From contig JAPDPX010000002.1 of the NCBI GenBank assembly GCA_034506255.1, positions 506,971-570,970 on the forward strand: a DNA stretch of 64,000 bases, given 5' to 3'. Origin of the DNA: a candidate division KSB1 bacterium. GTDB taxonomy: Bacteria; Zhuqueibacterota; Zhuqueibacteria; Zhuqueibacterales; Zhuqueibacteraceae. The notes below the pieces were generated by a model. The model was not told the DNA's origin and made no database searches. It saw only the letters and a program-made list of their open reading frames with translations. Position numbers and translations under genes: made by a program. This document shows positions 1-64,000 of this stretch, one piece after another (position 1 is the first letter of the stretch; each line of letters begins with the position of its first letter).

Positions 1-237
1 CCCGGCGCCATTGACGACTTTCACGTAGTCGGGGTTGCCGGTGCTGACATCATCAGTGAGATAGTAGTTCGAGAGATCAATCGTACTGAAAGTTGGATTG
101 AAGATCTCGATGAACTCACCATCGGTGGGCGTGACCACGAACTCGGAGATGAGCAGGTGATCGCTTTGACCGAACGCCGGCACTGCCGGGCCCAGCCCAA
201 GGCAAACCAAAACGAGAATGCGTTGCAACCATCTCAT
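1..237 (-). CDS. Secreted protein with lamin-tail-like domain (N-terminal part, runs off the left edge)
   Basis: The minus-strand frame opens with an ATG at 237 behind a strong Shine-Dalgarno (AAGGAGGAGG) and is open to base 1, so only the first 79 residues are seen. Residues 1-24 form a classic signal peptide (MRWLQRI, then a hydrophobic core, then an AFGQ cleavage site). The mature part begins with HLLISEFVV and continues to GEFIEIFNP, the opening strands of lamin-tail (LTD) domains, which occur in many secreted or cell-surface proteins of environmental bacteria. The function and the rest of the architecture cannot be judged from this piece. The LTD assignment rests on the ISEF and EFIEIFNP pattern alone. 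Confidence 0.7.
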   Translation of the reverse strand, partial: MRWLQRILVLVCLGLGPAVPAFGQSDHLLISEFVVTPTDGEFIEIFNPTFSTIDLSNYYLTDDVSTGNPDYVKVVNGAG

Positions 238-752
238 GAACCTCCTCCTTCGCGTTGGTTAAGGTGTGCTGAGGGATTTTGACGAGATTGGGTGAGTTGG
301 GGAGACCGCGGCGGTGGTGAGGAAAAAGGGCCGAACAAGCTCTTTTGCACATCGGGCATGGTCCCCGTCCAGTTTTGCCGGGAAAACTGCTGTTGCCCCG
401 TCTGCGCCACGTTGCCGGTCAGTGCGATGAAGATCCGGAGCTTTTGTGTGAAGATTGGAGTGCAGGTGCGTGCGCGGCCGCAGTTCGCGAGCCTGCGGCC
501 GGTGGCAAAAGCAGGCGGAAAAGTAGGAGAATTCCCGAGAAAGTCAAGCTTGAAATTTCCCGCCGAGTGATGCTTTGCCGTGGGACTTCGCTCTCGCGGG
601 AGAATCCCCTTCTCACCGCGTTCCTTCTTCCACGCCACCACTCTCCCATGAAAAATTTTTCGCGGGATTTCGCCTTCGTGGGAGATTTTCGCCCGCCGCT
701 TTTTTTGAAAGGGACGAATGTGATGGCACAGGGCAACGCCTCAGGAAATCTT
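238..752. other. 515-bp stretch without a convincing gene
   Basis: The open frames here on both strands have no family resemblance and no good start signals. One perfect 8-bp inverted repeat is visible (475-482 with 494-501, CGGCCGCA and its complement, 11-nt loop); it has no T-run on either side, so it is not a convincing intrinsic terminator. The end near 238 must hold the leader and promoter of the minus-strand secreted-protein gene, but I see no strong -35/-10 pair. Confidence 0.5.
475..501. repeat. Inverted repeat (8-bp stem, 11-nt loop)
   Basis: CGGCCGCA at 475-482 is complementary to 494-501. It is GC-rich, lies in non-coding DNA downstream of the minus-strand oxidoreductase gene, and has no adjacent U-tract. 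It could be a transcript-end structure for that gene or have no function. Confidence 0.35.
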
Positions 753-1787
753 TCAGCCGGACACGGCCAGCACCACTTTGCCGAATTGTTCCCGTCGCGC
801 CAGCAGACGATGCCCCTCCGCGGCTTCGTGCAGCGGCAGCACGCGGTCGATCACCGGCCGCAGCATGCCGGCCTCGAACAGCTCGGTGAGATGCCGCATC
901 TCACCCTGCGAGCCCATGATGCTGCCGAAGAGGGTGAGGTTGCGCGAGAAGAGATAGCGCAGATCGGTCACCGCGCGATAGCCGCTGGTGGCGCCGCAGG
1001 TGACCACGCGGCCGCCGGGTGCCAGCACTTTGATGGAATCGTCCCAGGTCTTTTCGCCGACGTGTTCGAAGACGATGTCCACCCCGCGGCGTTTGGTGAT
1101 CTGGCGCGCGACTTCGCGGAAATTCTGTTCCTCATAATTGATCAAAAAATCCGCGCCCAGCGCCTGCGCCTTCTCCAGCTTGGCCGCGCTGCCCGCCGCG
1201 GCAATTACCCGCGCGCCGTGCAGCTTGGCGATCTGAATCGCGGCCACCCCCACGCCGCTGCCGGCGGCCAGCACCAGCACCCAGTCCGCCGGCTGCACCC
1301 GGCATTTGCTCACCAGCATGTGCCAGGCAGTGAGAAAGGTGAGCGGAAAAGCCGCGGCCTCATGAAAATTGAGAGTCGCAGGCTTGGGAATGATATTGAC
1401 GGCGGGCACGGCGATATATTCGGCATATCCACCGCTGCGATGTTCGCCGATCACCCCGTAGTGGAAGCAATAGTTGTCGCGCCCCGACAGGCAGGCTTTG
1501 CAATGGCCGCAGGAAACCCCCGGCGAAACGATGACCTCCGCGCCGGGTTGCACATGCGTCACGCCCGGCCCGACCTGCGCCACCACCCCCGAAATATCCG
1601 AGCCCAAAATGTGCGGCAGCGCCAGCTTCAAGCTGGGAAGGCCGCGCCGCACCCAGAGGTCCAGATGATTGAGCGCGCAGGCCTTGATCGCCACCAACAC
1701 CTGCCCCGGCCCGGCCTCGGGCGTGGGCAGTTCACCATATGTCAAAACCTCTTCAGTGCCGTGTTGGTTGAAGTAGACGCATTTCAT
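753..1787 (-). CDS. Zinc-type medium-chain dehydrogenase/reductase (quinone oxidoreductase-like)
   Basis: This 344-residue protein has the normal length for the medium-chain dehydrogenase/reductase family. The N-terminal GroES-like half carries the structural-zinc loop with cysteines at 93, 96, 99 and 107 (CGHCKAC then YC). The C-terminal half has a Rossmann glycine motif (AAGSGVGVAAIQIAK) for NAD(P)H binding. The segment ACALNHLDLWVRRGLP is typical of the subgroup usually labelled zinc-binding dehydrogenase or NADPH:quinone reductase. The classical catalytic-zinc GHE is replaced by GSD, so ordinary alcohol dehydrogenase activity is doubtful. It stands alone, with about 270 bp to the next minus-strand gene upstream. 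Substrate unknown. Confidence 0.85.
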   Translation of the reverse strand: MKCVYFNQHGTEEVLTYGELPTPEAGPGQVLVAIKACALNHLDLWVRRGLPSLKLALPHILGSDISGVVAQVGPGVTHVQPGAEVIVSPGVSCGHCKACLSGRDNYCFHYGVIGEHRSGGYAEYIAVPAVNIIPKPATLNFHEAAAFPLTFLTAWHMLVSKCRVQPADWVLVLAAGSGVGVAAIQIAKLHGARVIAAAGSAAKLEKAQALGADFLINYEEQNFREVARQITKRRGVDIVFEHVGEKTWDDSIKVLAPGGRVVTCGATSGYRAVTDLRYLFSRNLTLFGSIMGSQGEMRHLTELFEAGMLRPVIDRVLPLHEAAEGHRLLARREQFGKVVLAVSG

Positions 1788-1815
1788 CGCTCACCTCGGG
1801 TGAAAATTTGCCGGT

Positions 1816-1901
1816 TGTCGTTCGAGAATATTCCAGCCCCGGCTGAGCCGAAGTCTATGCAACTGTCGGTCGAGCGTGTTCCAGCCCGGGCTGGACCGGG
1901 G
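1816..1901. repeat. Two imperfect 38-bp direct repeats
   Basis: The blocks 1816-1853 and 1864-1901 align without gaps with 9 differences in 38 positions (shared core TTCCAGCCC, GGCTG, CCG) at a 48-bp period. They lie between two minus-strand genes, upstream of the oxidoreductase start at 1787. They may be a tandem duplication or an operator-like pair; nothing in the sequence decides. Confidence 0.45.
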
Positions 1902-1941
1902 TTTGTAAAGCTTTCCGCCTCGTGAAGCCCGCTGCAATTTG

Positions 1942-1964
1942 CTGCAACGGCCTGGCCGTTGCAG
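1942..1964. repeat. Perfect 10-bp hairpin, 3-nt loop
   Basis: Positions 1942-1951 (CTGCAACGGC) pair perfectly with 1955-1964. The hairpin follows the stop of the minus-strand amidohydrolase by about 100 bp. No T-run follows on the minus strand, so it may stabilise a transcript end rather than act as an intrinsic terminator. Confidence 0.4.
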
Positions 1965-2061
1965 GAACAATTCTCAAGCGCTGGCGGAGCCAACTGCCTC
2001 ACCGCGGCGTGGCGGAGCACACTGAGAAAGGCTTTTTGATCCAATCCGCCGGGTCGCCGGC

Positions 2062-2925
2062 TCAACCCCGCAGGGCACCGCAGGCGCACAGCAGACGCCG
2101 GGCATTCTCATAAAGAATCGCGTTTTTCATCTCGTCGCGCAGCGGCAGCTTGAGGAAATCGTCAACGTTCCTGCGCAAGTCCCACACGCCCGGGCTCGGC
2201 CAGTCCGTGCCCCACAGGGTTTTGCCGGCGATTTCCTCGAGGCGCGGCAAATAGTCCAGCAATTTTTTCGGAGGAATGCCGGAGATGTCGATGTGGACGT
2301 TTGGGTGGCGGCGCAGCAGGAAAAAGGTGGTTTCGGTGTGCAGCGGCCGGCCGGCGTGCGCGATGATGATTTTTAAATTGGGGAAATCCACCGCCACGTC
2401 GTCGATCGGCATGGTGTCGGCGAAGACATTGCGCGCGCCCGGAAAGATGCTGGTGCCGCCGTGAAACATCACCAGCATGCCCTCCTGTTCGGCGCGGCGG
2501 TAGAGAATCTCCTGCGCTGTGTTGCCGGCGCGATAAGCATTGGCGGCAAGTGCCTGATGCGGCGGATGCACTTTCAAACAGCGAATGCCCAATTTCAGCA
2601 AACGCGTCAGCTCGGCCTCGACATCCTCGCAGAAGCGCGGATGCACGCCGCCAAAAGCGATCAGGCGCTGCGGATTTTCCCTGCAATAGTTGGCGACGAA
2701 ATCATTCGTCGCCGCGGTGAAGCCCATGAGATCCGGGCTGGGATAATTGATGAGTCCGGCTCGTTCGATGCCGTTGGCGTCGAGAAACTCCAGAAAGGCG
2801 CGCGGCGATTGGATGAACTCTTCGATCGCGGCCATATCTTTGCGGCCGGCGGTCATCTTCTCGCGCACCCCGGGCTTGAGCTGTTCCCAGGGTTGAATGT
2901 GGACGTGGATGTCGATGATGGGCAT
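2062..2925 (-). CDS. Amidohydrolase-family metal-dependent hydrolase (TIM barrel)
   Basis: I place the start at the ATG at 2925, giving 287 residues that begin MPIIDIHVHIQPW. The HxH metal motif (His7, His9) then sits at the N-terminus, as in the amidohydrolase_2 group (PF04909: decarboxylases and hydrolases of the ACMSD/LigW type). A longer frame reaches 3009 but would overlap the reverse transcriptase gene and add an unrelated extension. Further barrel motifs follow in order: KVHPPHQ, MFHGGTSIF, IIAHAGRP and, near the end, GTDWPSPGVWD, which supplies the conserved Asp. No signal peptide, so cytosolic. The substrate cannot be inferred. It lies 50 bp downstream of the RT gene on the same strand and may be co-transcribed, without an obvious functional link. 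Confidence 0.8.
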   Translation of the reverse strand: MPIIDIHVHIQPWEQLKPGVREKMTAGRKDMAAIEEFIQSPRAFLEFLDANGIERAGLINYPSPDLMGFTAATNDFVANYCRENPQRLIAFGGVHPRFCEDVEAELTRLLKLGIRCLKVHPPHQALAANAYRAGNTAQEILYRRAEQEGMLVMFHGGTSIFPGARNVFADTMPIDDVAVDFPNLKIIIAHAGRPLHTETTFFLLRRHPNVHIDISGIPPKKLLDYLPRLEEIAGKTLWGTDWPSPGVWDLRRNVDDFLKLPLRDEMKNAILYENARRLLCACGALRG

Positions 2926-2974
2926 AAATGCAACAAAAAAAGATGAAAGAGAAAACACAAGAAAAAGAATATGG

Positions 2975-4048
2975 TTATGCCGGATACAAGGGCGAGCCGA
3001 ATTTTGCAAGTCTCGGCATGAGTGCGCGGCGCAGCGTCCAGGTGTTGGCCTGACCCGCGTGCCCCAGCCAGCTCATTAGGGATTGCCGAATCTCCGGCAG
3101 TGAGATTTTTTGCCGGGCATACTTCTTTTGAAACTGCCGCATGCGCCGGGCAAAGCGCCGCACGTTTTCCGGCACCAGCAAGCGATGCCTCGGAAAAACA
3201 ATTTGTCCCAAAAATCGCTGCCCGCAATTAACCGGGCGAATCTGGCATTTCTCCAAGTAGAGTTTCAACCGAAAATCATTGAGACAGGTCTGCAATCGCG
3301 GCAAAAGCGATTGCAGATAAACCGGCGAATCATCGAGCAAGACGGCGTCATCGACATAACGCAGATAAAACCGGCAGCGCAGTTGCTCTTTCACAAAATG
3401 GTCAAAGGGATTGAGATAAACATTGGCGAAAAACTGGCTGGTCAAGTTGCCGATGGGCAGGCCGCGCCGCCGCTCGAAGGGCGCGAACAGATCGTCGCCG
3501 GGGAAATACCAGTTGGTTTCCACTTGCGGGTTGCTGCCGTCGATGATTCTGTCAATGAGCCAAAGTGTTTCCGGGTCGGCAGTAACGTGACGGATTTCGC
3601 GTTTCAAAATTTCGTGATCGATGCTGGGAAAATATTGGCGCAGGTCGATTTTGAGGAGGTATTTCGCCTGCCGCATGAAATGTTGCAGCCGGCGAATGGC
3701 GGCGTGGGTGCCTTTGCCGACGCGATTGGCGTAGCTGTCAAAAATAAATTGGCGCTCGAACAGCGGGCCGATGACATTGATGAGCGCATGGTGCACGACG
3801 CGGTCGCGAAACGGCGCGGCGCTGATCAGACGTTTCTTCGGCTCGTAAATGAAAAAGGCGCGATATTCGCCGGGTTGATACGTTTGGGCTTGCAGCTCGC
3901 GCAAAAGCTGCAGCGCGTTGTGCTCGAGGTCGTGAAAAAACGCCAGCGCGTGCGGACGGAAACGCTTGCCGGCGGCGGCTTTTTTTGCCGCCAGCAATAA
4001 ATTCTCAAACGAGCAGATTTTGGCGTAGAGGTTTTTGTGGGTTTTCAT
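2975..4048 (-). CDS. DGR reverse transcriptase
   Basis: The ATG at 4048 gives 357 residues starting MKTHKNLY; a GGAG Shine-Dalgarno lies 7-8 bases upstream, inside a palindromic repeat. Upstream in-frame codons run through that repeat and are less likely. Polymerase motifs occur in order: KKRLISAAPFRDRVVHHAL (71-89), motif A KIDLRQYFPSI with Asp135, motif B GLPIGNLTSQFFANVYLN (196-213), motif C YVDD (231-234), and FLGQIV (279-284). The SQ ending of motif B, in place of the QGxxxSP of group II introns, is the hallmark of DGR RTs. There is no maturase or endonuclease domain. The protein should synthesise error-prone cDNA from the TR RNA, working with the Avd-like protein encoded upstream. Confidence 0.95.
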   Translation of the reverse strand: MKTHKNLYAKICSFENLLLAAKKAAAGKRFRPHALAFFHDLEHNALQLLRELQAQTYQPGEYRAFFIYEPKKRLISAAPFRDRVVHHALINVIGPLFERQFIFDSYANRVGKGTHAAIRRLQHFMRQAKYLLKIDLRQYFPSIDHEILKREIRHVTADPETLWLIDRIIDGSNPQVETNWYFPGDDLFAPFERRRGLPIGNLTSQFFANVYLNPFDHFVKEQLRCRFYLRYVDDAVLLDDSPVYLQSLLPRLQTCLNDFRLKLYLEKCQIRPVNCGQRFLGQIVFPRHRLLVPENVRRFARRMRQFQKKYARQKISLPEIRQSLMSWLGHAGQANTWTLRRALMPRLAKFGSPLYPA

Positions 4049-4052
4049 GGAT

Positions 4053-4236
4053 AACTCCGATAGGAGTGAAATGTTTATAGAAACAGTGTTCCGGATTTGG
4101 GAACTCCGTAGGAGTGGCATGTTTTCTTGCTAAATGATCAAGGCGTGGTTTCAACGCAATGCGAAATGTCACTCCTACGGAGTTTAAGAGCTTTTGAAAT
4201 TCAAATGTCTATAAACATGTCAACCCCACGGGTTTT
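4053..4236. repeat. Cluster of four related palindromic repeats upstream of the RT start
   Basis: The unit contains an internal palindrome, ACTCC-GTA-GGAGT, followed by a tail like RCATGTTTATAGA. Copies lie at 4053-4084 and 4102-4124 in plus orientation and at 4163-4183 and 4204-4236 inverted; the last is diverged in the core (ACCCCACGGGTT). The second and third copies can pair over about 19 bp. Such short palindromic units dispersed between genes resemble REP/MITE-like repeats. The copy nearest the RT provides the GGAG Shine-Dalgarno of that gene. Confidence 0.6.
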
Positions 4237-4444
4237 ACGGCTTGTGCTCATTTTGGACGCGGCGGCGCTTTCGAGCCCGAAAGCCTACTCACGCCGCCAG
4301 GCCCGCACCGACCGCGCCGGTTGAGAGGCCGGGACGACCGGGCTTTGTTTGTGTGCCGCACGCTCACTTTTCATGCGGCCCAGCCGGAGGGAACCTTGTC
4401 ATGTTCAGTCGTCCATCTCCGAGTCCGTGAACGCGGAGCATTGG

Positions 4445-4461
4445 CCGGCTAAACTCGCCGG
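4445..4461 (-). other. Short hairpin just downstream of TR in the RNA
   Basis: CCGGC (4445-4449) pairs with GCCGG (4457-4461) around a 7-nt loop, 13 nt beyond the 3' end of TR on the minus strand. It may form part of the RNA structure recognised by RT and Avd. The stem is short, so this is a weak call. Confidence 0.3.
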
Positions 4462-4473
4462 TTTGGTTTGAGC

Positions 4474-4560
4474 ATGATTCGCCGACCACGCACACCCGGA
4501 AACCGTTGTTGTGGTTCCTGTTGTCGGGATTGTTGTTGTTGCGCCCCGACCCGCGAAGGT
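4474..4560 (-). repeat. DGR template repeat (TR)
   Basis: This 87-bp segment aligns without gaps to 5279-5365 at a constant offset of 805 bp; similarity stops abruptly at both ends. On the minus strand it reads in the VR frame as LRGSGR, then NNNNPDNRNHNN, then GFRVCVVGES, with the variable positions encoded mainly by AAC and AAT. It holds 23 adenines; 14 are replaced in VR and 9 are unchanged, while all 64 other bases are identical. Because the adenines sit in AAY, GAY, CAC, AGG, GAA or TCA codons, no single or combined adenine change in this frame can create a stop. TR lies 426 bp upstream of the RT start. Confidence 0.96.
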
Positions 4561-4802
4561 CGTTTCGGCTCCACCCCGTTTGCAACAAAAAGCAAACAGC
4601 AAACAGAAAAAAAGCAAAAAATTGATCGCTGAAATGCCGCAATAAGAATGTCATTCAGGAGGAATCCTGTTTGTAACCCGCACCGTGCTGATGACGAACA
4701 AGTTTCCTACGCGATGACATTTCTCTCCACCCGTAACTTGAGATGATACGCAGGCATCCTTTTTGAATTGAGCATGGTGCTGGAACTGAAAAATTCTTAT
4801 GG

Positions 4803-5171
4803 TTACTCTTCCGGACGTCCAGCGCCTGAAGGCGCCACTACGAACTTCTTCATCAGCCCGCCCAACATGCGGCCGATTTCATCCAAGCCTTGCGCGGCAA
4901 ATTCGTAGGAACCGGTGGTGATCAATTTCATGGAATGGCTTAGACGCACTAACAGCCGCAAAAAGAACAAATGCTCATCGGCTTTTTGCAGCAGCGGCAA
5001 TTTTTGTTTGCGATAGCTGGCCAGCGACACCAACTCCAAAAAGTCCAAAAACTGATTTTCAATACGCACCGCCATGGAAAACCGGCGGCTTTTGGGAAAT
5101 TTCTCGGTGTGGTTGAACAGCCATTGGCACAGATCGTAGCTTTTTTGCACGAGTTTCAATTCTTCTGCCAT
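4803..5171 (-). CDS. avd: DGR accessory variability determinant (Avd-like four-helix bundle)
   Basis: This 122-residue protein starts at an ATG with a perfect AAGGAGG seven bases upstream. Its composition is helical, with segments such as LKLVQKSYDLCQWLF, AVRIENQFLDFLELV, DEHLFFLRLLVRLSHSM and LDEIGRMLGGLMKKF, matching the four-helix-bundle family (23S rRNA intervening-sequence protein fold) that includes Bordetella phage Avd. Avd is a basic pentameric protein that binds RT and the template RNA. Its place between VR and TR is the usual one for avd. The family call is firm; the Avd role comes from that position. Confidence 0.88.
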   Translation of the reverse strand: MAEELKLVQKSYDLCQWLFNHTEKFPKSRRFSMAVRIENQFLDFLELVSLASYRKQKLPLLQKADEHLFFLRLLVRLSHSMKLITTGSYEFAAQGLDEIGRMLGGLMKKFVVAPSGAGRPEE

Positions 5172-5204
5172 AGTCAGCCTCCTTAAGTTTCAAAAAAATT
5201 TTCG

Positions 5205-5233
5205 AGGCAAAAACCGCAAAGCGGTTTTTGCCT
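5205..5233 (-). other. Perfect 13-bp hairpin downstream of VR (DGR cruciform or terminator)
   Basis: Positions 5205-5217 pair perfectly with 5221-5233 around a 3-nt loop; the core is GGCAAAAACCGC and its complement. It starts 35 bp after the target stop codon and 46 bp after VR. DGRs often need a hairpin or cruciform 3' of VR for target recognition. On the minus strand it is followed 11 nt later by a run of seven Ts, so it could also be an intrinsic terminator for the target gene ahead of avd. Both roles are possible. Confidence 0.6.
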
Positions 5234-5267
5234 TTTCAGGGGTTCAGTTGGTCAGGTATTCAGGATT

Positions 5268-8200
5268 TCAAAAGCTTGATGACTCGCCGACCACGCACAC
5301 CCGGAAACCGAGGCCGCGGTCCCAGTGGACGGGATTGATGAGGTAGCGCCCCGACCCGCGAAGGTGATCAAGGTCAGTCGTATAATAAGCGCCGCCACGC
5401 AAAGCCCGCCAATCATACGGTCCAACTTTACGCCAATTCTTCAACAAGTCGCGATCTTCCCCCAAAACAAAATCCGGCTTGTCCCATCCATTCAAGCACC
5501 ACTCCCACACATTGCCGGCCATGTCCATGAGGCCTTCCGGGGTAGCACCGGCAGGATAAGAGCCTACCGGTGTGGTGTGGCCAATTTTTTCGCCGTAATT
5601 GGCGCGCGTCTCATCCGGTTTCTCATTTCCCCAGGGATAAATACGCTTGCCGCCGGTCGCCGCCCATTCCCATTCAATCTCCGTTGGTAAACGAAACACC
5701 AAACTTTCTTTTTGCTTTTTGCTGTTTGCTTTTTGCTGTTCCGTCAGCCAGTCACAGTAGGCCATCGCCGCGTACCACTTTATGGCCGTCACCGGCTGAT
5801 CGTCGCCGAGAAAGCGTTTGTTAGTTTCCCTACTCTCATACTCTTCACGTTCTTCCTTAGACAACGATTCAAGGAAAAGGCGGTAGCGCTTGTTGGTCAC
5901 CGGGAATTTGGCAAAATACAAATCCGGCACTTTCACTTTCTTCTTGGTGGTAGAGAAGGTGTACTCACCGCCGCGGATGAGAATATATTCGGCGTTGTCT
6001 TCAAGGGGATTGAAGAAGCGGTCAGTTCGCGGGGTGATAACTGCCGGCGGCTTTTCCGACCATTCGATCAGAATCGCCTCGGCCAATTGGCGCAGGCGCG
6101 GCTCTTTGTCATCGTGCACGAATTTGACCAGCTCTTTGGCGGCATCGGAGCGCAACAGGCGCACACCCTGCAGGGCGTTGTAGCGTTTCTGCCAGCTCAA
6201 GCGCTTGTCGCGCAAGACTTTTTCAAACGGCGCCAGCGGCTTGACCGCGGCTTCCTGCAGCATTTGCAAATACAGCGGCGAGGTGGAGCCGTCGTTCTTT
6301 TCGTGCTTGAGAAAATTCTCCAAAAACGCCGGAAAGATCGTCGGGCTGGTGAGGCCGGCGGAGAACAAAACGGTTTCGCGCCACCAATCGTCGCCGAAAT
6401 TTTCCACCAGCACATTCGCCGCGTTTTGGTTGGCAATCTCAATCGCCGCCAGAAACTCACGAAAGGATTTGTGTTGGAAAGTGTAGGTCTCGGCGCCGGA
6501 GCCCACCAACACGCCGGCGCGGTCGCGGATGTTTTCGAGAAATTCAGCGGGCGGGGTGCCGGGCCGCACTTCCTGCAGCTTGGCGGCGATTTGGGCTTCC
6601 ACGTTGGCGCGGGGCGTTTCGTCCTCGCCTTGCTGCTGCATCCACAGCGCCAGCGGCCGCAGCACCAGTTTGGCCTTGGCCGCGCTCAGCAGCGGCTCGA
6701 TTTTCTTGGTGAGATCGCGGTGCTCGAGCAGATAATCGATACTGCGGTTGTACAATTCGACGCGCTCGCTCGACAGGCTGCCCTGCTCTCTCCATATGAT
6801 GGCCATGATTTGCAGGAGCACCGGAATGCCGGCCATGTCGGCGAGGGAGCGGTTTTCTTCCTTGCTGAGAAATTCCATGATCGCTTGGGCGTGAACCGCG
6901 GCGTCATGCTCGATGTCCTGCAAGCGGGCCGGATCATTGAGCTCGGCGGTTTCCAGGCTTTCCAAACCGGCGGCGCGGAACCATTGCTGCAAAAACGTAG
7001 CCTGCTGCCCGGTGTTGAGATCGAGCACATCGGCGCGGGTGTGCGGCGTTTGCAGAGCCACGCCCTCGGCCTCGCGGTAGCCGGTGAAACGACAGGTGAC
7101 GACAAAGGTGGATTCACCATAGGCGGGTGCGGCTTTGTCGATCCATTCGCAAATCAGGCGCCGGGTGTTTAAATCGCTGACTTCGTCGAGGCCATCGAGC
7201 AGCACCAATGCGCCGGGCTGATGCAACCAGGCGTCGAAATTCTTTGCGGTAATATTTTGATTATGCGATTTGGCCCACTTTGCCAGCGCTTCGGTGAAGG
7301 GCTTGGCGGGATTGATTTGGCGCAGCGGCACCAATATCGGGATCAACGGCCGTTGTAGTTGAATCTTGCTGCGGGTATCGGCCTCGAGACAGCAGATGGC
7401 AAAATATTTGAGCAGGGTGGTTTTGCCGGAGCCGGGCCCGCCGAGGATGAGCAGAGATTTTTCCTTCTGCATCGCCCGCGCTAAAACTTGCGGCGGGGTA
7501 AGGGTGCGCTCCTCACGCTCTTCCGGGGCGGGCAAGCGCTTCTTTTCCATTTCGCGCCATTGTTCAGAAAAACGCAGGGAGACGAAAACATCCAGCAGGC
7601 GCACGTCGATGTTGGCGTGGGAGAGAAAGCCGAACAATTTGATCTTGCCGTGCTCGTTGCGGACGAAGTTGAGGTAATGCTGGGTGAGATCGTCCGCCGG
7701 CAATTCTGGCGGCGGCGGTGGTTGTTTTTTCTGCAAAACTTTTTCGCCGTACTCGAACAGCAGTTTGGTGAGATCGAAGCGCACGCGGCGTTCAAAATCG
7801 TCGGTGGTGGCGAAAGGCTGCACAAGCCCCTGATGCGCCCTGTTCGCCTCGAATTGCTCAAAAAAAGTTTTTACGCACTTGTATTGGTCGGGATCGAGCT
7901 GATTGAGATCGACCGGCGGACGGGTGCAACGATAAAACATGATGCGCGGGCGACCATTCTTTTTCCACGAATCATAGGCAAGATTGAATTCTTCCTCGGT
8001 GCCGGAATCGTACGCTCTGCCGGTTTGCGGATCGCTGCCGCCGGTTGGGCTGCCGAAACGCAGCCATAGGATGCCGATGAAGATGTCCCACGATTTGACT
8101 TTCAATTCGTCGAGGATCACTTGTTGGGACCGGCCCATACCGGGCGTCACTTCGCGCCAGTCCAGGACTTTGAGCGTCACGCCCAATTGGTCAGCGACAT

Positions 8201-8315
8201 TGCCCTCGCGATTGAGTTCATCTGCAACGGCGCGAACCACGTCGCGCTCTTTGGTCACATCGCCGGGCGAGGCGAGGAAGATGCGGAGCTTTTTGTAGTT
8301 ATTTCCCGCGTTCAT
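5268..8315 (-). CDS. DGR target: DUF4062-NACHT NTPase-FGE/C-type-lectin protein
   Basis: This is a 1015-residue cytosolic protein with no signal peptide or membrane segment. Residues 8-190 form a DUF4062 domain (RIFLASPGDVTKERD, WDIFIGILWLRFGSP). Residues 285-420 carry a NACHT/STAND NTPase with Walker A GGPGSGKTT (292-300), Walker B VLLDGLDE (371-378) and VVTCRF (405-410). A helical, partly HEAT-like region follows. From about 735 comes a formylglycine-generating-enzyme (C-type lectin) domain with FRLPTEIEWEWAATGG, YPWGN and DMAGNVWEWC. The active-site cysteines of true FGE are absent near the LRGGAYY segment, so this should be a binding scaffold. VR forms its last surface loop. Such NTPases act as switches in conflict or defence systems; a diversified sensor is inferred. 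It starts 20 bp after the antitoxin gene. Confidence 0.92.
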   Translation of the reverse strand: MNAGNNYKKLRIFLASPGDVTKERDVVRAVADELNREGNVADQLGVTLKVLDWREVTPGMGRSQQVILDELKVKSWDIFIGILWLRFGSPTGGSDPQTGRAYDSGTEEEFNLAYDSWKKNGRPRIMFYRCTRPPVDLNQLDPDQYKCVKTFFEQFEANRAHQGLVQPFATTDDFERRVRFDLTKLLFEYGEKVLQKKQPPPPPELPADDLTQHYLNFVRNEHGKIKLFGFLSHANIDVRLLDVFVSLRFSEQWREMEKKRLPAPEEREERTLTPPQVLARAMQKEKSLLILGGPGSGKTTLLKYFAICCLEADTRSKIQLQRPLIPILVPLRQINPAKPFTEALAKWAKSHNQNITAKNFDAWLHQPGALVLLDGLDEVSDLNTRRLICEWIDKAAPAYGESTFVVTCRFTGYREAEGVALQTPHTRADVLDLNTGQQATFLQQWFRAAGLESLETAELNDPARLQDIEHDAAVHAQAIMEFLSKEENRSLADMAGIPVLLQIMAIIWREQGSLSSERVELYNRSIDYLLEHRDLTKKIEPLLSAAKAKLVLRPLALWMQQQGEDETPRANVEAQIAAKLQEVRPGTPPAEFLENIRDRAGVLVGSGAETYTFQHKSFREFLAAIEIANQNAANVLVENFGDDWWRETVLFSAGLTSPTIFPAFLENFLKHEKNDGSTSPLYLQMLQEAAVKPLAPFEKVLRDKRLSWQKRYNALQGVRLLRSDAAKELVKFVHDDKEPRLRQLAEAILIEWSEKPPAVITPRTDRFFNPLEDNAEYILIRGGEYTFSTTKKKVKVPDLYFAKFPVTNKRYRLFLESLSKEEREEYESRETNKRFLGDDQPVTAIKWYAAMAYCDWLTEQQKANSKKQKESLVFRLPTEIEWEWAATGGKRIYPWGNEKPDETRANYGEKIGHTTPVGSYPAGATPEGLMDMAGNVWEWCLNGWDKPDFVLGEDRDLLKNWRKVGPYDWRALRGGAYYTTDLDHLRGSGRYLINPVHWDRGLGFRVCVVGESSSF
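5279..5365 (-). repeat. DGR variable repeat (VR), codes for residues 984-1013 of the target
   Basis: Gap-free match to TR (4474-4560). Fourteen substitutions occur, all at TR adenines: 13 change ten codons (residues 991-993, 996-1002) and one is silent (GAA to GAG at 1011). TR Asn, Asp, Arg and His codons have become Tyr991, Leu992, Ile993, Val996, His997, Trp998, Asp999, Arg1000, Gly1001 and Leu1002. The downstream GFRVCVVGES is unchanged and would act as the initiation-of-mutagenic-homing side, as in known DGRs. Confidence 0.96.
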
Positions 8316-8335
8316 TTTTTGCCTTGAACCCCATG

Positions 8336-8569
8336 CTAAACGATGGCCGCTAAATCATATACTGGTGTCTTGATGGTGCGTTTGGGTTTTCTCTCACCCC
8401 AGACAGTTTTCTGGAGTTTTTCAACCGTTGCCGGGTCAAAATACTGTTCCCCGCATTGTTGGCAAACTTCGGCGGGCACATTTTCCACCACGACGGGTTT
8501 GCCCCGATAAAAAATGGAGTAACTGATCAAGGAGCGGACACGCGTGCCGCCGCAAATATCACAATTCAT
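8336..8569 (-). CDS. YgiT/MqsA-type zinc-finger antitoxin
   Basis: The ATG at 8569 overlaps the toxin stop (ATGA) and gives 77 residues starting MNCDICGG. Two CxxC pairs (Cys3/Cys6 and CQQC near residue 37) form the YgiT-type zinc finger seen in the N-terminal half of MqsA antitoxins; the pattern VVVENVPAEVCQQCGEQYF is diagnostic. There is no helix-turn-helix half, so this is the short form commonly paired with DUF4258 proteins. The gene ends 20 bp before the DGR target start, so the two may share a transcript. A longer frame to 8599 would overlap the toxin by 34 bases and is less likely. Confidence 0.82.
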   Translation of the reverse strand: MNCDICGGTRVRSLISYSIFYRGKPVVVENVPAEVCQQCGEQYFDPATVEKLQKTVWGERKPKRTIKTPVYDLAAIV

Positions 8570-8781
8570 TTTGGTTTCATCACTTTGAAATCGATCCATT
8601 CATCAGGATTAGGCTGGTAGATGGTAATGATTTTCACTTTTATTCGGCTGGGGTAAGAAGTCTGTACATGAAGCCAAGGACCAACAAAAGTTTGTCCTGC
8701 GATCAAGCAGCTTGGGCCATGCTTGTCTTGCGGGTAATCTTCGATAATCTCGCCATTTGAGATGCACTCTTTCATTCTCAT
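8566..8781 (-). CDS. DUF4258 toxin-like protein, probably shortened at the N-terminus
   Basis: The 71-residue frame matches the central and C-terminal part of DUF4258 proteins (CISNGEIIEDYP, GPSCLIAGQTF, LHVQTSYP, VKIITIYQPNPDEWIDF). DUF4258 genes often form toxin-antitoxin pairs with YgiT-type zinc-finger genes, and here the stop overlaps the antitoxin start by 4 bp. Family members normally begin 20-30 residues earlier with a helix containing a conserved His. That part is missing, and the sequence just upstream instead resembles the tail of the neighbouring DUF1028 gene. The toxin may therefore be inactive. The start at 8781 follows a poly-A run with no clear Shine-Dalgarno. Confidence 0.65.
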   Translation of the reverse strand: MRMKECISNGEIIEDYPQDKHGPSCLIAGQTFVGPWLHVQTSYPSRIKVKIITIYQPNPDEWIDFKVMKPK

Positions 8782-8784
8782 TTT

Positions 8785-8850
8785 TTTTTCCCCTCGGCGC
8801 CACGCTCAAAATCGTCTGCAACTGCGCCTCATCCACTTTCGACAGGCTAA
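8785..8850 (-). pseudogene. Remnant of a second DUF1028-protein C-terminus
   Basis: Read on the minus strand this gives LSKVDEAQLQTILSVAPRGKK, which parallels the last residues of the intact upstream gene (LLNVDDAGMKKILSMVPRSKK). At the DNA level the two 3' ends share blocks such as CTCGGC and GCTCAAAATC on the plus strand. No start or upstream domain remains, and the expected stop is lost in a run of nine As. The likely history is duplication of the DUF1028 gene followed by a deletion that also removed the 5' end of the toxin gene; this is inference. Confidence 0.5.
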
Positions 8851-8898
8851 AATCCGCTAAAGCCGATTCAGGGGTTTGCAAAAACGACCTTTGCGCTC

Positions 8899-9897
8899 TC
8901 ACTTTTTGCTCCTCGGCACCATGCTCAAAATCTTTTTCATGCCGGCATCATCAACATTCAGCAAGCCGACGCCCGGCAGCCGCGGCGTGAGCTCCGCCCA
9001 GTTGGGATCGCCGGTAAAAACTTTTTTGAACAGCGGCAGCGATTCCTCAAGGCGATTGGCATTCACGAGCGCAACCGCATGCCAATACGCCATTTCCAAA
9101 TTATCCGGAAACATGGCTTCGGCAGCGCCGTATTCGCGCATGGCACCGTCCATGTCGCCGTGCTCGACCGCAAGATCGCCGGCATTCATGTGTTGATAAG
9201 CCCGATGCACATTGACCAAGCGGCGCAGTTCTTTCAGCGGCTCGGGATGATCTTCGACGCGCAGCTCCATCACGCGATCCACCCACGGCCTGCCGGTGTT
9301 GCTGGCGCTGACGATCAGAATGGCCGCGGATTGTTTGCCGCGAATGTCGCCACCGACCGCCTGCGCGGCATCGAGAGCAGCAAGCATTTTGTCGGCGAGA
9401 TCGCCAGTGGTACTTTTGTAGGCTTCCGCCATCGCCGGCCAAACTTTGTCGTTAAGCATGAGATTGGCCTGCACGGAAAAATTGTCGCCAATGATGTGTC
9501 CGGCGCCGGGGATGCACTTGCTGCCGGTGTGTGCGGCAACGTTGCCTTTGGCGTCGATCATCGCGACCTGGCGCACCGCCTCGCCGGGATCAGCGGCAAT
9601 CAAACCCGCGAGCGCTTGCGGGGCGGTTTTGCCGGCGCGCATCAACTCCAAGCCGAGCGGCCCGTACGCGGGATCGACAAACGATTGCGTGGCGACCGCG
9701 CCGACGCCGGCTTCGGCCCAGGTGACCAGCGAGCCGACGGAAAACCAATGCGACTGCACCGCGACGCCCATCTGGCCGGTGGCCGGATCGCGCGCGACAA
9801 TCGAATAAGTATGAACCGGCCGGAGAGACTCTTGTGCAAAAATTGAAGAAAAACCCCCGAGAGAGAATAGAAAAAGCATGCGATAAGAATGAAACAT
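8899..9897 (-). CDS. Secreted DUF1028 (Ntn-hydrolase-like) protein with TPR-like tail
   Basis: The ATG at 9897 with AAGGAGGCGTG directly upstream gives 332 residues. Residues 1-21 are a signal peptide ending FAQES. The main domain is DUF1028, an Ntn-hydrolase-like fold: THTYSIVARD-type opening (here HTYSIVARDPATGQMG), VAVQSHWFSVG, GAVATQSFVDPAYGP, and later AAHTGSKCIPGAGHIIG and FSVQANLML. The last 100 residues contain a TPR-like helical stretch (GDMDGAMREYGAAEAMFPDN, YWHAVALVNANRLEESLPLF). The enzymatic activity of the family is not established in general. It stands 52 bp after the acyl-CoA dehydrogenase stop, on the same strand. Confidence 0.85.
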   Translation of the reverse strand: MFHSYRMLFLFSLGGFSSIFAQESLRPVHTYSIVARDPATGQMGVAVQSHWFSVGSLVTWAEAGVGAVATQSFVDPAYGPLGLELMRAGKTAPQALAGLIAADPGEAVRQVAMIDAKGNVAAHTGSKCIPGAGHIIGDNFSVQANLMLNDKVWPAMAEAYKSTTGDLADKMLAALDAAQAVGGDIRGKQSAAILIVSASNTGRPWVDRVMELRVEDHPEPLKELRRLVNVHRAYQHMNAGDLAVEHGDMDGAMREYGAAEAMFPDNLEMAYWHAVALVNANRLEESLPLFKKVFTGDPNWAELTPRLPGVGLLNVDDAGMKKILSMVPRSKK

Positions 9898-9949
9898 CAC
9901 GCCTCCTTCTTGAATTTGGTTGCGGTTCTCTTCCAGTTGCAACAGTCAG

Positions 9950-11098
9950 TCATCCATTTCGCTCAAAAATCTCCTTTGCAATAATCAGCCGCTGAATCTG
10001 GCTGGTGCCTTCATAGATCTGAAAAATCTTGGCATCGCGCATGAGCTTTTCCACCGGATATTCTCGCGAATAGCCGTAGCCACCGAAAACTTGCACGGCG
10101 TCGGTGGCGATGCGCATGGCAACATCGGCGGCGAAGCATTTGGCGTAGGCGGCCTGCAGGGTGTTGCGTTTGCCCTGATCGATGGTCCACGCCGCCAGCC
10201 AGGTGAGCAGGCGCGCGGCTTCGATGTCTTTGGCCATGTCGGCGATCATGAAGCTGATACCCTCATGCGCCGCGAGCGGCACGCCGAAGGCTTTGCGCTC
10301 TTTGGCGTAATGGGCGGCGTGCTCCATCGCCGCGCGCGCCAAACCAACAGCCAAGGCCGCAACCACAGGGCGCGAGTGATCGAAGGCGGCCATCGCCGCC
10401 TTCCAGCCGTCACCTTCTTTGCCGAGCATGTTGGCGGCGGGAACTTTTACCTCTTCAAATGAGACGCCGCGGGTGTCGGAACAGCGCTGGCCCAGCTTGG
10501 GCTCATGCTTGCCGATTTTCACGCCGGGTGCATCCGCCGGCACAATAAATCCGCTGATGCCCCTGTGGCCCCTGGCGGGATCGGTGTAGGCCAGCACGAA
10601 AAACCAGCGCGCATAGCCGGCGTTGGTGATCCACATCTTCTGGCCGTTGAGCAGGTAGTCCTCACCGATTTTCCGTGCGGTGGTTTTGATCGCCTGCACA
10701 TCGCTGCCGGCGCCGGGCTCGGTGACCGCATAGGAGCAGAAGGCAAATTCTTCGGTGAGCGGGGTGAGAAATTTTTTCTTTTGTGCTTCATTGCCGGCGA
10801 CGATCACCGGTGCGATCGCCAGCGTGTTGCAGATCATCGTGGTGCCGACGCCGGTGCAGCCCCAGCCGATTTCCTCCGCGATCAAACATTCTTCGAGCAC
10901 GCCCAGGCCAAGGCCGCCGTACTCTTTCGGCACGTGCACGTTCATCAACCCGAGCTCCCAGCCTTTGCGGCACACTTGCTCGGGGAATTTTTCCTGCTCG
11001 TCGAGCTGCGCGGCGACGGGGCGGATTTCGTTTTGCGCGAATTCATGCGCGAGCGCGCGGAACTGCTGCTGTTCTTCGGAGAGGGAGAAGGCGATCAT
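9950..11098 (-). CDS. Acyl-CoA dehydrogenase
   Basis: At 382 residues this has the usual length of medium- or short-chain acyl-CoA dehydrogenases. It shows the N-terminal helical domain, the FAD and substrate strand region CSYAVTEPGAGSDV, MWITNAGYARWFFVLA, and the C-terminal QVFGGYGYSREYPVEKLMRDAKI. Glu363 in IYEGTSQIQR is the catalytic base position of the medium-chain type. The enzyme introduces the alpha-beta double bond in fatty or branched acyl-CoA and passes electrons to ETF. An enoyl-CoA hydratase gene lies 284 bp upstream on the same strand, so the two could serve successive beta-oxidation steps. The chain-length specificity cannot be read from the sequence. Confidence 0.93.
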   Translation of the reverse strand: MIAFSLSEEQQQFRALAHEFAQNEIRPVAAQLDEQEKFPEQVCRKGWELGLMNVHVPKEYGGLGLGVLEECLIAEEIGWGCTGVGTTMICNTLAIAPVIVAGNEAQKKKFLTPLTEEFAFCSYAVTEPGAGSDVQAIKTTARKIGEDYLLNGQKMWITNAGYARWFFVLAYTDPARGHRGISGFIVPADAPGVKIGKHEPKLGQRCSDTRGVSFEEVKVPAANMLGKEGDGWKAAMAAFDHSRPVVAALAVGLARAAMEHAAHYAKERKAFGVPLAAHEGISFMIADMAKDIEAARLLTWLAAWTIDQGKRNTLQAAYAKCFAADVAMRIATDAVQVFGGYGYSREYPVEKLMRDAKIFQIYEGTSQIQRLIIAKEIFERNG

Positions 11099-11382
11099 GG
11101 CTCAAGCTTTTTCACTGGGTAAGATGCCGCTGTTTTGATTTTGTTTGAATTTCAGTGCGTTGCTGCCGGTTTTGTCGGGGACACGTTTGGGTTCGGTATT
11201 TGGGAGGGAGGGACACAGACCTCCTGTTTGCGTGCACGCAGGCGGGTTGCGCGATGGCGATGCTGTGTTGGGGCGATTTCGTGGCAATTTCGCACCCCGC
11301 CAGTCGTTCCGTTTGGAGTCACGCAAAATTTCCTTTCGGAGGTGGAATGGCACGTCGTCCCTGCAAGGATTCCTGCCGGGTG

Positions 11383-12156
11383 TCACTTGCGTGCCGCCCA
11401 AAATTCCGCAATCGCCCGGGCCGCCTGCGGGGATTCAAAGCATAAAGCCTGCGCGTAGATTTCATATTTGAGCACGGCTTCGAGCGACTGCGTCAGGGTT
11501 TGGGCCAGACCCTTCTTGAGCAGCCGCAACACCAGCGCGGATTTTTCCGCCAGCGCCTGCGCCAGCCGCCGTGCCGCGGGCAGCAGTTCTTCGTCCGGCA
11601 CCACCTGATTCACGATTCCCAGGCGCAGCGCTTCTTCCGCGGAAAGCATGTCGCCGGAGAGGAGCAGCGCCGCCGCCCGCGCGGTTCCCACCAAACGCGG
11701 CAGGAAATAGGTGCAGCCGAGATCGGGATGCAGGCCGAGGCGAATGAAGGGAAAGCCCAGGCGTGCGCCCGCCGCCATCAGGCGCAGATCGCAGGCCAGG
11801 GCCAGGCTGGCCCCACCGCCTGCCGCCGCGCCATTGATCGCGGCGATCACCGGTTTGCCGGCGGTGTGAATCAATTCCACCGCCTCGCTGCCGGTCATCA
11901 CCAGCACGCGGCCCTGGTCGATGTCCCTGGCGGCGGCGAGTTGTTCCAAATAGGCGATATCGGCGCCGGCGCAAAAGCCCTTGCCATTGCCGGTGATGAT
12001 GACGGCACGCACCTCGTCATCATCGAGCAGCTCGCGCAGCGCCACGGGAATCTCCTGCACCATCCGGGCTTCGAAGGCGTTCAACCGCTCCGGCCGGTTC
12101 AGGCGCAGGAGGCCCACGCCGTTTTGCTTCTCGAGCAGGAGGAATTGATAGTTCAT
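11383..12156 (-). CDS. Enoyl-CoA hydratase/isomerase family protein
   Basis: The 257-residue protein is a full-length crotonase-fold enzyme. The two oxyanion-hole segments are clear: ITGNGKGFCAGADI and GAAAGGGASLALACDLRL. The following segment GLHPDLGCTYFLPRLVG has Asp where many hydratases carry Glu, as in PaaG-like members, so isomerase rather than hydratase chemistry is possible. It probably works on enoyl-CoA esters together with the downstream acyl-CoA dehydrogenase. The two genes are separated by 284 bp that contain no supported gene. Confidence 0.88.
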   Translation of the reverse strand: MNYQFLLLEKQNGVGLLRLNRPERLNAFEARMVQEIPVALRELLDDDEVRAVIITGNGKGFCAGADIAYLEQLAAARDIDQGRVLVMTGSEAVELIHTAGKPVIAAINGAAAGGGASLALACDLRLMAAGARLGFPFIRLGLHPDLGCTYFLPRLVGTARAAALLLSGDMLSAEEALRLGIVNQVVPDEELLPAARRLAQALAEKSALVLRLLKKGLAQTLTQSLEAVLKYEIYAQALCFESPQAARAIAEFWAARK

Positions 12157-12198
12157 GCAGGAGATTCTCCAGATTGCTGTGCCCGCCCGGCGCGGCGG

Positions 12199-13506
12199 TC
12201 ATTCGTTTTTGTAGACCACGCCCTCTTTCATCACAAAGACGACATGCTGCAGGGCTTTGATATCTTGCAGGGGATCGCTGGCGACGGCAATCACGTCCGC
12301 AATTTTGCCGGGGGTGAGGGTGCCGAGATCATCCAGCCGGCCGAGCAGCCTGGCGGCGTGATAGGTGGCGGATTTGATCGCCGCCATGGGCGGCATGCCG
12401 GCTTCCACCATGTATTGAAACTCGATGGCATTGCGGCCATGGCGGAACACGCCGGCATCGGTGCCGAAGGCAATCGGCACGCCCGCCCGCCACGCTTTGG
12501 CAAAAGTCTGCTGAATCACCGGGCCCACAGCCAGGGCTTTGGGGACGACCACCGGATTGTAGTAGCCCGCGATTTGCGCGGAATCGGCGACGGATTTGCC
12601 CGCGGTGATGGTCGGCACGTAGTAGGTGCCATGCTGTTTCATCAGGGCGAAGGCTTCCTCATCGAGATAGGTGCCATGTTCGATGGAAGCCACGCCGGCA
12701 CGGATGGCGCGCTTGGCACCTTCTGCACCATGGGCGTGTGCCGCGACTTTGCGGCCGAAATCCGCCGCAGTCTGCACGATGGCGCGAATCTCGGCCTCGG
12801 TAAATTGCGGATTGTGGGCATTGCCGGAAAGCGACAGCACACCGGCGGTGGCGGTGATTTTGATCCAATCCGCGCCGCGTTTGATCGCCAGCAACGCCGC
12901 CTGGCGCGCGCCCTCGACGCCGCTGATCACGCCTTCCGCGATATCGGGAACGCCCAGAATATCCTCGCGATAACCGTTGGTGGGATCGGCGTGGCCGCCC
13001 ATCACGGCCAGGCTTTTGCCGGCCACCAGCATGCGCGGGCCGATGATGTCGCCGCGGTTGACCGCGTCGCGCAGGGCGCGGTCCACGCCTTCGCTGCCGC
13101 CCAGGTCGCGCACCGTGGTGAAGCCGGCGAGCAGGGTGTTTTTCAAGTATTGGGTCGCGATCAAGGCCTGATCGACGGGATAGAGTTGAAAGCGCCTGAG
13201 GTAGCCGCCCTTTTCGGTTTGACCGGAAAGATGGGTGTGCATGTCCATCAAGCCGGGGAGTACGAACTTGTTTTTGAGATCGATGACCGTGTCGTTGCTT
13301 TGCGCGGGCAGAAAGCCGGGCTCAAGTGCCTGGATGCGGCCGGCGTGGATAACGAGCGTGACCTTGTGGCGCGGCTGGTCGGCGAGGCCGTCCAGCAGGG
13401 TGCCGGCGTGAATGAGCGTGCGTTGTGCCCGTGCCGGCGCGGCGCACAGGCCCAGCAACACCAGCAGATTGAGGAGGCGCTGCCAGCGCGCCCGTGTTTC
13501 GTTCAT
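12199..13506 (-). CDS. Exported amidohydrolase (imidazolonepropionase/prolidase-like)
   Basis: The ATG at 13506 shares one base with the stop of the upstream barrel gene (TGATG) and has GGAGGG seven bases before it, so translation is probably coupled. The 435-residue product starts with a signal peptide ending APARAQ (residues 1-28). The barrel contains DMHTH (His90, His92), VAAHAHGAEG, SIEHGTYLD and AFGTDAG, the metal-binding set of the amidohydrolase superfamily, and closes with GTLTPGKIADVIAV. Close families hydrolyse dipeptides with C-terminal Pro or Arg, or cyclic amides; the substrate here is open. Activity should be periplasmic. Confidence 0.87.
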   Translation of the reverse strand: MNETRARWQRLLNLLVLLGLCAAPARAQRTLIHAGTLLDGLADQPRHKVTLVIHAGRIQALEPGFLPAQSNDTVIDLKNKFVLPGLMDMHTHLSGQTEKGGYLRRFQLYPVDQALIATQYLKNTLLAGFTTVRDLGGSEGVDRALRDAVNRGDIIGPRMLVAGKSLAVMGGHADPTNGYREDILGVPDIAEGVISGVEGARQAALLAIKRGADWIKITATAGVLSLSGNAHNPQFTEAEIRAIVQTAADFGRKVAAHAHGAEGAKRAIRAGVASIEHGTYLDEEAFALMKQHGTYYVPTITAGKSVADSAQIAGYYNPVVVPKALAVGPVIQQTFAKAWRAGVPIAFGTDAGVFRHGRNAIEFQYMVEAGMPPMAAIKSATYHAARLLGRLDDLGTLTPGKIADVIAVASDPLQDIKALQHVVFVMKEGVVYKNE

Positions 13507-14663
13507 CAATTCCCTCCGTAGTTGAAGTGAGAGGCAAGCCGGCGGCCTCCGGGCAGGGCATAACCCAGCGCGAGGTTCACGAAGCGCTGGCCGGTGAAAT
13601 TTTGATTGAGCAGATCACCTTCGAGCCAGCAGGCCGTGAACCGAAAATCGCCGAGCCGCAGCCGCACACCGCCGGTCAGGAAGATCTCGGATTCCGGACC
13701 ATCAACAAATGCGGAGTAGTCTTTCAGGAAAGTGAAGGCGCCAAGCCCGATTTCGAGCCGGGGGGAGAGGCGGAGAGTGCTGCCGCCATAAAACTGCCAT
13801 TTCTCGATCGGGATGTCGGCCTCGAAGTCTTTGAATTCCGCCTCGGCGCTCAGCCGCAGGCGCTGGAACAGGAGCGGCGTGCTCAGGCCCATGCGCAGGG
13901 TGAGGGGATCTTCCTGCCGGAAGAATTCTCCGCCATAGGCACCCGCCGGGCGGATGATCACCGTGCCGCCGGCTTCATAGCGGGAGTGAGTGGCCAGGCC
14001 GAACTGCCAGCCGCGATAATGCCACAACGCTCCCACTGCAAAACGCCAGGCCGAATCACCGCCTTCGCGCCGGGCTTGCGCAAACTCATCGGTCATGGTG
14101 GCGCGGCGCCACTGCAGACTGCCACCGACGTGAAAGTGTTCGCTGAGCGCGGTTGCCAGCGCCACTCCGATGGCATCCTCCTGCCGTGATTGCAGGGCCC
14201 GCGCCTCGCCTGCTTCGGCGAGTTGCAGGAGCGTGCCCCGGTGCATGGCTCCAAAATCCAGGGTGTAGTCGGTGGGGCGATGATAAAACAGGCCGAGGCC
14301 GAGCCCGGACAACGGCCGCCAGGCCACCCCGGCATATTGCACCGGCTGATATTGTGCCTTGATGTTGATGTTCAAGAAACGAAAGAAATCCGTACCGGAG
14401 GCCCAGCCGGTCTCGACAAAGAGGGCAAGATGATCCGGCAGGTCGGCAAGACTGGCGGGATTGATCAACATCGCGGCGGCATTTCCGGCGGTGGCGGCCA
14501 TCGCGCCGCCCTGCAGGTATGCCTCTGCGCCGAGCCGGTAGGGATGATGGTACCATCGCCTCACCAGGTTTGATGAGGCGGAATGTGCTTGGCGGCCGAA
14601 GGCGGATTGCAGGAGCAGAAATAGGAGGGCGGCTGCGGGAAGAAACTTGCGCCAGGGCATCAT
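13506..14663 (-). CDS. Outer-membrane beta-barrel protein (FadL/PorV-like)
   Basis: I start at the ATG at 14663 (385 residues), where a signal peptide begins (MMPWRKFLPAAALLFLLLQS then AFGRQA); an in-frame ATG at 14711 would place 16 polar residues ahead of it. The mature protein opens with YLQGGAMAATAGNAAAMLINPASLADL, matching the GN.AAM..NPA motif of FadL/PorV-type barrels, and then alternates hydrophobic and polar residues in many predicted strands to the C-terminus. It may transport hydrophobic or small compounds, or serve as a secretion-system barrel. Its stop overlaps the start of the exported amidohydrolase, which suggests import or processing of a shared substrate. Confidence 0.75.
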   Translation of the reverse strand: MMPWRKFLPAAALLFLLLQSAFGRQAHSASSNLVRRWYHHPYRLGAEAYLQGGAMAATAGNAAAMLINPASLADLPDHLALFVETGWASGTDFFRFLNINIKAQYQPVQYAGVAWRPLSGLGLGLFYHRPTDYTLDFGAMHRGTLLQLAEAGEARALQSRQEDAIGVALATALSEHFHVGGSLQWRRATMTDEFAQARREGGDSAWRFAVGALWHYRGWQFGLATHSRYEAGGTVIIRPAGAYGGEFFRQEDPLTLRMGLSTPLLFQRLRLSAEAEFKDFEADIPIEKWQFYGGSTLRLSPRLEIGLGAFTFLKDYSAFVDGPESEIFLTGGVRLRLGDFRFTACWLEGDLLNQNFTGQRFVNLALGYALPGGRRLASHFNYGGN

Positions 14664-14888
14664 GCGAATTTGCGGAGAGTGATCGGGTTTTGAGCTTGTC
14701 GGATTGCGCATGAATATAGTTTTTTCCGGGACAAAGTCAAATGTTGGCGGCCCGGGTGTGTCCTGCCTCCGTTGCGTGTGGGGACGCAGCGCAAATTTCT
14801 TGTCTGCAGGCGGCGATGTCCGCTGTCACCACCTGTATTGTGCCTGCAGGCTTGCTGTTGTCTGGAAGAAAGGGATCGCCCGGGCCTC

Positions 14889-14926
14889 AAAAAAGAAAAG
14901 CCATGAAGCAGGTTTCACGGCTTTTC
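14889..14926 (-). terminator. Rho-independent terminator of the Hsp70-like operon
   Basis: GAAAAGCC (14895-14902) pairs with 14919-14926, and the inner TGAA/TTCA continues the stem after one mismatch. On the minus strand the stem is followed at once by six Ts (14889-14894). It lies 46 bp after the stop of the membrane-protein gene at 14972 and ends the three-gene operon. Confidence 0.85.
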
Positions 14927-14971
14927 CAAAGCGGCAAGGCGCCGGAGCATGTCATGCCCGGAATCTTTATT

Positions 14972-16594
14972 TCAAAAAAGCTGCTCCCAGAGTTGGTTGA
15001 GTGCGGGTTGATTCAGCGCTTCAATCCGGGTGCGCAGTTTGGGCAGCTCTTCCTCCATGAGTTGCGTGATGCGGCGGTCGAAATAGATCGGGCCTTGCAC
15101 TGCGATCTTGCGGGTTTCATAGAGGCCGTCGAGCAACGAGTCCAGAATCTCGCGGCGGGTTTCACTGCTGTCTTTGCCGGCCGCAGGGAGATTGAGCGAT
15201 AGCTTCAAGGTGTGCTCATTGATCCAGGTTTCATAACTGAGCGCCAGGTCGAGGGTGCGGCGCTGGAGGGACTCGGCGGCATCGGCTTCGAGCGGCGCCC
15301 CCGCTTCGCGGCAGCCGCGCGCCAGTTGTTGCAGGCCCCCGGCGGTGCGACGCAACCTGTCCAGCTTGAGCGCCGTGATGTTGGGCGGTGCGAGCAGAGG
15401 CTTGGTGCTGCTGGCTGCCACCACGCCGTCAATCGCTTCGACGATCTCTTCCAGGCTGGCAGCACGGGTTTGGGGCTCGCCCGCAATATCCCAGCGGCTG
15501 GCGGGGGCTTCAGCCGTCCGGGTGGCTTGCAGCGCCTTCGCGACAGACACAGCACTGCCGGCGGCGGCAAAACCGGGCGTGGCAGCATTGCCGTTTCCCG
15601 GGTTGTTTTGTTTTGCCAGGCTGGCGAGAATTTCATTTTGTGCGGTGAGGGCTCTTTGCGTGGCCTCGGCCATCTGCTGCAATTTCGCCAGCATGTCGCT
15701 CATGGTCGCAGTCTCTGCTGCCGGAGTTTCGCTTTGAGGTTCAGCATCCTTGTAGAGAGAAGCAAGGCGATTGGCCGGCAGAGGCAGATCATCGGTGGTG
15801 GCGGCAGTCGGGGTGAGGGGGCGCGGGTTGCGAACCGCCGGCGCGGGAATTCGTGTGGGGCCGGGCGTTGCGGCCAGCGGTGTCGCGGCCATGATGGTTT
15901 TGGCGTGGGCCGCACCCGGCTCACGCGTGCCGTGTGGTCCGGATGAAGTATAATCTGAAAATTGCCGGTTTTTGTTGTTGCTGAGAATACTGAGCACCAC
16001 CGTCAGCAAAACGCCAACCACGACCAACGCCAGCAACACCCAAAGCAGCACCTTGCCCTGGGTCACAGCCGGCTCCGTTGCCGTGATTTGGCCCCGATTG
16101 GTTGCCACGGAGTCGCTGTCGGCGGTGGCGCGGGCCAGGGAATCGGAAGCAGGCGGGCTGGCGATCGTGAGCGGCGTGCCGATGATGAGCATGGCGGTGG
16201 CGGGCGGTCGTTGTGGTTGCTCGAGATTGACAAAATCGAACCGCAGCGTAAAGAGGCCGCTGGAATCGGCGGCGACGCGCAGCGTGAGATCGAGTTCCGA
16301 GAGAACGATGAGGGCCGTGTCCTGCAGGGCCCATTGATAGGCGGGCGCGGTGTGCAGGACGAAGCCGCGGCTGGCATGCAGGCGGCAACGGTGACGCTGC
16401 AGCCGGAAGGAATCCACCACGGCCAGGGTGAACTGGACTTCGAAACTGTCAGCGGCGGTGCGGATGGCGGGCATCTGCAAGGTTTGACCCGGGGCGAGCA
16501 GGAGACGCCCGGCTTGCGGAGTGGGCGTGCTGCTGCCATCGAGCATGGCGAGCAGCGAAATCCAGCACAGATGTGCAATCCTGGCAATCATCAT
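14972..16594 (-). CDS. Single-pass membrane protein of unknown function, third gene of the Hsp70-like operon
   Basis: The 540-residue protein is preceded by CAGGAG five bases before the ATG. Residues 1-20 look like a signal sequence or anchor. Residues 28-140 form a beta-rich extracytoplasmic domain, and 181-204 are one clear membrane helix (LLWVLLALVVVGVLL). A Pro/Ala/Thr-rich linker runs to about 290. It is followed by helical segments with coiled-coil character (DMLAKLQQMAEATQRAL) and a C-terminal helical domain. No known family is recognised. Co-transcription with the Hsp70-like ATPase gene 53 bp upstream suggests that its cytosolic or periplasmic part is a partner of that protein. Confidence 0.75.
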   Translation of the reverse strand: MMIARIAHLCWISLLAMLDGSSTPTPQAGRLLLAPGQTLQMPAIRTAADSFEVQFTLAVVDSFRLQRHRCRLHASRGFVLHTAPAYQWALQDTALIVLSELDLTLRVAADSSGLFTLRFDFVNLEQPQRPPATAMLIIGTPLTIASPPASDSLARATADSDSVATNRGQITATEPAVTQGKVLLWVLLALVVVGVLLTVVLSILSNNKNRQFSDYTSSGPHGTREPGAAHAKTIMAATPLAATPGPTRIPAPAVRNPRPLTPTAATTDDLPLPANRLASLYKDAEPQSETPAAETATMSDMLAKLQQMAEATQRALTAQNEILASLAKQNNPGNGNAATPGFAAAGSAVSVAKALQATRTAEAPASRWDIAGEPQTRAASLEEIVEAIDGVVAASSTKPLLAPPNITALKLDRLRRTAGGLQQLARGCREAGAPLEADAAESLQRRTLDLALSYETWINEHTLKLSLNLPAAGKDSSETRREILDSLLDGLYETRKIAVQGPIYFDRRITQLMEEELPKLRTRIEALNQPALNQLWEQLF

Positions 16595-16647
16595 AAAAAC
16601 TCCTGAACAGAAGCTGATTCATGGGCGAGACCGGCGGCGCCGGTCGG

Positions 16648-19600
16648 TCAGAGTCGGAGGTAGATCACGTGCTCGCGGCCGCGGGCTTGCAGCAGGACGT
16701 GAAGCTCGTGAGTGGCGGTCAGTTTCAAACGCAGCTTGCCGGTGCAAACGAGCCGGAGCAGTTCCTGGTCGCGCATGTCACCGGGCAGCGGCGGATTGAA
16801 GTCGAGACGACAGGAGGCCAGCAATTTGGCATCATCGGGCAGGTGCAGCGGCCCCTCTTTCTCACTGGCATAAAAGCTGATGAGCGTGTCCCGCGTCAGG
16901 CCAAAGGCGCGCACGATGTACTCCGTATCGAGCAGGTCTTCTTTGCTGATGACTTCCCAAAAGCGCAGCTCATCGCCGGCACGCAGACCCAGTCCAATAC
17001 GTACACCGGTGCGGCGGGGCTCCGACTCTCTGCCGGCCTCGATCCAGCCGCCGCGGGTGAGATGGCGCAGGTAGAAAGCGCCGCCCACGGCAGTGGTGGA
17101 TTTCAAACCGTTGATGGGCAGCAGTGATCTGGCCGGCTTGCCGTCGAGACTGTAGACGACTTTGCAGCGCTCGGCAGGGAAGATTCTTGCCATGCGCGAA
17201 CGCACGAACGGAAGCAGGGTGCTCTTGCCGGTGAGCCGCAAAATGTCCGGGCTCTCCAGACCCGCCTTGTGCACCATCTGCTGCAACTGCAGCACGTGCA
17301 TCTCCAGGCTGGCGGCCACGAGATTCTCCAGCCACCCCGCGGTGACCGCGAGATTGGAAACGGTGGCAGCGAGCATTTGGCCGGCGCTCACGACCTGCAG
17401 CGTCATGTGCCTGAGCGTGCAACTCTGTTCGGAGGTCAGCTCGGCCAGACTGCATTTGAGTTGTTCGGCACGGCGCAGCAGGCGCCGCCAGTTGAGATAA
17501 CCGGCCTTTTCGATCTTCATTTGGGGCAACTCGAACGGCCGGTTCCAGAGCGGCACCACCACCGGCGCCGGCAAGCGCTGTTCGAGTTGCGCCACGGCTT
17601 GCTCCATCAAGTATTTTGCCAGGGCAATGGTGATGGTGTCACCGCCAAAGGTTTCATCCCCGTCGACGCTGACCGTCTTGAGATTCAATTTGATGGCGCT
17701 GCTGGCCACCAGCGTGCGTCCGGCTTCCGGATACAACTCCAGGCAGGTCAGGGCCATGCTGGTGTTGCCTGCGCCCAGGTCATAAGTCAGCACATGCCGC
17801 CGCTGTGGGGTGGCGGGCGGGGCGCCGGCTTCGGTTTTCCACTGGTTCACGCGTGCCAGCAGACCCTCAAAACCCGCGATGACCGGCGACGGCTGCAGCC
17901 AGGAGTCATCGGTCAGCATGACGCCGGCAAGTGCGAGCGCCTGGCGCAGGGCGTTTTTCTGTGCGGCTGTGAAAGTTGCGGGATGGGCCACCAGCATGTT
18001 TTGCAGCAGGCACGCGCCAAAATCTCCGGCCTCGCCGCGCTGCGATCGGCGGCGATACAGCTCTTCGGCGAGATCGTTTTCAGCTTCATAGATGAGGCGC
18101 TTGAGAAAATCAACGACAATGGTCTGCGCCGGGAGCATGACGGTGGCGCCGGATTCACGCAGGAGGATCTCGCGATCTTGTTCCACGCCCAGGTGCTTTT
18201 TGACATCGTGGATGACCTGCATGATCGCCTCGACGCCGGCGCTGGCCGCCAGGGCCGCCTGGCCGATGTCATAGCGCCGTTGCCCTTCCGCATCAATGCC
18301 GTGATACAGAATCACGCTGGGCACGAAGGCCTCGCCATTCACGCGCAGCAAGTGCGGCGGAGAAGCGGCCTGCTCGTCACGCTCCGCCACCGCCAGGCAG
18401 GTGTGGCTGGTGCCGAAATCAAGAGCCGCCACCCCGCGATATGGCTGCGGCACGCGCACTTCAATTTGCATCGGCAGGCGGGTGAGATACGTGGCGGGCG
18501 TGCCGGCGTGATAACGAAAAGCCAGTTCCCCGGCAAACATCGTGGCGGAAGGCGAAGGCGCCGGTGAAAGGAGAAAATGAATCGTCTCGATTTGTCTGGG
18601 CATGAGCCGGATGGGCACCGCGGGGCGGTGCAGCGCCACAACGGCTTCGAGAGACGGCGCAGGGGTGATGGCGATGATGTCGATCGGCAATGTGCCGGCG
18701 TTGCGAACCTGCAATGCCAGCCGGCGGCTGCGGCCGGCCAGCGCCCAGGTTCTGCACTGCAATCGTTCCTCGACCCGGTGTCGCACCAGCCCGGGAAACT
18801 CCAAGCGCGGGATCGGATGGGGCAGAATGCGCAACGGTGAATTGAACGGCGCGAAGGTGCCGGGCGGATTGCTGCACACCAGCTTCAAGGCTGCCAATAC
18901 CGGCTGGCCGCTCTGCAGGTAGGGCGCGATGAATTCCCGTGTGACTTCCACTTGAAAGGCAAGCGTGCCGTTGTCCCGGCCGGCTTCGAGTTGGCCCGGC
19001 AGAGAATGAAGGCCCTCGGGCACGAGCTTGATGGCGGGAAGATCGCAGGCCAGATCGCGGATGGCTGCTTTGCCACGGCGCAGGCGAATGCGGCCGCCGG
19101 AACTGCAGCGCAGAATTGGGGAATTCGCCGGCAGCTGGTCGAACAACTGCAGCGTCGGCGTCAACAATTCGAATTCCGGCAGCGGCAGGACTTCGAATTC
19201 GCATGCCGGGAGATCCAATAGCGGGCTGGTGATGATGCGGCAACTGATTCGCAGACTTTCCCGCTGACCCTCCGCAGGCGTGGCGGGTTCGGGCTGGATG
19301 GGGGCCGGGGGCTGGCCGCCGGTCTCATTGCTGTCTGCCGCAGCAACGGCTGCCCGTGGCATCAGTGCATGCAAAGCCGTGGCCGTAATTTTGCCGGGCA
19401 ATTCCCGCACTTCGCCGGGTTGCAGCAGCAGCGTGGTTTTGGCGGCTTTCGCGGCCGTCTCCTCGGCTGCCAGGGGGGGCTGCAGGCGCGGGAAATGTGC
19501 GTAGCCTGCCGGCTCCGTGACCACCTCCATCACCGTGACCGGCAGGCGGCCGGTGTTCTTGAGCAACAAACTGATTGCCGGCTGGCCACCGTCTGGCGGC

Positions 19601-19728
19601 AGAAAGTAGACGAGATCAGGCGAGCCGCTGCATTCGACTTGATAGAGGAGACAGCCGCACCAGGGGCAGAATCTGTCCGTGGCCGCGCCAGGCGCGATTT
19701 CCCATGATTTGCAATTTGGACAAAGCAC
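16648..19728 (-). CDS. Hsp70/actin-like ATPase with N-terminal zinc ribbon
   Basis: The 1026-residue protein starts with a zinc ribbon (Cys3, Cys6, Cys21, Cys24) and about 400 residues of beta-rich, immunoglobulin-like modules. An actin-fold ATPase begins near 432: phosphate-1 ALDFGTSHTCLAV (435-447), phosphate-2 TYDLGAGNTSMAL (648-660), DGDETFGGDTI, and an adenosine motif around LRLTGKSTLLPFVRSRM. This order matches Hsp70/DnaK-type ATPases, but there is no classical substrate-binding domain; a C-terminal beta-rich segment replaces it. There is no signal peptide. It lies between the propeller-like and membrane-protein genes (gaps 22 and 53 bp). The biological role is unknown. Confidence 0.82.
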   Translation of the reverse strand: MLCPNCKSWEIAPGAATDRFCPWCGCLLYQVECSGSPDLVYFLPPDGGQPAISLLLKNTGRLPVTVMEVVTEPAGYAHFPRLQPPLAAEETAAKAAKTTLLLQPGEVRELPGKITATALHALMPRAAVAAADSNETGGQPPAPIQPEPATPAEGQRESLRISCRIITSPLLDLPACEFEVLPLPEFELLTPTLQLFDQLPANSPILRCSSGGRIRLRRGKAAIRDLACDLPAIKLVPEGLHSLPGQLEAGRDNGTLAFQVEVTREFIAPYLQSGQPVLAALKLVCSNPPGTFAPFNSPLRILPHPIPRLEFPGLVRHRVEERLQCRTWALAGRSRRLALQVRNAGTLPIDIIAITPAPSLEAVVALHRPAVPIRLMPRQIETIHFLLSPAPSPSATMFAGELAFRYHAGTPATYLTRLPMQIEVRVPQPYRGVAALDFGTSHTCLAVAERDEQAASPPHLLRVNGEAFVPSVILYHGIDAEGQRRYDIGQAALAASAGVEAIMQVIHDVKKHLGVEQDREILLRESGATVMLPAQTIVVDFLKRLIYEAENDLAEELYRRRSQRGEAGDFGACLLQNMLVAHPATFTAAQKNALRQALALAGVMLTDDSWLQPSPVIAGFEGLLARVNQWKTEAGAPPATPQRRHVLTYDLGAGNTSMALTCLELYPEAGRTLVASSAIKLNLKTVSVDGDETFGGDTITIALAKYLMEQAVAQLEQRLPAPVVVPLWNRPFELPQMKIEKAGYLNWRRLLRRAEQLKCSLAELTSEQSCTLRHMTLQVVSAGQMLAATVSNLAVTAGWLENLVAASLEMHVLQLQQMVHKAGLESPDILRLTGKSTLLPFVRSRMARIFPAERCKVVYSLDGKPARSLLPINGLKSTTAVGGAFYLRHLTRGGWIEAGRESEPRRTGVRIGLGLRAGDELRFWEVISKEDLLDTEYIVRAFGLTRDTLISFYASEKEGPLHLPDDAKLLASCRLDFNPPLPGDMRDQELLRLVCTGKLRLKLTATHELHVLLQARGREHVIYLRL

Positions 19729-19750
19729 GGCAATGGCGTTTGGGAAAACG

Positions 19751-21154
19751 CTAGAAGAAATTGAATTGCAAGAATGCCGCCGACTGTTGTGAGACGGCTT
19801 CGGGCCTCAAGACAGCAATCAAGCCGGAGGCGCTGCCGACGGGAGCCGGTGAGAGCGCGGCCCGTTCCGACAGGGGCAGGAGCTGCCCGGCAGGGCTCAG
19901 GCCCAGCAACCCCAGGCGTTCATCAGCCCCACCCGGGCTGCGCACAACGACGATAAGGTGATCTCCCCATCGTTGGGGGGAAGCGAAATTCACAGCAAAA
20001 TCACGGGCAGCGTCGCAGCCCAACCGCCAGAGTACGATGCCATTCCTGGCGTCGAAGGCGGTCAACTCGCCATGGCCGAGCGCTAAAAGTGTGTCACCCG
20101 CAGTGTTCCAGAGCAGATGTGAAGCTTCGCGCAGGCCGGTGGCGAAGGGGATCACGCCGCGGTTGATGTTGGCGGGATCCAGACAGTAGATGACATCATC
20201 ACATCCCAGCAGAAAGATTTGGCCGGTGTGCGGATGGCGCAGCGGCGGTGCGGACACATCAAAACCGGTTCCGGGCGCCAACGAGTGACTTTCCTGGCCG
20301 GTATCCAGATTGAGCCGAACTGCCTCCTGCACAGTGTGGTAGAGAATTTCATTATCCGCACTGAGCTTGATGACCCGGCTCGCCGGCCCGAAATGCTGCC
20401 AGGGCAAAGTGACCACCTGTCGTGACGAGGTATCAATGGAGAGCCAGCGCCAGCATGCGGCCAGGCGGTTGTAAAGGCGAATGACCACCCGCGTTCCGCT
20501 GATCACCGCCTCATGGATTTGCCAGGCCTTGTCTGACAAGCGAAACAAACACCGGCAACCGGGATGCGGGGCGAGGGTGAGATGAAAGATGACCCGCCGG
20601 CCCAGCGCCAGAAAGCCGGGCAGCCACTGCGGATGTGAGACCGGTTGAAACCGTGTAACAAGATCGCCCGGCTGATTGCGAAAACGGCTCATGAGGCGCG
20701 GCGGATTTAAAAAGGCATTCGCCATCAAACCGATGCCCCAGTTTGCGGCAGCAAAGGTCAAATAGCCCCAGCCGGTGGCCATTGCTGTGATGCTGCCGGC
20801 GACAATATTGGGCAGGGTCGTCTGCCGGAGGCTTTTGATTTGGGGCTGCCGTGCGACGTCGCGTTGTGCCAGCATATGCTGCAAACTCTCTTCATAAGAG
20901 AGGCGCTGGCCGCAATGCCGGCAAAACCGCGCGACAGTGCGGTTGGTGGCACCACAACCCGAACAGCGCAGAATGGGTTGCCGGCAACTCGGATCACTGC
21001 ACACCTCAGAAAGGCCGTTGTCGGCATTGCTTGCTCCATTGACCCCGGGTTGGAATTGCCCAAGAATTGGTGCCACCTCATGGGGGTAGGGACAAAGCCA
21101 CTTTTCGCGGTGAGTTGTGGGTTCCGGCATCATGTCGTTATGGTATGCAATCAT
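19751..21154 (-). CDS. Zinc-ribbon protein with WD40/PQQ-like propeller, first gene of the Hsp70-like operon
   Basis: The 467-residue product has a double zinc-ribbon region with Cys64, Cys67, Cys78 and Cys81 (CSGCG, CRHCGQ), preceded by another Cys pair near 52-57. A hydrophobic stretch follows at about 114-147. The remainder resembles PQQ/WD-type beta-propeller repeats: DNEILYHTVQEAVRLNLDTG, DVIYCLDPANINRG, LTAFDARNGIVLWRLG. The start at 21154 lacks a clear Shine-Dalgarno, and a TATATA element lies about 15 bases upstream, so a short-leader transcript is possible. No family name can be given; it probably acts with the Hsp70-like ATPase. Confidence 0.72.
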   Translation of the reverse strand: MIAYHNDMMPEPTTHREKWLCPYPHEVAPILGQFQPGVNGASNADNGLSEVCSDPSCRQPILRCSGCGATNRTVARFCRHCGQRLSYEESLQHMLAQRDVARQPQIKSLRQTTLPNIVAGSITAMATGWGYLTFAAANWGIGLMANAFLNPPRLMSRFRNQPGDLVTRFQPVSHPQWLPGFLALGRRVIFHLTLAPHPGCRCLFRLSDKAWQIHEAVISGTRVVIRLYNRLAACWRWLSIDTSSRQVVTLPWQHFGPASRVIKLSADNEILYHTVQEAVRLNLDTGQESHSLAPGTGFDVSAPPLRHPHTGQIFLLGCDDVIYCLDPANINRGVIPFATGLREASHLLWNTAGDTLLALGHGELTAFDARNGIVLWRLGCDAARDFAVNFASPQRWGDHLIVVVRSPGGADERLGLLGLSPAGQLLPLSERAALSPAPVGSASGLIAVLRPEAVSQQSAAFLQFNFF

Positions 21155-21363
21155 TACATTGTTTCTATATAGGTTTTAGATGATGGATTCGCGGAAAAAA
21201 ATCTGGCAGGCCGCCTTCACTTTGGGCGGACTGGCGGTTGGGTGGGATCAGGAATAAGATCGGAGTGCCGGTCGGTTGCTGATCTGCCGTTTGTGAGACA
21301 ATGGCGGATAAAACTTTTTAAGGAAGAGAAGAAAGGCGGGGAAATGGCAAAGCCTGTGTGCCT

Positions 21364-21846
21364 TCAGGCTGGCTGGCTGTTGCCCTCGGCTTTTGTGTCA
21401 CTGGCGCCGAGATTGCGCAAAAACTCGATCACGACCTGCGTCTTGCTCATGCTTGCCGGAACAACGAGCAGCGTGTCGTTGCCGGCCACGGTGCCGAGAA
21501 TATCCGGATGTTTGAGATGGTCGATAAAAACACCCACACCGGGCGCGCGCCCCGGCAACGTCTTGATCAGAATCGCACATTCATTGCCTTGAATCTGCAC
21601 AATCTCCTCCTGCACCACACGGCGCAGCTTTTTGCCCTCCGCGACTTCGGGCAAAACGTAGCGCACACCGTTGTCCTCCGGCATGCGTGCGATGCGCATC
21701 TCGCGCAGGTCGCGCGAGAGAGTGGCTTGTGTGACTTCCACGCGTTGCCGCCGCAACATCCGGCTCAACTCATCCTGGCTGGAAATATGATGGGAGACAA
21801 TCAATTCGCGGATGATCATTTGACGTTGCTGCTTCGTCAGCTTCAT
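21364..21846 (-). CDS. argR: Arginine repressor ArgR
   Basis: The ATG at 21846 (AGGAG six to eight bases upstream) gives the normal 160 residues, starting MKLTKQQRQMIIREL. The N-terminal winged helix includes SQDELSRMLRR and TQATLSRDLREM, the DNA-recognition helix of ArgR/AhrC. The C-terminal hexamerisation and arginine-binding domain shows LPGRAPGVGVFIDHL and GTVAGNDTLLVV. A longer frame reaches 21951, but it runs into the candidate promoter and is rejected. ArgR represses arginine synthesis and often activates catabolism when arginine is abundant. No arg genes lie nearby, so its targets are elsewhere. Confidence 0.95.
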   Translation of the reverse strand: MKLTKQQRQMIIRELIVSHHISSQDELSRMLRRQRVEVTQATLSRDLREMRIARMPEDNGVRYVLPEVAEGKKLRRVVQEEIVQIQGNECAILIKTLPGRAPGVGVFIDHLKHPDILGTVAGNDTLLVVPASMSKTQVVIEFLRNLGASDTKAEGNSQPA

Positions 21847-21939
21847 AGATGGCTCCTGTGAAGTGCGTGGGGCAGCCTCTTGCGCAGCGTGGCGGTGTTC
21901 CCTGTCGGATGGTCGCAAGAGATTATTCAGCAGCGCGAA

Positions 21940-21968
21940 AAAATATTCCAAATAGTCGGCAATGTCAA
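21940..21968 (-). promoter_or_regulatory. Candidate argR promoter
   Basis: On the minus strand TTGACA (21963-21968) is separated by 17 bp from TATTTT (21940-21945). It lies about 95 bases ahead of the argR start. Half-sites such as TTGAAT near 21986 could belong to an ARG box, but no full palindrome is seen. Confidence 0.55.
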
Positions 21969-22443
21969 TTGATTTTTACGGGAAGTTGAATTTACCCGGT
22001 AGGGCGCCTGCGCAACAGCGGCAACAAGCGGTTCGTCCGCCGGAACAATGAAAGCTTCTGGCACGACACGGCTGCTTTGGTGGGAACAACGCAGTGGCAC
22101 GGCCATCACGTGACCAACAACCACCCGAGAGATGATCGCGACCAAGCTTGTGTTGTGATACAGGCCGGCTGTAGCAGCAGAACCGCAACAGCGAAAAGTC
22201 AGAGCGTCAGGGGGCCTTTCTCTCTCGGCACGATGGCGAGGACGCCAATCGCAACACTTTTCGACTCCATGGCAGGTGAATCCCCAACGAGAAACATCGG
22301 CATCAACCCATGGTTGCGGCTTTTTTCTGGCAGTTTCCACTGTCTGTGCTGGGTGTGGTGGTTTTGCCGCGCCGTTCCGGCAGTCATCCTTTTCGCGTGA
22401 TTTTTTGATTGTCAAAATGTAACCGTTGCGAGCAAAATAAATC
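21969..22443. other. 475-bp divergent intergenic stretch
   Basis: It separates argR (minus) from the tRNA and ribosomal region (plus). The open frames on either strand show no family features. It contains upstream elements for both promoters; I see no known RNA motif. Confidence 0.5.
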
Positions 22444-22471
22444 TTGACAAATTCAACAACTTTTATATATT
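22444..22471 (+). promoter_or_regulatory. Candidate promoter of the tRNA-rpmG-secE-nusG operon
   Basis: A perfect TTGACA (22444-22449) is followed after 16 bp by TATATT (22466-22471). The region is AT-rich compared with its surroundings, and the first tRNA starts 166 bases downstream, so the transcript would carry a leader trimmed during tRNA processing. Confidence 0.7.
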
Positions 22472-22636
22472 ACGAGTCTATGTCCAAAAACTACAGGCTC
22501 GAAAGATAAAAAAATTCGTGCCGTGCAACCGCACAAGACGCGAGATTAGATTCTAATTTCAAGTCTGATGGTCTTGTTTTGCCTGAGCTTAAAGGATAGA
22601 TTTCTTGGTGCCTGTCAGTGTCAACGGCACGAAGTT

Positions 22637-22709
22637 GCCACCATAGCTCAGACGGTAGAGCGCCTCACTTGTAATGAGGAAGTCGCGGGTTCGATTCCTG
22701 CTGGTGGCT
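22637..22709 (+). tRNA. tRNA-Thr (UGU)
   Basis: A full cloverleaf is visible: GCCACCA/TGGTGGC acceptor stem, GCTC/GAGC D stem, anticodon arm CCTCA-CTTGTAA-TGAGG (anticodon TGT), and GCGGG TTCGATT CCTGC T arm. Discriminator T. CCA is not encoded. Confidence 0.95.
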
Positions 22710-22747
22710 CGAGGTAGCGACACGAGCAGTGCTTGCTTTCAAGTCAA

Positions 22748-22829
22748 GGGGAGGTTCCAGAGTGGCCAAATGGGGCAGACTGTAAATCTGCTGGCTATGC
22801 CTTCGGAGGTTCGAATCCTTCCCTCCCCA
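22748..22829 (+). tRNA. tRNA-Tyr (GUA)
   Basis: Acceptor stem GGGGAGG/CCTCCCC, anticodon arm GCAGA-CTGTAAA-TCTGC with anticodon GTA, the long class II variable arm (TGGCTATGCCTTCGG region) and a TTCGAAT T loop. Discriminator A; CCA is not encoded. It lies 38 bp after tRNA-Thr, a common order in front of tuf- or secE-type operons. Confidence 0.95.
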
Positions 22830-22917
22830 CTCATTGTTGGGTGTGCACCACACACTGGTTGTGGATGGAACATGTCAGGGTGCCGGGCTGCAAGCTTGGC
22901 GCAAGAAATGCTCTCAG

Positions 22918-22990
22918 GCGGGAGTAACTCAGGTGGTAGAGTCACAGCCTTCCAAGCTGTTGGTCGCGGGTTCAAGTCCCGTCTCCCGCT
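22918..22990 (+). tRNA. tRNA-Gly (UCC)
   Basis: Acceptor stem GCGGGAG/CTCCCGC, anticodon arm ACAGC-CTTCCAA-GCTGT with anticodon TCC, T loop TTCAAGT. Discriminator T; CCA is not encoded. Confidence 0.95.
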
Positions 22991-23004
22991 CTTCGTGCAA
23001 GCAG

Positions 23005-23077
<73 letters not shown>

Positions 23078-23132
23078 CCATGTTGGTGTGGTAAGTATCC
23101 CGGATGATAATTAAGACAGGGTTTGACGCGCC

Positions 23133-23282
23133 GTGAGAGAAAACATCACCCTCGAGTGCAGTGTTTGCAAGCGCCGTAATTATGCCATGACCAAAAACAA
23201 GAAGACGCATACGGCGCGTGTGGAATTCAAGAAGTATTGCCGCTTCTGCAACAAGCATACTCTTCACAAAGAGTCGCGTTAG
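23133..23282 (+). CDS. rpmG: Ribosomal protein bL33 (zinc form)
   Basis: A GTG start gives 49 residues ([19 protein letters not shown] and on to HKESR), the normal bL33 length. Cysteines in ECSVC and YCRFC form the zinc-binding pair of the C+ form. The gene sits between tRNA-Thr and tRNA-Trp just ahead of secE, its common genomic place. The protein belongs to the large subunit near the E site. The Shine-Dalgarno is weak (ACAGGG). Confidence 0.93.
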
Positions 23283-23296
23283 CGCGGCTTCTGTGT

Positions 23297-23370
23297 AGGC
23301 CTGTAGCTCAACTGGCTAGAGCGCCGGTCTCCAAAACCGGAGGCTGGGGGTTCGATTCCCTCCAGGCCTG
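23297..23370 (+). tRNA. tRNA-Trp (CCA)
   Basis: Acceptor stem AGGCCTG/CAGGCCT, anticodon arm CCGGT-CTCCAAA-ACCGG with anticodon CCA, T loop TTCGATT. Discriminator G; the 3' CCA is not encoded. It lies between rpmG and secE, as in many bacteria. Confidence 0.95.
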
Positions 23371-23429
23371 CTACCGCAAACCTAGGCCACCGGCCACGTG
23401 ATCGTCACGAATTGCAGAAAGACCGCACC

Positions 23430-23633
23430 ATGAAGAAGCTGCTTGAAAAAGCGAAGTCCTATTTTGATGAAATCAAGACCGAGATGACCAAGGTAAGCTG
23501 GCCGAGCCGGGAGAACCTGAAAGACTCGACCCTCGTGGTTCTGGTGGTGACTCTTTTCTTTTCGATTATCACCGGTGCGGTTGACCGGCTGCTCTCCTGG
23601 GGCGTGCAGCAGCTTTACCGGTTGATCGGTTAG
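23430..23633 (+). CDS. secE: Preprotein translocase subunit SecE
   Basis: The ATG at 23430 gives 67 residues; a TTG six codons upstream is less likely. The cytosolic amphipathic helix ends with the conserved EMTKVSWPSRENL, and one membrane helix follows at 34-55. This is the short, single-span form found in most bacteria. SecE clamps SecY (encoded at 48954-50294) in the SecYEG channel. nusG follows after 38 bp, as usual. Confidence 0.95.
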   Translation: MKKLLEKAKSYFDEIKTEMTKVSWPSRENLKDSTLVVLVVTLFFSIITGAVDRLLSWGVQQLYRLIG

Positions 23634-23671
23634 AAGCAATCAGAGAACACTTCAAATTTCCATACATTCCC

Positions 23672-24256
23672 GTGGAAGAAACTCCTGAAAAAAATAATAC
23701 CGAGACCTCAGGCTCTGAGACCTCGGCGAAAAAATGGTACGCGATTCACGTTCTCTCCGGACATGAGCGAAAGGTCAAGGCCTACTTGGAGAATGAAGCG
23801 GCAGCCCTGGGCCTTTCCGATCGCATTACCGGGATCTTGATTCCCTCCGAAGAAGTCACGGAAATGCGCGAAGGCAAGAAGCGCGTCCGCAACAAGACTT
23901 TTTTCCCGGGCTACATGCTCGTCGAGATGGTGCTCGACAAGGACACCCAACATCTCATTCTCAACACTCCCGGCATCACCAATTTCGTCGGCCCCAAGAA
24001 CAAGCCGCAACCGCTGCGCCAGGATGAGATTGACCGCATTCTCGGGCGTGTGCAGGAGAGCCGTGCCAAGGAAATTGTCTCCGTACCATTCAAGGTCGGG
24101 GACCCGGTGCGCGTGACTGATGGTCCTTTCTTAGATTTCACCGGTTTTGTCGAGGAGATAAACGAAGAGAAGAAAAAGGCGAAAGTCATGGTCAGTATTT
24201 TTGGCCGCTCCACGCCTGTTGAGCTGGATTTCCTGCAAATTGAGTCGGAAAAATAA
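23672..24256 (+). CDS. nusG: Transcription antitermination factor NusG
   Basis: The GTG start gives 194 residues. After a polar extension of about 20 residues, the NGN domain begins at KKWYAIHVLSGHERKVKAYL and includes FFPGYMLVEM and the GITNFVG segment. The C-terminal KOW domain has VGDPVRVTDGPFLDFTGFV. NusG binds the RNA polymerase clamp and links to Rho or S10. It is followed directly by rplK, the standard order. Confidence 0.97.
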   Translation: MEETPEKNNTETSGSETSAKKWYAIHVLSGHERKVKAYLENEAAALGLSDRITGILIPSEEVTEMREGKKRVRNKTFFPGYMLVEMVLDKDTQHLILNTPGITNFVGPKNKPQPLRQDEIDRILGRVQESRAKEIVSVPFKVGDPVRVTDGPFLDFTGFVEEINEEKKKAKVMVSIFGRSTPVELDFLQIESEK

Positions 24257-24276
24257 CGAGGTCGGAGAGCTGAGGC

Positions 24277-24699
24277 ATGGCAAAAAAAGTAGTCAAGGAA
24301 ATCAAACTGCAAATCCCGGGAGGGCAGGCCAATCCCGCGCCGCCAGTGGGCCCGGCACTTGGTCAGCATGGTGTGAATATCATGGAATTTTGCAAAGCAT
24401 TCAACGCCAAGACTGCCGATCGCCAGGGATTGGTCATTCCGGTTATCATCACTGTCTACTCCGACCGTTCTTTCACATTCGTGCTCAAGACGCCGCCGGC
24501 TTCGGTGCTGCTGCTGAAAGCCTTGGGCGCGGCCAAAGGCTCGGGCGAGCCCAATCGCAACAAGATCGGCAAGGTGACCAAAGAGCAGGTTCGGCAGATT
24601 GCACAGTCCAAGATGGAAGATTTGAACGCCAACGACCTGGAGGCCGCCATGCGCATGGTGCAGGGTACGGCACGCAGCATGGGCATTGAAGTTGTGTAA
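24277..24699 (+). CDS. rplK: Ribosomal protein uL11
   Basis: 140 residues. The N-terminal domain has the proline-rich [20 protein letters not shown] motif, which contacts the GTPase-associated rRNA; the C-terminal RNA-binding domain has [14 protein letters not shown]. uL11 forms the base of the stalk with L10/L12. The start has GAGAGCTGAGGC upstream. Confidence 0.97.
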
Positions 24700-24748
24700 A
24701 GCAGGTGCAGCACTTCTTGAGAAACACTCCCAGACAGGGCCAGAAATT

Positions 24749-25453
24749 ATGAAACACAGCCGTCGCTATCGTGAGCTTGCCAAACTGATCGAGCCGGGCA
24801 AGGAATACTCCCTGGAGGAAGCGGTGGCGCTGTTGAAAAAAACGGCGACCGCCAAGTTCAATGAGACCATTGAAGTGGCCATGCGCCTGGGCGTCGATCC
24901 CCGGCACGCGGATCAGGTCGTGCGGGGCACGGTGTCCCTGCCTCATGGCACCGGCAAGACGGTGCGGGTGCTGGTGTTGTGCAAAAGTGCCAAGGAAGCG
25001 GAAGCGCGCGAGGCCGGGGCGGATTATGTCGGCTTCGAAGAGTACATCAAAAAAATCAATGAAGGCTGGTTTGATTTCGACGTCGTCATTGCCACGCCCG
25101 ATGTCATGGGTGAAGTTGGCAAGCTCGGCAAGGTGCTCGGGCCGCGCGGCCTGATGCCCAACCCCAAAAGCGGCACCGTCACTTTTGACGTCGGACAGGC
25201 GGTGAAGGAAGTCAAAGCCGGTAAAATCGAATTCCGGGTGGACAAGAACGGCATTCTCCATGTAAACGTTGGCAAGGCCTCTTTCACGGAAAGGCAGATT
25301 GCCGACAATGTGCGGACTTTTGTTGAAACCGTTCTCCGTCTGAAGCCGGCATCCTCGAAGGGCCAGTATGTGCGCAGCATCACGCTGTCGAGTACGATGG
25401 GGCCGGGCATCGCGATCGACAGCAATGCCGTGATGGGCGACCTCAAAGTTTAG
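24749..25453 (+). CDS. rplA: Ribosomal protein uL1
   Basis: The ATG at 24749 gives 234 residues, the family length, starting [17 protein letters not shown]; an upstream in-frame codon at 24686 would overlap rplK. The diagnostic segment [15 protein letters not shown] is present. uL1 forms the mobile L1 stalk at the E site and in many bacteria represses its own operon by binding the mRNA. Confidence 0.97.
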
Positions 25454-25469
25454 ACTTTTGGAAGAGACC

Positions 25470-26018
25470 ATGCCACAAACCAAAGCAATTCGGCTGGAAA
25501 AACAGGAAGTCGTCCGTGATCTGGCCGCCCGATTGTCGGCGGCAAAAAGTGTCTTCGTGACTGACTACTCGGGCCTCACGGTTGAAGCGATTACCCGCTT
25601 GCGGCGGCAATTGCGCAAATCAAACGTTGATTATCGTGTCAGTAAAAACACGCTGACCCGCCTGGCCGCGACCCAGGTGGGGATGAAAGACATTGTGCCT
25701 CATCTTGAAGGCACGACTGCCATCGCCTTCGGCATGGGAGACCCGGCGGCGCCTGCCAGGGTGCTGCTCGATTTTCTGAAAAACAGCGAGAAGCCGACCA
25801 TCAAGGCCTTTGTGTTTGAGGGCCAGTTTTATGACGGCAAACTCGCCGAACAAATCTCCAAGCTGCCCAGCCGCAACGAGTTGCTGGCGCGTTTGCTGGG
25901 TGGTTTGAATGCGCCCGTCGCCGGCCTGGCCAACTCGTTGCAGGGCATTGTGCGCAAGCTGGCCTGTGCGCTCAATGCCCTCGCCGAACAGAAACAAAAG
26001 ACGGCAGCCACGCCCTGA
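25470..26018 (+). CDS. rplJ: Ribosomal protein uL10
   Basis: 182 residues from the ATG at 25470; a TTG at 25458 is in frame but the ATG has GGAAGAG just upstream. The N-terminal rRNA-binding domain (VFVTDYSGLTVEAITRLRRQLR, VSKNTLTRLA) is followed by the C-terminal helix that carries L7/L12 dimers. The gap to rplA is only 16 bp, so there is no room for a long autoregulatory leader between them. Confidence 0.96.
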   Translation: MPQTKAIRLEKQEVVRDLAARLSAAKSVFVTDYSGLTVEAITRLRRQLRKSNVDYRVSKNTLTRLAATQVGMKDIVPHLEGTTAIAFGMGDPAAPARVLLDFLKNSEKPTIKAFVFEGQFYDGKLAEQISKLPSRNELLARLLGGLNAPVAGLANSLQGIVRKLACALNALAEQKQKTAATP

Positions 26019-26105
26019 CCGGCGGACCGTGAAACCTTAGCGCCTCGGTGCATCGCACATGAGCGAGGCTTGTCATTTATTCATAAGGTCAAGAAGGAGG
26101 ACGTA

Positions 26106-26486
26106 GTGTCTACCACTGAATTCATCCAGGCGATCGAGAACATGAGTGTTCTTGAACTGTCCAATTTGGTCAAAGCCATCGAAGAGCGCTTCGGCGTGTC
26201 CGCGGCGGCACCCGCGGTTGCGATGATGCCCCAGGCTGGCGGTGCGATGCCGGCGCAAGCAGCGGCGGAAGAGAAGACGGAGTTCGACGTGGTGTTGGCC
26301 AATGCCGGCGCCAACAAGATCAACGTCATCAAAGTCGTGCGTTCGCTCACCAATCTCGGCTTGAAGGAAGCCAAGGATCTGGTGGACAGCGCCCCCAAGA
26401 CGCTCAAAGAGGGCATCAACAAGGAAGAGGCCCTGAAAATCAAAGCGCAACTCGAAGAAGCGGGCGCCACGGTCGAGATCAAGTAG
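26106..26486 (+). CDS. rplL: Ribosomal protein bL12 (L7/L12)
   Basis: The GTG at 26106 with AAGGAGG six bases upstream gives 126 residues beginning [13 protein letters not shown]. An upstream TTG would add 12 residues that include the Shine-Dalgarno itself. The dimerisation domain, the Ala/Met/Pro-rich hinge and the C-terminal factor-binding domain ([33 protein letters not shown]) are intact. It recruits elongation factors to the stalk. Confidence 0.96.
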
Positions 26487-26527
26487 CATCGCGGCCATCG
26501 CGCAACGTTCAGAATTTGACCCAGCCT

Positions 26528-26544
26528 TCTTTCCGCCGGAAAGA
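26528..26544 (+). promoter_or_regulatory. Small hairpin in the rplL-rpoB gap
   Basis: TCTTTCC pairs with GGAAAGA around a GCC loop, 27 bases before the rpoB start. In many bacteria the rplL-rpoB gap holds an attenuator or RNA-processing site that lowers rpoB expression relative to rplL; that role here is inference. Confidence 0.35.
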
Positions 26545-26570
26545 GGTTGCTGTTTACAGGTGCATGTTGC

Positions 26571-29500
26571 ATGGAGCATACCAACGAAAAGCGGCGCTCC
26601 TTTTCGAAGCTGAGCACCGTGATCGATCTGCCGGATTTGCTGGACATTCAGCTCAAGTCCTTCAATGAATTCCTGCAGCTCGATGTCGAGCCCTCGAAGC
26701 GCGACAACAAAGGACTACAGGCGGTTTTCAAAGGAATTTTCCCGATTTATGACAGTCGGGAAAATTTTTGTCTGGACTTCGTGGAATACTACATCGAGAA
26801 GCCCAAGTATGACATGGACGAATGTCAGGAGCGGGGCGTCACTTATTCCGTTCCGCTCAAAGCCAAGTTGCGGCTGTCGGTGAAGGACGAGGAAAGCGGC
26901 ACGTTCGGCGAAACCACCGAACAGATCGTCTACCTGGGCAACATCCCTGCCATGACCACCCGCGGCACCTTCATCATCAACGGCGCCGAGCGCATCGTGG
27001 TCAGCCAGCTTCATCGCTCCCCGGGGGTATTCTTCGATGAACTCAAGCATCCCAACGGCACCAAGCTCTTCTCCGCGCGCATCATCCCCCTGCGCGGCTC
27101 CTGGGTCGAGTTCCTCACCGACATCAGCGACGTCATGTACGTCTATATCGACCGGCGCAAGAAATTCCCGGTCACCACGTTGCTGCGGGCCATCGGCTAC
27201 TCCAGCGACAAGGATATTCTGCAGCTTTTTGACCTGATCGACGAAGTCAAGCTCGCTGACCCCAAAGTCAGGCAGTTTCTTGGCCGCCAGTCGATCAATG
27301 ATGTCGTCGATCGCGAGACCGGCGAAATCCTGCTCGAGAAAGATGCGGAGCTGACGGAAGAAGCGATCGAGCGTCTGAAAAAAGCCAGGATCACCACCGT
27401 GCGCCTGCTGCGTGCCGAGAGCGCCTACGGCCCGGAAGTGATTTCGAACACGCTGCGCCGCGACACCGCGCACTCGCAGGACGAGGCGTTGGAGGTGATT
27501 TATCGCCTATTGCGCTCCGGTGAACCGCCGGATTTGGACACCGCCAGGCAGTTTCTCGACCGCCTGTTTTTCAACCCCAAGCGCTATGATCTCGGCGAAG
27601 TCGGCCGTTACCGTTTAAACAAGAAGCTGGGGCTGGACATACCGGTGTCGACCACGGTGCTCACCGAAACCGACATCCTCACCATCATCAAATACCTGCT
27701 CGACATGCGCAACGGTCACCGCACTGCCGATGACATCGACCATCTGGGCAACCGCCGCATTCGTACGGTGGGCGAGCAGCTTGCGCAGCAGATGAGCGTC
27801 GGCCTGTCGCGCATGGCCCGCACCATCAAGGAGCGCATGAACCTGCGCGACAGTGAAAAACTCACCCCGCAGGATTTGGTGAATGCGCGCACCATCATCT
27901 CGGTGATCAACACCTTCTTCGGCACCAGCCAGCTCTCGCAGTTCATGGATCAAACCAACCCGCTGGCCGAATTGACTCACAAACGGCGCCTCTCGGCGCT
28001 CGGCCCCGGCGGGTTGACACGCGAACGCGCCGGCTTCGAAGTCCGGGACGTGCACTACACTCACTACGGCCGGCTGTGTCCGATCGAAACACCGGAAGGC
28101 CCGAACATTGGCTTGATTTCTTCGCTCACCACCTTTGCCCGCATTAATGATTTCGGCTTCATCGAGACGCCCTATCGCCGGGTCAAGAACGGCCGCGTGA
28201 CGAATGAAATCGAGTACCTGTCGGCCGATGATGAAGACCAGTATGTGATTGCCCAGGCCAATGCGCCGATCGACAACAAAGGGCATTTCATCAGCAATCG
28301 CGTGAAGGCGCGGATCAAGGGCGAGTTTCCCGTGGTGCAGCCCGAGGAAGTGCACTACATGGACGTCTCGCCCAACCAGATCGTATCCGCGGCCGCGGCG
28401 CTCATTCCGTTTCTGGAACACGATGATGCCAACCGCGCGCTCATGGGCTCCAACATGCAGCGCCAGGCGGTGCCGCTGCTGGTGCCGGAGGCGCCTCTGG
28501 TCGGCACCGGTTTCGAAGCCAAAGTCGCCCGCGATTCGCGTGCCATGATCATTTCCGAGCATGACGGGGTCGTGGAGCATGTCGAAGCGGACAAGATCGT
28601 CATCCGCAAGGATCCCTCGCCGGGGCGTGGCAAGAAAACCGATCTGGAAACCCTGTTGAATTTTGAAGAATCCGATCTGGTGACTTACCGCTGCACCAAG
28701 TTCATGCGCACCAACCAGGATACCTGCATCAATCAACGGCCTCTTGTGCGCGTGGGGGACCGCGTCAAGAAGGGGGATGTGCTGGCCGACGGTTGTGCCA
28801 CCCAGGGCGGCGAGCTGGCTCTGGGTCGCAATGTCCTGGTGGCGTTCATGCCCTGGCGGGGATACAATTTCGAAGACGCCATTGTCATCTCCGAGCGCGT
28901 GGTCCAGAAGGACATTTACACCTCGCTGCACATCGAGGAATTTGAGCTGCAAGTGCGCGACACCAAGCGTGGCGAGGAAGAGCTGACCCGCGAAATCCCC
29001 AACGTCTCCGAAGAATCGACCAAGGATCTCGACGAGAACGGCATCATTCGCGTGGGTGCGGAAGTGGTGGCGGGCGACATTCTCGTCGGCAAAGTCACGC
29101 CCAAAGGCGAAACCGACCCCACGCCGGAAGAGAAACTGTTGAAGGCAATATTCGGCGAAAAAGCGGGCGATGTCAAGGATGCTTCGCTCAAGGCGCCGCC
29201 GGGCTTGAAAGGCATCGTGATCGACACCAAACTTTTCTCGCGCAAGAAAAAGGATGCCAAGTCCAAGCGCCAGGAAAAGAAGAAGGTCGATGAGATCGAA
29301 GAATGGCACACCCGGGAATTGAACCGGATCAAGCAACTGCGCAACGAGAAGCTCATCAATTTGCTGTCCGGCGAGACCGCGGCAACCATTCGCGACCTGC
29401 ACGGCAAAGTGGTGGTGCGCGCCAGCACCGAACTGACTCCCGAGCGTCTTGCGGAGCTGGATTTCGACAAACTCGACCGCGGTGAGGGCTGGACGGAAAA

Positions 29501-30377
29501 AAAGCGCATCAACGAACTGGTGGAGGCCCTGTTCTCCGCATATGAGCGCAAGGTGCAGGACACGGAAGAAGAGTACGAACGTCGCAAGCTCAAGATCATT
29601 GTGGGCGATGAATTGCCGCCCGGCATCGTGCAGCTTGCCAAGGTTTATGTCGCCAAAAAGCGCAAGCTGATGGTGGGCGACAAAATGGCCGGCCGCCATG
29701 GCAACAAGGGTGTTGTTGCCAAGATCGTTCCGATCGAAGACATGCCCTATCTGGAGGACGGCACGCCGGTTGACATCGTGCTCAACCCGCTGGGGGTGCC
29801 TTCACGCATGAATCTCGGTCAGATTTTTGAAACCAATTTGGGCTGGGCGGCTGCCAAGCTCGGGTTGAAATATGCCACCCCGGTTTTCGATGGTGCCAGC
29901 GAGGAAGAAGTTGTTGAAGAAATGAAACGTGCCGGCATTCCGGAGGATGGCAAGGTGGTGCTGTACGATGGCCGCACCGGCGAGCCTTTCAACGAGCGGG
30001 TCACGGTCGGCCAAATCTACATGCTCAAACTCTCCCACCTGGTGGAAGACAAGATTCATGCCCGCTCGATCGGGCCGTATTCCTTGATCACCCAGCAACC
30101 GCTGGGCGGGAAGGCGCAGTTTGGCGGCCAGCGGTTTGGTGAAATGGAAGTCTGGGCTTTGGAAGCATATGGTGCCGCATACACCCTGCAGGAAATCCTG
30201 ACAGTGAAATCCGATGATGTCCGCGGCCGTTCCAAGGTGTATGAGGCCATCGTCAAGGGTGACAATTTACCCGAGCCCGGCCTGCCGGAATCCTTCAATG
30301 TTCTCATTCGGGAATTGCAGGGTCTGGGGTTGGATGTTGAGCTCATCGATGACAGTGGGAACGGCAAGTCCAACTGA
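26571..30377 (+). CDS. rpoB: RNA polymerase beta subunit
   Basis: I start at the ATG at 26571 (1268 residues, [15 protein letters not shown]). Typical segments include PGVFFD, the rifampicin-region [20 protein letters not shown] then [28 protein letters not shown], the active-site [12 protein letters not shown], and the C-terminal [20 protein letters not shown]. The 1268-residue length is within the normal range without large lineage inserts. rpoC follows after 77 bp. Confidence 0.98.
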
Positions 30378-30454
30378 CCGGCCTTGCGGTTTGCTCTGAC
30401 TGTGTGAAAAGCGTTGCCTTTGGAATAACCTCTCTGATGCAGTGGAGGTGAGTT

Positions 30455-33400
30455 TTGACATACTTTCCGAAACAGGATGCGGCCGCCCGTCGCAGCTTTA
30501 ATGCCATCGCCATCAGCCTCGCCTCGCCGGACAAGATCCTCGAGCGGTCACATGGCGAAGTGACCAAGCCGGAGACGATCAACTATCGGTCGTTCAAGCC
30601 GGAAAAAGACGGCCTGTTTTGCGAGAAAATCTTCGGCCCGGTGCGCGATTGGGAATGCCATTGTGGCAAATACAAGCGCATTCGCTACAAAGGCATCGTC
30701 TGCGATCGCTGTGGCGTCGAAGTGACCACTAAATCGGTGCGCCGCGAACGCATGGGGCACATCACCCTCGCGGTGCCGGTGGTGCACATTTGGTACTGGA
30801 AGGCCCTGCCCTCCAAGATTGGCTACATTCTGGGCATGAGCGGCAAAGACCTGGAGAAGGTCATCTACTATGAATCTTATGTCGTGATTCAACCCGGTCG
30901 CAGCGGCCTGAAACCCAAAGAGCTGATCACCGAGGACGATTATTTCCGCATCTTGTCGGAACTGGGGGAAAACACCGGTGGCAACGAGCCGGGCACCGAG
31001 GCTTTCATCGCCAAGATTGGCGGGGAAGCTATTCTGGATTTGCTCAAGCGTGCGGATCCGGCGCAACTCTCGATGGAATTGCGTCAGCAGGTCAAAACGG
31101 AGACTTCTTTCCAGCGCAAAACCGAAGCCCTGAAGCGCTTGAAGGTGATTGAGGCGATCAAGCGCAGCAACAATCGCCCCGAGTGGATGGTGCTCTCCGT
31201 CATTCCGGTGATTCCGCCGGAATTGCGGCCGCTGGTGCCCCTGGAGGGCGGCCGGTTTGCGACTTCGGACCTGAATGATCTCTACCGCCGTGTCATTATC
31301 CGCAACAATCGGCTGAAGAAGCTGATGGAGATCAAGGCGCCGGAAGTGATCCTGCGCAACGAGAAGCGCATGCTGCAGGAGGCGGTCGACGCGCTGTTCG
31401 ACAACGGCCGCAAGACGGCAGCGGTGCGTGGTGACGGCAACCGCCCGTTGAAGTCGCTGTCCGACATGCTGCGCGGCAAGCAGGGGCGCTTTCGCCAGAA
31501 TTTGCTCGGCAAGCGCATTGACTATTCCGGCCGCTCGGTGATCGTTGTCGGTCCCGAGCTGCGGCTGCATGAGTGCGGCCTGCCCAAAGAAATGGCGCTC
31601 GAGCTGTTCAAGCCGTTTGTCATTCGCAAGCTCGTCGAACGTTCGATCGCCAAAACGGTGAAAAGTGCGAAAAAGATGGTGGACCGCCGCGATGGCAGTG
31701 TGTGGGATATCCTGGAAGAGATCATCGACGATCATCCCATCCTGCTGAACCGCGCCCCCACCCTGCACCGTCTGGGCATTCAGGCCTTTCAACCGATTTT
31801 GATTGAAGGCAAGGCGATTCAGATCCACCCATTGGTGTGCGCGGCGTTCAATGCGGACTTTGACGGCGATCAGATGGCGGTGCACGTCCCGTTGAGCTAT
31901 TATGCACAAACCGAGACCCGCCTGCTGATGCTGTCGAGCCACAACATCCTGTCACCGGCATCCGGGCGGCCCCTGGCCATTCCCAGCCAGGATATCGTGC
32001 TGGGCATTTATTATCTCACCAAGGCGAAGAGCGGTCTGCCGGGCGAGGGAAAGATTTTTGCCAACGTCGAGGAAGTCAATATTGCCTATCATACCAATCA
32101 GATCGCCCTGCATACCAAGATCAAAGTCCGCATCGATGGCAAACTCATCGAAACAACCGTGGGCCGGGTGCTGCTCAACCGGATCGTGCCGCGCGAAGTC
32201 GGCTTCGTCAATGAGCTGCTTACCAAAAAACGTCTGGAGGAGTTGACCTCCCAGGTCTACAAGCAGCTCGGCAACTACAAAACCGCCCTGTTCCTGGATG
32301 AACTCAAGCAGCTCGGCTTCCACTTCGCGATGCTCTCCGGGGTGACCGTTGGGGTGAAGGATGTGATCATCCCGGATGAGAAGAACAAGTTCCTGGAAGA
32401 TGCCTTCAAAAAGGCGCATACAATTCAGAATCAGTATGAAAAGGGCGTGATCACCGACGGCGAGCGCTACAACCAGATCATCGACATCTGGACGCACACC
32501 ACCAGTGATGTGGCGGAGAAGATGTTTGATCGCTTGCAGGCTGACCGACAGGGCTTCAATCCCATCTTCATGATGGCCGATTCCGGGGCGCGCGGCTCCA
32601 AGGAGCAGATTCGGCAGCTTGCCGGCATGCGTGGTTTGATGGCCAAGCCGCAGAAGAAAATGACCGGCCAGATGGGCGAAATCATCGAGAATCCCATCAC
32701 CGCGAATTTCCGGGAAGGTCTGTCGGTGCTGGAGTACTTCATTTCCACGCATGGCGCGCGCAAGGGTCTGGCGGACACCGCGTTGAAAACTGCGGACGCG
32801 GGTTACCTCACCCGCCGCCTGGTCGATGTGGCACAAGACGTCATCATTTCGATGGAAGACTGTGGCACGATTCTCGGCCTGCGCATCGGAGATTTGAAGG
32901 AAGGGGAGGAAGTTATCGAGCCGTTGCGTGACCGCATTCTGGGCCGCGTCGTGCAGGAGGATATTTACAATCCCGATACCGGCGAGATCATCTGCACCGC
33001 CGGCGATCTCATCGATGAAGACCGCGCTGATCAGATTTCCAACATCGGTCTCGAAACGGTGTTGATTCGTTCCGTGCTGACCTGCGAGGCCGAGCGCGGT
33101 GTGTGTGCCCGCTGCTATGGCCGCAATCTTGCCACTGGCAAGATGGTCGATATCGGCGAGGCGGTGGGCGTGATGGCTGCTCAATCGATTGGCGAGCCGG
33201 GAACGCAGTTGACCCTGCGCACCTTCCACATTGGCGGCACCGCCTCCCGCATTGCGGCACAATCGCAATTGAGCGCGAAGAACGACGGCATCGTGAAGTT
33301 CGAGAATCTCAAGTCGGTGTTGCATGGCGATGGCACCACCATAGCGGTGGGCCGCAATGGCAAGCTCAAGATCATTGATGAGAACAACCGCACGGTGGCG

Positions 33401-34669
33401 CAATACATCATTCCCTACGGCGCCAACTTGCTGGTGAAGGAAGATGAGGCCGTCAAGCGCGGTAAAATTCTCTTCCGCTGGGATCCCTATACCGCCAGCA
33501 TTCTCGCCAATCATGACGGCGTCGTCAGGTTCGTGGATATCCGCGAGAATATCACCATGCGCGAGGAGCTTGATGAGACCACCGGCCTGAAGCAGCGGGT
33601 CATCATCGAGACGCGTCTGCGCAATCTCAGCCCGCAAATTCATATCATGGAAGGCGATCGCAAGCTCAGCACCTACATCCTGCCGACCCGTTCGCACTTG
33701 CAGGTGCACGACGGCCAGGAGGTCAAGGCCGGTGATGTGCTGGTGAAGATTCCGCGTGAGATTGCCAAAACCCGTGATATCACCGGTGGTTTGCCGCGCG
33801 TGGCGGAGCTGTTTGAAGCGCGCCGCCCGAAGGAACCGGCGATCGTGAGCGAGATCGACGGTCAGGTCAAATTCGGGGAAATACGCCGTGGCGTTCGCAA
33901 AATCACCATTGTTTCGCGGGATGGCAAGGAAGAAAAGGTCTATCAGATTCCGTATGGCAAACACGTACTCGTGCACGATGGTGATTGGGTGCAGGCGGGT
34001 GAGAAACTCTCGGAAGGCTCGATCGCGCCGCAGGATATTCTGAATATCATGGGGCCGAACAAAGTGCAGGAGTACCTGGTGAATGAAATCCAGGAAGTTT
34101 ACCGCCTGCAAGGCGTTCGCATCAATGACAAGCACATTGAAGTCATCGTGCGGCAGATGCTGCAGAAGGTGAAGATCGAAGATCCGGGAGATACGGCTTA
34201 TTTGGAAGGCGATCAAGTTGACAAGATTCGCTTCCTTGCCGAAAACGAGTCGATGAAGCAGCGGGTGGTGGTTACCGACCCTGGTGATTCCAAGTTGGCG
34301 GTGGATGCATTGCTTGACCAGGCCGAAGTCGACCGTCTGAACGACAAGTTGAAGGCCGCCGGCAAGAACCCAATCAAATTCCGTCCGGCGAAACCTGCGA
34401 CTTTTCAACCCCTGCTGCTCGGTATTACCAAGGCTTCTTTGACCACGGATAGTTTTATCTCCGCGGCCTCCTTCCAGGAGACCACCCGTGTTCTCACCGA
34501 GGCGTCAATCGAAGGGAAAGTCGACCGGCTGCTGGGTCTGAAGGAGAATGTCATTATGGGCAATCTCATTCCAGCAGGCACGGGTCTGAGCAAGTTCAGG
34601 CGACTGCGAGTCTTCCTGGATGACCAGATCGGTGAAATGGAGACCACCATAAAAACTGCCGTCGGGTAG
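30455..34669 (+). CDS. rpoC: RNA polymerase beta' subunit
   Basis: A TTG start with GTGGAGGTGAG directly upstream gives 1404 residues. The N-terminal zinc site [20 protein letters not shown], the catalytic [12 protein letters not shown] with the three Mg-binding Asp, the trigger-loop region and the second zinc cluster ([13 protein letters not shown]) are all present, and the C-terminus ends normally. The rpsL promoter region follows. Confidence 0.98.
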
Positions 34670-34711
34670 GGAGCCTTGTCTCGTGATGCTGGCATTGCCA
34701 GAACAAAAATA

Positions 34712-34740
34712 TTGCTTTATTAAAGTGCCTTGTTTATATT
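34712..34740 (+). promoter_or_regulatory. Candidate promoter of the rpsL-rpsG-fusA-tuf operon
   Basis: TTGCTT (34712-34717) and TATATT (34735-34740) are exactly 17 bp apart in the AT-rich rpoC-rpsL gap, about 29 bases before the rpsL start. Confidence 0.6.
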
Positions 34741-34768
34741 CACACTCTGTAATTTTACAGGAGCTTGC

Positions 34769-35152
34769 TTGCCAACCATAAATCAATTGGTCCGCCTCGG
34801 GCGGAAGAAGATCGGACGAAAGACGACTGCGCCGGCTTTGGCTGGCTCACCACAACGGCGGGGTGTTTGTACAAGAGTGTACACAACCACCCCCAAAAAG
34901 CCGAACTCCGCGTTGCGCAAAGTCGCGCGCGTTCGATTGACAAACAGCTATGAGGTTACCGCCTACATTCCCGGTGAGGGTCACAATCTCCAGGAGCATT
35001 CGATCGTTTTGATTCGTGGCGGCCGCGTGAAAGACCTGCCGGGTGTGCGTTATCATATTGTCCGTGGCGTCTACGACACGGCAGGCGTACAAGAGCGCCA
35101 TCAAGGACGTTCGAAGTACGGCACGAAAAAGAAATCAACCGCGAGCAAATAA
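34769..35152 (+). CDS. rpsL: Ribosomal protein uS12
   Basis: The TTG at 34769 with ACAGGAG six bases upstream gives 127 residues beginning with the canonical [13 protein letters not shown] after the initiator; an upstream ATG would add a non-homologous extension. The decoding-site loops [12 protein letters not shown] and [13 protein letters not shown] are wild type. uS12 contacts the A site and monitors codon-anticodon pairing. Confidence 0.96.
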
Positions 35153-35158
35153 TTTTGA

Positions 35159-35632
<474 letters not shown>

Positions 35633-35702
35633 GCCGGTGGGGAAGGGCACACCACTGCTGTGCAAAATCTTTTTTCGCCAACGTCTCAATCTCCATCGAG
35701 AA

Positions 35703-35722
35703 GCCTGACGCCTGCGTCAGGC
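35703..35722 (+). promoter_or_regulatory. Intercistronic hairpin between rpsG and fusA
   Basis: GCCTGACG pairs perfectly with CGTCAGGC around a CCTG loop. No U-run follows, so it is not an intrinsic terminator. A second stem (35768-35775 with 35786-35793, AGAGAAAA and TTTTCTCT) lies just before the fusA ribosome-binding site. Such structures could tune translation or mRNA decay in the str operon. Confidence 0.4.
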
Positions 35723-35813
35723 ACATAACCTGAAGTGTGCTGTTGCGAGCAATCTCCACTCGCCTTGAGAGAAAAGCACGTCGGGTTTTCTCTTGGGAAA
35801 AGTGGAGTTTTTT

Positions 35814-37901
35814 ATGTCTAATATGAGCCAGGATCTATCGAAAACTCGAAATATCGGCATCATGGCGCATATCGATGCCGGCAAAACCACCACCACGGAG
35901 CGCATCCTGTTCTACACCGGCCGGATTCATCGCATGGGCGAGGTGCATGACGGTGCCGCCACCACCGATTGGATGGAGCAGGAACGCGAACGTGGTATTA
36001 CGATCACTTCGGCTGCCATTACTTGCCATTGGAAGAATCATCGCATCAACATCATTGACACCCCCGGCCATGTGGACTTCACCATCGAGGTGGAACGCTC
36101 GCTGCGCGTTCTCGATGGTGCCGTCGCGCTTTTCTGCGCGGTGGGCGGGGTGGAGCCGCAATCTGAAACGGTGTGGCGGCAGGCCGACCGCTATCGCGTG
36201 CCGCGCCTGGCTTTTATCAATAAAATGGATCGCGTCGGCGCCGATTTCTATGGCGCCGTTCAAATGATCAAGGAACGGCTGGGAGCCAACGCCGTGCCGC
36301 TCCAAATCCCGCTGGGTGAGGGCGAGTTGTTCACCGGCTTGATCGATCTGATCAAGATGAAGGCGGTCGTGTATTCTGATGAGGTCCTGGGCAAACATTG
36401 GGAAGAAATCGAAATTCCCAGTGAACTCGTTGAAAAAGCCCGGGAGTATCGCACCAAATTGCTTGAAGCCGTTTCGGAGTATGACGACTCCCTGATGGTG
36501 AAGTACCTGCATGACGAGCCCATCGGCGAAGAGGAGATTCATGCCGCCATTCGCAGGGCGACCATCGATGTCAGCATGGTTCCGGTTTTGTGCGGCTCCG
36601 CTTTCAAGAACAAGGGGGTGCAGCGTTTGCTCGATGCGGTGACTTATTATTTGCCTTCCCCCAGCGATTTGCCGGACGTTAAGGGCACCCATCCCAAAAC
36701 CAATGAGGAAGTCACCCGCAAACCGTCGCCCAGCGAGCCGTTTTCGGCGCTGGCCTTTAAAATCATGACGGATCCCTACGTCGGCAAACTCACTTACTTT
36801 CGGGTCTATTCCGGCACGATTACCGTGGGCAGTTATGTTTACAACAGTTCGACCGGCACCAAGGAGCGGGTGGGCCGGTTGTTGTTGATGTCCGCCAACA
36901 AACGGGATGACATCGAACAGGCGCAGGCCGGCGACATCGTCGCCGCCGTCGGTTTGAAAAACACCAAAACCGGCCACACCCTCTGCGATGAAAAGAAACC
37001 GATCGTGCTGGAGGCGATGCATTTCCCCGAGCCGGTTATTTCGGTGGCGATCGAGCCCAAAACCAAGGCCGACCAGGATGCGCTGGGAGAGTCACTCGCC
37101 AAGCTGGCCGAGGAAGACCCCACTTTCAAAGTTCGCACCGACGAGGAAACGGGCCAGACTTTGATTGCAGGCATGGGCGAGCTGCATCTGGAAATTCTCG
37201 TTGACCGCTTGGTGCGCGAGTTCAAGGTTCATGCCAACGTTGGCAAGCCGCAGGTGGCCTACAAGGAGACCATTCGCAAAAAAGTGGAGGGCGTGGGCAA
37301 GTTCATCCGGCAAAGCGGCGGGCGCGGCCAGTATGGCCATGTCGTCATCGAGCTCGAGCCCAATGAGCCGGGCAAGGGTTTTGAATTCGAAAGCAAGATC
37401 ATCGGCGGTGTGGTTCCGAAGGAATACATCAAGCCGACGATGGAGGGCATACAGGAGGCCATGCAAAACGGGGTGCTCGCGGGCTACCCGGTGGTTGATG
37501 TGAAAGCCAGCCTGATCGACGGCTCATATCACGAAGTGGATTCTTCCGAAATGGCCTTCAAGATCGCCGGTTCGATGGCATTCAAGGATGCCGCCAAAAA
37601 AGCATCGCCGGTTTTGCTGGAACCCGTGATGGACGTCGAGGTGGTGGTGCCGGAAAATTACATGGGCGATGTCATGGGTGATCTGAATTCCCGGCGCGGT
37701 CGCATTCGCGGCATGTTTCCGCGCGGCCACGCCCAGGTGATTGCCGCCAGCGTGCCGCTGAGCGAGATGTTCGGTTATGCGACCACCCTGCGCTCGATTA
37801 CACAGGGTCGCGCCATTTACACCATGCAGTTTTCCCACTACGATCAGGTGCCCCAGTCGATTGCGGACACTCTGACCGAAAGCGTCAAGAGCCAAAGATG
37901 A
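35814..37901 (+). CDS. fusA: Elongation factor G
   Basis: The ATG at 35814 (GTGGAG eight bases upstream) gives 695 residues; an in-frame codon at 35793 falls inside a hairpin. GTPase motifs are [34 protein letters not shown] and [10 protein letters not shown]; domains II-V follow with the tip segment [13 protein letters not shown] catalyses translocation and, with RRF, ribosome recycling. It is full length and single-copy in the window. Confidence 0.98.
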
Positions 37902-37989
37902 TTGATCGCGGTGTTTCGCCGGATCGCTTAACCGTCTGATGCTGTCAACAATGACTTCATCCCAACGTTCCCATCGGGAGGATTGATTC

Positions 37990-39180
37990 ATGGCAAAACA
38001 AAAGTTTGTGCGTACCAAGCCGCATGTGAATATCGGCACGATTGGTCATGTCGATCACGGCAAAACCACGCTGACGGCGGCTATCACACAGGCGCTCGAA
38101 AAGAAAGGTCTGGCGCAGTTCAAGAGCTACGATCAGATCGACAATGCACCCGAAGAAAAGGCACGTGGTATCACGATCAACACCGCGCATGTCGAATATG
38201 AAACCGAGAAGCGTCACTATGCCCACGTGGACTGCCCCGGCCATGCCGACTACGTCAAGAACATGATCACCGGTGCGGCCCAGATGGACGGTGCCATTCT
38301 GGTGGTGAGCGCCGCCGACGGCCCCATGCCACAAACCCGCGAGCACATCCTGCTGGCGCGCCAGGTCGGGGTGCCTTACATCGTTGTGTTCCTGAACAAG
38401 GTTGACATGGTCGATGATCCCGAACTGCTGGAGCTGGTCGAGCTGGAATTGCGCGACCTGCTCAAACAATATCAGTTCCCGGGTGACGAGATTCCGATCA
38501 TTCGTGGCAGCGCGCTGGAGGCACTGAGCCATCCCAATGACCCGGTCAAGAACAAGCCGTTGTACGATTTGATGGATGCGGTCGATCGTTATATTCCGAC
38601 GCCGGTTCGCGACGTTGACAAACCTTTCCTGATGCCGGTGGAAGACGTGTTCTCCATCACCGGTCGCGGCACGGTCGGCACCGGTCGTATCGAGCGTGGT
38701 CGCATCAAAGTCGGTGATGAAGTGGAAATCGTTGGTTTGGGTGCCAAGCGCAAATCCGTGGTGACCGGCATCGAGATGTTCCGCAAACTGCTCGATCAGG
38801 GAGAAGCCGGCGACAACGTCGGTTTGTTGCTGCGCGGCGTCGACAAGGAGGAGCTGGAACGCGGCATGGTCATCGCGGCGCCCGGGACGATCACCCCGCA
38901 CACCAAGTTCACGGCGGAGGTGTACGTGCTGAAGAAAGAAGAAGGCGGCCGCCACACGCCATTCTTCAACGGTTACCGTCCGCAGTTTTACTTCCGCACC
39001 ACCGATGTCACCGGCGTGGCGCATCTGCCGCCCGGCGTGGAGATGGTGATGCCCGGGGACAACATCACCATGGAAGTCGAGCTGATCACTCCCATTGCCA
39101 TGGATGAAGGCTTGCGCTTTGCCATCCGCGAAGGCGGCCGCACCATTGGTGCCGGCGCGGTGGCGAAGATCAAGGAGTAA
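37990..39180 (+). CDS. tuf: Elongation factor Tu
   Basis: 396 residues with a GGGAGGATTGATTC leader. P-loop [37 protein letters not shown] split by the normal switch [10 protein letters not shown], and C-terminal [13 protein letters not shown] are all intact. EF-Tu delivers aminoacyl-tRNA to the ribosome. Only this copy is seen in the window. Confidence 0.98.
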
Positions 39181-39214
39181 TGGCAAGGCAGAAGGCGCGG
39201 CCCGCGTGCGAAAT

Positions 39215-39247
39215 GGGCATCGTGAAGCGAGCGATGCCCTTTGTTTT
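39215..39247 (+). terminator. Intrinsic terminator after tuf
   Basis: GGGCATCG pairs with CGATGCCC (39232-39239) around a 9-nt loop and is followed by TTTGTTTT. It lies 35 bp after the tuf stop and 65 bp before rpsJ, so it probably separates the str and S10 transcripts fully or partly. Confidence 0.7.
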
Positions 39248-39311
39248 GTTGGGAGGCCTGCGAAATTCCTGGTGACATGAATTGCAATTGTAACTTCGGA
39301 GTGAGTTCGTC

Positions 39312-39620
39312 GTGGTTGGACAAAAGATACGGATCAAGCTCAAGGCGCACGATCACCGGTTGATCGACAAATCGACCGACAAGATTATTCGAACGGCGAA
39401 GCAGACGGGCGCTGCCATTTCCGGCCCGATCCCTCTCCCGACGAAACGATCCATCTACACGGTGCTGCGCTCGCCCCACGTGGACAAGAAATCGCGCGAG
39501 CAATTCGAGACGCGCATCCACAAGCGTTTGATCGACATTCTCAATTCAAACGCCAAGACGGTGGACGCGTTGATGAAGCTGGAATTGCCCGCGGGCGTCG
39601 ATGTCGAGATCAAAGTCTGA
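39312..39620 (+). CDS. rpsJ: Ribosomal protein uS10
   Basis: A GTG start gives 102 residues. The sequence [16 protein letters not shown] and the C-terminal [19 protein letters not shown] are typical. uS10 is in the 30S head and is also NusE, the partner of NusB and NusG in antitermination. It is the first gene of the S10 operon. Confidence 0.96.
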
Positions 39621-39677
39621 GGCCGCACCCCGTGCCGGATGTGACAAAGGATTGGATTCAAACTTGCAAGGGCGATT

Positions 39678-40298
39678 ATGACTGGCTTGATCGGTAGAAA
39701 GCTGGGGCAGTCCCGTATCTTCGATGAAAAGGGCAACAGCGTGCCGGTGACGGTGGTGCTGGCCGGACCGTGCTATGTCTCCGAGATCCGCACCCGCGAA
39801 AAACACGGCTACGAGTCGCTGCAGCTCGGCTTCGCAGAGAAACCCCAGAGGAAAATCAGGAAGGCGGAGGCCGGGCATTTCGCCAAGGCCGGTCTGCCGG
39901 TGTTGCAGCATGTGAGGGAATTTCGTGACTTCGACAACCTCGCCAGTTTCAAGCTGGGTGATGCGATCAAGGCCGATATTTTCAAGGTTGGCGATCTTGT
40001 CAAAGCCACCGGCACCAGCAAGGGCAAGGGCTTTCAGGGCGTCGTGAGGCGGCATCATTTCGGCGGCGGCCCGGTGACCCACGGACAGAGTGACCGCACA
40101 CGGGCACCAGGCTCGATGGGCGGCAGCTCCTTTCCCTCGCGCGTGTGGAAGGGCATGCGCATGGCTGGCCGCATGGGCGGGGAGCGTGTCACGGTGCGCA
40201 ATCTGCGCGTCATCAAAGTGGATGCAGAGAACAACATTCTGATGCTGCGGGGCAGTATTCCCGGTGCCAACAACAGTATCGTTATCCTCTCCAAGTGA
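39678..40298 (+). CDS. rplC: Ribosomal protein uL3
   Basis: 206 residues starting MTGLIGRKLGQSRIFDEKG. The core carries GTSKGKGFQGVVRRHHFGGGPVTHGQSDRTR in consecutive conserved blocks, including the long extension that reaches toward the peptidyl-transferase centre. It is an early assembly protein of the 50S subunit. Confidence 0.97.
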   Translation: MTGLIGRKLGQSRIFDEKGNSVPVTVVLAGPCYVSEIRTREKHGYESLQLGFAEKPQRKIRKAEAGHFAKAGLPVLQHVREFRDFDNLASFKLGDAIKADIFKVGDLVKATGTSKGKGFQGVVRRHHFGGGPVTHGQSDRTRAPGSMGGSSFPSRVWKGMRMAGRMGGERVTVRNLRVIKVDAENNILMLRGSIPGANNSIVILSK

Positions 40299-40305
40299 GA
40301 ATGAC

Positions 40306-40935
40306 ATGCAAGTCGAAGTCTATACAAAGGACGGCCAAAAATCGGGTCGCACCATCGATCTCCCCGATGAGATCTTCGGCATCGAGCCCAACCGGCACGT
40401 GATCTATCTCGCCGTGAAGGCGCAGCAGGCCAATCAGCGCCAGGGTACCCACAAGACCAAGACCCGCAGGGAGGTGAGCGGCGGTGGCAAGAAACCGTGG
40501 AAGCAAAAAGGCCGCGGCGTGGCGCGTGCCGGCTCCACGCGCTCGCCATTGTGGGTGGGAGGCGGCCGCGTGTTTGGCCCGCAGCCGAGGGACTACAGCC
40601 AGTCCCTCAATCAAAAAGTGAAGAAGCTGGCGCGCCGCTCCGCTTTGTCGCTCAAGGCGAAAGCCGGTGAGATGGTGGTGGTGGAGGATTTCACCGTTGC
40701 CAGTGGCAAGACGCGGGAAATGGCCGGTATTTTGAAAAATCTTGGAGCGGACAAGCTCAAAACGCTGCTGCTGATACCGCAGGCCGATCCGGCTTTGTTG
40801 CGCGCGAGTCGCAATCTCTACCGCCTGCGGCTGCAGCTCGGCTCGGATGTCTCCACTTTCGAGTTGCTCAATTGTCAGAAGTTGTTCATCCAGGAGAGCG
40901 CCGTGTCGCGGCTCGCGGGAGTGTTGCAGCCATGA
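40306..40935 (+). CDS. rplD: Ribosomal protein uL4
   Basis: The ATG at 40306 gives 209 residues; an upstream in-frame start would lie inside rplC. The exit-tunnel loop has QGTHKTKTRREVSGGGKKPW and the following KGRGVARAGSTRSP. In many bacteria L4 represses the S10 operon. The stop overlaps the rplW start (ATGA). Confidence 0.96.
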   Translation: MQVEVYTKDGQKSGRTIDLPDEIFGIEPNRHVIYLAVKAQQANQRQGTHKTKTRREVSGGGKKPWKQKGRGVARAGSTRSPLWVGGGRVFGPQPRDYSQSLNQKVKKLARRSALSLKAKAGEMVVVEDFTVASGKTREMAGILKNLGADKLKTLLLIPQADPALLRASRNLYRLRLQLGSDVSTFELLNCQKLFIQESAVSRLAGVLQP

Positions 40936-41240
40936 GAACCCCGGAAGAAATCTTGCGTCGGCCGTTGTTGACCGAGAAGAACTTGAAGCTGGCGGAGACC
41001 AGGAACAAATACGGCTTTGAAGTTTTGCCGGATGCCAACAAGTTCGAGATCAAACGCGCCGTGCAAAAGAAATTCAATGTCGAAGTCACCGCTGTTCATG
41101 TCGTCAGGGTCAAAGGCAAGAGCAAGCGCATGAACACCCGCCGCGGTGTCACTTCCGGCCGGCGCCGCAATTACAAGAAGGCAGTGGTGACGCTCAAGGC
41201 GGGCCAGAAGATCGATTTCTATGCGGGCCTGGCCGCCTGA
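40932..41240 (+). CDS. rplW: Ribosomal protein uL23
   Basis: 102 residues from the ATG that overlaps the rplD stop. Features are [13 protein letters not shown], the [21 protein letters not shown] block and [15 protein letters not shown]. uL23 borders the tunnel exit and docks trigger factor and SRP. Confidence 0.96.
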
Positions 41241-41292
41241 CGACAGCGCGGGACGGGCTCTGACACAGACCAGCGAGAGATCAGGATTTCAT

Positions 41293-42141
41293 ATGCCGAT
41301 AAAAACATTCCGACCGCTGACACCGAGTTTGCGGTATCGCACGGTGTCGACGTTTGAGGAAATTACCAAAACCAAGCCGGAGAAGTCCCTGCTCGAACCG
41401 CTGCGCAAATCGGGCGGACGCAACAATCTCGGCCGGATGACCAGCCGGCACCGCGGTGGCGGCCACAAACGCCTGTACCGCCGCATTGACTTCAAACGCG
41501 ACAAGGACGGCATTCCCGGCAAAATCGCCGCGATTGAATACGACCCCAACCGCTCGGCGCGCATCGCGCTGGTGCATTATGCGGACGGCGAGAAGCGCTA
41601 CATTCTCGCGCCCATTGGTTTGAATGTCGGTGATGTTGTCACGTCGGGTCCGAATGCGGAGATCCGGGTGGGCAACTGTCTGCCGTTGAGCCAGATTCCC
41701 CTGGGCCTGACGGTGCACAATGTGGAATTGCGCCAGGGGCGCGGCGGCCAGCTCGCACGCAGCGCCGGCAGTGCGGTTCAGCTCGTGGCGCGTGAAGGCA
41801 ACTATGCCCAGCTCAAATTGCCCTCCGGAGAGGTACGCATGGTGCGGGTGGAGAATCGCGCGACCATCGGCCAGGTGGGCAATACCGATCACGAAAACAT
41901 CAGTTGGGGCAAGGCCGGTCGTTCGCGCTGGCTGGGCTGGCGGCCGCGGGTGCGAGGCGTGGCGATGAATCCGGTGGATCATCCCATGGGGGGCGGTGAG
42001 GGCAAAAGCTCGGGTGGGCGCCATCCCTGCTCGCCCTGGGGCCAGAAGGCCAAGGGCTTGAAGACGCGTCGGCGCAAGAAAGCCTCGAGCAAATACATCA
42101 TCAAGTCACGCAAAGGTCTCAGTTTGAACAAGTCTCTCTAA
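41293..42141 (+). CDS. rplB: Ribosomal protein uL2
   Basis: The ATG at 41293 gives 282 residues starting [17 protein letters not shown]. Key blocks are [19 protein letters not shown], the [17 protein letters not shown] segment, and [22 protein letters not shown], which includes the conserved His near the peptidyl-transferase centre. uL2 is needed for subunit joining. In-frame codons upstream would overlap rplW. Confidence 0.97.
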
Positions 42142-42157
42142 GAGAGGTTGAACGCAC

Positions 42158-42463
42158 ATGCCGCGAAGTGTCAAAAAAGGCCCCTATGTCGACCCCAATT
42201 TGGCCAAGCGAATTGCGGAGATGAACAAGCGCAACGAGCGCAAGGTGGTCAAGACCTGGGCGCGCCGCTCGACGATCACCCCGGAGTTTGTCGGTCATAC
42301 CCTGGCCATTCACAATGGCAACAAGTTCATTCCGGTGTTCATCAGCGAAAACATGGTCGGCCACAAACTCGGCGAATTTGCGCCGACCCGCACCTTTCGC
42401 GGCCATGCCGGCAAATCGGCAACCGAGAAAACGACGAAAGTGAAAGCCGCACCAGCAGCCTAG
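42158..42463 (+). CDS. rpsS: Ribosomal protein uS19
   Basis: 101 residues, [19 protein letters not shown], with [19 protein letters not shown] and [16 protein letters not shown]. It pairs with S13 in the 30S head and bridges to the 50S subunit. The C-terminal tail is slightly longer than in E. coli. Confidence 0.97.
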
Positions 42464-42478
42464 GAGAACAGACGAGTC

Positions 42479-42844
42479 ATGGAAGCACGTGCCAAACTGC
42501 GCTACCTGCGCATGTCTCCACGCAAAGTCCGGCGGGTGATCAACCTTGTCCGCGGCAAGGGCGTCGAGGAGGCGCTCAATCTGTTGCATTTTACGCGCAA
42601 ACGGGCGGCCCTGCCAATTGAGAAAACGATTCGTTCCGCGGTGGCGAACTACATCAACGGCACGGCATCCAAGAAGGCTTCCACCGAGGATCTTTTTGTC
42701 AGGCGGGCGTTTGTTGACGGCGGCTTCACCATGAAGCGATTCCGTGCCGGTTCGATGGGGCGGGCCTCGCGCATTCGCAAACGGTCCTGCCACATCACCA
42801 TCGTGGTTTCAGACGGAGAACCGTTGGACAATCAAGCAAACTAG
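42479..42844 (+). CDS. rplV: Ribosomal protein uL22
   Basis: 121 residues with MSPRKVRRVINLVRGK near the N-terminus and the beta-hairpin tip MKRFRAGSMGRASRIRKR, which lines the exit tunnel at its constriction. The C-terminal HITIVVSDGE completes the fold. Confidence 0.97.
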   Translation: MEARAKLRYLRMSPRKVRRVINLVRGKGVEEALNLLHFTRKRAALPIEKTIRSAVANYINGTASKKASTEDLFVRRAFVDGGFTMKRFRAGSMGRASRIRKRSCHITIVVSDGEPLDNQAN

Positions 42845-42856
42845 CGAGGAGGTTTT

Positions 42857-43501
42857 TTGGGTCAGAAAACGAATCCCATTGGTTTGCGCCTGGGCATCGT
42901 GCGCGACTGGGAATCGAATTGGTTCGGCGGGCGGAACTTCCAGCACAAGCTCAAAGAGGATCTGCACCTGCGCCGCTATGTGCGCAGCCGGTTGCAGCGC
43001 GCGGGGGTCTCCACCATCCAGATCGAGCGGGATCCCTCGGACAAGCGCATCACGGTGACGATTCACACGGCGCGGCCGGGCATCGTGATCGGCCGCAAAG
43101 GCTCCGAGGTTGACAAGCTGAAGGAAGAACTGCAGCGCGTGACCAGGAAGGAAATTCAGCTCAACATCACCGAGATCAAACGCCCGGAGCTGGATGCCTA
43201 TCTGGTGGCGGAAAACATCGCACATCAGCTCGAAGCCAAGATCGCTTTCAAGCGCGCCATGAAAAAAGCCATCACCGGCACGATGCGCATGGGCGCGGAG
43301 GGCGTGCGCGTGTTGTGTTCCGGCCGGCTGGGCGGGGCGGAAATGGCGCGCACCGAGCAGTACAAAGAGGGCCGCATTCCGCTGCATACCCTGCGCGCGG
43401 ACATCGATTTCGCACGCGCCACCGCCAAGACGACTTACGGCACCATCGGCGTCAAGGTGTGGATTTGCCGCGGGGAAATCATCGGCGGCCGCCACGTGTG
43501 A
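42857..43501 (+). CDS. rpsC: Ribosomal protein uS3
   Basis: A TTG start behind GAGGAGG gives 214 residues, reading [18 protein letters not shown]. The KH domain with [18 protein letters not shown] and the C-terminal [11 protein letters not shown] are present. uS3 forms part of the mRNA entry helicase site. The rplV stop lies 12 bp upstream. Confidence 0.96.
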
Positions 43502-43519
43502 GCAAGGAGACCACAGGCC

Positions 43520-43939
43520 ATGTTAATGCCGAAGAGAGTGAAATTTCGCAAGCAGCAGCGCGGCCGCATGAAGGGTACGGCGCAACGCGGCAATCACATC
43601 GCGTTTGGCGAGTTTGCCCTCAAAGCCCTGGAGCCGGCGTGGGTCACCGCGCGCCAGCTTGAAGCAAGCCGCGTCGCCATGACCCGGCATCTCAAGCGCG
43701 GCGGCAAGGTGTGGATTCGCGTGTTCCCGGACAAGCCGGTGACGGAAAAGCCCGCGGAGACCCGCATGGGCAAGGGCAAGGGCACGCCGGAATACTGGGT
43801 GGCGGTCATCAAACCCGGTCGCATTCTGTTCGAGATCGGCGGGGTGGCCAAAGAGGTGGCACAGGAGGCAATGCGGCTGGCAGCACACAAGCTTCCCATC
43901 AAAACCCGCTTTGTGAGTGCCAGCGATTTTGGCGAGTAA
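43520..43939 (+). CDS. rplP: Ribosomal protein uL16
   Basis: 139 residues, [19 protein letters not shown]; the ATG two codons later is an equally possible start. [18 protein letters not shown] block (here [20 protein letters not shown]) and [15 protein letters not shown] are conserved. uL16 binds near the A site and helps tRNA accommodation. Confidence 0.96.
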
Positions 43940-43977
43940 GTTCCTGTTTATTTCCCAAACCAACAGGCCGCAGGCTC

Positions 43978-44196
43978 ATGAAAAGGTATGAGTTGAAAGA
44001 ATTGACGCCGGCAGACATGGAACGCCGGCTGAAGGATTTGATGGAAGAGTATCAAAACTTCCGCTTTCAGCATGCGACGCGGCAGCTCGACAATCCCATG
44101 CGGTTGCGCATGATTCGTCGGGATATTGCGCGCTTGCAGACGATTTTGCAGGAATACCGCACGGGCCGGCGTGTCCCGCGCGAGGCCACCCGATAA
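43978..44196 (+). CDS. rpmC: Ribosomal protein uL29
   Basis: 72 residues starting MKRYELKELTPADMERRL, with LRMIRRDIARLQTILQE in the second helix. It forms two antiparallel helices at the tunnel exit near L23. The start is the ATG at 43978, 38 bp after the rplP stop. Confidence 0.94.
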   Translation: MKRYELKELTPADMERRLKDLMEEYQNFRFQHATRQLDNPMRLRMIRRDIARLQTILQEYRTGRRVPREATR

Positions 44197-44208
44197 CCCC
44201 AGCAATCA

Positions 44209-44502
44209 ATGACGAGCCAGTTTATGGAAAATACCGCGACCGCTGCACCCACGCGAAACCGGCGCAAGACCCGGATCGGCAAGGTGATCAGCAACAAGAT
44301 GAACAAGAGCATAGTCGTCAGTGTCGAACGGCTGGTGCGGCATCCGCTTTACAAAAAGTATTTCAAACAAACCTCCAAGTTCATGGCGCATGATGAGGGC
44401 AACACCGCCGGTATCGGCGACACCGTCCTGATCATGGAGACGCGCCCGCTCAGCAAACGCAAGCGGTGGCGGCTGGTCGAAATTTTGGAGAAGGCCAAGT
44501 AA
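44209..44502 (+). CDS. rpsQ: Ribosomal protein uS17
   Basis: 97 residues from the ATG at 44209; the ATG at 44224 would give 92 and neither has a strong Shine-Dalgarno. The OB-fold core reads [19 protein letters not shown], then [19 protein letters not shown] and [16 protein letters not shown]. It binds 16S helix 11 early in assembly. Confidence 0.94.
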
Positions 44503-44608
44503 GGGCGCGGCGCCGCCAACAGACAGCGCAGGTTCGGCCGGAAACGAGAACGATGGCATCTTCCGCCGGTTGCTCGTGTTCCCGCCTCGCATCGACGGGA
44601 GTGGAATC

Positions 44609-44977
44609 ATGGTACAAGAATACACGCGACTCAACGTTGCCGACAACACCGGGGCCAAGAAAGTCATGTGCATCCGGGTGATGGGTGGCAGCAAGCGCCG
44701 CTACGGCTCGGTGGGTGACATTATTGTGGTCACCGTCAAATCGGCGGCGCCCGGCAGCACGATCAAGAAGGGTGACATCAGCCATGCCGTCATCGTGCGC
44801 ACCAAGCGTGAAGTCCGCCGCAAGGACGGCTCGTACATTCGCTTTGATGAGAATGCCGCGGTGCTGATCAACGAAGAGAAGGAGCCCAAAGGCACGCGCA
44901 TCTTCGGGCCGGTGGCGCGCGAGCTGCGCGACAAACAGTACATGAAGATCATTTCGCTGGCGCCGGAAGTGTTGTGA
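44609..44977 (+). CDS. rplN: Ribosomal protein uL14
   Basis: The ATG at 44609 gives the canonical 122 residues, [19 protein letters not shown]; an upstream in-frame ATG adds 13 unrelated residues. Conserved [20 protein letters not shown] and [20 protein letters not shown] are present. uL14 lies on the subunit interface (bridge B5/B8) and binds RsfS. Confidence 0.96.
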
Positions 44978-45007
44978 GTGCCGGCGCGCGGCAAGAGGAA
45001 GGATCCC

Positions 45008-45349
45008 ATGAGAATTCGCAAAAATGACCTCGTGATGGTGATCAGCGGCGACCACCGCGGCCGGCAGGGCAGGGTCCTGAAAGTTTTCCCGGAAAAGCAG
45101 CGCGTGATCGTGGAGGGCATCAATCTGATCAAGCGGCATACCCGGCCCAGCCAGCGCAATCAGCAGGGTGGAATCATTGAAAAGGAAGCCCCCATCCACG
45201 TGTCGAATGTGATGTTGATCGACCCCAAGCTCGGGGTTCCGACGCGGATCGGTATTCAGACCATCAACCATTCCAGCAAGAACTCCCGGAATCGGGTGCG
45301 CGTGGCCAAGAAAAGTGGTGAGATCATTGTCGAAGCGAAGGTGAAGTGA
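45008..45349 (+). CDS. rplX: Ribosomal protein uL24
   Basis: 113 residues from the ATG at 45008 behind GAGGAAGGA. The KOW motif [20 protein letters not shown] and the [15 protein letters not shown] block are intact. uL24 is an assembly initiator at the tunnel exit. Its stop overlaps the rplE start (TGATG). Confidence 0.95.
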
Positions 45350-46023
45350 TGGCAGAGAAGTCCAAAACCAGCACACCTGCGAAAGGCAAAGGCAAGGGCA
45401 AAGGCGAAGGCGCCGCCCCGGCCACGGTGGCTGAGAGCAAGGGCGGCAAACCGGTGCAGGAGAAGCTGCCGGCGGATTACGTTCCCGGGTTGCTGCTGAA
45501 ATACCGCCAGGAAATCGTGCCCGCGCTGCAGAAACGGTTCAACTATGCCAACCCGATGCAGGTGCCGCGCCTGGCAAAAATCACCATCAACATGGGAGTG
45601 GGGGACGCCGTCGATGATCAGAAATATCTCGATGCGGCCATGAGTGATCTGGAGATCATTGCCGGGCAAAAACCGATTGTGACCCGCGCCAAGAAGTCGA
45701 TCTCGAACTTCAAGCTGCGCCAGAACATGGCGATTGGCTGCATGGTGACCCTGCGGCGCTGGCGCATGTATGAGTTTCTGGAGCGCTTCATTTCGATAGC
45801 CGTGCCGCGCATCCGCGATTTTCGCGGGCTGCCCGACAAGGCCTTTGACGGCTTCGGCAACTATTCCATTGGGGTGAAGGAACAGATCATCTTCCCGGAA
45901 ATCAACTACGACAAAGTCACCAAGATTCGCGGCATGAACATCACGTTTGTGACGACCGCCAAGACGGACGAGGAAGCCTACGAGTTGTTGTCGGGTTTTG
46001 GCATGCCCTTCCGGCGGAAGTAG
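45349..46023 (+). CDS. rplE: Ribosomal protein uL5 with N-terminal basic extension
   Basis: The ATG overlapping the rplX stop gives 224 residues, about 45 more than the usual 179. The extra part is low-complexity and basic ([10 protein letters not shown], then Ala/Pro/Lys-rich). The regular fold starts near [17 protein letters not shown] and includes [25 protein letters not shown] and FPEINYDKV. uL5 binds 5S rRNA and contacts P-site tRNA. The extension starts right at the coupled start codon; there is no better internal start in front of the core. Confidence 0.95.
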
Positions 46024-46049
46024 CAAACTTTTATTGTTAGGGATTGAAC

Positions 46050-46235
46050 GTGGCGAAAAAGTCATTGCGGGCCAAACAACAACGGCCACCGAAATTTTCC
46101 ACTCGCCGGTACAACCGCTGCATGCAGTGCGGCCGGCCGCGCGCGTATCTGCGGCGTTTTGGTCTGTGCCGCATCTGTTTCCGCATGTTGTCCCTGGAGG
46201 GCAAGATCCCGGGCGTCACCAAGGCGAGTTGGTAA
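46050..46235 (+). CDS. rpsN: Ribosomal protein uS14, zinc-binding short form
   Basis: A GTG start gives 61 residues, the type Z length. [14 protein letters not shown] and LCRICFRML supply the four zinc cysteines. The long, zinc-free S14 type of enterobacteria is not present here. It lies in its standard place between rplE and rpsH. Confidence 0.95.
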
Positions 46236-46260
46236 AACATAAAGATTTGGGAGCCTCTTC

Positions 46261-46656
46261 ATGCAGACGGATCCGATTTCCGATTATCTCACGCGCATTC
46301 GCAATGCCGGCAAGGCCAGGCATCCCAAGGTGGACATCCCGGCCTCGCGCACCAAAATCAGCATCACCAGGATTTTGCAGCACTACGGCTACATCAAAGA
46401 TTATTTGATCATCGAGGACGGGAAACAGAACCTCATTCGCATCTACTTGAAGTATGACGAATACGAGCGCCATGTGATTCGCGGGTTGCGCCGGATCAGT
46501 GTTCCCGGCTTGCGCAAATATGTCGGGGTCAAAAATTTCCCGCGCGTGTTCAACAATTACGGCCTGGCCATTCTGTCGACCCCCAAGGGTGTCCTCACCG
46601 ATCGCGATGCCCGCAAGCTGCATGTCGGTGGCGAAGTCTTGTGTTACGTGTGGTAA
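46261..46656 (+). CDS. rpsH: Ribosomal protein uS8
   Basis: 131 residues, MQTDPISDYLTRIRNAGKA, with SRTKISITRILQHYGYI and the C-terminal ILSTPKGVLTDRDARKLHVGG. uS8 binds 16S helix 21 and in E. coli represses the spc operon. Confidence 0.97.
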   Translation: MQTDPISDYLTRIRNAGKARHPKVDIPASRTKISITRILQHYGYIKDYLIIEDGKQNLIRIYLKYDEYERHVIRGLRRISVPGLRKYVGVKNFPRVFNNYGLAILSTPKGVLTDRDARKLHVGGEVLCYVW

Positions 46657-46680
46657 GAAAAATTTGAGAAGGAATCATCC

Positions 46681-47217
46681 GTGTCGCGCGTAGGCAAAAA
46701 AGCGATTCCGATACCCGGCGGTGTCCAGGTGTCGGTGGACGGCGCTGCCGTCAAAGTGAAGGGGCCGAAAGGCGAGCTGACCTGCACGGTTCATCCTCAA
46801 ATGGGCGTGCACGTCGAGGAGGGGACGGTGAGCGTAACCCGCCCCAATGATGAGAAATCATTCAAAGCACTGCACGGCCTGTATCGCGCCCTGATCAACA
46901 ACATGATTCTGGGGGTGACCAGGGGTTTCGAAAAGAAACTCGAAATTGTCGGTGTCGGATACCGTGCAGAAATGAAAAGCAAGCGGCTGCTGTTGCAGCT
47001 CGGCTATGGCCATGCCCTTGCCTTTCAACCGCCCGAGGGCATCGCGATCACCTGCGAGTCGCCGACCAGCATCAAGGTCAGCGGCATTGACAAAGGTTTG
47101 GTGGGCCAGGTGGCCGCCAAGATTCGATCGTTCAAACCACCGGAGCCCTACAAGGGCAAAGGAATCAAATATAGCGACGAAGTGGTGCGTCGCAAAGCCG
47201 GCAAGACAGCAGCCTAG
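46681..47217 (+). CDS. rplF: Ribosomal protein uL6
   Basis: A GTG start gives 178 residues, VSRVGKKAIPIPGGVQV. Both repeats and the C-terminal KIRSFKPPEPYKGKGIKY block are present. uL6 is near the sarcin-ricin loop and factor-binding site. Confidence 0.97.
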   Translation: MSRVGKKAIPIPGGVQVSVDGAAVKVKGPKGELTCTVHPQMGVHVEEGTVSVTRPNDEKSFKALHGLYRALINNMILGVTRGFEKKLEIVGVGYRAEMKSKRLLLQLGYGHALAFQPPEGIAITCESPTSIKVSGIDKGLVGQVAAKIRSFKPPEPYKGKGIKYSDEVVRRKAGKTAA

Positions 47218-47323
47218 GTGAAGGTGCCGTCTCCGCCTTGGCGGGCGGGGGGCGAAGGCGGATCATCAAGCCGGCCCCTGTGACAACGCAACAATGCATG
47301 GTCTATTTATTCTGGGAGAGGTT

Positions 47324-47704
47324 ATGGGATTCAAGCGCATTGCACCCCGTGTGCGGCGGGACAAAAAGAAGAAATCATTCCGCTTCCGCAAGAAGATTGT
47401 TGGCACACCCGGTCGCCCGCGTCTGGTGGTTTTTCGCAGCCTGAAAAACATCTATGCGCAGTTGATTGATGACAGCGCCAAGAAGACGCTGACGACCGTC
47501 TCGACGGTCAGCAAGGATATTCGGGAGGAGATCAAGAAAGCCGAGACGAAAGTCCAGGCCGCCAACATCGTCGGCCGCGCGCTGGCGCTCAAGGCCCTAT
47601 CCATGAACATCAAAAGCGTTGTGTTTGACCGCAGCGGCTATGTTTACCACGGTCGCGTGAAGGCGCTTGCCGATGGCGCCCGGCAGGGCGGTCTGCACTT
47701 CTAA
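47324..47704 (+). CDS. rplR: Ribosomal protein uL18
   Basis: The ATG at 47324 with GGGAGAGG upstream gives 126 residues; upstream in-frame codons add a non-conserved extension. Conserved [20 protein letters not shown] and [20 protein letters not shown] are seen. uL18 binds 5S rRNA with L5. The 106-bp gap after rplF is the longest in the spc operon and GC-rich; no promoter is obvious in it. Confidence 0.95.
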
Positions 47705-47713
47705 CGGAGAGCC

Positions 47714-48256
47714 ATGGTACGCAAAGAGAAAATCAGCTCGGGTGAACTGGAACTGAAGGAGTATGTCGTCGCGGTGAATCGCACCGCCAAAGTGGTGAAG
47801 GGCGGCCGCCGTTTTGGTTTCAATGCGATCGTCGTGGTGGGCGACGGCAAGGGGCATGTCGGCTGCGGCCTGGGCAAAGCCAAGGAAGTCACCGATGCCA
47901 TCGCCAAGGGCGCCGAGGATGCCAAGAAGAATTTGGTGCGGGTGCCGGTGCTCAAGGGCACGCTGCCGCACGAAACGCAGGGCAAGTTTGGCGCGGGAAA
48001 AGTCTTTTTGAAGCCCGCGTCACCAGGCACCGGAGTGATTGCCGGCGGGGCGGTGCGTTCCATCATGGAGGCCGCCGGCATTCAGGACGTGCTGACCAAA
48101 TCGCTGGGGTCGGCCAACCCGCATAATGTTGTGAAAGCCACCATGCGCGCCTTGAGCAACATCATGGATGCCAGCGAGGTGGCGCGCCGGCGCGGTATGA
48201 TCGTACGCGAGATGTTCACCCGTACGATGATTGAAGACAGTGAAGTGAGGCCATGA
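47714..48256 (+). CDS. rpsE: Ribosomal protein uS5
   Basis: 180 residues with GGAGAGCC before the ATG. The dsRNA-binding-like domain has [19 protein letters not shown] and [13 protein letters not shown]; the C-terminal part has [13 protein letters not shown]. uS5 lies at the mRNA entry with S3 and S4. Its stop overlaps the rpmD start. Confidence 0.97.
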
Positions 48257-48441
48257 GCACAGAGAAGAAATTGAAGATCACCCAGGTGCGCAGCGTCATC
48301 GGCCATCTGCAGAAGCAAAAGCTCACCATGAAGGCTTTGGGCCTGCGGCGCATTCGGCAAAGCGTGGTGCACCGTGACACCCCGCAGATTCGCGGCATGC
48401 TGGCCAAAGTGAGGCACCTGGTAACGGTTGAACAAATTTAA
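48253..48441 (+). CDS. rpmD: Ribosomal protein uL30
   Basis: 62 residues, [18 protein letters not shown] then [15 protein letters not shown] and the C-terminal [10 protein letters not shown]. Not all bacteria encode L30; here it is present in the usual place, coupled to rpsE by an ATGA overlap. Confidence 0.95.
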
Positions 48442-48470
48442 GCACACTTTTTAAAGCGGAATCGGCAGTC

Positions 48471-48947
48471 ATGGACTTATCCAGTTTGAAATACGCCAAA
48501 GGCTCGCACAAGAAGGCCAAGCGCATCGGACGGGGCGACAGCTCCGGCCACGGTGGCACCTCGACGCGCGGTCACAAGGGCCAACATTCCCGCTCCGGCT
48601 CCAAGCGCAAGGCCTGGTTCGAGGGCGGCCAGATGCCGTTGCAGCGCCGCATTCCCAAGCGTGGCTTCACCAACATTTTCAAGACCGTGTTTCAGCCGGT
48701 GAATCTGACGTCGTTGAACCGCCTTGACGGGATCAGTTCGATCACGCCCGAGGTGTTGCGCCAGCATGGCGTGATCCGCAAACGCAATCTTCCCGTGAAG
48801 ATTCTCGGCAAGGGAGAGCTCAGCCGGGCGGTGGAAGTGCACGCCCACGGGTTCAGCAAGGGTGCGCAGGAGAAGATCGCGCGGGCCGGAGGCAAAGCCA
48901 TCGTCATTCAACCGGCAATCACCGCGTCCGCGCAAACCAAGAGCTGA
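48471..48947 (+). CDS. rplO: Ribosomal protein uL15
   Basis: 158 residues. GRGDSSGHGGTSTRGHKGQ and FEGGQMPLQRRIPKRGF are the rRNA-binding extension; the globular domain follows. It ends 6 bp before secY. Confidence 0.97.
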   Translation: MDLSSLKYAKGSHKKAKRIGRGDSSGHGGTSTRGHKGQHSRSGSKRKAWFEGGQMPLQRRIPKRGFTNIFKTVFQPVNLTSLNRLDGISSITPEVLRQHGVIRKRNLPVKILGKGELSRAVEVHAHGFSKGAQEKIARAGGKAIVIQPAITASAQTKS

Positions 48948-48953
48948 AAGGTC

Positions 48954-50294
48954 ATGATTCTCAGCAGTTTCAAAAACATCTTCAAGATTCCCGAGTTGAA
49001 GAAGCGTGTGATTTTCACGTTTCTGCTGCTCTTGGTGGAGCGGATCGGAACACACATTCCGGTTCCGGGCATCAACAGCCAGGCCCTGCTCGCCTACTTG
49101 CAAGACGCCCAGGGGGGCGGCATCCTCCAGCTCTATGATCTGTTTGCCGGCGGCGCCTTCAGTCGCGCCACTATTTTTGCGCTGGGGATCATGCCCTACA
49201 TCTCGGCCTCGATCATCCTGCAATTGCTCGGCGCCGTGATGCCCTATTTCCAACGCCTGCAAAAAGAGGGCGAGGAAGGCCGTAAGAAGATCACCCAGTA
49301 CACCCGCTACGGCACGGTGCTGATCGCCTTCATGCAGGCCTACGGCGTCAGCATCTTTCTGGAGAACATTCAGGCGCTGCCCAATGGCATGGTGGTCGTG
49401 CCCGATCCCGGCTGGGGCTTTCGTCTGCTCACCATGTTGACCCTGACCGCGGGGACGGTGCTGATCATGTGGTTCGGCGAGCAAATCACCGAACGCGGCA
49501 TCGGCAACGGCGTGTCGTTGATCATTTTCATCGGGATCGTTGCCCGGCTGCCCGATGCTTTGCTCGATGAGTTCCAGCAGGTGAGCGCGGGCAACCGGGA
49601 GATTCTGACCGAGTTGTTTCTGCTCGCATTGATGGTGGTCACCATGGGGGTGGTGGTGCTGCTCACCCAGGGTACGCGCAAGATTCCTGTGCAATATGCC
49701 AAGCGCGTCATCGGGCGCAAGGTTTATGGCGGGCAGAGCACGCACCTGCCCCTGCGGGTGAACACTGCGGGGGTGATGCCCATTATTTTCGCGCAGTCGA
49801 TCATGTTCATCCCGACCACGGTCAGCACCTTTTTCCCCAACAGCGAGCTGATGACCAACTTTGCCCGCTATTTCGACATCACCTCGTCGGTCTACTGGGT
49901 GATGGAGGGCGTGCTGATTGTCTTCTTCACCTATTTTTACACCGCGATCGCCTTCAATCCCGTGGATGTGGCGGACAACATGAAGAAATACGGCGGGTTC
50001 ATCCCGGGCGTGCGGCCGGGCAAGAAAACCGCAGAGTTCATCGACAACATTTTGACCAAAATCACACTGCCCGGCTCGATTTTCCTGGCGCTCATCGCCG
50101 TGTTCCCCTACATCCTGCACAAGGCGATGAATGTGTCGCTCAACTTCGCCTCGTTTTTCGGCGGCACCTCGTTGCTGATCATCGTCGGCGTTGCGCTCGA
50201 TTTTCTGCAACAGCTTGAATCTCATCTGTTGATGAGGCATTATGATGGTTTCATGAAGGGCGGACGTATTCGAGGGAGACGGTATGCCTCCTGA
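48954..50294 (+). CDS. secY: Preprotein translocase channel SecY
   Basis: 446 residues with ten membrane helices. Conserved segments are RIGTHIPVPGIN near the N-terminus, GIMPYISASIILQLL, GIGNGVSLIIFIGI, and the loop LPLRVNTAGVMPIIFA. It pairs with SecE (23430) and SecG (not seen) to form the protein-conducting channel. The C-terminal MRHYDGFMKGGRIRGRR is a normal cytosolic tail. Confidence 0.97.
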   Translation: MILSSFKNIFKIPELKKRVIFTFLLLLVERIGTHIPVPGINSQALLAYLQDAQGGGILQLYDLFAGGAFSRATIFALGIMPYISASIILQLLGAVMPYFQRLQKEGEEGRKKITQYTRYGTVLIAFMQAYGVSIFLENIQALPNGMVVVPDPGWGFRLLTMLTLTAGTVLIMWFGEQITERGIGNGVSLIIFIGIVARLPDALLDEFQQVSAGNREILTELFLLALMVVTMGVVVLLTQGTRKIPVQYAKRVIGRKVYGGQSTHLPLRVNTAGVMPIIFAQSIMFIPTTVSTFFPNSELMTNFARYFDITSSVYWVMEGVLIVFFTYFYTAIAFNPVDVADNMKKYGGFIPGVRPGKKTAEFIDNILTKITLPGSIFLALIAVFPYILHKAMNVSLNFASFFGGTSLLIIVGVALDFLQQLESHLLMRHYDGFMKGGRIRGRRYAS

Positions 50295-50378
50295 GGCCTC
50301 CGCTCACGGTGGCCTCCCGGATGCTTGATCCCGCACCGGTCTGGGTCCCTCATCGTTCATCGCGGAGAATTTGATCTC

Positions 50379-51056
50379 ATGGAGCTCGTTTTCCTCGGAT
50401 ACCCTGGATCAGGCAAGGGCACCCAGGCCACCCTGCTGAGCGAGCTTTACCAAATTCCCAGGATTTCGACGGGTGATATTTTGCGGGCGGCGGTGCAGGC
50501 TGGCAGCCAGCTCGGTTTGCAGGCCAAGGAATTCATGGACCGGGGCGAGCTGGTGCCGGATGGCGTGATGATCGGGTTGGTGCTGCAGCGCATCACCGAG
50601 CCGGATTCGGCGGCGGGCTATATTCTTGATGGTTTCCCCCGCACCCTCAACCAGGCGCGGGAGTTGGATCACGTCTTCCTCGATCACAAGAAACAACTGA
50701 CGGCGGTCATCAGCCTGGAGATTGAAAAGAAGAAAGTCATCGAGCGCCTGACCAGTCGGCGCGTGTGCGAACAGTGTGGCAAACTTTTCAACCTGGCCAG
50801 CGATCCGCCGCCGCCTTCCAACCGTTGCGACAACTGCAACGGGCGCATTTATCAGCGCTCCGATGACAACCTGGAAACGGTGCTGCATCGCATGGCCGTG
50901 TATGAGGAGCTGACGCGGCCGTTGAAAGACTATTACGGCGCGCAGGGGAAGCTGCTGCAGATCGACGGCAGCTTGAGCATTGCCAAGGTCCATGCCGACA
51001 TCGTGAAACGGCTCGGTGAGCTGCCGGGCGTCGGACCAGCGAAACAGCGGGCATGA
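50379..51056 (+). CDS. adk: Adenylate kinase
   Basis: The ATG at 50379 gives 225 residues starting MELVFLGYPGSGKGTQA with the P-loop; in-frame codons upstream add a non-homologous extension. RISTGDILRAA, DGFPRTLNQA and the LID with zinc-type cysteines (CEQCG and CDNCNG) are present. It converts ATP plus AMP to two ADP. It lies between secY and map as in Gram-positives and many other phyla. Confidence 0.96.
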   Translation: MELVFLGYPGSGKGTQATLLSELYQIPRISTGDILRAAVQAGSQLGLQAKEFMDRGELVPDGVMIGLVLQRITEPDSAAGYILDGFPRTLNQARELDHVFLDHKKQLTAVISLEIEKKKVIERLTSRRVCEQCGKLFNLASDPPPPSNRCDNCNGRIYQRSDDNLETVLHRMAVYEELTRPLKDYYGAQGKLLQIDGSLSIAKVHADIVKRLGELPGVGPAKQRA

Positions 51057-51823
51057 TTCATATCAAGAGTGAAAGAGAAATCGCACGCATCCGGGAAAGC
51101 TGCCGGCTGACAGTGGAAACGTTTCACAAGATCGAGCAGGTGATTTGTGCCGGGATGACGACCTTCGAGCTCGATCAGATCATTGAAGCACATATTCGCG
51201 AACATGGCGGCCGGCCGGCCTTCAAAGGATACAAAATCGGCAAGGAGACCCCGCCCTTTCCAGCCAGCAGTTGCATCTCGGTGGAAGACGAGGTGGTGCA
51301 CGGCATTCCCAGCAGGCACCGCAAGCTGCGCAATGGCGAGATCGTGAGCATCGATGTCGGCATCGAGTACGAGGGTTTTTATGGTGATGCCGCCAAGACC
51401 TACGCCATCGGGCAGGTGGATGAGCGGCGCGCGCGGTTGTTGCAGGTGACGCAGGAGGCGCTTTACCGCGGCATCGCCTGCGCGGTGGCGGGCAACCGGC
51501 TGTCCGACGTGTCGCATGCGATTCAGGTGCATGTGGAAAGCGCCGGCTTTTCGGTTGTGCGCGATCTCGTGGGCCATGGCGTCGGCCGCAAGCTGCATGA
51601 GGACCCGCAAATTCCCAATTTCGGCAGCCCGAATCGCGGGCCGCGGCTGAAGGAAGGCATGGTCTTCGCGATCGAGCCGATGGTAAATGCCGGCACCGCC
51701 GGGGTCAAAACCACTGCCGACGGCTGGACTGTGATCACCAAAGACGGCCAGCCTTCTGCCCATTTCGAGCACACGGTGGTGGTGCGCGATGGCGAGGCGG
51801 AAATTTTAACCAAAGGGTTGTAG
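51053..51823 (+). CDS. map: Methionine aminopeptidase, type I
   Basis: 256 residues, start overlapping the adk stop. The pita-bread fold shows [38 protein letters not shown] with the two metal-binding Asp, [16 protein letters not shown] with a metal His, and IEPMVNAG and HFEHTVVV with the metal Glu residues. It removes N-terminal Met from nascent chains at the tunnel exit. Confidence 0.97.
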
Positions 51824-51827
51824 TTTT

Positions 51828-52046
51828 ATGCCCAAAGAAGAAGGGATTAAGGTCGACGGGACCATCATCGAAACCTTGCCCAATGCCTCGTTCCGCGTGG
51901 AGCTGGAGAACGGCCACAAAGTGCTGGCGCACATCTCCGGCAAGATGCGGATGCATTTTATCAAAATTTTGCCCGGCGACAAGGTCACCGTCGAACTCTC
52001 GCCTTATGATCTTTCGCGCGGGCGGATTACGTATCGCTACAAATAA
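51828..52046 (+). CDS. infA: Translation initiation factor IF-1
   Basis: 72 residues, the standard length: the OB fold runs from [20 protein letters not shown] through [18 protein letters not shown] to [15 protein letters not shown]. It blocks the A site during initiation. Only 4 bp follow the map stop. Confidence 0.97.
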
Positions 52047-52093
52047 GGCACACGGCGCATGACGCGGCAGGCCAGCACAAGGGAGACATGACG

Positions 52094-52210
52094 ATGAAGG
52101 TTCGGTCCTCGATCAAGAAAATTTGTGAGAAGTGCAAAATCATCCGGCGCAAGGGCAAAATTCTGGTGATCTGCCCCGCCAATCCCAAACACAAGCAGCG
52201 TCAGGGGTGA
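52094..52210 (+). CDS. rpmJ: Ribosomal protein bL36 (zinc form)
   Basis: The ATG at 52094 with GGGAG eight bases upstream gives 38 residues, [19 protein letters not shown]; another ATG two codons earlier is possible. Cysteines in CEKC, the later Cys and the His of NPKHKQR make the zinc site of the C+ form. Its place between infA and rpsM is canonical. Confidence 0.95.
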
Positions 52211-52303
52211 GGTGGCGCAGGCACCACGGCGCATGACGGTGTGTCGGCGCCTGCCCGAGATGTTGAACCGGCTGGGATAAATCTGTCTGAATGGAGGCAC
52301 ACG

Positions 52304-52693
52304 GTGGCTCGAATTGCGGGCGTTGATTTACCTCGTGAGAAGCGAATCGATATCGCATTGACCTATATTTTTGGCATCGGGCGCAACAATGCGCGCGCGA
52401 TCATCGCCGAGGCGGGGGTGGATCCCGCGGTGCGTGTCAAGGATTTGTCACCTGACGATATTGCCAGGATCCGCTCCGCGATTGGCGCCAATTACAAGGT
52501 GGAGGGCGCGCTGCGCGCGGAGATCTCGATGAACATCAAGCGGTTGATGGATATCGGCTGTTATCGCGGCTTGCGCCATCGCCGCGGGCTGCCGGTGCGC
52601 GGCCAGCGCACGCACACCAACGCCCGCACCCGCCGCGGCCGTCGCCGGGTGGTGGGCGGCAAGTCGACCGCCAAAGCGCCTGCCAAGAAGTAA
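52304..52693 (+). CDS. rpsM: Ribosomal protein uS13
   Basis: The GTG at 52304 with TGGAGG upstream gives 129 residues beginning [57 protein letters not shown] and the basic tail are typical. uS13 bridges to L5 and contacts the P-site tRNA. It opens the alpha operon. Confidence 0.96.
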
Positions 52694-52750
52694 TGTGAAA
52701 CGACTGCGAGCCCGGAATTTTTTGACCATCTTTTCCAAGGAGAGTGCAGC

Positions 52751-53140
52751 TTGGCTAATCCAAAGAAAAAGCGCACCAAGAAGAAAGAAAAAGTCGATGC
52801 CAACGGCCTGGCGCACATTCAGGCGACCTTCAACAACACCATCGTGTCGTTGACGGACATTTACGGCAACCTCATCGCGTGGGCTTCCGCCGGCAAAGTC
52901 GGGTTCAAGGGGTCGCGCAAGAGCACACCATTCGCCGCCCAGGTGGCGGCGGAAAATGCCGCGCGCGCGGCGATGGATTTGGGCTTGCGCCGGGTGGAAG
53001 TGCTGGTGAAAGGCCCGGGCTCGGGCCGGGAGGCGGCGGTGCGGTCGCTGCAGGCAGCGGGGTTGGAAATCTCCGCGATCCGCGACGTGACCCCCATCCC
53101 GCACAATGGTTGTCGTCCCCCGAAGCGTCGTCGCGTCTAA
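52751..53140 (+). CDS. rpsK: Ribosomal protein uS11
   Basis: A TTG start with AAGGAGAG upstream gives 129 residues. After a lysine-rich tail come [38 protein letters not shown] and [18 protein letters not shown]. uS11 lines the mRNA path at the E site. Confidence 0.96.
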
Positions 53141-53166
53141 TCGTCCGTTGGAGGAATTGAAAGTCT

Positions 53167-53796
53167 ATGGCAAGATATATCGGCCCTGTTTGCAAACTCT
53201 GCCGGCGGGAAGAGAAAAAGCTTTTCCTGAAGGGCGCCAAATGCACGTCCCCGAAGTGCCCCCTGGAGAAACGCAACTTTCCGCCCGGCCAGCACGGCAA
53301 GAACCGGCGTTTCAAAGTCTCGGCCTACGGGCTGCAGTTGCGTGAAAAGCAGAAAATGCGCCGGATTTACGGCCTGCTGGAACGGCAATTTCACAATACC
53401 TACAAGAAGGCGCTGCGCGTGAAGGGCGTCACCGGCGAGAATTTGATGCGCCTGCTGGAGCGCCGCCTGGACAACATCGTTTATCGTCTGGGATTCGCAC
53501 CGTCGCGCAATGCCGCACGGCAGTTGGTGCGCCACCGCCATTTCATGGTGAATGACCGCCTGGTTGACATCCCCTCCTATTTGGTGAAGAGCGGCGATGT
53601 CATCAAAGTGCGTGAGAAGAGCCGGAAACTGGAAATCATTCACGCCTCGCTGCGCAAGATGCGGGAAGGCAAGGCGCTGCCGTGGCTGGACCTCAACAAG
53701 GCCAACCTCACCGGCACCGTGCTCGAAATCCCGGCGCGCGCGGACATCCCGACGGAAGTGAATGAAGGCCTGATCGTGGAATTGTATTCGAAGTAA
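53167..53796 (+). CDS. rpsD: Ribosomal protein uS4 (zinc form)
   Basis: 209 residues, [18 protein letters not shown], with four cysteines (CKLC, then KCTSPKC) that form the zinc site of the C+ type. [15 protein letters not shown] and the S4 RNA-binding domain [20 protein letters not shown] follow. uS4 is a primary 16S binder and in E. coli represses the alpha operon. The 137-bp gap before rpoA has no gene. Confidence 0.97.
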
Positions 53797-53933
53797 AGTG
53801 AACTTTCCGCTGCGCGTGACGGCCCGGAGGGCCGCCCGAATGAAGCCGGCCGACCCGGGAAGCGGCAGCCCGCCTGCCGACGCGATCACCACCGGACCGT
53901 CGAAAGTTCACATAAAAGCGGAGATCTCCAAAC

Positions 53934-54920
53934 ATGAATTGGCCGTATCTACAAATGCCCGAAGGTGTCGTGCTCGAGGAATCGAGCTATTCCAGTACCT
54001 TTGGCAGATTTATCGTGCAACCCCTGGAACGCGGGTTCGGAACGACAATTGGCAATGCTCTGCGCCGGGTCTTGCTGTCCTCCCTGCCGGGTGCAGCAAT
54101 CACCATGGTCAAGATCGACGGTGTGCTGCATGAATTCTCCTCCATCCCCGGGGTGGTGGAGGATGTCACCCAGATCATCCTCAATCTCAAGGAGGTCCGC
54201 TTCAAACTCATCAACAAGAAGCCGGACCGGGTGATGCTGGAGCTGAACGGCCCCAAGGAATTCACCGCCGGCGACATTCAAAACGGCACCACCGATTTCG
54301 AGATTCTCAATCCCGACCATCATATCGCCACCCTCAACAAGGGCGCCAATCTCAAGATGGAGTTGCGCATCGGCCGTGGGCACGGCTATGTCCCCGCGGA
54401 GGAAAACAAGATGCCCGATCAGCCCATTGGCGCGATTCCGATCGATGCGATCTATACGCCGATCAAGAATGTCAGCTACCGCGTGGAGAATACGCGCGTG
54501 CAGCAGCGCATCGATTATGAGAAGCTGATTCTCGAAATCACCACCGACGGCAGCATCACCCCGGATGACAGCCTGACCTACGCCGGCAAGATTCTGCGCG
54601 ATCACGTCAACCTGTTCATCAATTTCGACATCGAGCCGGAGGAGGAGGAGCCCTCCGAGATCGATGAAGAGTCGTTGAAAATTCGCAAGCTGCTCAAGAT
54701 GCCGGTGGATGAGCTGGAACTGTCGGTGCGCTCCTACAACTGTCTGATGGCGGCAAACATCAAGACCATCGGCGATCTGGTGCGCCGTGATGAGCAGGAG
54801 ATGTTGAAGTTCAGAAACTTTGGGCGCAAATCGCTGCAGGAGCTGACCCAGATTCTCGAAGAAAAGGGCCTGCACTTCGGCATGGACGTGGACCGCTACC
54901 TGCGCGCGGACAGCGAATAG
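53934..54920 (+). CDS. rpoA: RNA polymerase alpha subunit
   Basis: 328 residues, the usual length. The N-terminal dimerisation and assembly domain has PLERGFGTTIGNALRRVLLS and HEFSSIPGVVEDVTQI; the C-terminal UP-element-binding domain has LELSVRSYNCLMAANIKTIGD and FGRKSLQELTQILEE. It is placed between rpsD and rplQ as in most bacteria. Confidence 0.97.
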   Translation: MNWPYLQMPEGVVLEESSYSSTFGRFIVQPLERGFGTTIGNALRRVLLSSLPGAAITMVKIDGVLHEFSSIPGVVEDVTQIILNLKEVRFKLINKKPDRVMLELNGPKEFTAGDIQNGTTDFEILNPDHHIATLNKGANLKMELRIGRGHGYVPAEENKMPDQPIGAIPIDAIYTPIKNVSYRVENTRVQQRIDYEKLILEITTDGSITPDDSLTYAGKILRDHVNLFINFDIEPEEEEPSEIDEESLKIRKLLKMPVDELELSVRSYNCLMAANIKTIGDLVRRDEQEMLKFRNFGRKSLQELTQILEEKGLHFGMDVDRYLRADSE

Positions 54921-54934
54921 ACACAGGGAAAACT

Positions 54935-55420
54935 ATGCGACATCGCAAAGACCTCAAAAAGCTGGGACGGACCGCCAGCCACCGCAAGGCCATGCTGTCG
55001 AATCTGGCCAGCTCGGTGTTCGAACACAAACATGTGCGCACTACCACCGCCAAGGCCAAGCAAGTCCGCCGGCTGGTGGACCGCCTGATCACGCATGCCA
55101 AGAAAAACACGGTGGCGGCCCGCCGGTTGGTGTTCAGCGAACTGCGGCGCCGTGACATCGTCAAGAACCTCTTCGATGAAATCGCGCCGAAATATGCCAC
55201 CCGCAACGGCGGCTACACCCGGGTGTTGCGAATCGGCCGTCGCCAGGGCGATGGCGCCGAGCTGGCCATCCTGGAGCTGGTGGGCTATGAAGGCGTGCAG
55301 CTCGAAAAGCAGCAAGCCGCGGCCGAAAAGCGCGCGGAGCGCAAGAAACGCAAGCAGGAAGAAATGAAAGCGGAGGCCGAGCGTCAAGCCCGGGCGGAAC
55401 GCCCCGAAAAAGAAGAGTGA
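54935..55420 (+). CDS. rplQ: Ribosomal protein bL17 with C-terminal charged extension
   Basis: 161 residues, about 30-40 more than common bL17. The conserved part runs from MRHRKDLKKLGRTASHRKAM through SVFEHKHVRTTTAKAKQVR to GGYTRVLRIGRRQGDGAELA. The tail is a Lys/Glu/Ala-rich helix (EKRAERKKRKQEEMKAEAE), likely a single long helix on the ribosome surface. It is the last gene of the run. Confidence 0.95.
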   Translation: MRHRKDLKKLGRTASHRKAMLSNLASSVFEHKHVRTTTAKAKQVRRLVDRLITHAKKNTVAARRLVFSELRRRDIVKNLFDEIAPKYATRNGGYTRVLRIGRRQGDGAELAILELVGYEGVQLEKQQAAAEKRAERKKRKQEEMKAEAERQARAERPEKEE

Positions 55421-55464
55421 ACTCCCCGTTTCTTTTTGATGATACCTGCATGATAACCTGCCCG

Positions 55465-55518
55465 CGCCAGGCTGAACCCCGCCGCTGCCGATTCGGTGAG
55501 GTGACACCTGGCGTTTTT
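55465..55518 (+). terminator. Candidate terminator after rplQ
   Basis: CGCCAGG (55465-55471) pairs with CCTGGCG (55507-55513), followed directly by TTTTTGTTTTC. The loop is 35 nt and can fold on itself. It ends 45 bp after the rplQ stop begins its trailer and lies just before the hutU ribosome-binding site. Confidence 0.6.
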
Positions 55519-55549
55519 GTTTTCGACGTTTTCATTGCGGAGGGGTAAG

Positions 55550-57214
55550 ATGACCACGAGCACAGCACGTCAGATTCGGGCGCCGCGCGGCACCACTCTT
55601 TCCTGCAAGGGCTGGGTGCAGGAAGCGGCCCTGCGCATGTTGATGAACAATCTCGATCCCGAGGTTGCCGAGCTTCCCGCGGCGCTGGTGGTCTACGGTG
55701 GCCGCGGCAAGGCGGCGCGCAACTGGGAGTGCTTCGATGCCATCGTGCGCTGCCTGCGCGAGTTGGAGTCGGATGAAACGCTGTTGATCCAATCCGGCAA
55801 ACCGGTGGGCATGTTCCGCACCCATCGCGAGGCCCCGCGCGTGTTGCTCGCCAACTCCCTGCTGGTGCCGGCGTGGGCCAATGCCGCTTATTTTCGCGAG
55901 CTGGAAGATCGCGGGCTGATCATGTACGGCCAAATGACGGCCGGAAGCTGGATATACATCGGCACACAGGGCATCCTGCAGGGCACCTACGAAACATTTG
56001 CCGCGGCCGCTGCCAAACATTTCGGCGGCTCGCTGGCCGGCCGGTTGGTGGTCACCGGCGGCATGGGCGGCATGGGCGGCGCGCAACCTCTGGCTGCCAC
56101 GATGAACGGGGCCGCCTGCCTGGTGGTGGAGGTCGACCGGCAGCGCATCGAGCGCCGCATCCAACAACGTTATTGCGACCGGCTCGCTGAAAATCTCGAT
56201 GAAGCACTGGCTCTGCTGCTTCCTGCGCAGCAGAACAAACAGCCACTCTCCGTCGGTTTGGTGGGCAATTGTGCCGAGGTTTTGCCGGAGCTGGTGCGCC
56301 GCGAGGTGGTGCCCGATGTGCTCACCGATCAAACCTCTGCGCATGACGAACTCAACGGCTATGTGCCGCATGGCCTGCCCTACGCCGAGGCGCTCGCGCT
56401 GCGCGCCAGCAATCCCGCAGAATACATCAAACGCGCCTACGCCTCGATGGCCGTGCACGTGCGTGCCATGCTGGAGCTGCAAAAACGCGGTGCGGTCACT
56501 TTCGATTATGGCAACAATCTCCGCGCGCAAGCGCACAAGGCCGGTGTCAGCAACGCCTTCGATTTCCCCGGTTTTGTGCCCGCTTACATTCGCCCGCTCT
56601 TCTGTGAAGGCAAAGGCCCGTTTCGCTGGGCCGCGCTTTCCGGCGATCCGCAGGATATCGCGGTCACCGACGAGCTGGTGTTGCAGTTGTTCCCCGGCAA
56701 TTCCGCGCTGCGCCGCTGGATCGAGATGGCGCGCACGCGCGTGGCCTTTCAGGGATTGCCGGCGCGCATCTGCTGGCTCGGCCTGGGCGAGCGCGCCCAG
56801 TTTGGGCTCGCGCTCAACGAGCTGGTCGCCGCCGGCAAAATCAAAGCGCCGGTCGTGATCGGCCGCGACCATCTTGACTGCGGTTCGGTGGCCTCGCCCA
56901 ACCGTGAAACCGAAGCAATGCGCGACGGCTCGGATGCCATTGCTGACTGGCCGATTCTCAACGCTCTGCTCAACACCGCCTCCGGCGCCTCCTGGGTGTC
57001 GGTGCATCATGGTGGCGGCGTCGGCATCGGCTATTCGATTCACGCCGGACAAGTGATTGTCGCCGACGGCACCCCCGAGGCGGCGCGCCGTCTGGAGCGT
57101 GTGCTGACCAATGACCCGGGCATCGGGGTGGCGCGCCACGCCGATGCGGGCTACGAGCTGGCCCGGCAAGTGGCGCGTGAACGCAACGTCAAGATTCCCA
57201 TGCTGCCGGCATGA
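55550..57214 (+). CDS. hutU: Urocanate hydratase
   Basis: The ATG at 55550 with GGAGGGG upstream gives 554 residues, the family length. NAD-binding [18 protein letters not shown], the active-site region [20 protein letters not shown], and the C-terminal [19 protein letters not shown] and [15 protein letters not shown] are diagnostic. It converts urocanate to imidazolone propionate using NAD+ as an electrophile. hutI overlaps by 4 bp. hutH and hutG are not in the window. Confidence 0.97.
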
Positions 57215-58488
57215 CGGCTCTCCTGATTCACAATGCCCGCCTCGCCACCCCGATTGCCATCCGGGGCGGGAAGCCGGAATGGACGGTGTGCGAGATTTTC
57301 CCCGCCGCGCTCTATTGTGAAAATCAGCGCATCGCACGTGTCGGCAGGCAGGAGACGGTGCTGGAGGATTTGCCCGCCTGCGATGAGCTTGATGCGCAGG
57401 GCCGGCTGTTGACCCCGGGTCTGGTCGATTGCCACACACATCCGGTCTTTTTCAATCACCGGGCGCATGAATTCGTGCTGCGCGTGCAGGGTGCCACCTA
57501 TCAGCAAATTGCTGCCGCCGGCGGCGGCATTCGCTACAGCGTGCGGGATCTGCGCAGCGCCACCGCAGAAGAATTGTTGCAGCGCGTGCTGCACCGTCTC
57601 GATGTTTTTTTGGAACACGGCACCACCACCATCGAAGCCAAGAGCGGTTACGGCCTGAGCCTGGAGCATGAATTAATGTCGTTGCGGGTGCTGCAACGCG
57701 CCGCCGCCGCGCATCCGGTCGAAATCGTGCCGACTTTTCTCGGCGCCCATGAAGTGCCGGACGAATATCGCAGCCGGCGCAGCCAGTATGTGGATTTGAT
57801 CATTCACGAGATGATTCCCGCGGTCGCCGCGCAGGGGCTGGCGCGTTTCGCCGATGTCTTTTGTGAGAGCCACGTGTTCAACCAGACCGAGGCCCTTCAG
57901 GTGCTGCAGGCGGCTGCCGCGCACGGTTTGCGGCCGAAGATTCATGCCGACCAGTTGTCTGAAAGCGGCGGTGCCCGGGTGGCGATTGCCACCGGTGCCG
58001 TTTCCGCCGATCATCTCGAACACACGCCGGCGGCCTTGCACGAGCCGTTGCGCCAAGCCGGGGTTGTGCCCGTGCTTCTGCCCGGCGCGGCTTTTTTCCT
58101 GGGCGCGAAACAGTATGCCGATGCCCGCGCGATGATTGCCGCCGGCCTGCCGGTCGCCATCTCCACGGATTTCAACCCCGGCTCGTGCATGACCGAAAGC
58201 CTGCCGATGATCATGACCCTCGCCTGTCTGGCGCTGCGCCTGACACCGGCGGAAGCGCTGGTGGCTGCGACCCTGCATGCCGCTCATGCCCTGGCGCAGG
58301 GGAACCAAATCGGTTCCCTTGAAGTTGGCAAGCAGGCCGATGCCGTCCTGTGGGAAGCGGACTCGATAAATGAAATTCCCTATCATTTCGGCATCAATCT
58401 GGTTTTCACCGTTGTCAAAAAGGGCCGCGTGGTTTTCACGCGCCATGCTGCACACCGGACTTTGTATGAGACACATCCCCACTGTTGA
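57211..58488 (+). CDS. hutI: Imidazolonepropionase
   Basis: 425 residues; start coupled to hutU (ATGA). The metal site DCHTH (His75, His77), the HutI-specific [27 protein letters not shown] with the metal His, and [13 protein letters not shown] with the metal Asp are present. The enzyme opens the imidazolone ring to N-formimino-glutamate, the step after HutU. The adjacent lipoprotein gene may not belong to the pathway. Confidence 0.96.
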
Positions 58489-58497
58489 GCGCCATCC

Positions 58498-59643
58498 ATG
58501 AGTTTACCGCTGAAGTTTAAGAAGTGGCTGCCGGTCGCGCTGGCTTTGGCCGCCGTGGCTTGTACCAATGATTCGCCGCTTGCCATAGATTCCGAGCTGC
58601 TGCTGCCCGGCCAGCGCGGTCAGGCCGCACTGCAACTGGGGCCGCTGGCAGCAATGCTCGACAGCTCCGCGGCCCGCCCCATCCCGGTCGCCACCGGTTA
58701 TGTGCTCAGTGCCAATCTCGATGAAATCGAAAGCCGTGCGCTGGTGCGCTTTGACAGCCTGGTCGCGGTGAAGAATCCGATCACCAAGGCGGTGCTCAAT
58801 GTGACGGTCTCGCGCACGGCCAACGACATCAACACCACCTACGCGCTCATGCAGGCACATGTGGTGCGCGCCGCCTGGGATCCGGCGACGGTGCAATGGG
58901 AGGATATGGCCGCCGGCCAGTTTGACGCACAGCCGCTGGCCACCAGTCTGGGCTCGCGCGGGGCGACATTGTACGCCTTCACGCTGGATACCAGCCTGGT
59001 CAATGCCTGGCGCCGCAAAGCACAACCCAACCACGGCTTCCTGATCGAGGTGTTGCCGGTGGGAGTCGGCATGGAGATCAGCGATTTCTCCCTGCAGCTT
59101 GAGGCGGCCGGCACCACCACCGCGATCAACCAGAAGGCCACGCGCACCGCTTTTGTGGCACGCCGCATTCCCGGCGCGGCTCTCCCTCCGGGGCCGGTTT
59201 ATGTTGGCCATTATGTCGGGAAGAATGAGAAGTATCAGGCCGCGCTTTTTTTCAATCTGAATGCCATTCCCAAAGGCGCCACCATCAGCCGGGCAGTGTT
59301 TCGCGCGCAGATCGACACGACCGTGTCGCAGTTCGCGCACGGCCCGGTGAATTTGGAATTGTTCCTGCTGGCGGAGGCACAAGCGGATCCCCTCACGGCA
59401 CCAGCCGACACACTGGGTCCCTCCCGCCAGTTCACGGTGACCGCGAGCAGCCGCCAGGTGGAGTCGGTGGTCACAGAGTTGATACAATACGCGATCAACA
59501 GGTCGGGTTTCCACGGTTTGTTGGTGCGCCCTTTGGGAACGCTGCTCGACCGCAGCCGCGTGGCTTTTTATTCGCGCGAAACCGATCTCAGCCGCGCGCC
59601 CCAGTTGCTGGTCCATTACACCCTGCCGCCGGCCGGGCGCTGA
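58498..59643 (+). CDS. Lipoprotein of unknown function with repeated DNRLRE-like beta domains
   Basis: 381 residues. The signal ends in a lipobox with Cys22 (LAAVACTND), so the mature protein should be lipid-anchored on the periplasmic side or exported to the surface. Two beta-rich halves show a similar pattern (LVRFDSLVAVKNPITKAVLNV and ALFFNLNAIPKGATISRAVF), and the C-terminus ends in APQLLVHYTLP, as in DNRLRE/CBM-type modules that hold the phrase FDLS-IP-GATI-A-L. No enzymatic motif. It stands 9 bp after hutI and 65 bp before the barrel gene. Confidence 0.7.
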   Translation: MSLPLKFKKWLPVALALAAVACTNDSPLAIDSELLLPGQRGQAALQLGPLAAMLDSSAARPIPVATGYVLSANLDEIESRALVRFDSLVAVKNPITKAVLNVTVSRTANDINTTYALMQAHVVRAAWDPATVQWEDMAAGQFDAQPLATSLGSRGATLYAFTLDTSLVNAWRRKAQPNHGFLIEVLPVGVGMEISDFSLQLEAAGTTTAINQKATRTAFVARRIPGAALPPGPVYVGHYVGKNEKYQAALFFNLNAIPKGATISRAVFRAQIDTTVSQFAHGPVNLELFLLAEAQADPLTAPADTLGPSRQFTVTASSRQVESVVTELIQYAINRSGFHGLLVRPLGTLLDRSRVAFYSRETDLSRAPQLLVHYTLPPAGR

Positions 59644-59708
59644 GCCGAACCGTTGTTCGGCAGCATGCACCAACCGTTGGCGGCCAACCAATTTCTGCTC
59701 CTGTCACC

Positions 59709-60932
59709 ATGATGAAGCGTGCCCCTCATTGTGTTGTACTCCTGATCCTGCTGCTGGCAGTTTTGCCGGAATGGCTCGCTGCCCAGTCGATTTATTCACG
59801 GCGCGGCATCGGCCTGATTCGCTATCGTGACGAGGCCAAGGCCCTGGGCATGGGCGGCGTGAGCCTGGCGATCGCCGACAGCGTGTCGATCTACCTGCTC
59901 AATCCTGCGACCATGGCCAGCATCACCACCACCCACATTCAGGGCGGGTTTCTCTACGATCGCACCAGCTTCGCCAGGCAGGGCAGCAACTCGAGTTTTC
60001 AAGATGCCAATGTCAGCAGTGTCAGCCTCCTGCTGTCGCTCAAACGCGGCTACACCTTCGCCTTCGGTCTGCAGCCCTACAGCCGGGTGGAATATGCCTT
60101 CCGCGGCAAGGGTGCCACTGATTCCACGCAATATGAAGAATCACTGGTGGGATCGGGAGGGTTGGACAACGCCTACATCGCGCTGGGCGCAACCCTCGGC
60201 CGCTTCCGTCTGGGGGTGGCCGGTGATTTCTATTTCGGTTTGATCGAGCGCACCTGGGAGGTGCGCCACGCCAATTCCCTGTATCGCAGCACCAAGGATG
60301 CAATCACGATCAAACTGGGCGGCTTCGGCATGCATGGCGGCGTGCAGACACAGATCGGCAATTGGGAGGCGGGGGCGGTGTTCAGTCTGCCGGTGCAGCT
60401 CAGCACTGAGATCAGCCATTATCCCCAATTCGATGATGACCGCCTCGTTTTGTTCTCGCGTACTGTCGAATTGCCGGCGTGGTTCGGTGCCGGTGTGGGG
60501 TATCATCCCAATCCACACTGGCTGCTGGCCGCGCAATGGCGCCGGCAGCAGTGGGGCAAGGTCGATCCCGACAAGCTGCTCGACGCGCAGGGTGTGAACG
60601 CCAATCACTTCGGTCTGGGGGTTGAGGTTATGCCCAGCCGCGACCCGCTGGAAGGTTTCTTCAAACGGCTGCAATATCGTGCCGGCTTTACGCTCAGTGA
60701 GCTGCCCTATCGCGAGCCGGCCGGCGCCAATGATCTGCGCAAGCTGTCGGAATGGACCGTGACCGGGGGTGTGGGTTTGCCTTTCAATCGCGGCTTCAGC
60801 CGCATTGATTTTGCCATCGAATTCGGCGCACGTGGCGTGGAAGCGGGGAATTTGACCAGGGAAAAGATTTTTCGCTTTTCCGCCGCCGTCAGCGGCAGCG
60901 AACGCTGGTTTCAGCGCCGCAACCGGAATTGA
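59709..60932 (+). CDS. Outer-membrane beta-barrel protein (FadL/PorV-like)
   Basis: 407 residues with a signal peptide of about 25 residues ending LAAQS. The mature start YRDEAKALGMGGVSLAIAD leads to SVSIYLLNPATMASI, the GMGG...NPA pattern of FadL/PorV-type barrels, followed by many amphipathic strands to the C-terminus. Together with the preceding lipoprotein it may form an outer-membrane pair. It resembles the barrel at 13506 in the NPA motif and layout but not closely in sequence. Confidence 0.75.
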   Translation: MMKRAPHCVVLLILLLAVLPEWLAAQSIYSRRGIGLIRYRDEAKALGMGGVSLAIADSVSIYLLNPATMASITTTHIQGGFLYDRTSFARQGSNSSFQDANVSSVSLLLSLKRGYTFAFGLQPYSRVEYAFRGKGATDSTQYEESLVGSGGLDNAYIALGATLGRFRLGVAGDFYFGLIERTWEVRHANSLYRSTKDAITIKLGGFGMHGGVQTQIGNWEAGAVFSLPVQLSTEISHYPQFDDDRLVLFSRTVELPAWFGAGVGYHPNPHWLLAAQWRRQQWGKVDPDKLLDAQGVNANHFGLGVEVMPSRDPLEGFFKRLQYRAGFTLSELPYREPAGANDLRKLSEWTVTGGVGLPFNRGFSRIDFAIEFGARGVEAGNLTREKIFRFSAAVSGSERWFQRRNRN

Positions 60933-60967
60933 GATGGCCGGACTGACCGGCGCCTGTGGCAACGTTC

Positions 60968-61001
60968 AAGGCCAAATCAGGACACCCTGGTTTGGCCTTT
61001 T
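60968..61001. terminator. Bidirectional terminator between convergent genes
   Basis: AAGGCCAAA (60968-60976) pairs with TTTGGCCTT (60991-60999), and an inner CAGG/CCTG stem extends it around an ACAC loop; Ts follow on the plus strand and the mirror A-run of the stem serves the minus strand. It lies between the plus-strand barrel gene and the minus-strand flippase gene. Confidence 0.7.
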
Positions 61002-61076
61002 GCATTTGTCGCCGCGGCCGGGAAAAATGATCGCGAGCGTTGAGATTTTCAGGAGAGCGGCAGAGGGTGATCCGGA

Positions 61077-62375
61077 TCATTCACGTATCAGGGAGGATTT
61101 GAGGTTCTCGAGAAGGTGGAGATCCGCACGGCGTGGCAGAATGATCTCCGCCAGCGAAGCGCCGTTCAGGCGTTGATAGGCGCGCAGCAGATGGAGCGTC
61201 GCCAGAGTGTAAGACAATGAACTGGCCAGCGCCGCGCCCAGAATGCCGAAGCGCGGAATCGTGCAGAGATTGATGCCGAGATTCGCAAAAAAAGCCAGAG
61301 CCAGTGCCTGGTTGTTTTCCCGCGGATGGCCGCGGCCAACCAAATGGCTGGTGAGCAGATTGCTGAGCGCATACATCACCACGCCGGGCAACAACAACCA
61401 CAGCGCCGGCACGGCCGGAACAAACGCCGGCCCGAAAACCAGCGTCACAATATGATCAGCCAGCAGCCCGAGCAGCAGCGCGGCCAGCAGGGTAAGCCAA
61501 AGGGTAAACCGGCAGACCCGCGAGGTGAGCTCCCGGGCTTCAAGCTCCGAAAGCCGGGAGGCCTGCGGCAGCAGTACCACGGACAAGGTCTGTGGCACGA
61601 ACCAGAGTATCTCGGCGAGAACAGTGGCGGTGGAGTAGAAACCCACGGCCGTTGCGTCGAGCAGGGAATTGCAGAGAATGAAATCGAGGCGCCAGCTCAG
61701 CAGGTAGAGCACGATGCCGGGATAGGTTTTAAGACCGTAGCCCAGCGTCTCGCGAAACAGCCTGGAATGCCAGCGCAGGCCAAAGCGGGCTCGTTGATAA
61801 ATCCGCCGGCAGGCATGCAGCGCCACCAGAGCATTCACCGCGCTCCACCACAGCATGGCGCTGGTCACGTGCAGACCGTGCCCCCACAGCAACAGCAAAA
61901 AACCGCACAACAGAAGCACCTGCCGGCTGAGATTGGGCAGGTTGAAGCCGCCAATATCATCGTCCGCCAGTGCAAGATAGTTGAAAATCAAAAACAGAAG
62001 GTGGAAGGGAGCCGCCCAGACGGCGAGTGCGGTGAGCGAGGGCGCGATGTCTTTGAACAATAGCGCATCTGCCCATGGCCGCAGCAGCCAGTAAAGCCCG
62101 AGCAGCGCCGCCCCGGCGGCCAGTGAGAAGATGAGCGCATTCTCAGCGGCCGGGCGCAGTTCCGCGCGTTTTTGGCCGAGCAGATAGATGTTGGCATTGG
62201 TAAGACCGAGGCTGATAACCTGCGCCAGCAGCATGGGCAGGAGCGTCAGCACGGCATAAAAACCCTTGCCCTCCGGACCCAGAAAGCGCGCGGTCAAAGC
62301 CGAGATGAGAAAGCCGAAGACGGCGATGGCGATGCGGCTCGCCAGGGTGAGCGAGCTCTTGCGCAGGAAGCTCAT
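61077..62375 (-). CDS. Polysaccharide/lipid-linked oligosaccharide flippase (Wzx/MATE-like)
   Basis: The ATG at 62375 overlaps the stop of the ligase gene (ATGA) and gives 432 residues beginning MSFLRKSSLTLASRIAIAV. About 12-14 membrane helices are visible, with the family opening FLISALTARFLGPEGKGFYAVLTLL split over helix 1 and 2, and polar loops such as GHPRENNQALAL. This is the oligosaccharide-flippase superfamily that moves undecaprenyl-linked sugars across the inner membrane. The glycosyltransferases that would make the substrate are not in view. Confidence 0.85.
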   Translation of the reverse strand: MSFLRKSSLTLASRIAIAVFGFLISALTARFLGPEGKGFYAVLTLLPMLLAQVISLGLTNANIYLLGQKRAELRPAAENALIFSLAAGAALLGLYWLLRPWADALLFKDIAPSLTALAVWAAPFHLLFLIFNYLALADDDIGGFNLPNLSRQVLLLCGFLLLLWGHGLHVTSAMLWWSAVNALVALHACRRIYQRARFGLRWHSRLFRETLGYGLKTYPGIVLYLLSWRLDFILCNSLLDATAVGFYSTATVLAEILWFVPQTLSVVLLPQASRLSELEARELTSRVCRFTLWLTLLAALLLGLLADHIVTLVFGPAFVPAVPALWLLLPGVVMYALSNLLTSHLVGRGHPRENNQALALAFFANLGINLCTIPRFGILGAALASSLSYTLATLHLLRAYQRLNGASLAEIILPRRADLHLLENLKSSLIRE

Positions 62376-63610
62376 GTCACGGCCGGTTTCATACCGGCGG
62401 GCGCAGCCGGCCTCGGCTCCACCTGCCCCAAGCCATAGCCGATGAGGAACCAAAACATGGTGACCACCTCGGCGTCACCGAAAGTCCAATCAAAAAGCCC
62501 GGCAACCAGAAAACCGATCATGGCGGCACGCACTGCACGCACGAGTGATTGCCCTGCGGGATTCGCCTGTGCCAGCACCCGGCCAAGGCGGCGCCACACC
62601 TCCACCATCAACCAGCCGAAAGCAAGCAAGCCCACCGCGCCCACACTGACCAGCAGGGTAAAATAGGTGCTGTGATAATGGCCGATGTGAAAAACGTCAT
62701 AGGCGATGCCCTCGTTGAAATCGGTGCCGGGTGGCGCATAGTTGCGCGTCAGCGCCGCCAGATCACGCCAGCCCACCCCGAACAGTGGATGGTCGGCGAA
62801 AATCTGCAGGGCATATTGCCATTGCACCAATCGCACCTGGGTGGTGGTGACGCTGGGATCGAAGATGCTCAGCATGCGTTGTTGCAGCGCCACCGGAGAA
62901 AACAGAAATGCCACCACCAGCACCGCTGCCGCAATGGGCAGTGCGCGCCGCCATTGCCGCGCGAGCAGATAGAGCACGCCGGCAGCATAGCCCACGTAAG
63001 CGCCACGGACCATGCTGAACAGCAAGGCCGGTAATTGCGGCAACAGGGCCAGCATCGCCAACCCGCGCTCTCGCCGGGAGGGCGCGGCCAGTGCCACTTG
63101 TGTCGCGATCAAGGCAAACATGGCGGCCAGCGCGCCCCAGGTCATGGTGGTCGATTGCGTGGCCATGACTTTGACATGCGCGCCGAGCAGGAAACGCAAC
63201 AGGCCGTAGCCGGCGGTGCCGGCAGCCACCGCCACAAAAGTCCACAACAGCGGCCGGCGCCAGCCGGGATGGTGGCGCAGGGAATGAGCGACGCCATAGG
63301 CGCCCAGCACCGTCAGCAAATGCCGCAGGTTGCGCAAGCTCTCGGCTGGTGTCTCGGACAGCACGGTGGCCAGCACACAGGCAAGCGTGAAGGCGAGCAG
63401 CGGCCACTCAAAACCGAGTGTCAGCGCGGTCCAGGTGCCGTGCGTCCCTCGCCGGACGAACTGCAGGACAAGCGTGAGCGTCAGCAGTCCCAAACTCATG
63501 TGGGCACCGGCAATGGAAAAATTCACAAACGCAGCCAGGGCGAACAAAGCAAAAGCCTGGAGCAAGGTCAGCCATTTGTTACAACGCAATTGCGGGGCAG
63601 GCACAGCCAT
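62372..63610 (-). CDS. O-antigen ligase/polymerase-family membrane protein
   Basis: 412 residues with about 11-12 membrane helices. The large periplasmic loop before the last helices has LFGVGWRDLAALTRNYAPPG and FHIGHYHSTYFTLLVSVG, the Wzy_C signature in which a conserved His near HNxY (here HYHSTY) is functional. It either polymerises O units or ligates polysaccharide or teichuronic-type chains to a lipid. Translational coupling to the flippase supports a role in surface polysaccharide assembly. Confidence 0.85.
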   Translation of the reverse strand: MAVPAPQLRCNKWLTLLQAFALFALAAFVNFSIAGAHMSLGLLTLTLVLQFVRRGTHGTWTALTLGFEWPLLAFTLACVLATVLSETPAESLRNLRHLLTVLGAYGVAHSLRHHPGWRRPLLWTFVAVAAGTAGYGLLRFLLGAHVKVMATQSTTMTWGALAAMFALIATQVALAAPSRRERGLAMLALLPQLPALLFSMVRGAYVGYAAGVLYLLARQWRRALPIAAAVLVVAFLFSPVALQQRMLSIFDPSVTTTQVRLVQWQYALQIFADHPLFGVGWRDLAALTRNYAPPGTDFNEGIAYDVFHIGHYHSTYFTLLVSVGAVGLLAFGWLMVEVWRRLGRVLAQANPAGQSLVRAVRAAMIGFLVAGLFDWTFGDAEVVTMFWFLIGYGLGQVEPRPAAPAGMKPAVT

Positions 63611-63810
63611 TCCGGAGGTTCCTTGCAGAGCATGAGTTCGGGGAAAGCGATCACACCGGCGCCGTTGGCTGAGGCCGGCGCCGGCAATATAGCGAAAACC
63701 GGTGCGGGTTTCAAAAACAAATCTTGCAAGGCGAAGACGAGGAAGGCCTCATCCTTTCGCCGGACGGGGCAGAAGGAGGTTGATGCTCCGCGGGAGCGGC
63801 AGGAGTTGGT

Positions 63811-64000
63811 TTATGAATTTTTTGAGTTCAGGATGACCCGGTCAAGTTGGTCCCGCAGTTGCATGGCCCGTCGCTGGCGGTCATTGGGTCGCGCGGCCGT
63901 CACCGACAAGTGTTCCCGCGCCCGCACGGGATCCTGCAGGATCAAATATCCCTTGGCCAGATAGAAATGCATCAGGTAGAAGGTCTGTATTCGGTTCAAG
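63811..64000 (-). CDS. C-terminal end of a probable TPR-repeat protein (runs off the right edge)
   Basis: The frame is open to base 64000 and ends at 63811. The visible 63 residues include FYLMHFYLAKGYLILQDPVRAREHL, a helix-turn-helix with the Ala/Gly spacing of a TPR unit, and a charged tail. No start is seen, so a larger protein lies beyond the edge. It is on the same strand as the ligase gene, 200 bp upstream of it, and could be the first seen member of the same polysaccharide cluster. Confidence 0.55.
   Translation of the reverse strand, partial: LNRIQTFYLMHFYLAKGYLILQDPVRAREHLSVTAARPNDRQRRAMQLRDQLDRVILNSKNS

Follow-up and report, generated by a model that had tools for sequence, protein, structure and literature searches.

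A diversity-generating retroelement that likely rewrites the sensor tip of a putative NLR-like suicide receptor in a candidate division KSB1 bacterium

We analyzed a stretch of 64,000 nucleotides from a candidate division KSB1 bacterium (assembly GCA_034506255.1, contig JAPDPX010000002.1, positions 506,971 to 570,970), hereafter the window. Its nearest named relatives are likewise labelled candidate division KSB1. Its minus strand carries a diversity-generating retroelement (DGR). The reverse transcriptase (RT) gene, the avd gene, TR, VR and the hairpin all lie where a sequence-only reading had placed them, and they follow the classical order that it described, target(VR)-Avd-TR-RT, as in phage BPP-1. 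The features are as follows.

5268 to 8315, minus strand: target gene, 1015 aa, with DUF4062-like, NACHT and FGE (C-type-lectin-like) domains and the VR at its 3′ end (from profile scores and model)
7716 to 8315, minus strand: N-terminal domain, residues 1-200, DUF4062-like, predicted TIR-like fold, with Glu109
6972 to 7454, minus strand: NACHT NTPase domain, residues 288-448
5298 to 5984, minus strand: FGE/lectin-like sensor domain, residues 778-1006
5279 to 5365, minus strand: VR, 87 nt, residues 984-1013
5205 to 5233, no strand assigned: hairpin, perfect 13-bp stem and 3-nt loop, 46 nt past the VR
4803 to 5171, minus strand: Avd accessory protein, 122 aa (NF033474, PF22296)
4474 to 4560, minus strand: TR, 87 nt, 23 adenines
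4250 to 4473, minus strand: conserved non-coding spacer after the TR, likely part of the template RNA (from identity to the relative L076)
2975 to 4048, minus strand: DGR RT, 357 aa (open frame from 4120)

The RT start had been read at 4120. Since the close relatives have 357 aa and align from the Met at 4048, the latter start is more likely.

The TR and VR align without a gap over 87 columns with 14 differences, all of which fall at the 23 TR adenines and none elsewhere. The chance that 14 random differences would all lie within those 23 of 87 sites is 1.5e-10. The same scanner found the TR/VR of BPP-1 (119 nt, 17 of 23 adenines changed, no other change). A TR/VR pair was detected in 31 of the 44 stretches around RT relatives (30 of 42 distinct ones, as two contigs are present twice), and several of the stretches lacking a pair are cut off within the cassette by the end of a contig. 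In the source genome (5.96 Mb, 20 contigs), one TR copy and one VR copy were found at E <= 0.001, and no TR/VR pair was detected in the four other stretches of this genome that were scanned (L061-L064). The TR permits change at 12 codons without any stop codon, which corresponds to about 6e11 proteins.

An A-to-G difference recurs at the 3′ end of the TR/VR in the window and in five other loci (L076, L082, L083, L085 and L086), and an A-to-C difference is found one step earlier in L072 and L073. This recurrent difference looks like a fixed end mark and may be likened to the IMH difference of BPP-1. Thus, one of the 14 differences is probably not a product of random mutagenesis. The TR/VR is 87-90 nt long in the window and in L076, a locus in the sister-genus genome G007, and mostly 95-132 nt in the other complete pairs. 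The short TR/VR is confined to the second variable cluster of the FGE tip.

The RT possesses the motifs IGNLTSQ and YVDD and scores 82.3 bits on RVT_1. Its nearest solved structure is 8ub7_A "Reverse transcriptase" (E 1.5e-56), which we take to be the BPP-1 enzyme; the RT is 37% identical to the BPP-1 RT. In a quick tree of 37 rows, in which some long branches were flagged, the RT clustered with 28 RTs of TR/VR-bearing loci, BPP-1 brt included, apart from four outgroup RTs (SH-aLRT 100). The outgroup consisted of two annotated group II RTs from plasmids and two other RTs of the source genome. The Avd scores 102.8 bits on the DGR model NF033474 DivGenRetAVD (cut-off 80) and 72.6 bits on bAvd PF22296 (cut-off 40). 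A group II intron or retron origin of the RT, with a repeat that arose by chance, is extremely improbable. The NCBI group II model gives 120 bits on the RT, under its cut-off of 300, but the adenine rule and the RT tree exclude this explanation. Furthermore, the match to 8ub7 is far stronger than that to the best group II RT (8.9e-18), and most group II RTs of the plasmid list align to the RT at just 25-29% identity. The adenine-only TR/VR differences, the place of the RT in the DGR clade and an Avd above the DGR cut-off thus bear out the earlier identification of the cassette as a complete DGR. The two other RVT_1 matches of the source genome were considered as DGR RTs and rejected, as they group with the outgroup and have no TR/VR pair nearby.

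The VR had been assigned to the 3′ end of an NTPase gene. This was confirmed: the target scores 42.1 bits on NACHT (cut-off 26.7), and the VR encodes residues 984-1013 of 1015. The target also scores 126.1 bits on FGE-sulfatase (cut-off 23.3). In the predicted model (pLDDT 86.3), residues 204-730 match NLRC4/NOD2, and residues 757-1015 match the DGR protein TvpA. The target therefore combines a NACHT NTPase with a P-loop and a predicted C-terminal sensor, the combination taken here to mark an NLR-like receptor. The strongest 19-residue hydropathy is 1.69, at residue 490 inside the NACHT module, and no strong membrane segment was detected; the protein is likely intracellular, as had been supposed.

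The N-terminus scores 19.7 bits on the DUF4062 profile, under the Pfam cut-off of 24.7; the relative P0125 reaches 24.9. DUF4062 is absent from the whole-protein domain list of the target. With the N-terminal model, TIR-like matches rank first, and GTPases and N-glycosidases match too; the top rank of Foldseek is a GTPase. Glu109, a candidate catalytic residue, is invariant in the 45 rows of the alignment. The PADLOC candidate defence model PDC-S60 gives 97.2 bits over residues 9-305. Judged from the model, the N-terminus looks like a TIR-like, DUF4062-like domain. The preprint of Osinski et al. 2026 (PMC13174449) reports that DUF4062 acts as an NADase in anti-phage defence. At 8336-8781 (minus strand), immediately upstream of the target, two overlapping genes encode an MqsA/YgiT-type zinc-finger antitoxin-like protein (32.9 bits, cut-off 30) and a DUF4258 protein (52.9 bits), with 20 bp between the pair and the target start; this toxin-antitoxin-like pair may share the transcript of the target.

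Related targets were also scanned for domains. Besides L076, 19 of 36 listed VR-bearing frames were scanned (17 from relatives of the class and 2 from a Fischerella plasmid). FGE was detected in 17 of them, NACHT over the cut-off in 10, CHAT in 2, Lcl_C in 2, and Mrr nuclease and DUF4062 over the cut-off in 1 each. Tips of this kind thus occur together with several domains that are familiar from defence systems. A target with an Mrr-type nuclease domain and NACHT-FGE lies at L087:2347-5433 (minus strand), and one with CHAT and FGE at L077:6095-8338 (plus strand). The Mrr-type nuclease and CHAT are possible other killing domains on the same kind of tip.

The target is best read as a putative NLR-like suicide receptor with a sensor tip that the DGR would rewrite. 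In this reading, RT and Avd together would copy the template RNA, placing random bases opposite its adenines, and the sensor tip would be replaced by the product. The new lectin-like tip would recognize a protein of an invader, the NACHT module would then assemble into oligomers, and the predicted TIR-like DUF4062 domain would destroy NAD+. All parts of the element, the adenine rule, the domain order and the tip variation within the A-to-N limits described below are read directly from the sequence; present activity, a ligand, oligomerization, NADase activity and the immune role of the receptor are what we infer. We consider it probable that the cassette, a complete DGR, works as a self-rewriting NLR-like suicide receptor. 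Given that the gene beside the template encodes a likely immune receptor, the bacterium could go on changing what this receptor recognizes.

The DGR may be real and the target a signalling or developmental switch, for example in partner or kin recognition, in place of an immune receptor. Such a switch would suit the occurrence of FGE-fold domains in enzymes and structural proteins too; one related target in the class (L088) bears PEGA repeats. However, the domain order is that of NLR-like defence proteins, the N-terminus is DUF4062-like, and domains of the CHAT, Mrr nuclease or DUF4062 type are present in related DGR targets. We therefore regard a switch as unlikely and prefer the suicide receptor.

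The sequence-only reading expected the VR to vary among relatives and the TR to stay constant. The tip indeed differs among independent relatives at adenine-coded residues, and in the syntenic relative L076 the TR is steadier than the VR (95.4% vs 80.5% identity to the window). We compared 16 targets with the same tail type. Entropy at the eleven adenine codons ranges from 1.56 to 2.75 bits. Of the 128 residues found at the eight AAC/AAT codons, 124 belong to the 15-residue A-to-N set, and the four misfits are all W at one codon. The AGG codon gives exclusively R, G and W in 16 of 16 tails, and A-to-N accounts for the GAC codon in 15 of 16. At the CAC codon, 9 of the 16 tails agree with it, and two frame positions after LRG vary without an adenine (H 1.01 and 1.88). 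Thus, the TRs of the relatives must differ there. Since the 16 tails were chosen by a pattern (LRG..R) fixing L, R, G, R and GFRV, the invariance of these residues is not counted as evidence.

The same data bear on whether the DGR is a relic in which retrohoming has ceased and the VR is fixed. The sole near-identical copy that was seen, with two target residues and one RT residue different, has the same VR residues, which tells against rapid change. Decayed relatives also exist, namely a relic in L063 of the source genome and L084 with its stop codons. In contrast, the RT, Avd, TR and target of the window are all open, TR and VR differ at 14 adenines and at no other site, and selection keeps the TR and the spacer. 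The near-identical copy may be a second assembly of the same population. A relic is thus quite improbable, and a working DGR is preferred.

The L063 relic (L063:1986-4892, G000:C3:83018-85861) is a target of the NACHT-FGE kind that aligns as two pieces with 49-63% identity. It has a VR-like tip belonging to a different tail type, as well as an Avd fragment that scores 22.8 bits, under the cut-off. No TR/VR pair was found near it. In P0122, the VR at the C-terminus continues into the reading found after the window's TR (SNQTGEFSRPMLRVHG...), which resembles a recombination between VR and TR; in P0139, a NACHT part is joined to an RT end. These two cases are either deletions or assembly jumps.

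In G007, the L076 cassette occupies the same site with the same two genes adjoining. L076 and the window agree in the genes downstream, in RT, TR and Avd, and in the last part of the target. Strong homology between the targets begins near 5415, about 50 bp before the VR; the bodies are 25% identical proteins, and the N-termini are without BLAST similarity. About 9 kb from its DGR, G007 also carries a disrupted relative of the body found in the window, ending in a different tail. Chimaeric assembly may explain single rows but hardly this syntenic pair, because the RT, Avd and flanking genes keep their order.

Since the G of LRG is coded without an adenine, this tail marks the TR lineage. In a body tree of 87 rows (122 sequences minus 26 without the C-terminal motif and 9 without the P-loop motif), LRG-tail targets fell into distant groups, with three changes. 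A single clade of LRG-tail targets was rejected (AU p 1.4e-6, lnL 478 lower) in a test of 39 rows, namely all 16 LRG targets and 23 others chosen by hand. We grouped 124 targets according to three features: an N-terminus of the DUF4062-like or L076-like kind, body A or body B, and an LRG tail or another tail. Of the 8 combinations, 7 were found, some with one member; 72 of the 124 have neither body. Furthermore, in one clade of 27 close RTs, the six body-labelled RTs imply three switches between body types, and starred branches enforce two of these. The labels of the window and L076 were read directly, and those of P0002, P0009, P0011 and P0013 were assigned indirectly, by matching RT and target records whose contigs are equally long.

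That one tail-Avd-TR-RT module occurs with more than one kind of receptor body is an observation from the sequences themselves. We see an even chance that the DGR lineage is a portable sensor-rewriting module, in which tail, Avd, TR and RT stay together and recombination beside the VR swaps STAND switches and suicide effectors, either the DUF4062 NADase or a different N-terminus. If so, NLR-like receptors would be built and re-aimed at two speeds: adenine mutagenesis would alter the tip quickly, and effector and switch would be exchanged slowly. The main rival is differential loss: ancestral tandem targets with different bodies shared one TR and were differentially kept, with no recombination at the VR edge. 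Clade 5D DGRs commonly have two targets, according to the relevant passages of Dore 2024, and in L095 one DGR serves two VR-bearing targets, of which one has DUF4062 and the other lacks it. However, the ORFs adjoining either cassette gave no sign of the other body, and the 7 of 8 combinations and the three changes in the RT tree need repeated events. We judge differential loss tenable, if somewhat doubtful. The L095 targets are DUF4062-NACHT-FGE (DUF4062 88.4 bits) and NACHT-FGE.

The amidohydrolase gene beside the cassette has a match in 6 of the 7 other genomes of the family. Among these six, DGR genes lie beside it in G007 only and were not found in G001-G005; in G003 the amidohydrolase gene is split across two contig ends. 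Thus, the cassette was either ancestral and often lost, or gained more than once.

Between L076 and the window, the 224 nt after the TR are 89.3% identical (200/224), compared with 84.5% for the RT gene (71% at third codon positions), 84.0% for Avd, and 82.3% and 74.6% for the flanking genes. A non-coding spacer that changes less than silent sites points to a functional RNA made up of TR and spacer. The predicted fold of the spacer is slightly better than that of shuffles (z -1.76). In a search of 63 class genomes for relatives of the spacer, the whole 363 bases aligned in L076 alone; the remaining matches consisted of fragments of the TR/VR or of short ends. Small palindromic repeats around ACTCCTACGGAGT lie at 4052-4237, between the TR spacer and the RT start. 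These are partly missing from L076, whose spacer is about 90 nt shorter.

As the sequence-only reading had stated, a hairpin follows the VR. The phage consensus, as outlined in part of Guo 2011, is a 7-10 bp GC-rich stem with a 4-nt GRNA loop, 4-34 bp after the VR. The window hairpin departs from this phage-type rule, which is not defining for all DGRs, in its 13-bp stem, 3-nt loop and distance of +46. In L076, the hairpin is at the same place with its flanks kept and its outer pairs different (7 bp with a TGC loop vs 13 bp with a TTT loop in the window). In BPP-1, the stem structure matters and not its sequence, as given in the same part of Guo 2011. A perfect stem of at least 7 bp was found after 14 of 30 listed VRs, a subset of those found, and 0.81 were expected from mononucleotide shuffles. 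The hairpin was also considered as an intrinsic terminator and rejected, as it is absent from the results of a terminator consensus scan.

DGRs diversifying FGE-type domains on NACHT/nSTAND proteins are known, and antigen sensing was proposed for them in the pertinent sections of Dore 2024 (PMC10907252), by whose own words this role is untested; domain shuffling among DGR loci within one genome is noted there as well. Those STAND-NTPase/FGE DGRs (clade 5D) resemble the window in having a NACHT/nSTAND target with the VR in a C-terminal FGE/CLec domain, a likeness of target layout. Their targets have peptidase, TIR, EAD8 or uncharacterized N-termini, and DUF4062 is unmentioned in the main text. 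Intragenic recombination of DGR targets was suggested in part of Roux 2021. In the relevant part of Kaur et al. 2020 (PMC7159879), DGR-FGE proteins are tied to conflict systems. The VMAP ternary systems described there also have a DGR-diversified FGE (FGS) in an NTP-dependent conflict system, but with FGE fused to vWA and three genes, whereas the window has a single STAND protein.

The portions of Osinski et al. 2026 considered here, which contain no mention of retroelements, describe Swarozyc/TEP1 DUF4062 NADases. These have a DUF4062-type N-terminus with an invariant Glu, to which the putative DUF4062-like N-terminus of the window's target with its invariant Glu109 may correspond. In TEP1, NWD1 and NWD2 DUF4062 precedes NACHT, an order that the window's target would share. 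Swarozyc senses the phage portal by a fixed HTH auxiliary domain; the window's target has NACHT and a DGR-rewritten tip instead. TvpA of Treponema denticola (2y3c) is unlike the window's target in that its solved chain of 278 residues has no NACHT or DUF4062 part. The BPP-1 DGR (AY029185) shares with the window the gene order, adenine-only differences and a hairpin past the VR, and differs in its phage tail protein target and in the 4-nt-loop hairpin near the VR. DUF4062 and a DGR together were not found in the open-access PMC literature, supplements being outside this scope; a DGR appears there together with a TIR domain and NADase in two papers, and together with KSB1 in one. New are the predicted DUF4062-like effector on a DGR target, the short TR/VR, the receptor-body exchange at one site, and a TR-to-RT spacer better conserved than the RT third codon positions. 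Because a probable NADase effector gives a simple readout (NAD+ loss), the adaptive-immunity proposal for STAND receptors, as set out in those sections of Dore 2024, would be directly testable.

Some further elements were observed in the window. Rfam at gathering cut-offs gave five tRNAs and nothing else; a five-tRNA cluster (Thr, Tyr, Gly, Thr, Trp) lies at 22637-23371 on the plus strand. A 30-nt inverted repeat (4583-4612/5709-5738) of the GCAAACAG/GCAAAAAG type has one arm beside the TR and the other inside the target gene, and pieces of it recur in G004, G006, G007 and G028.
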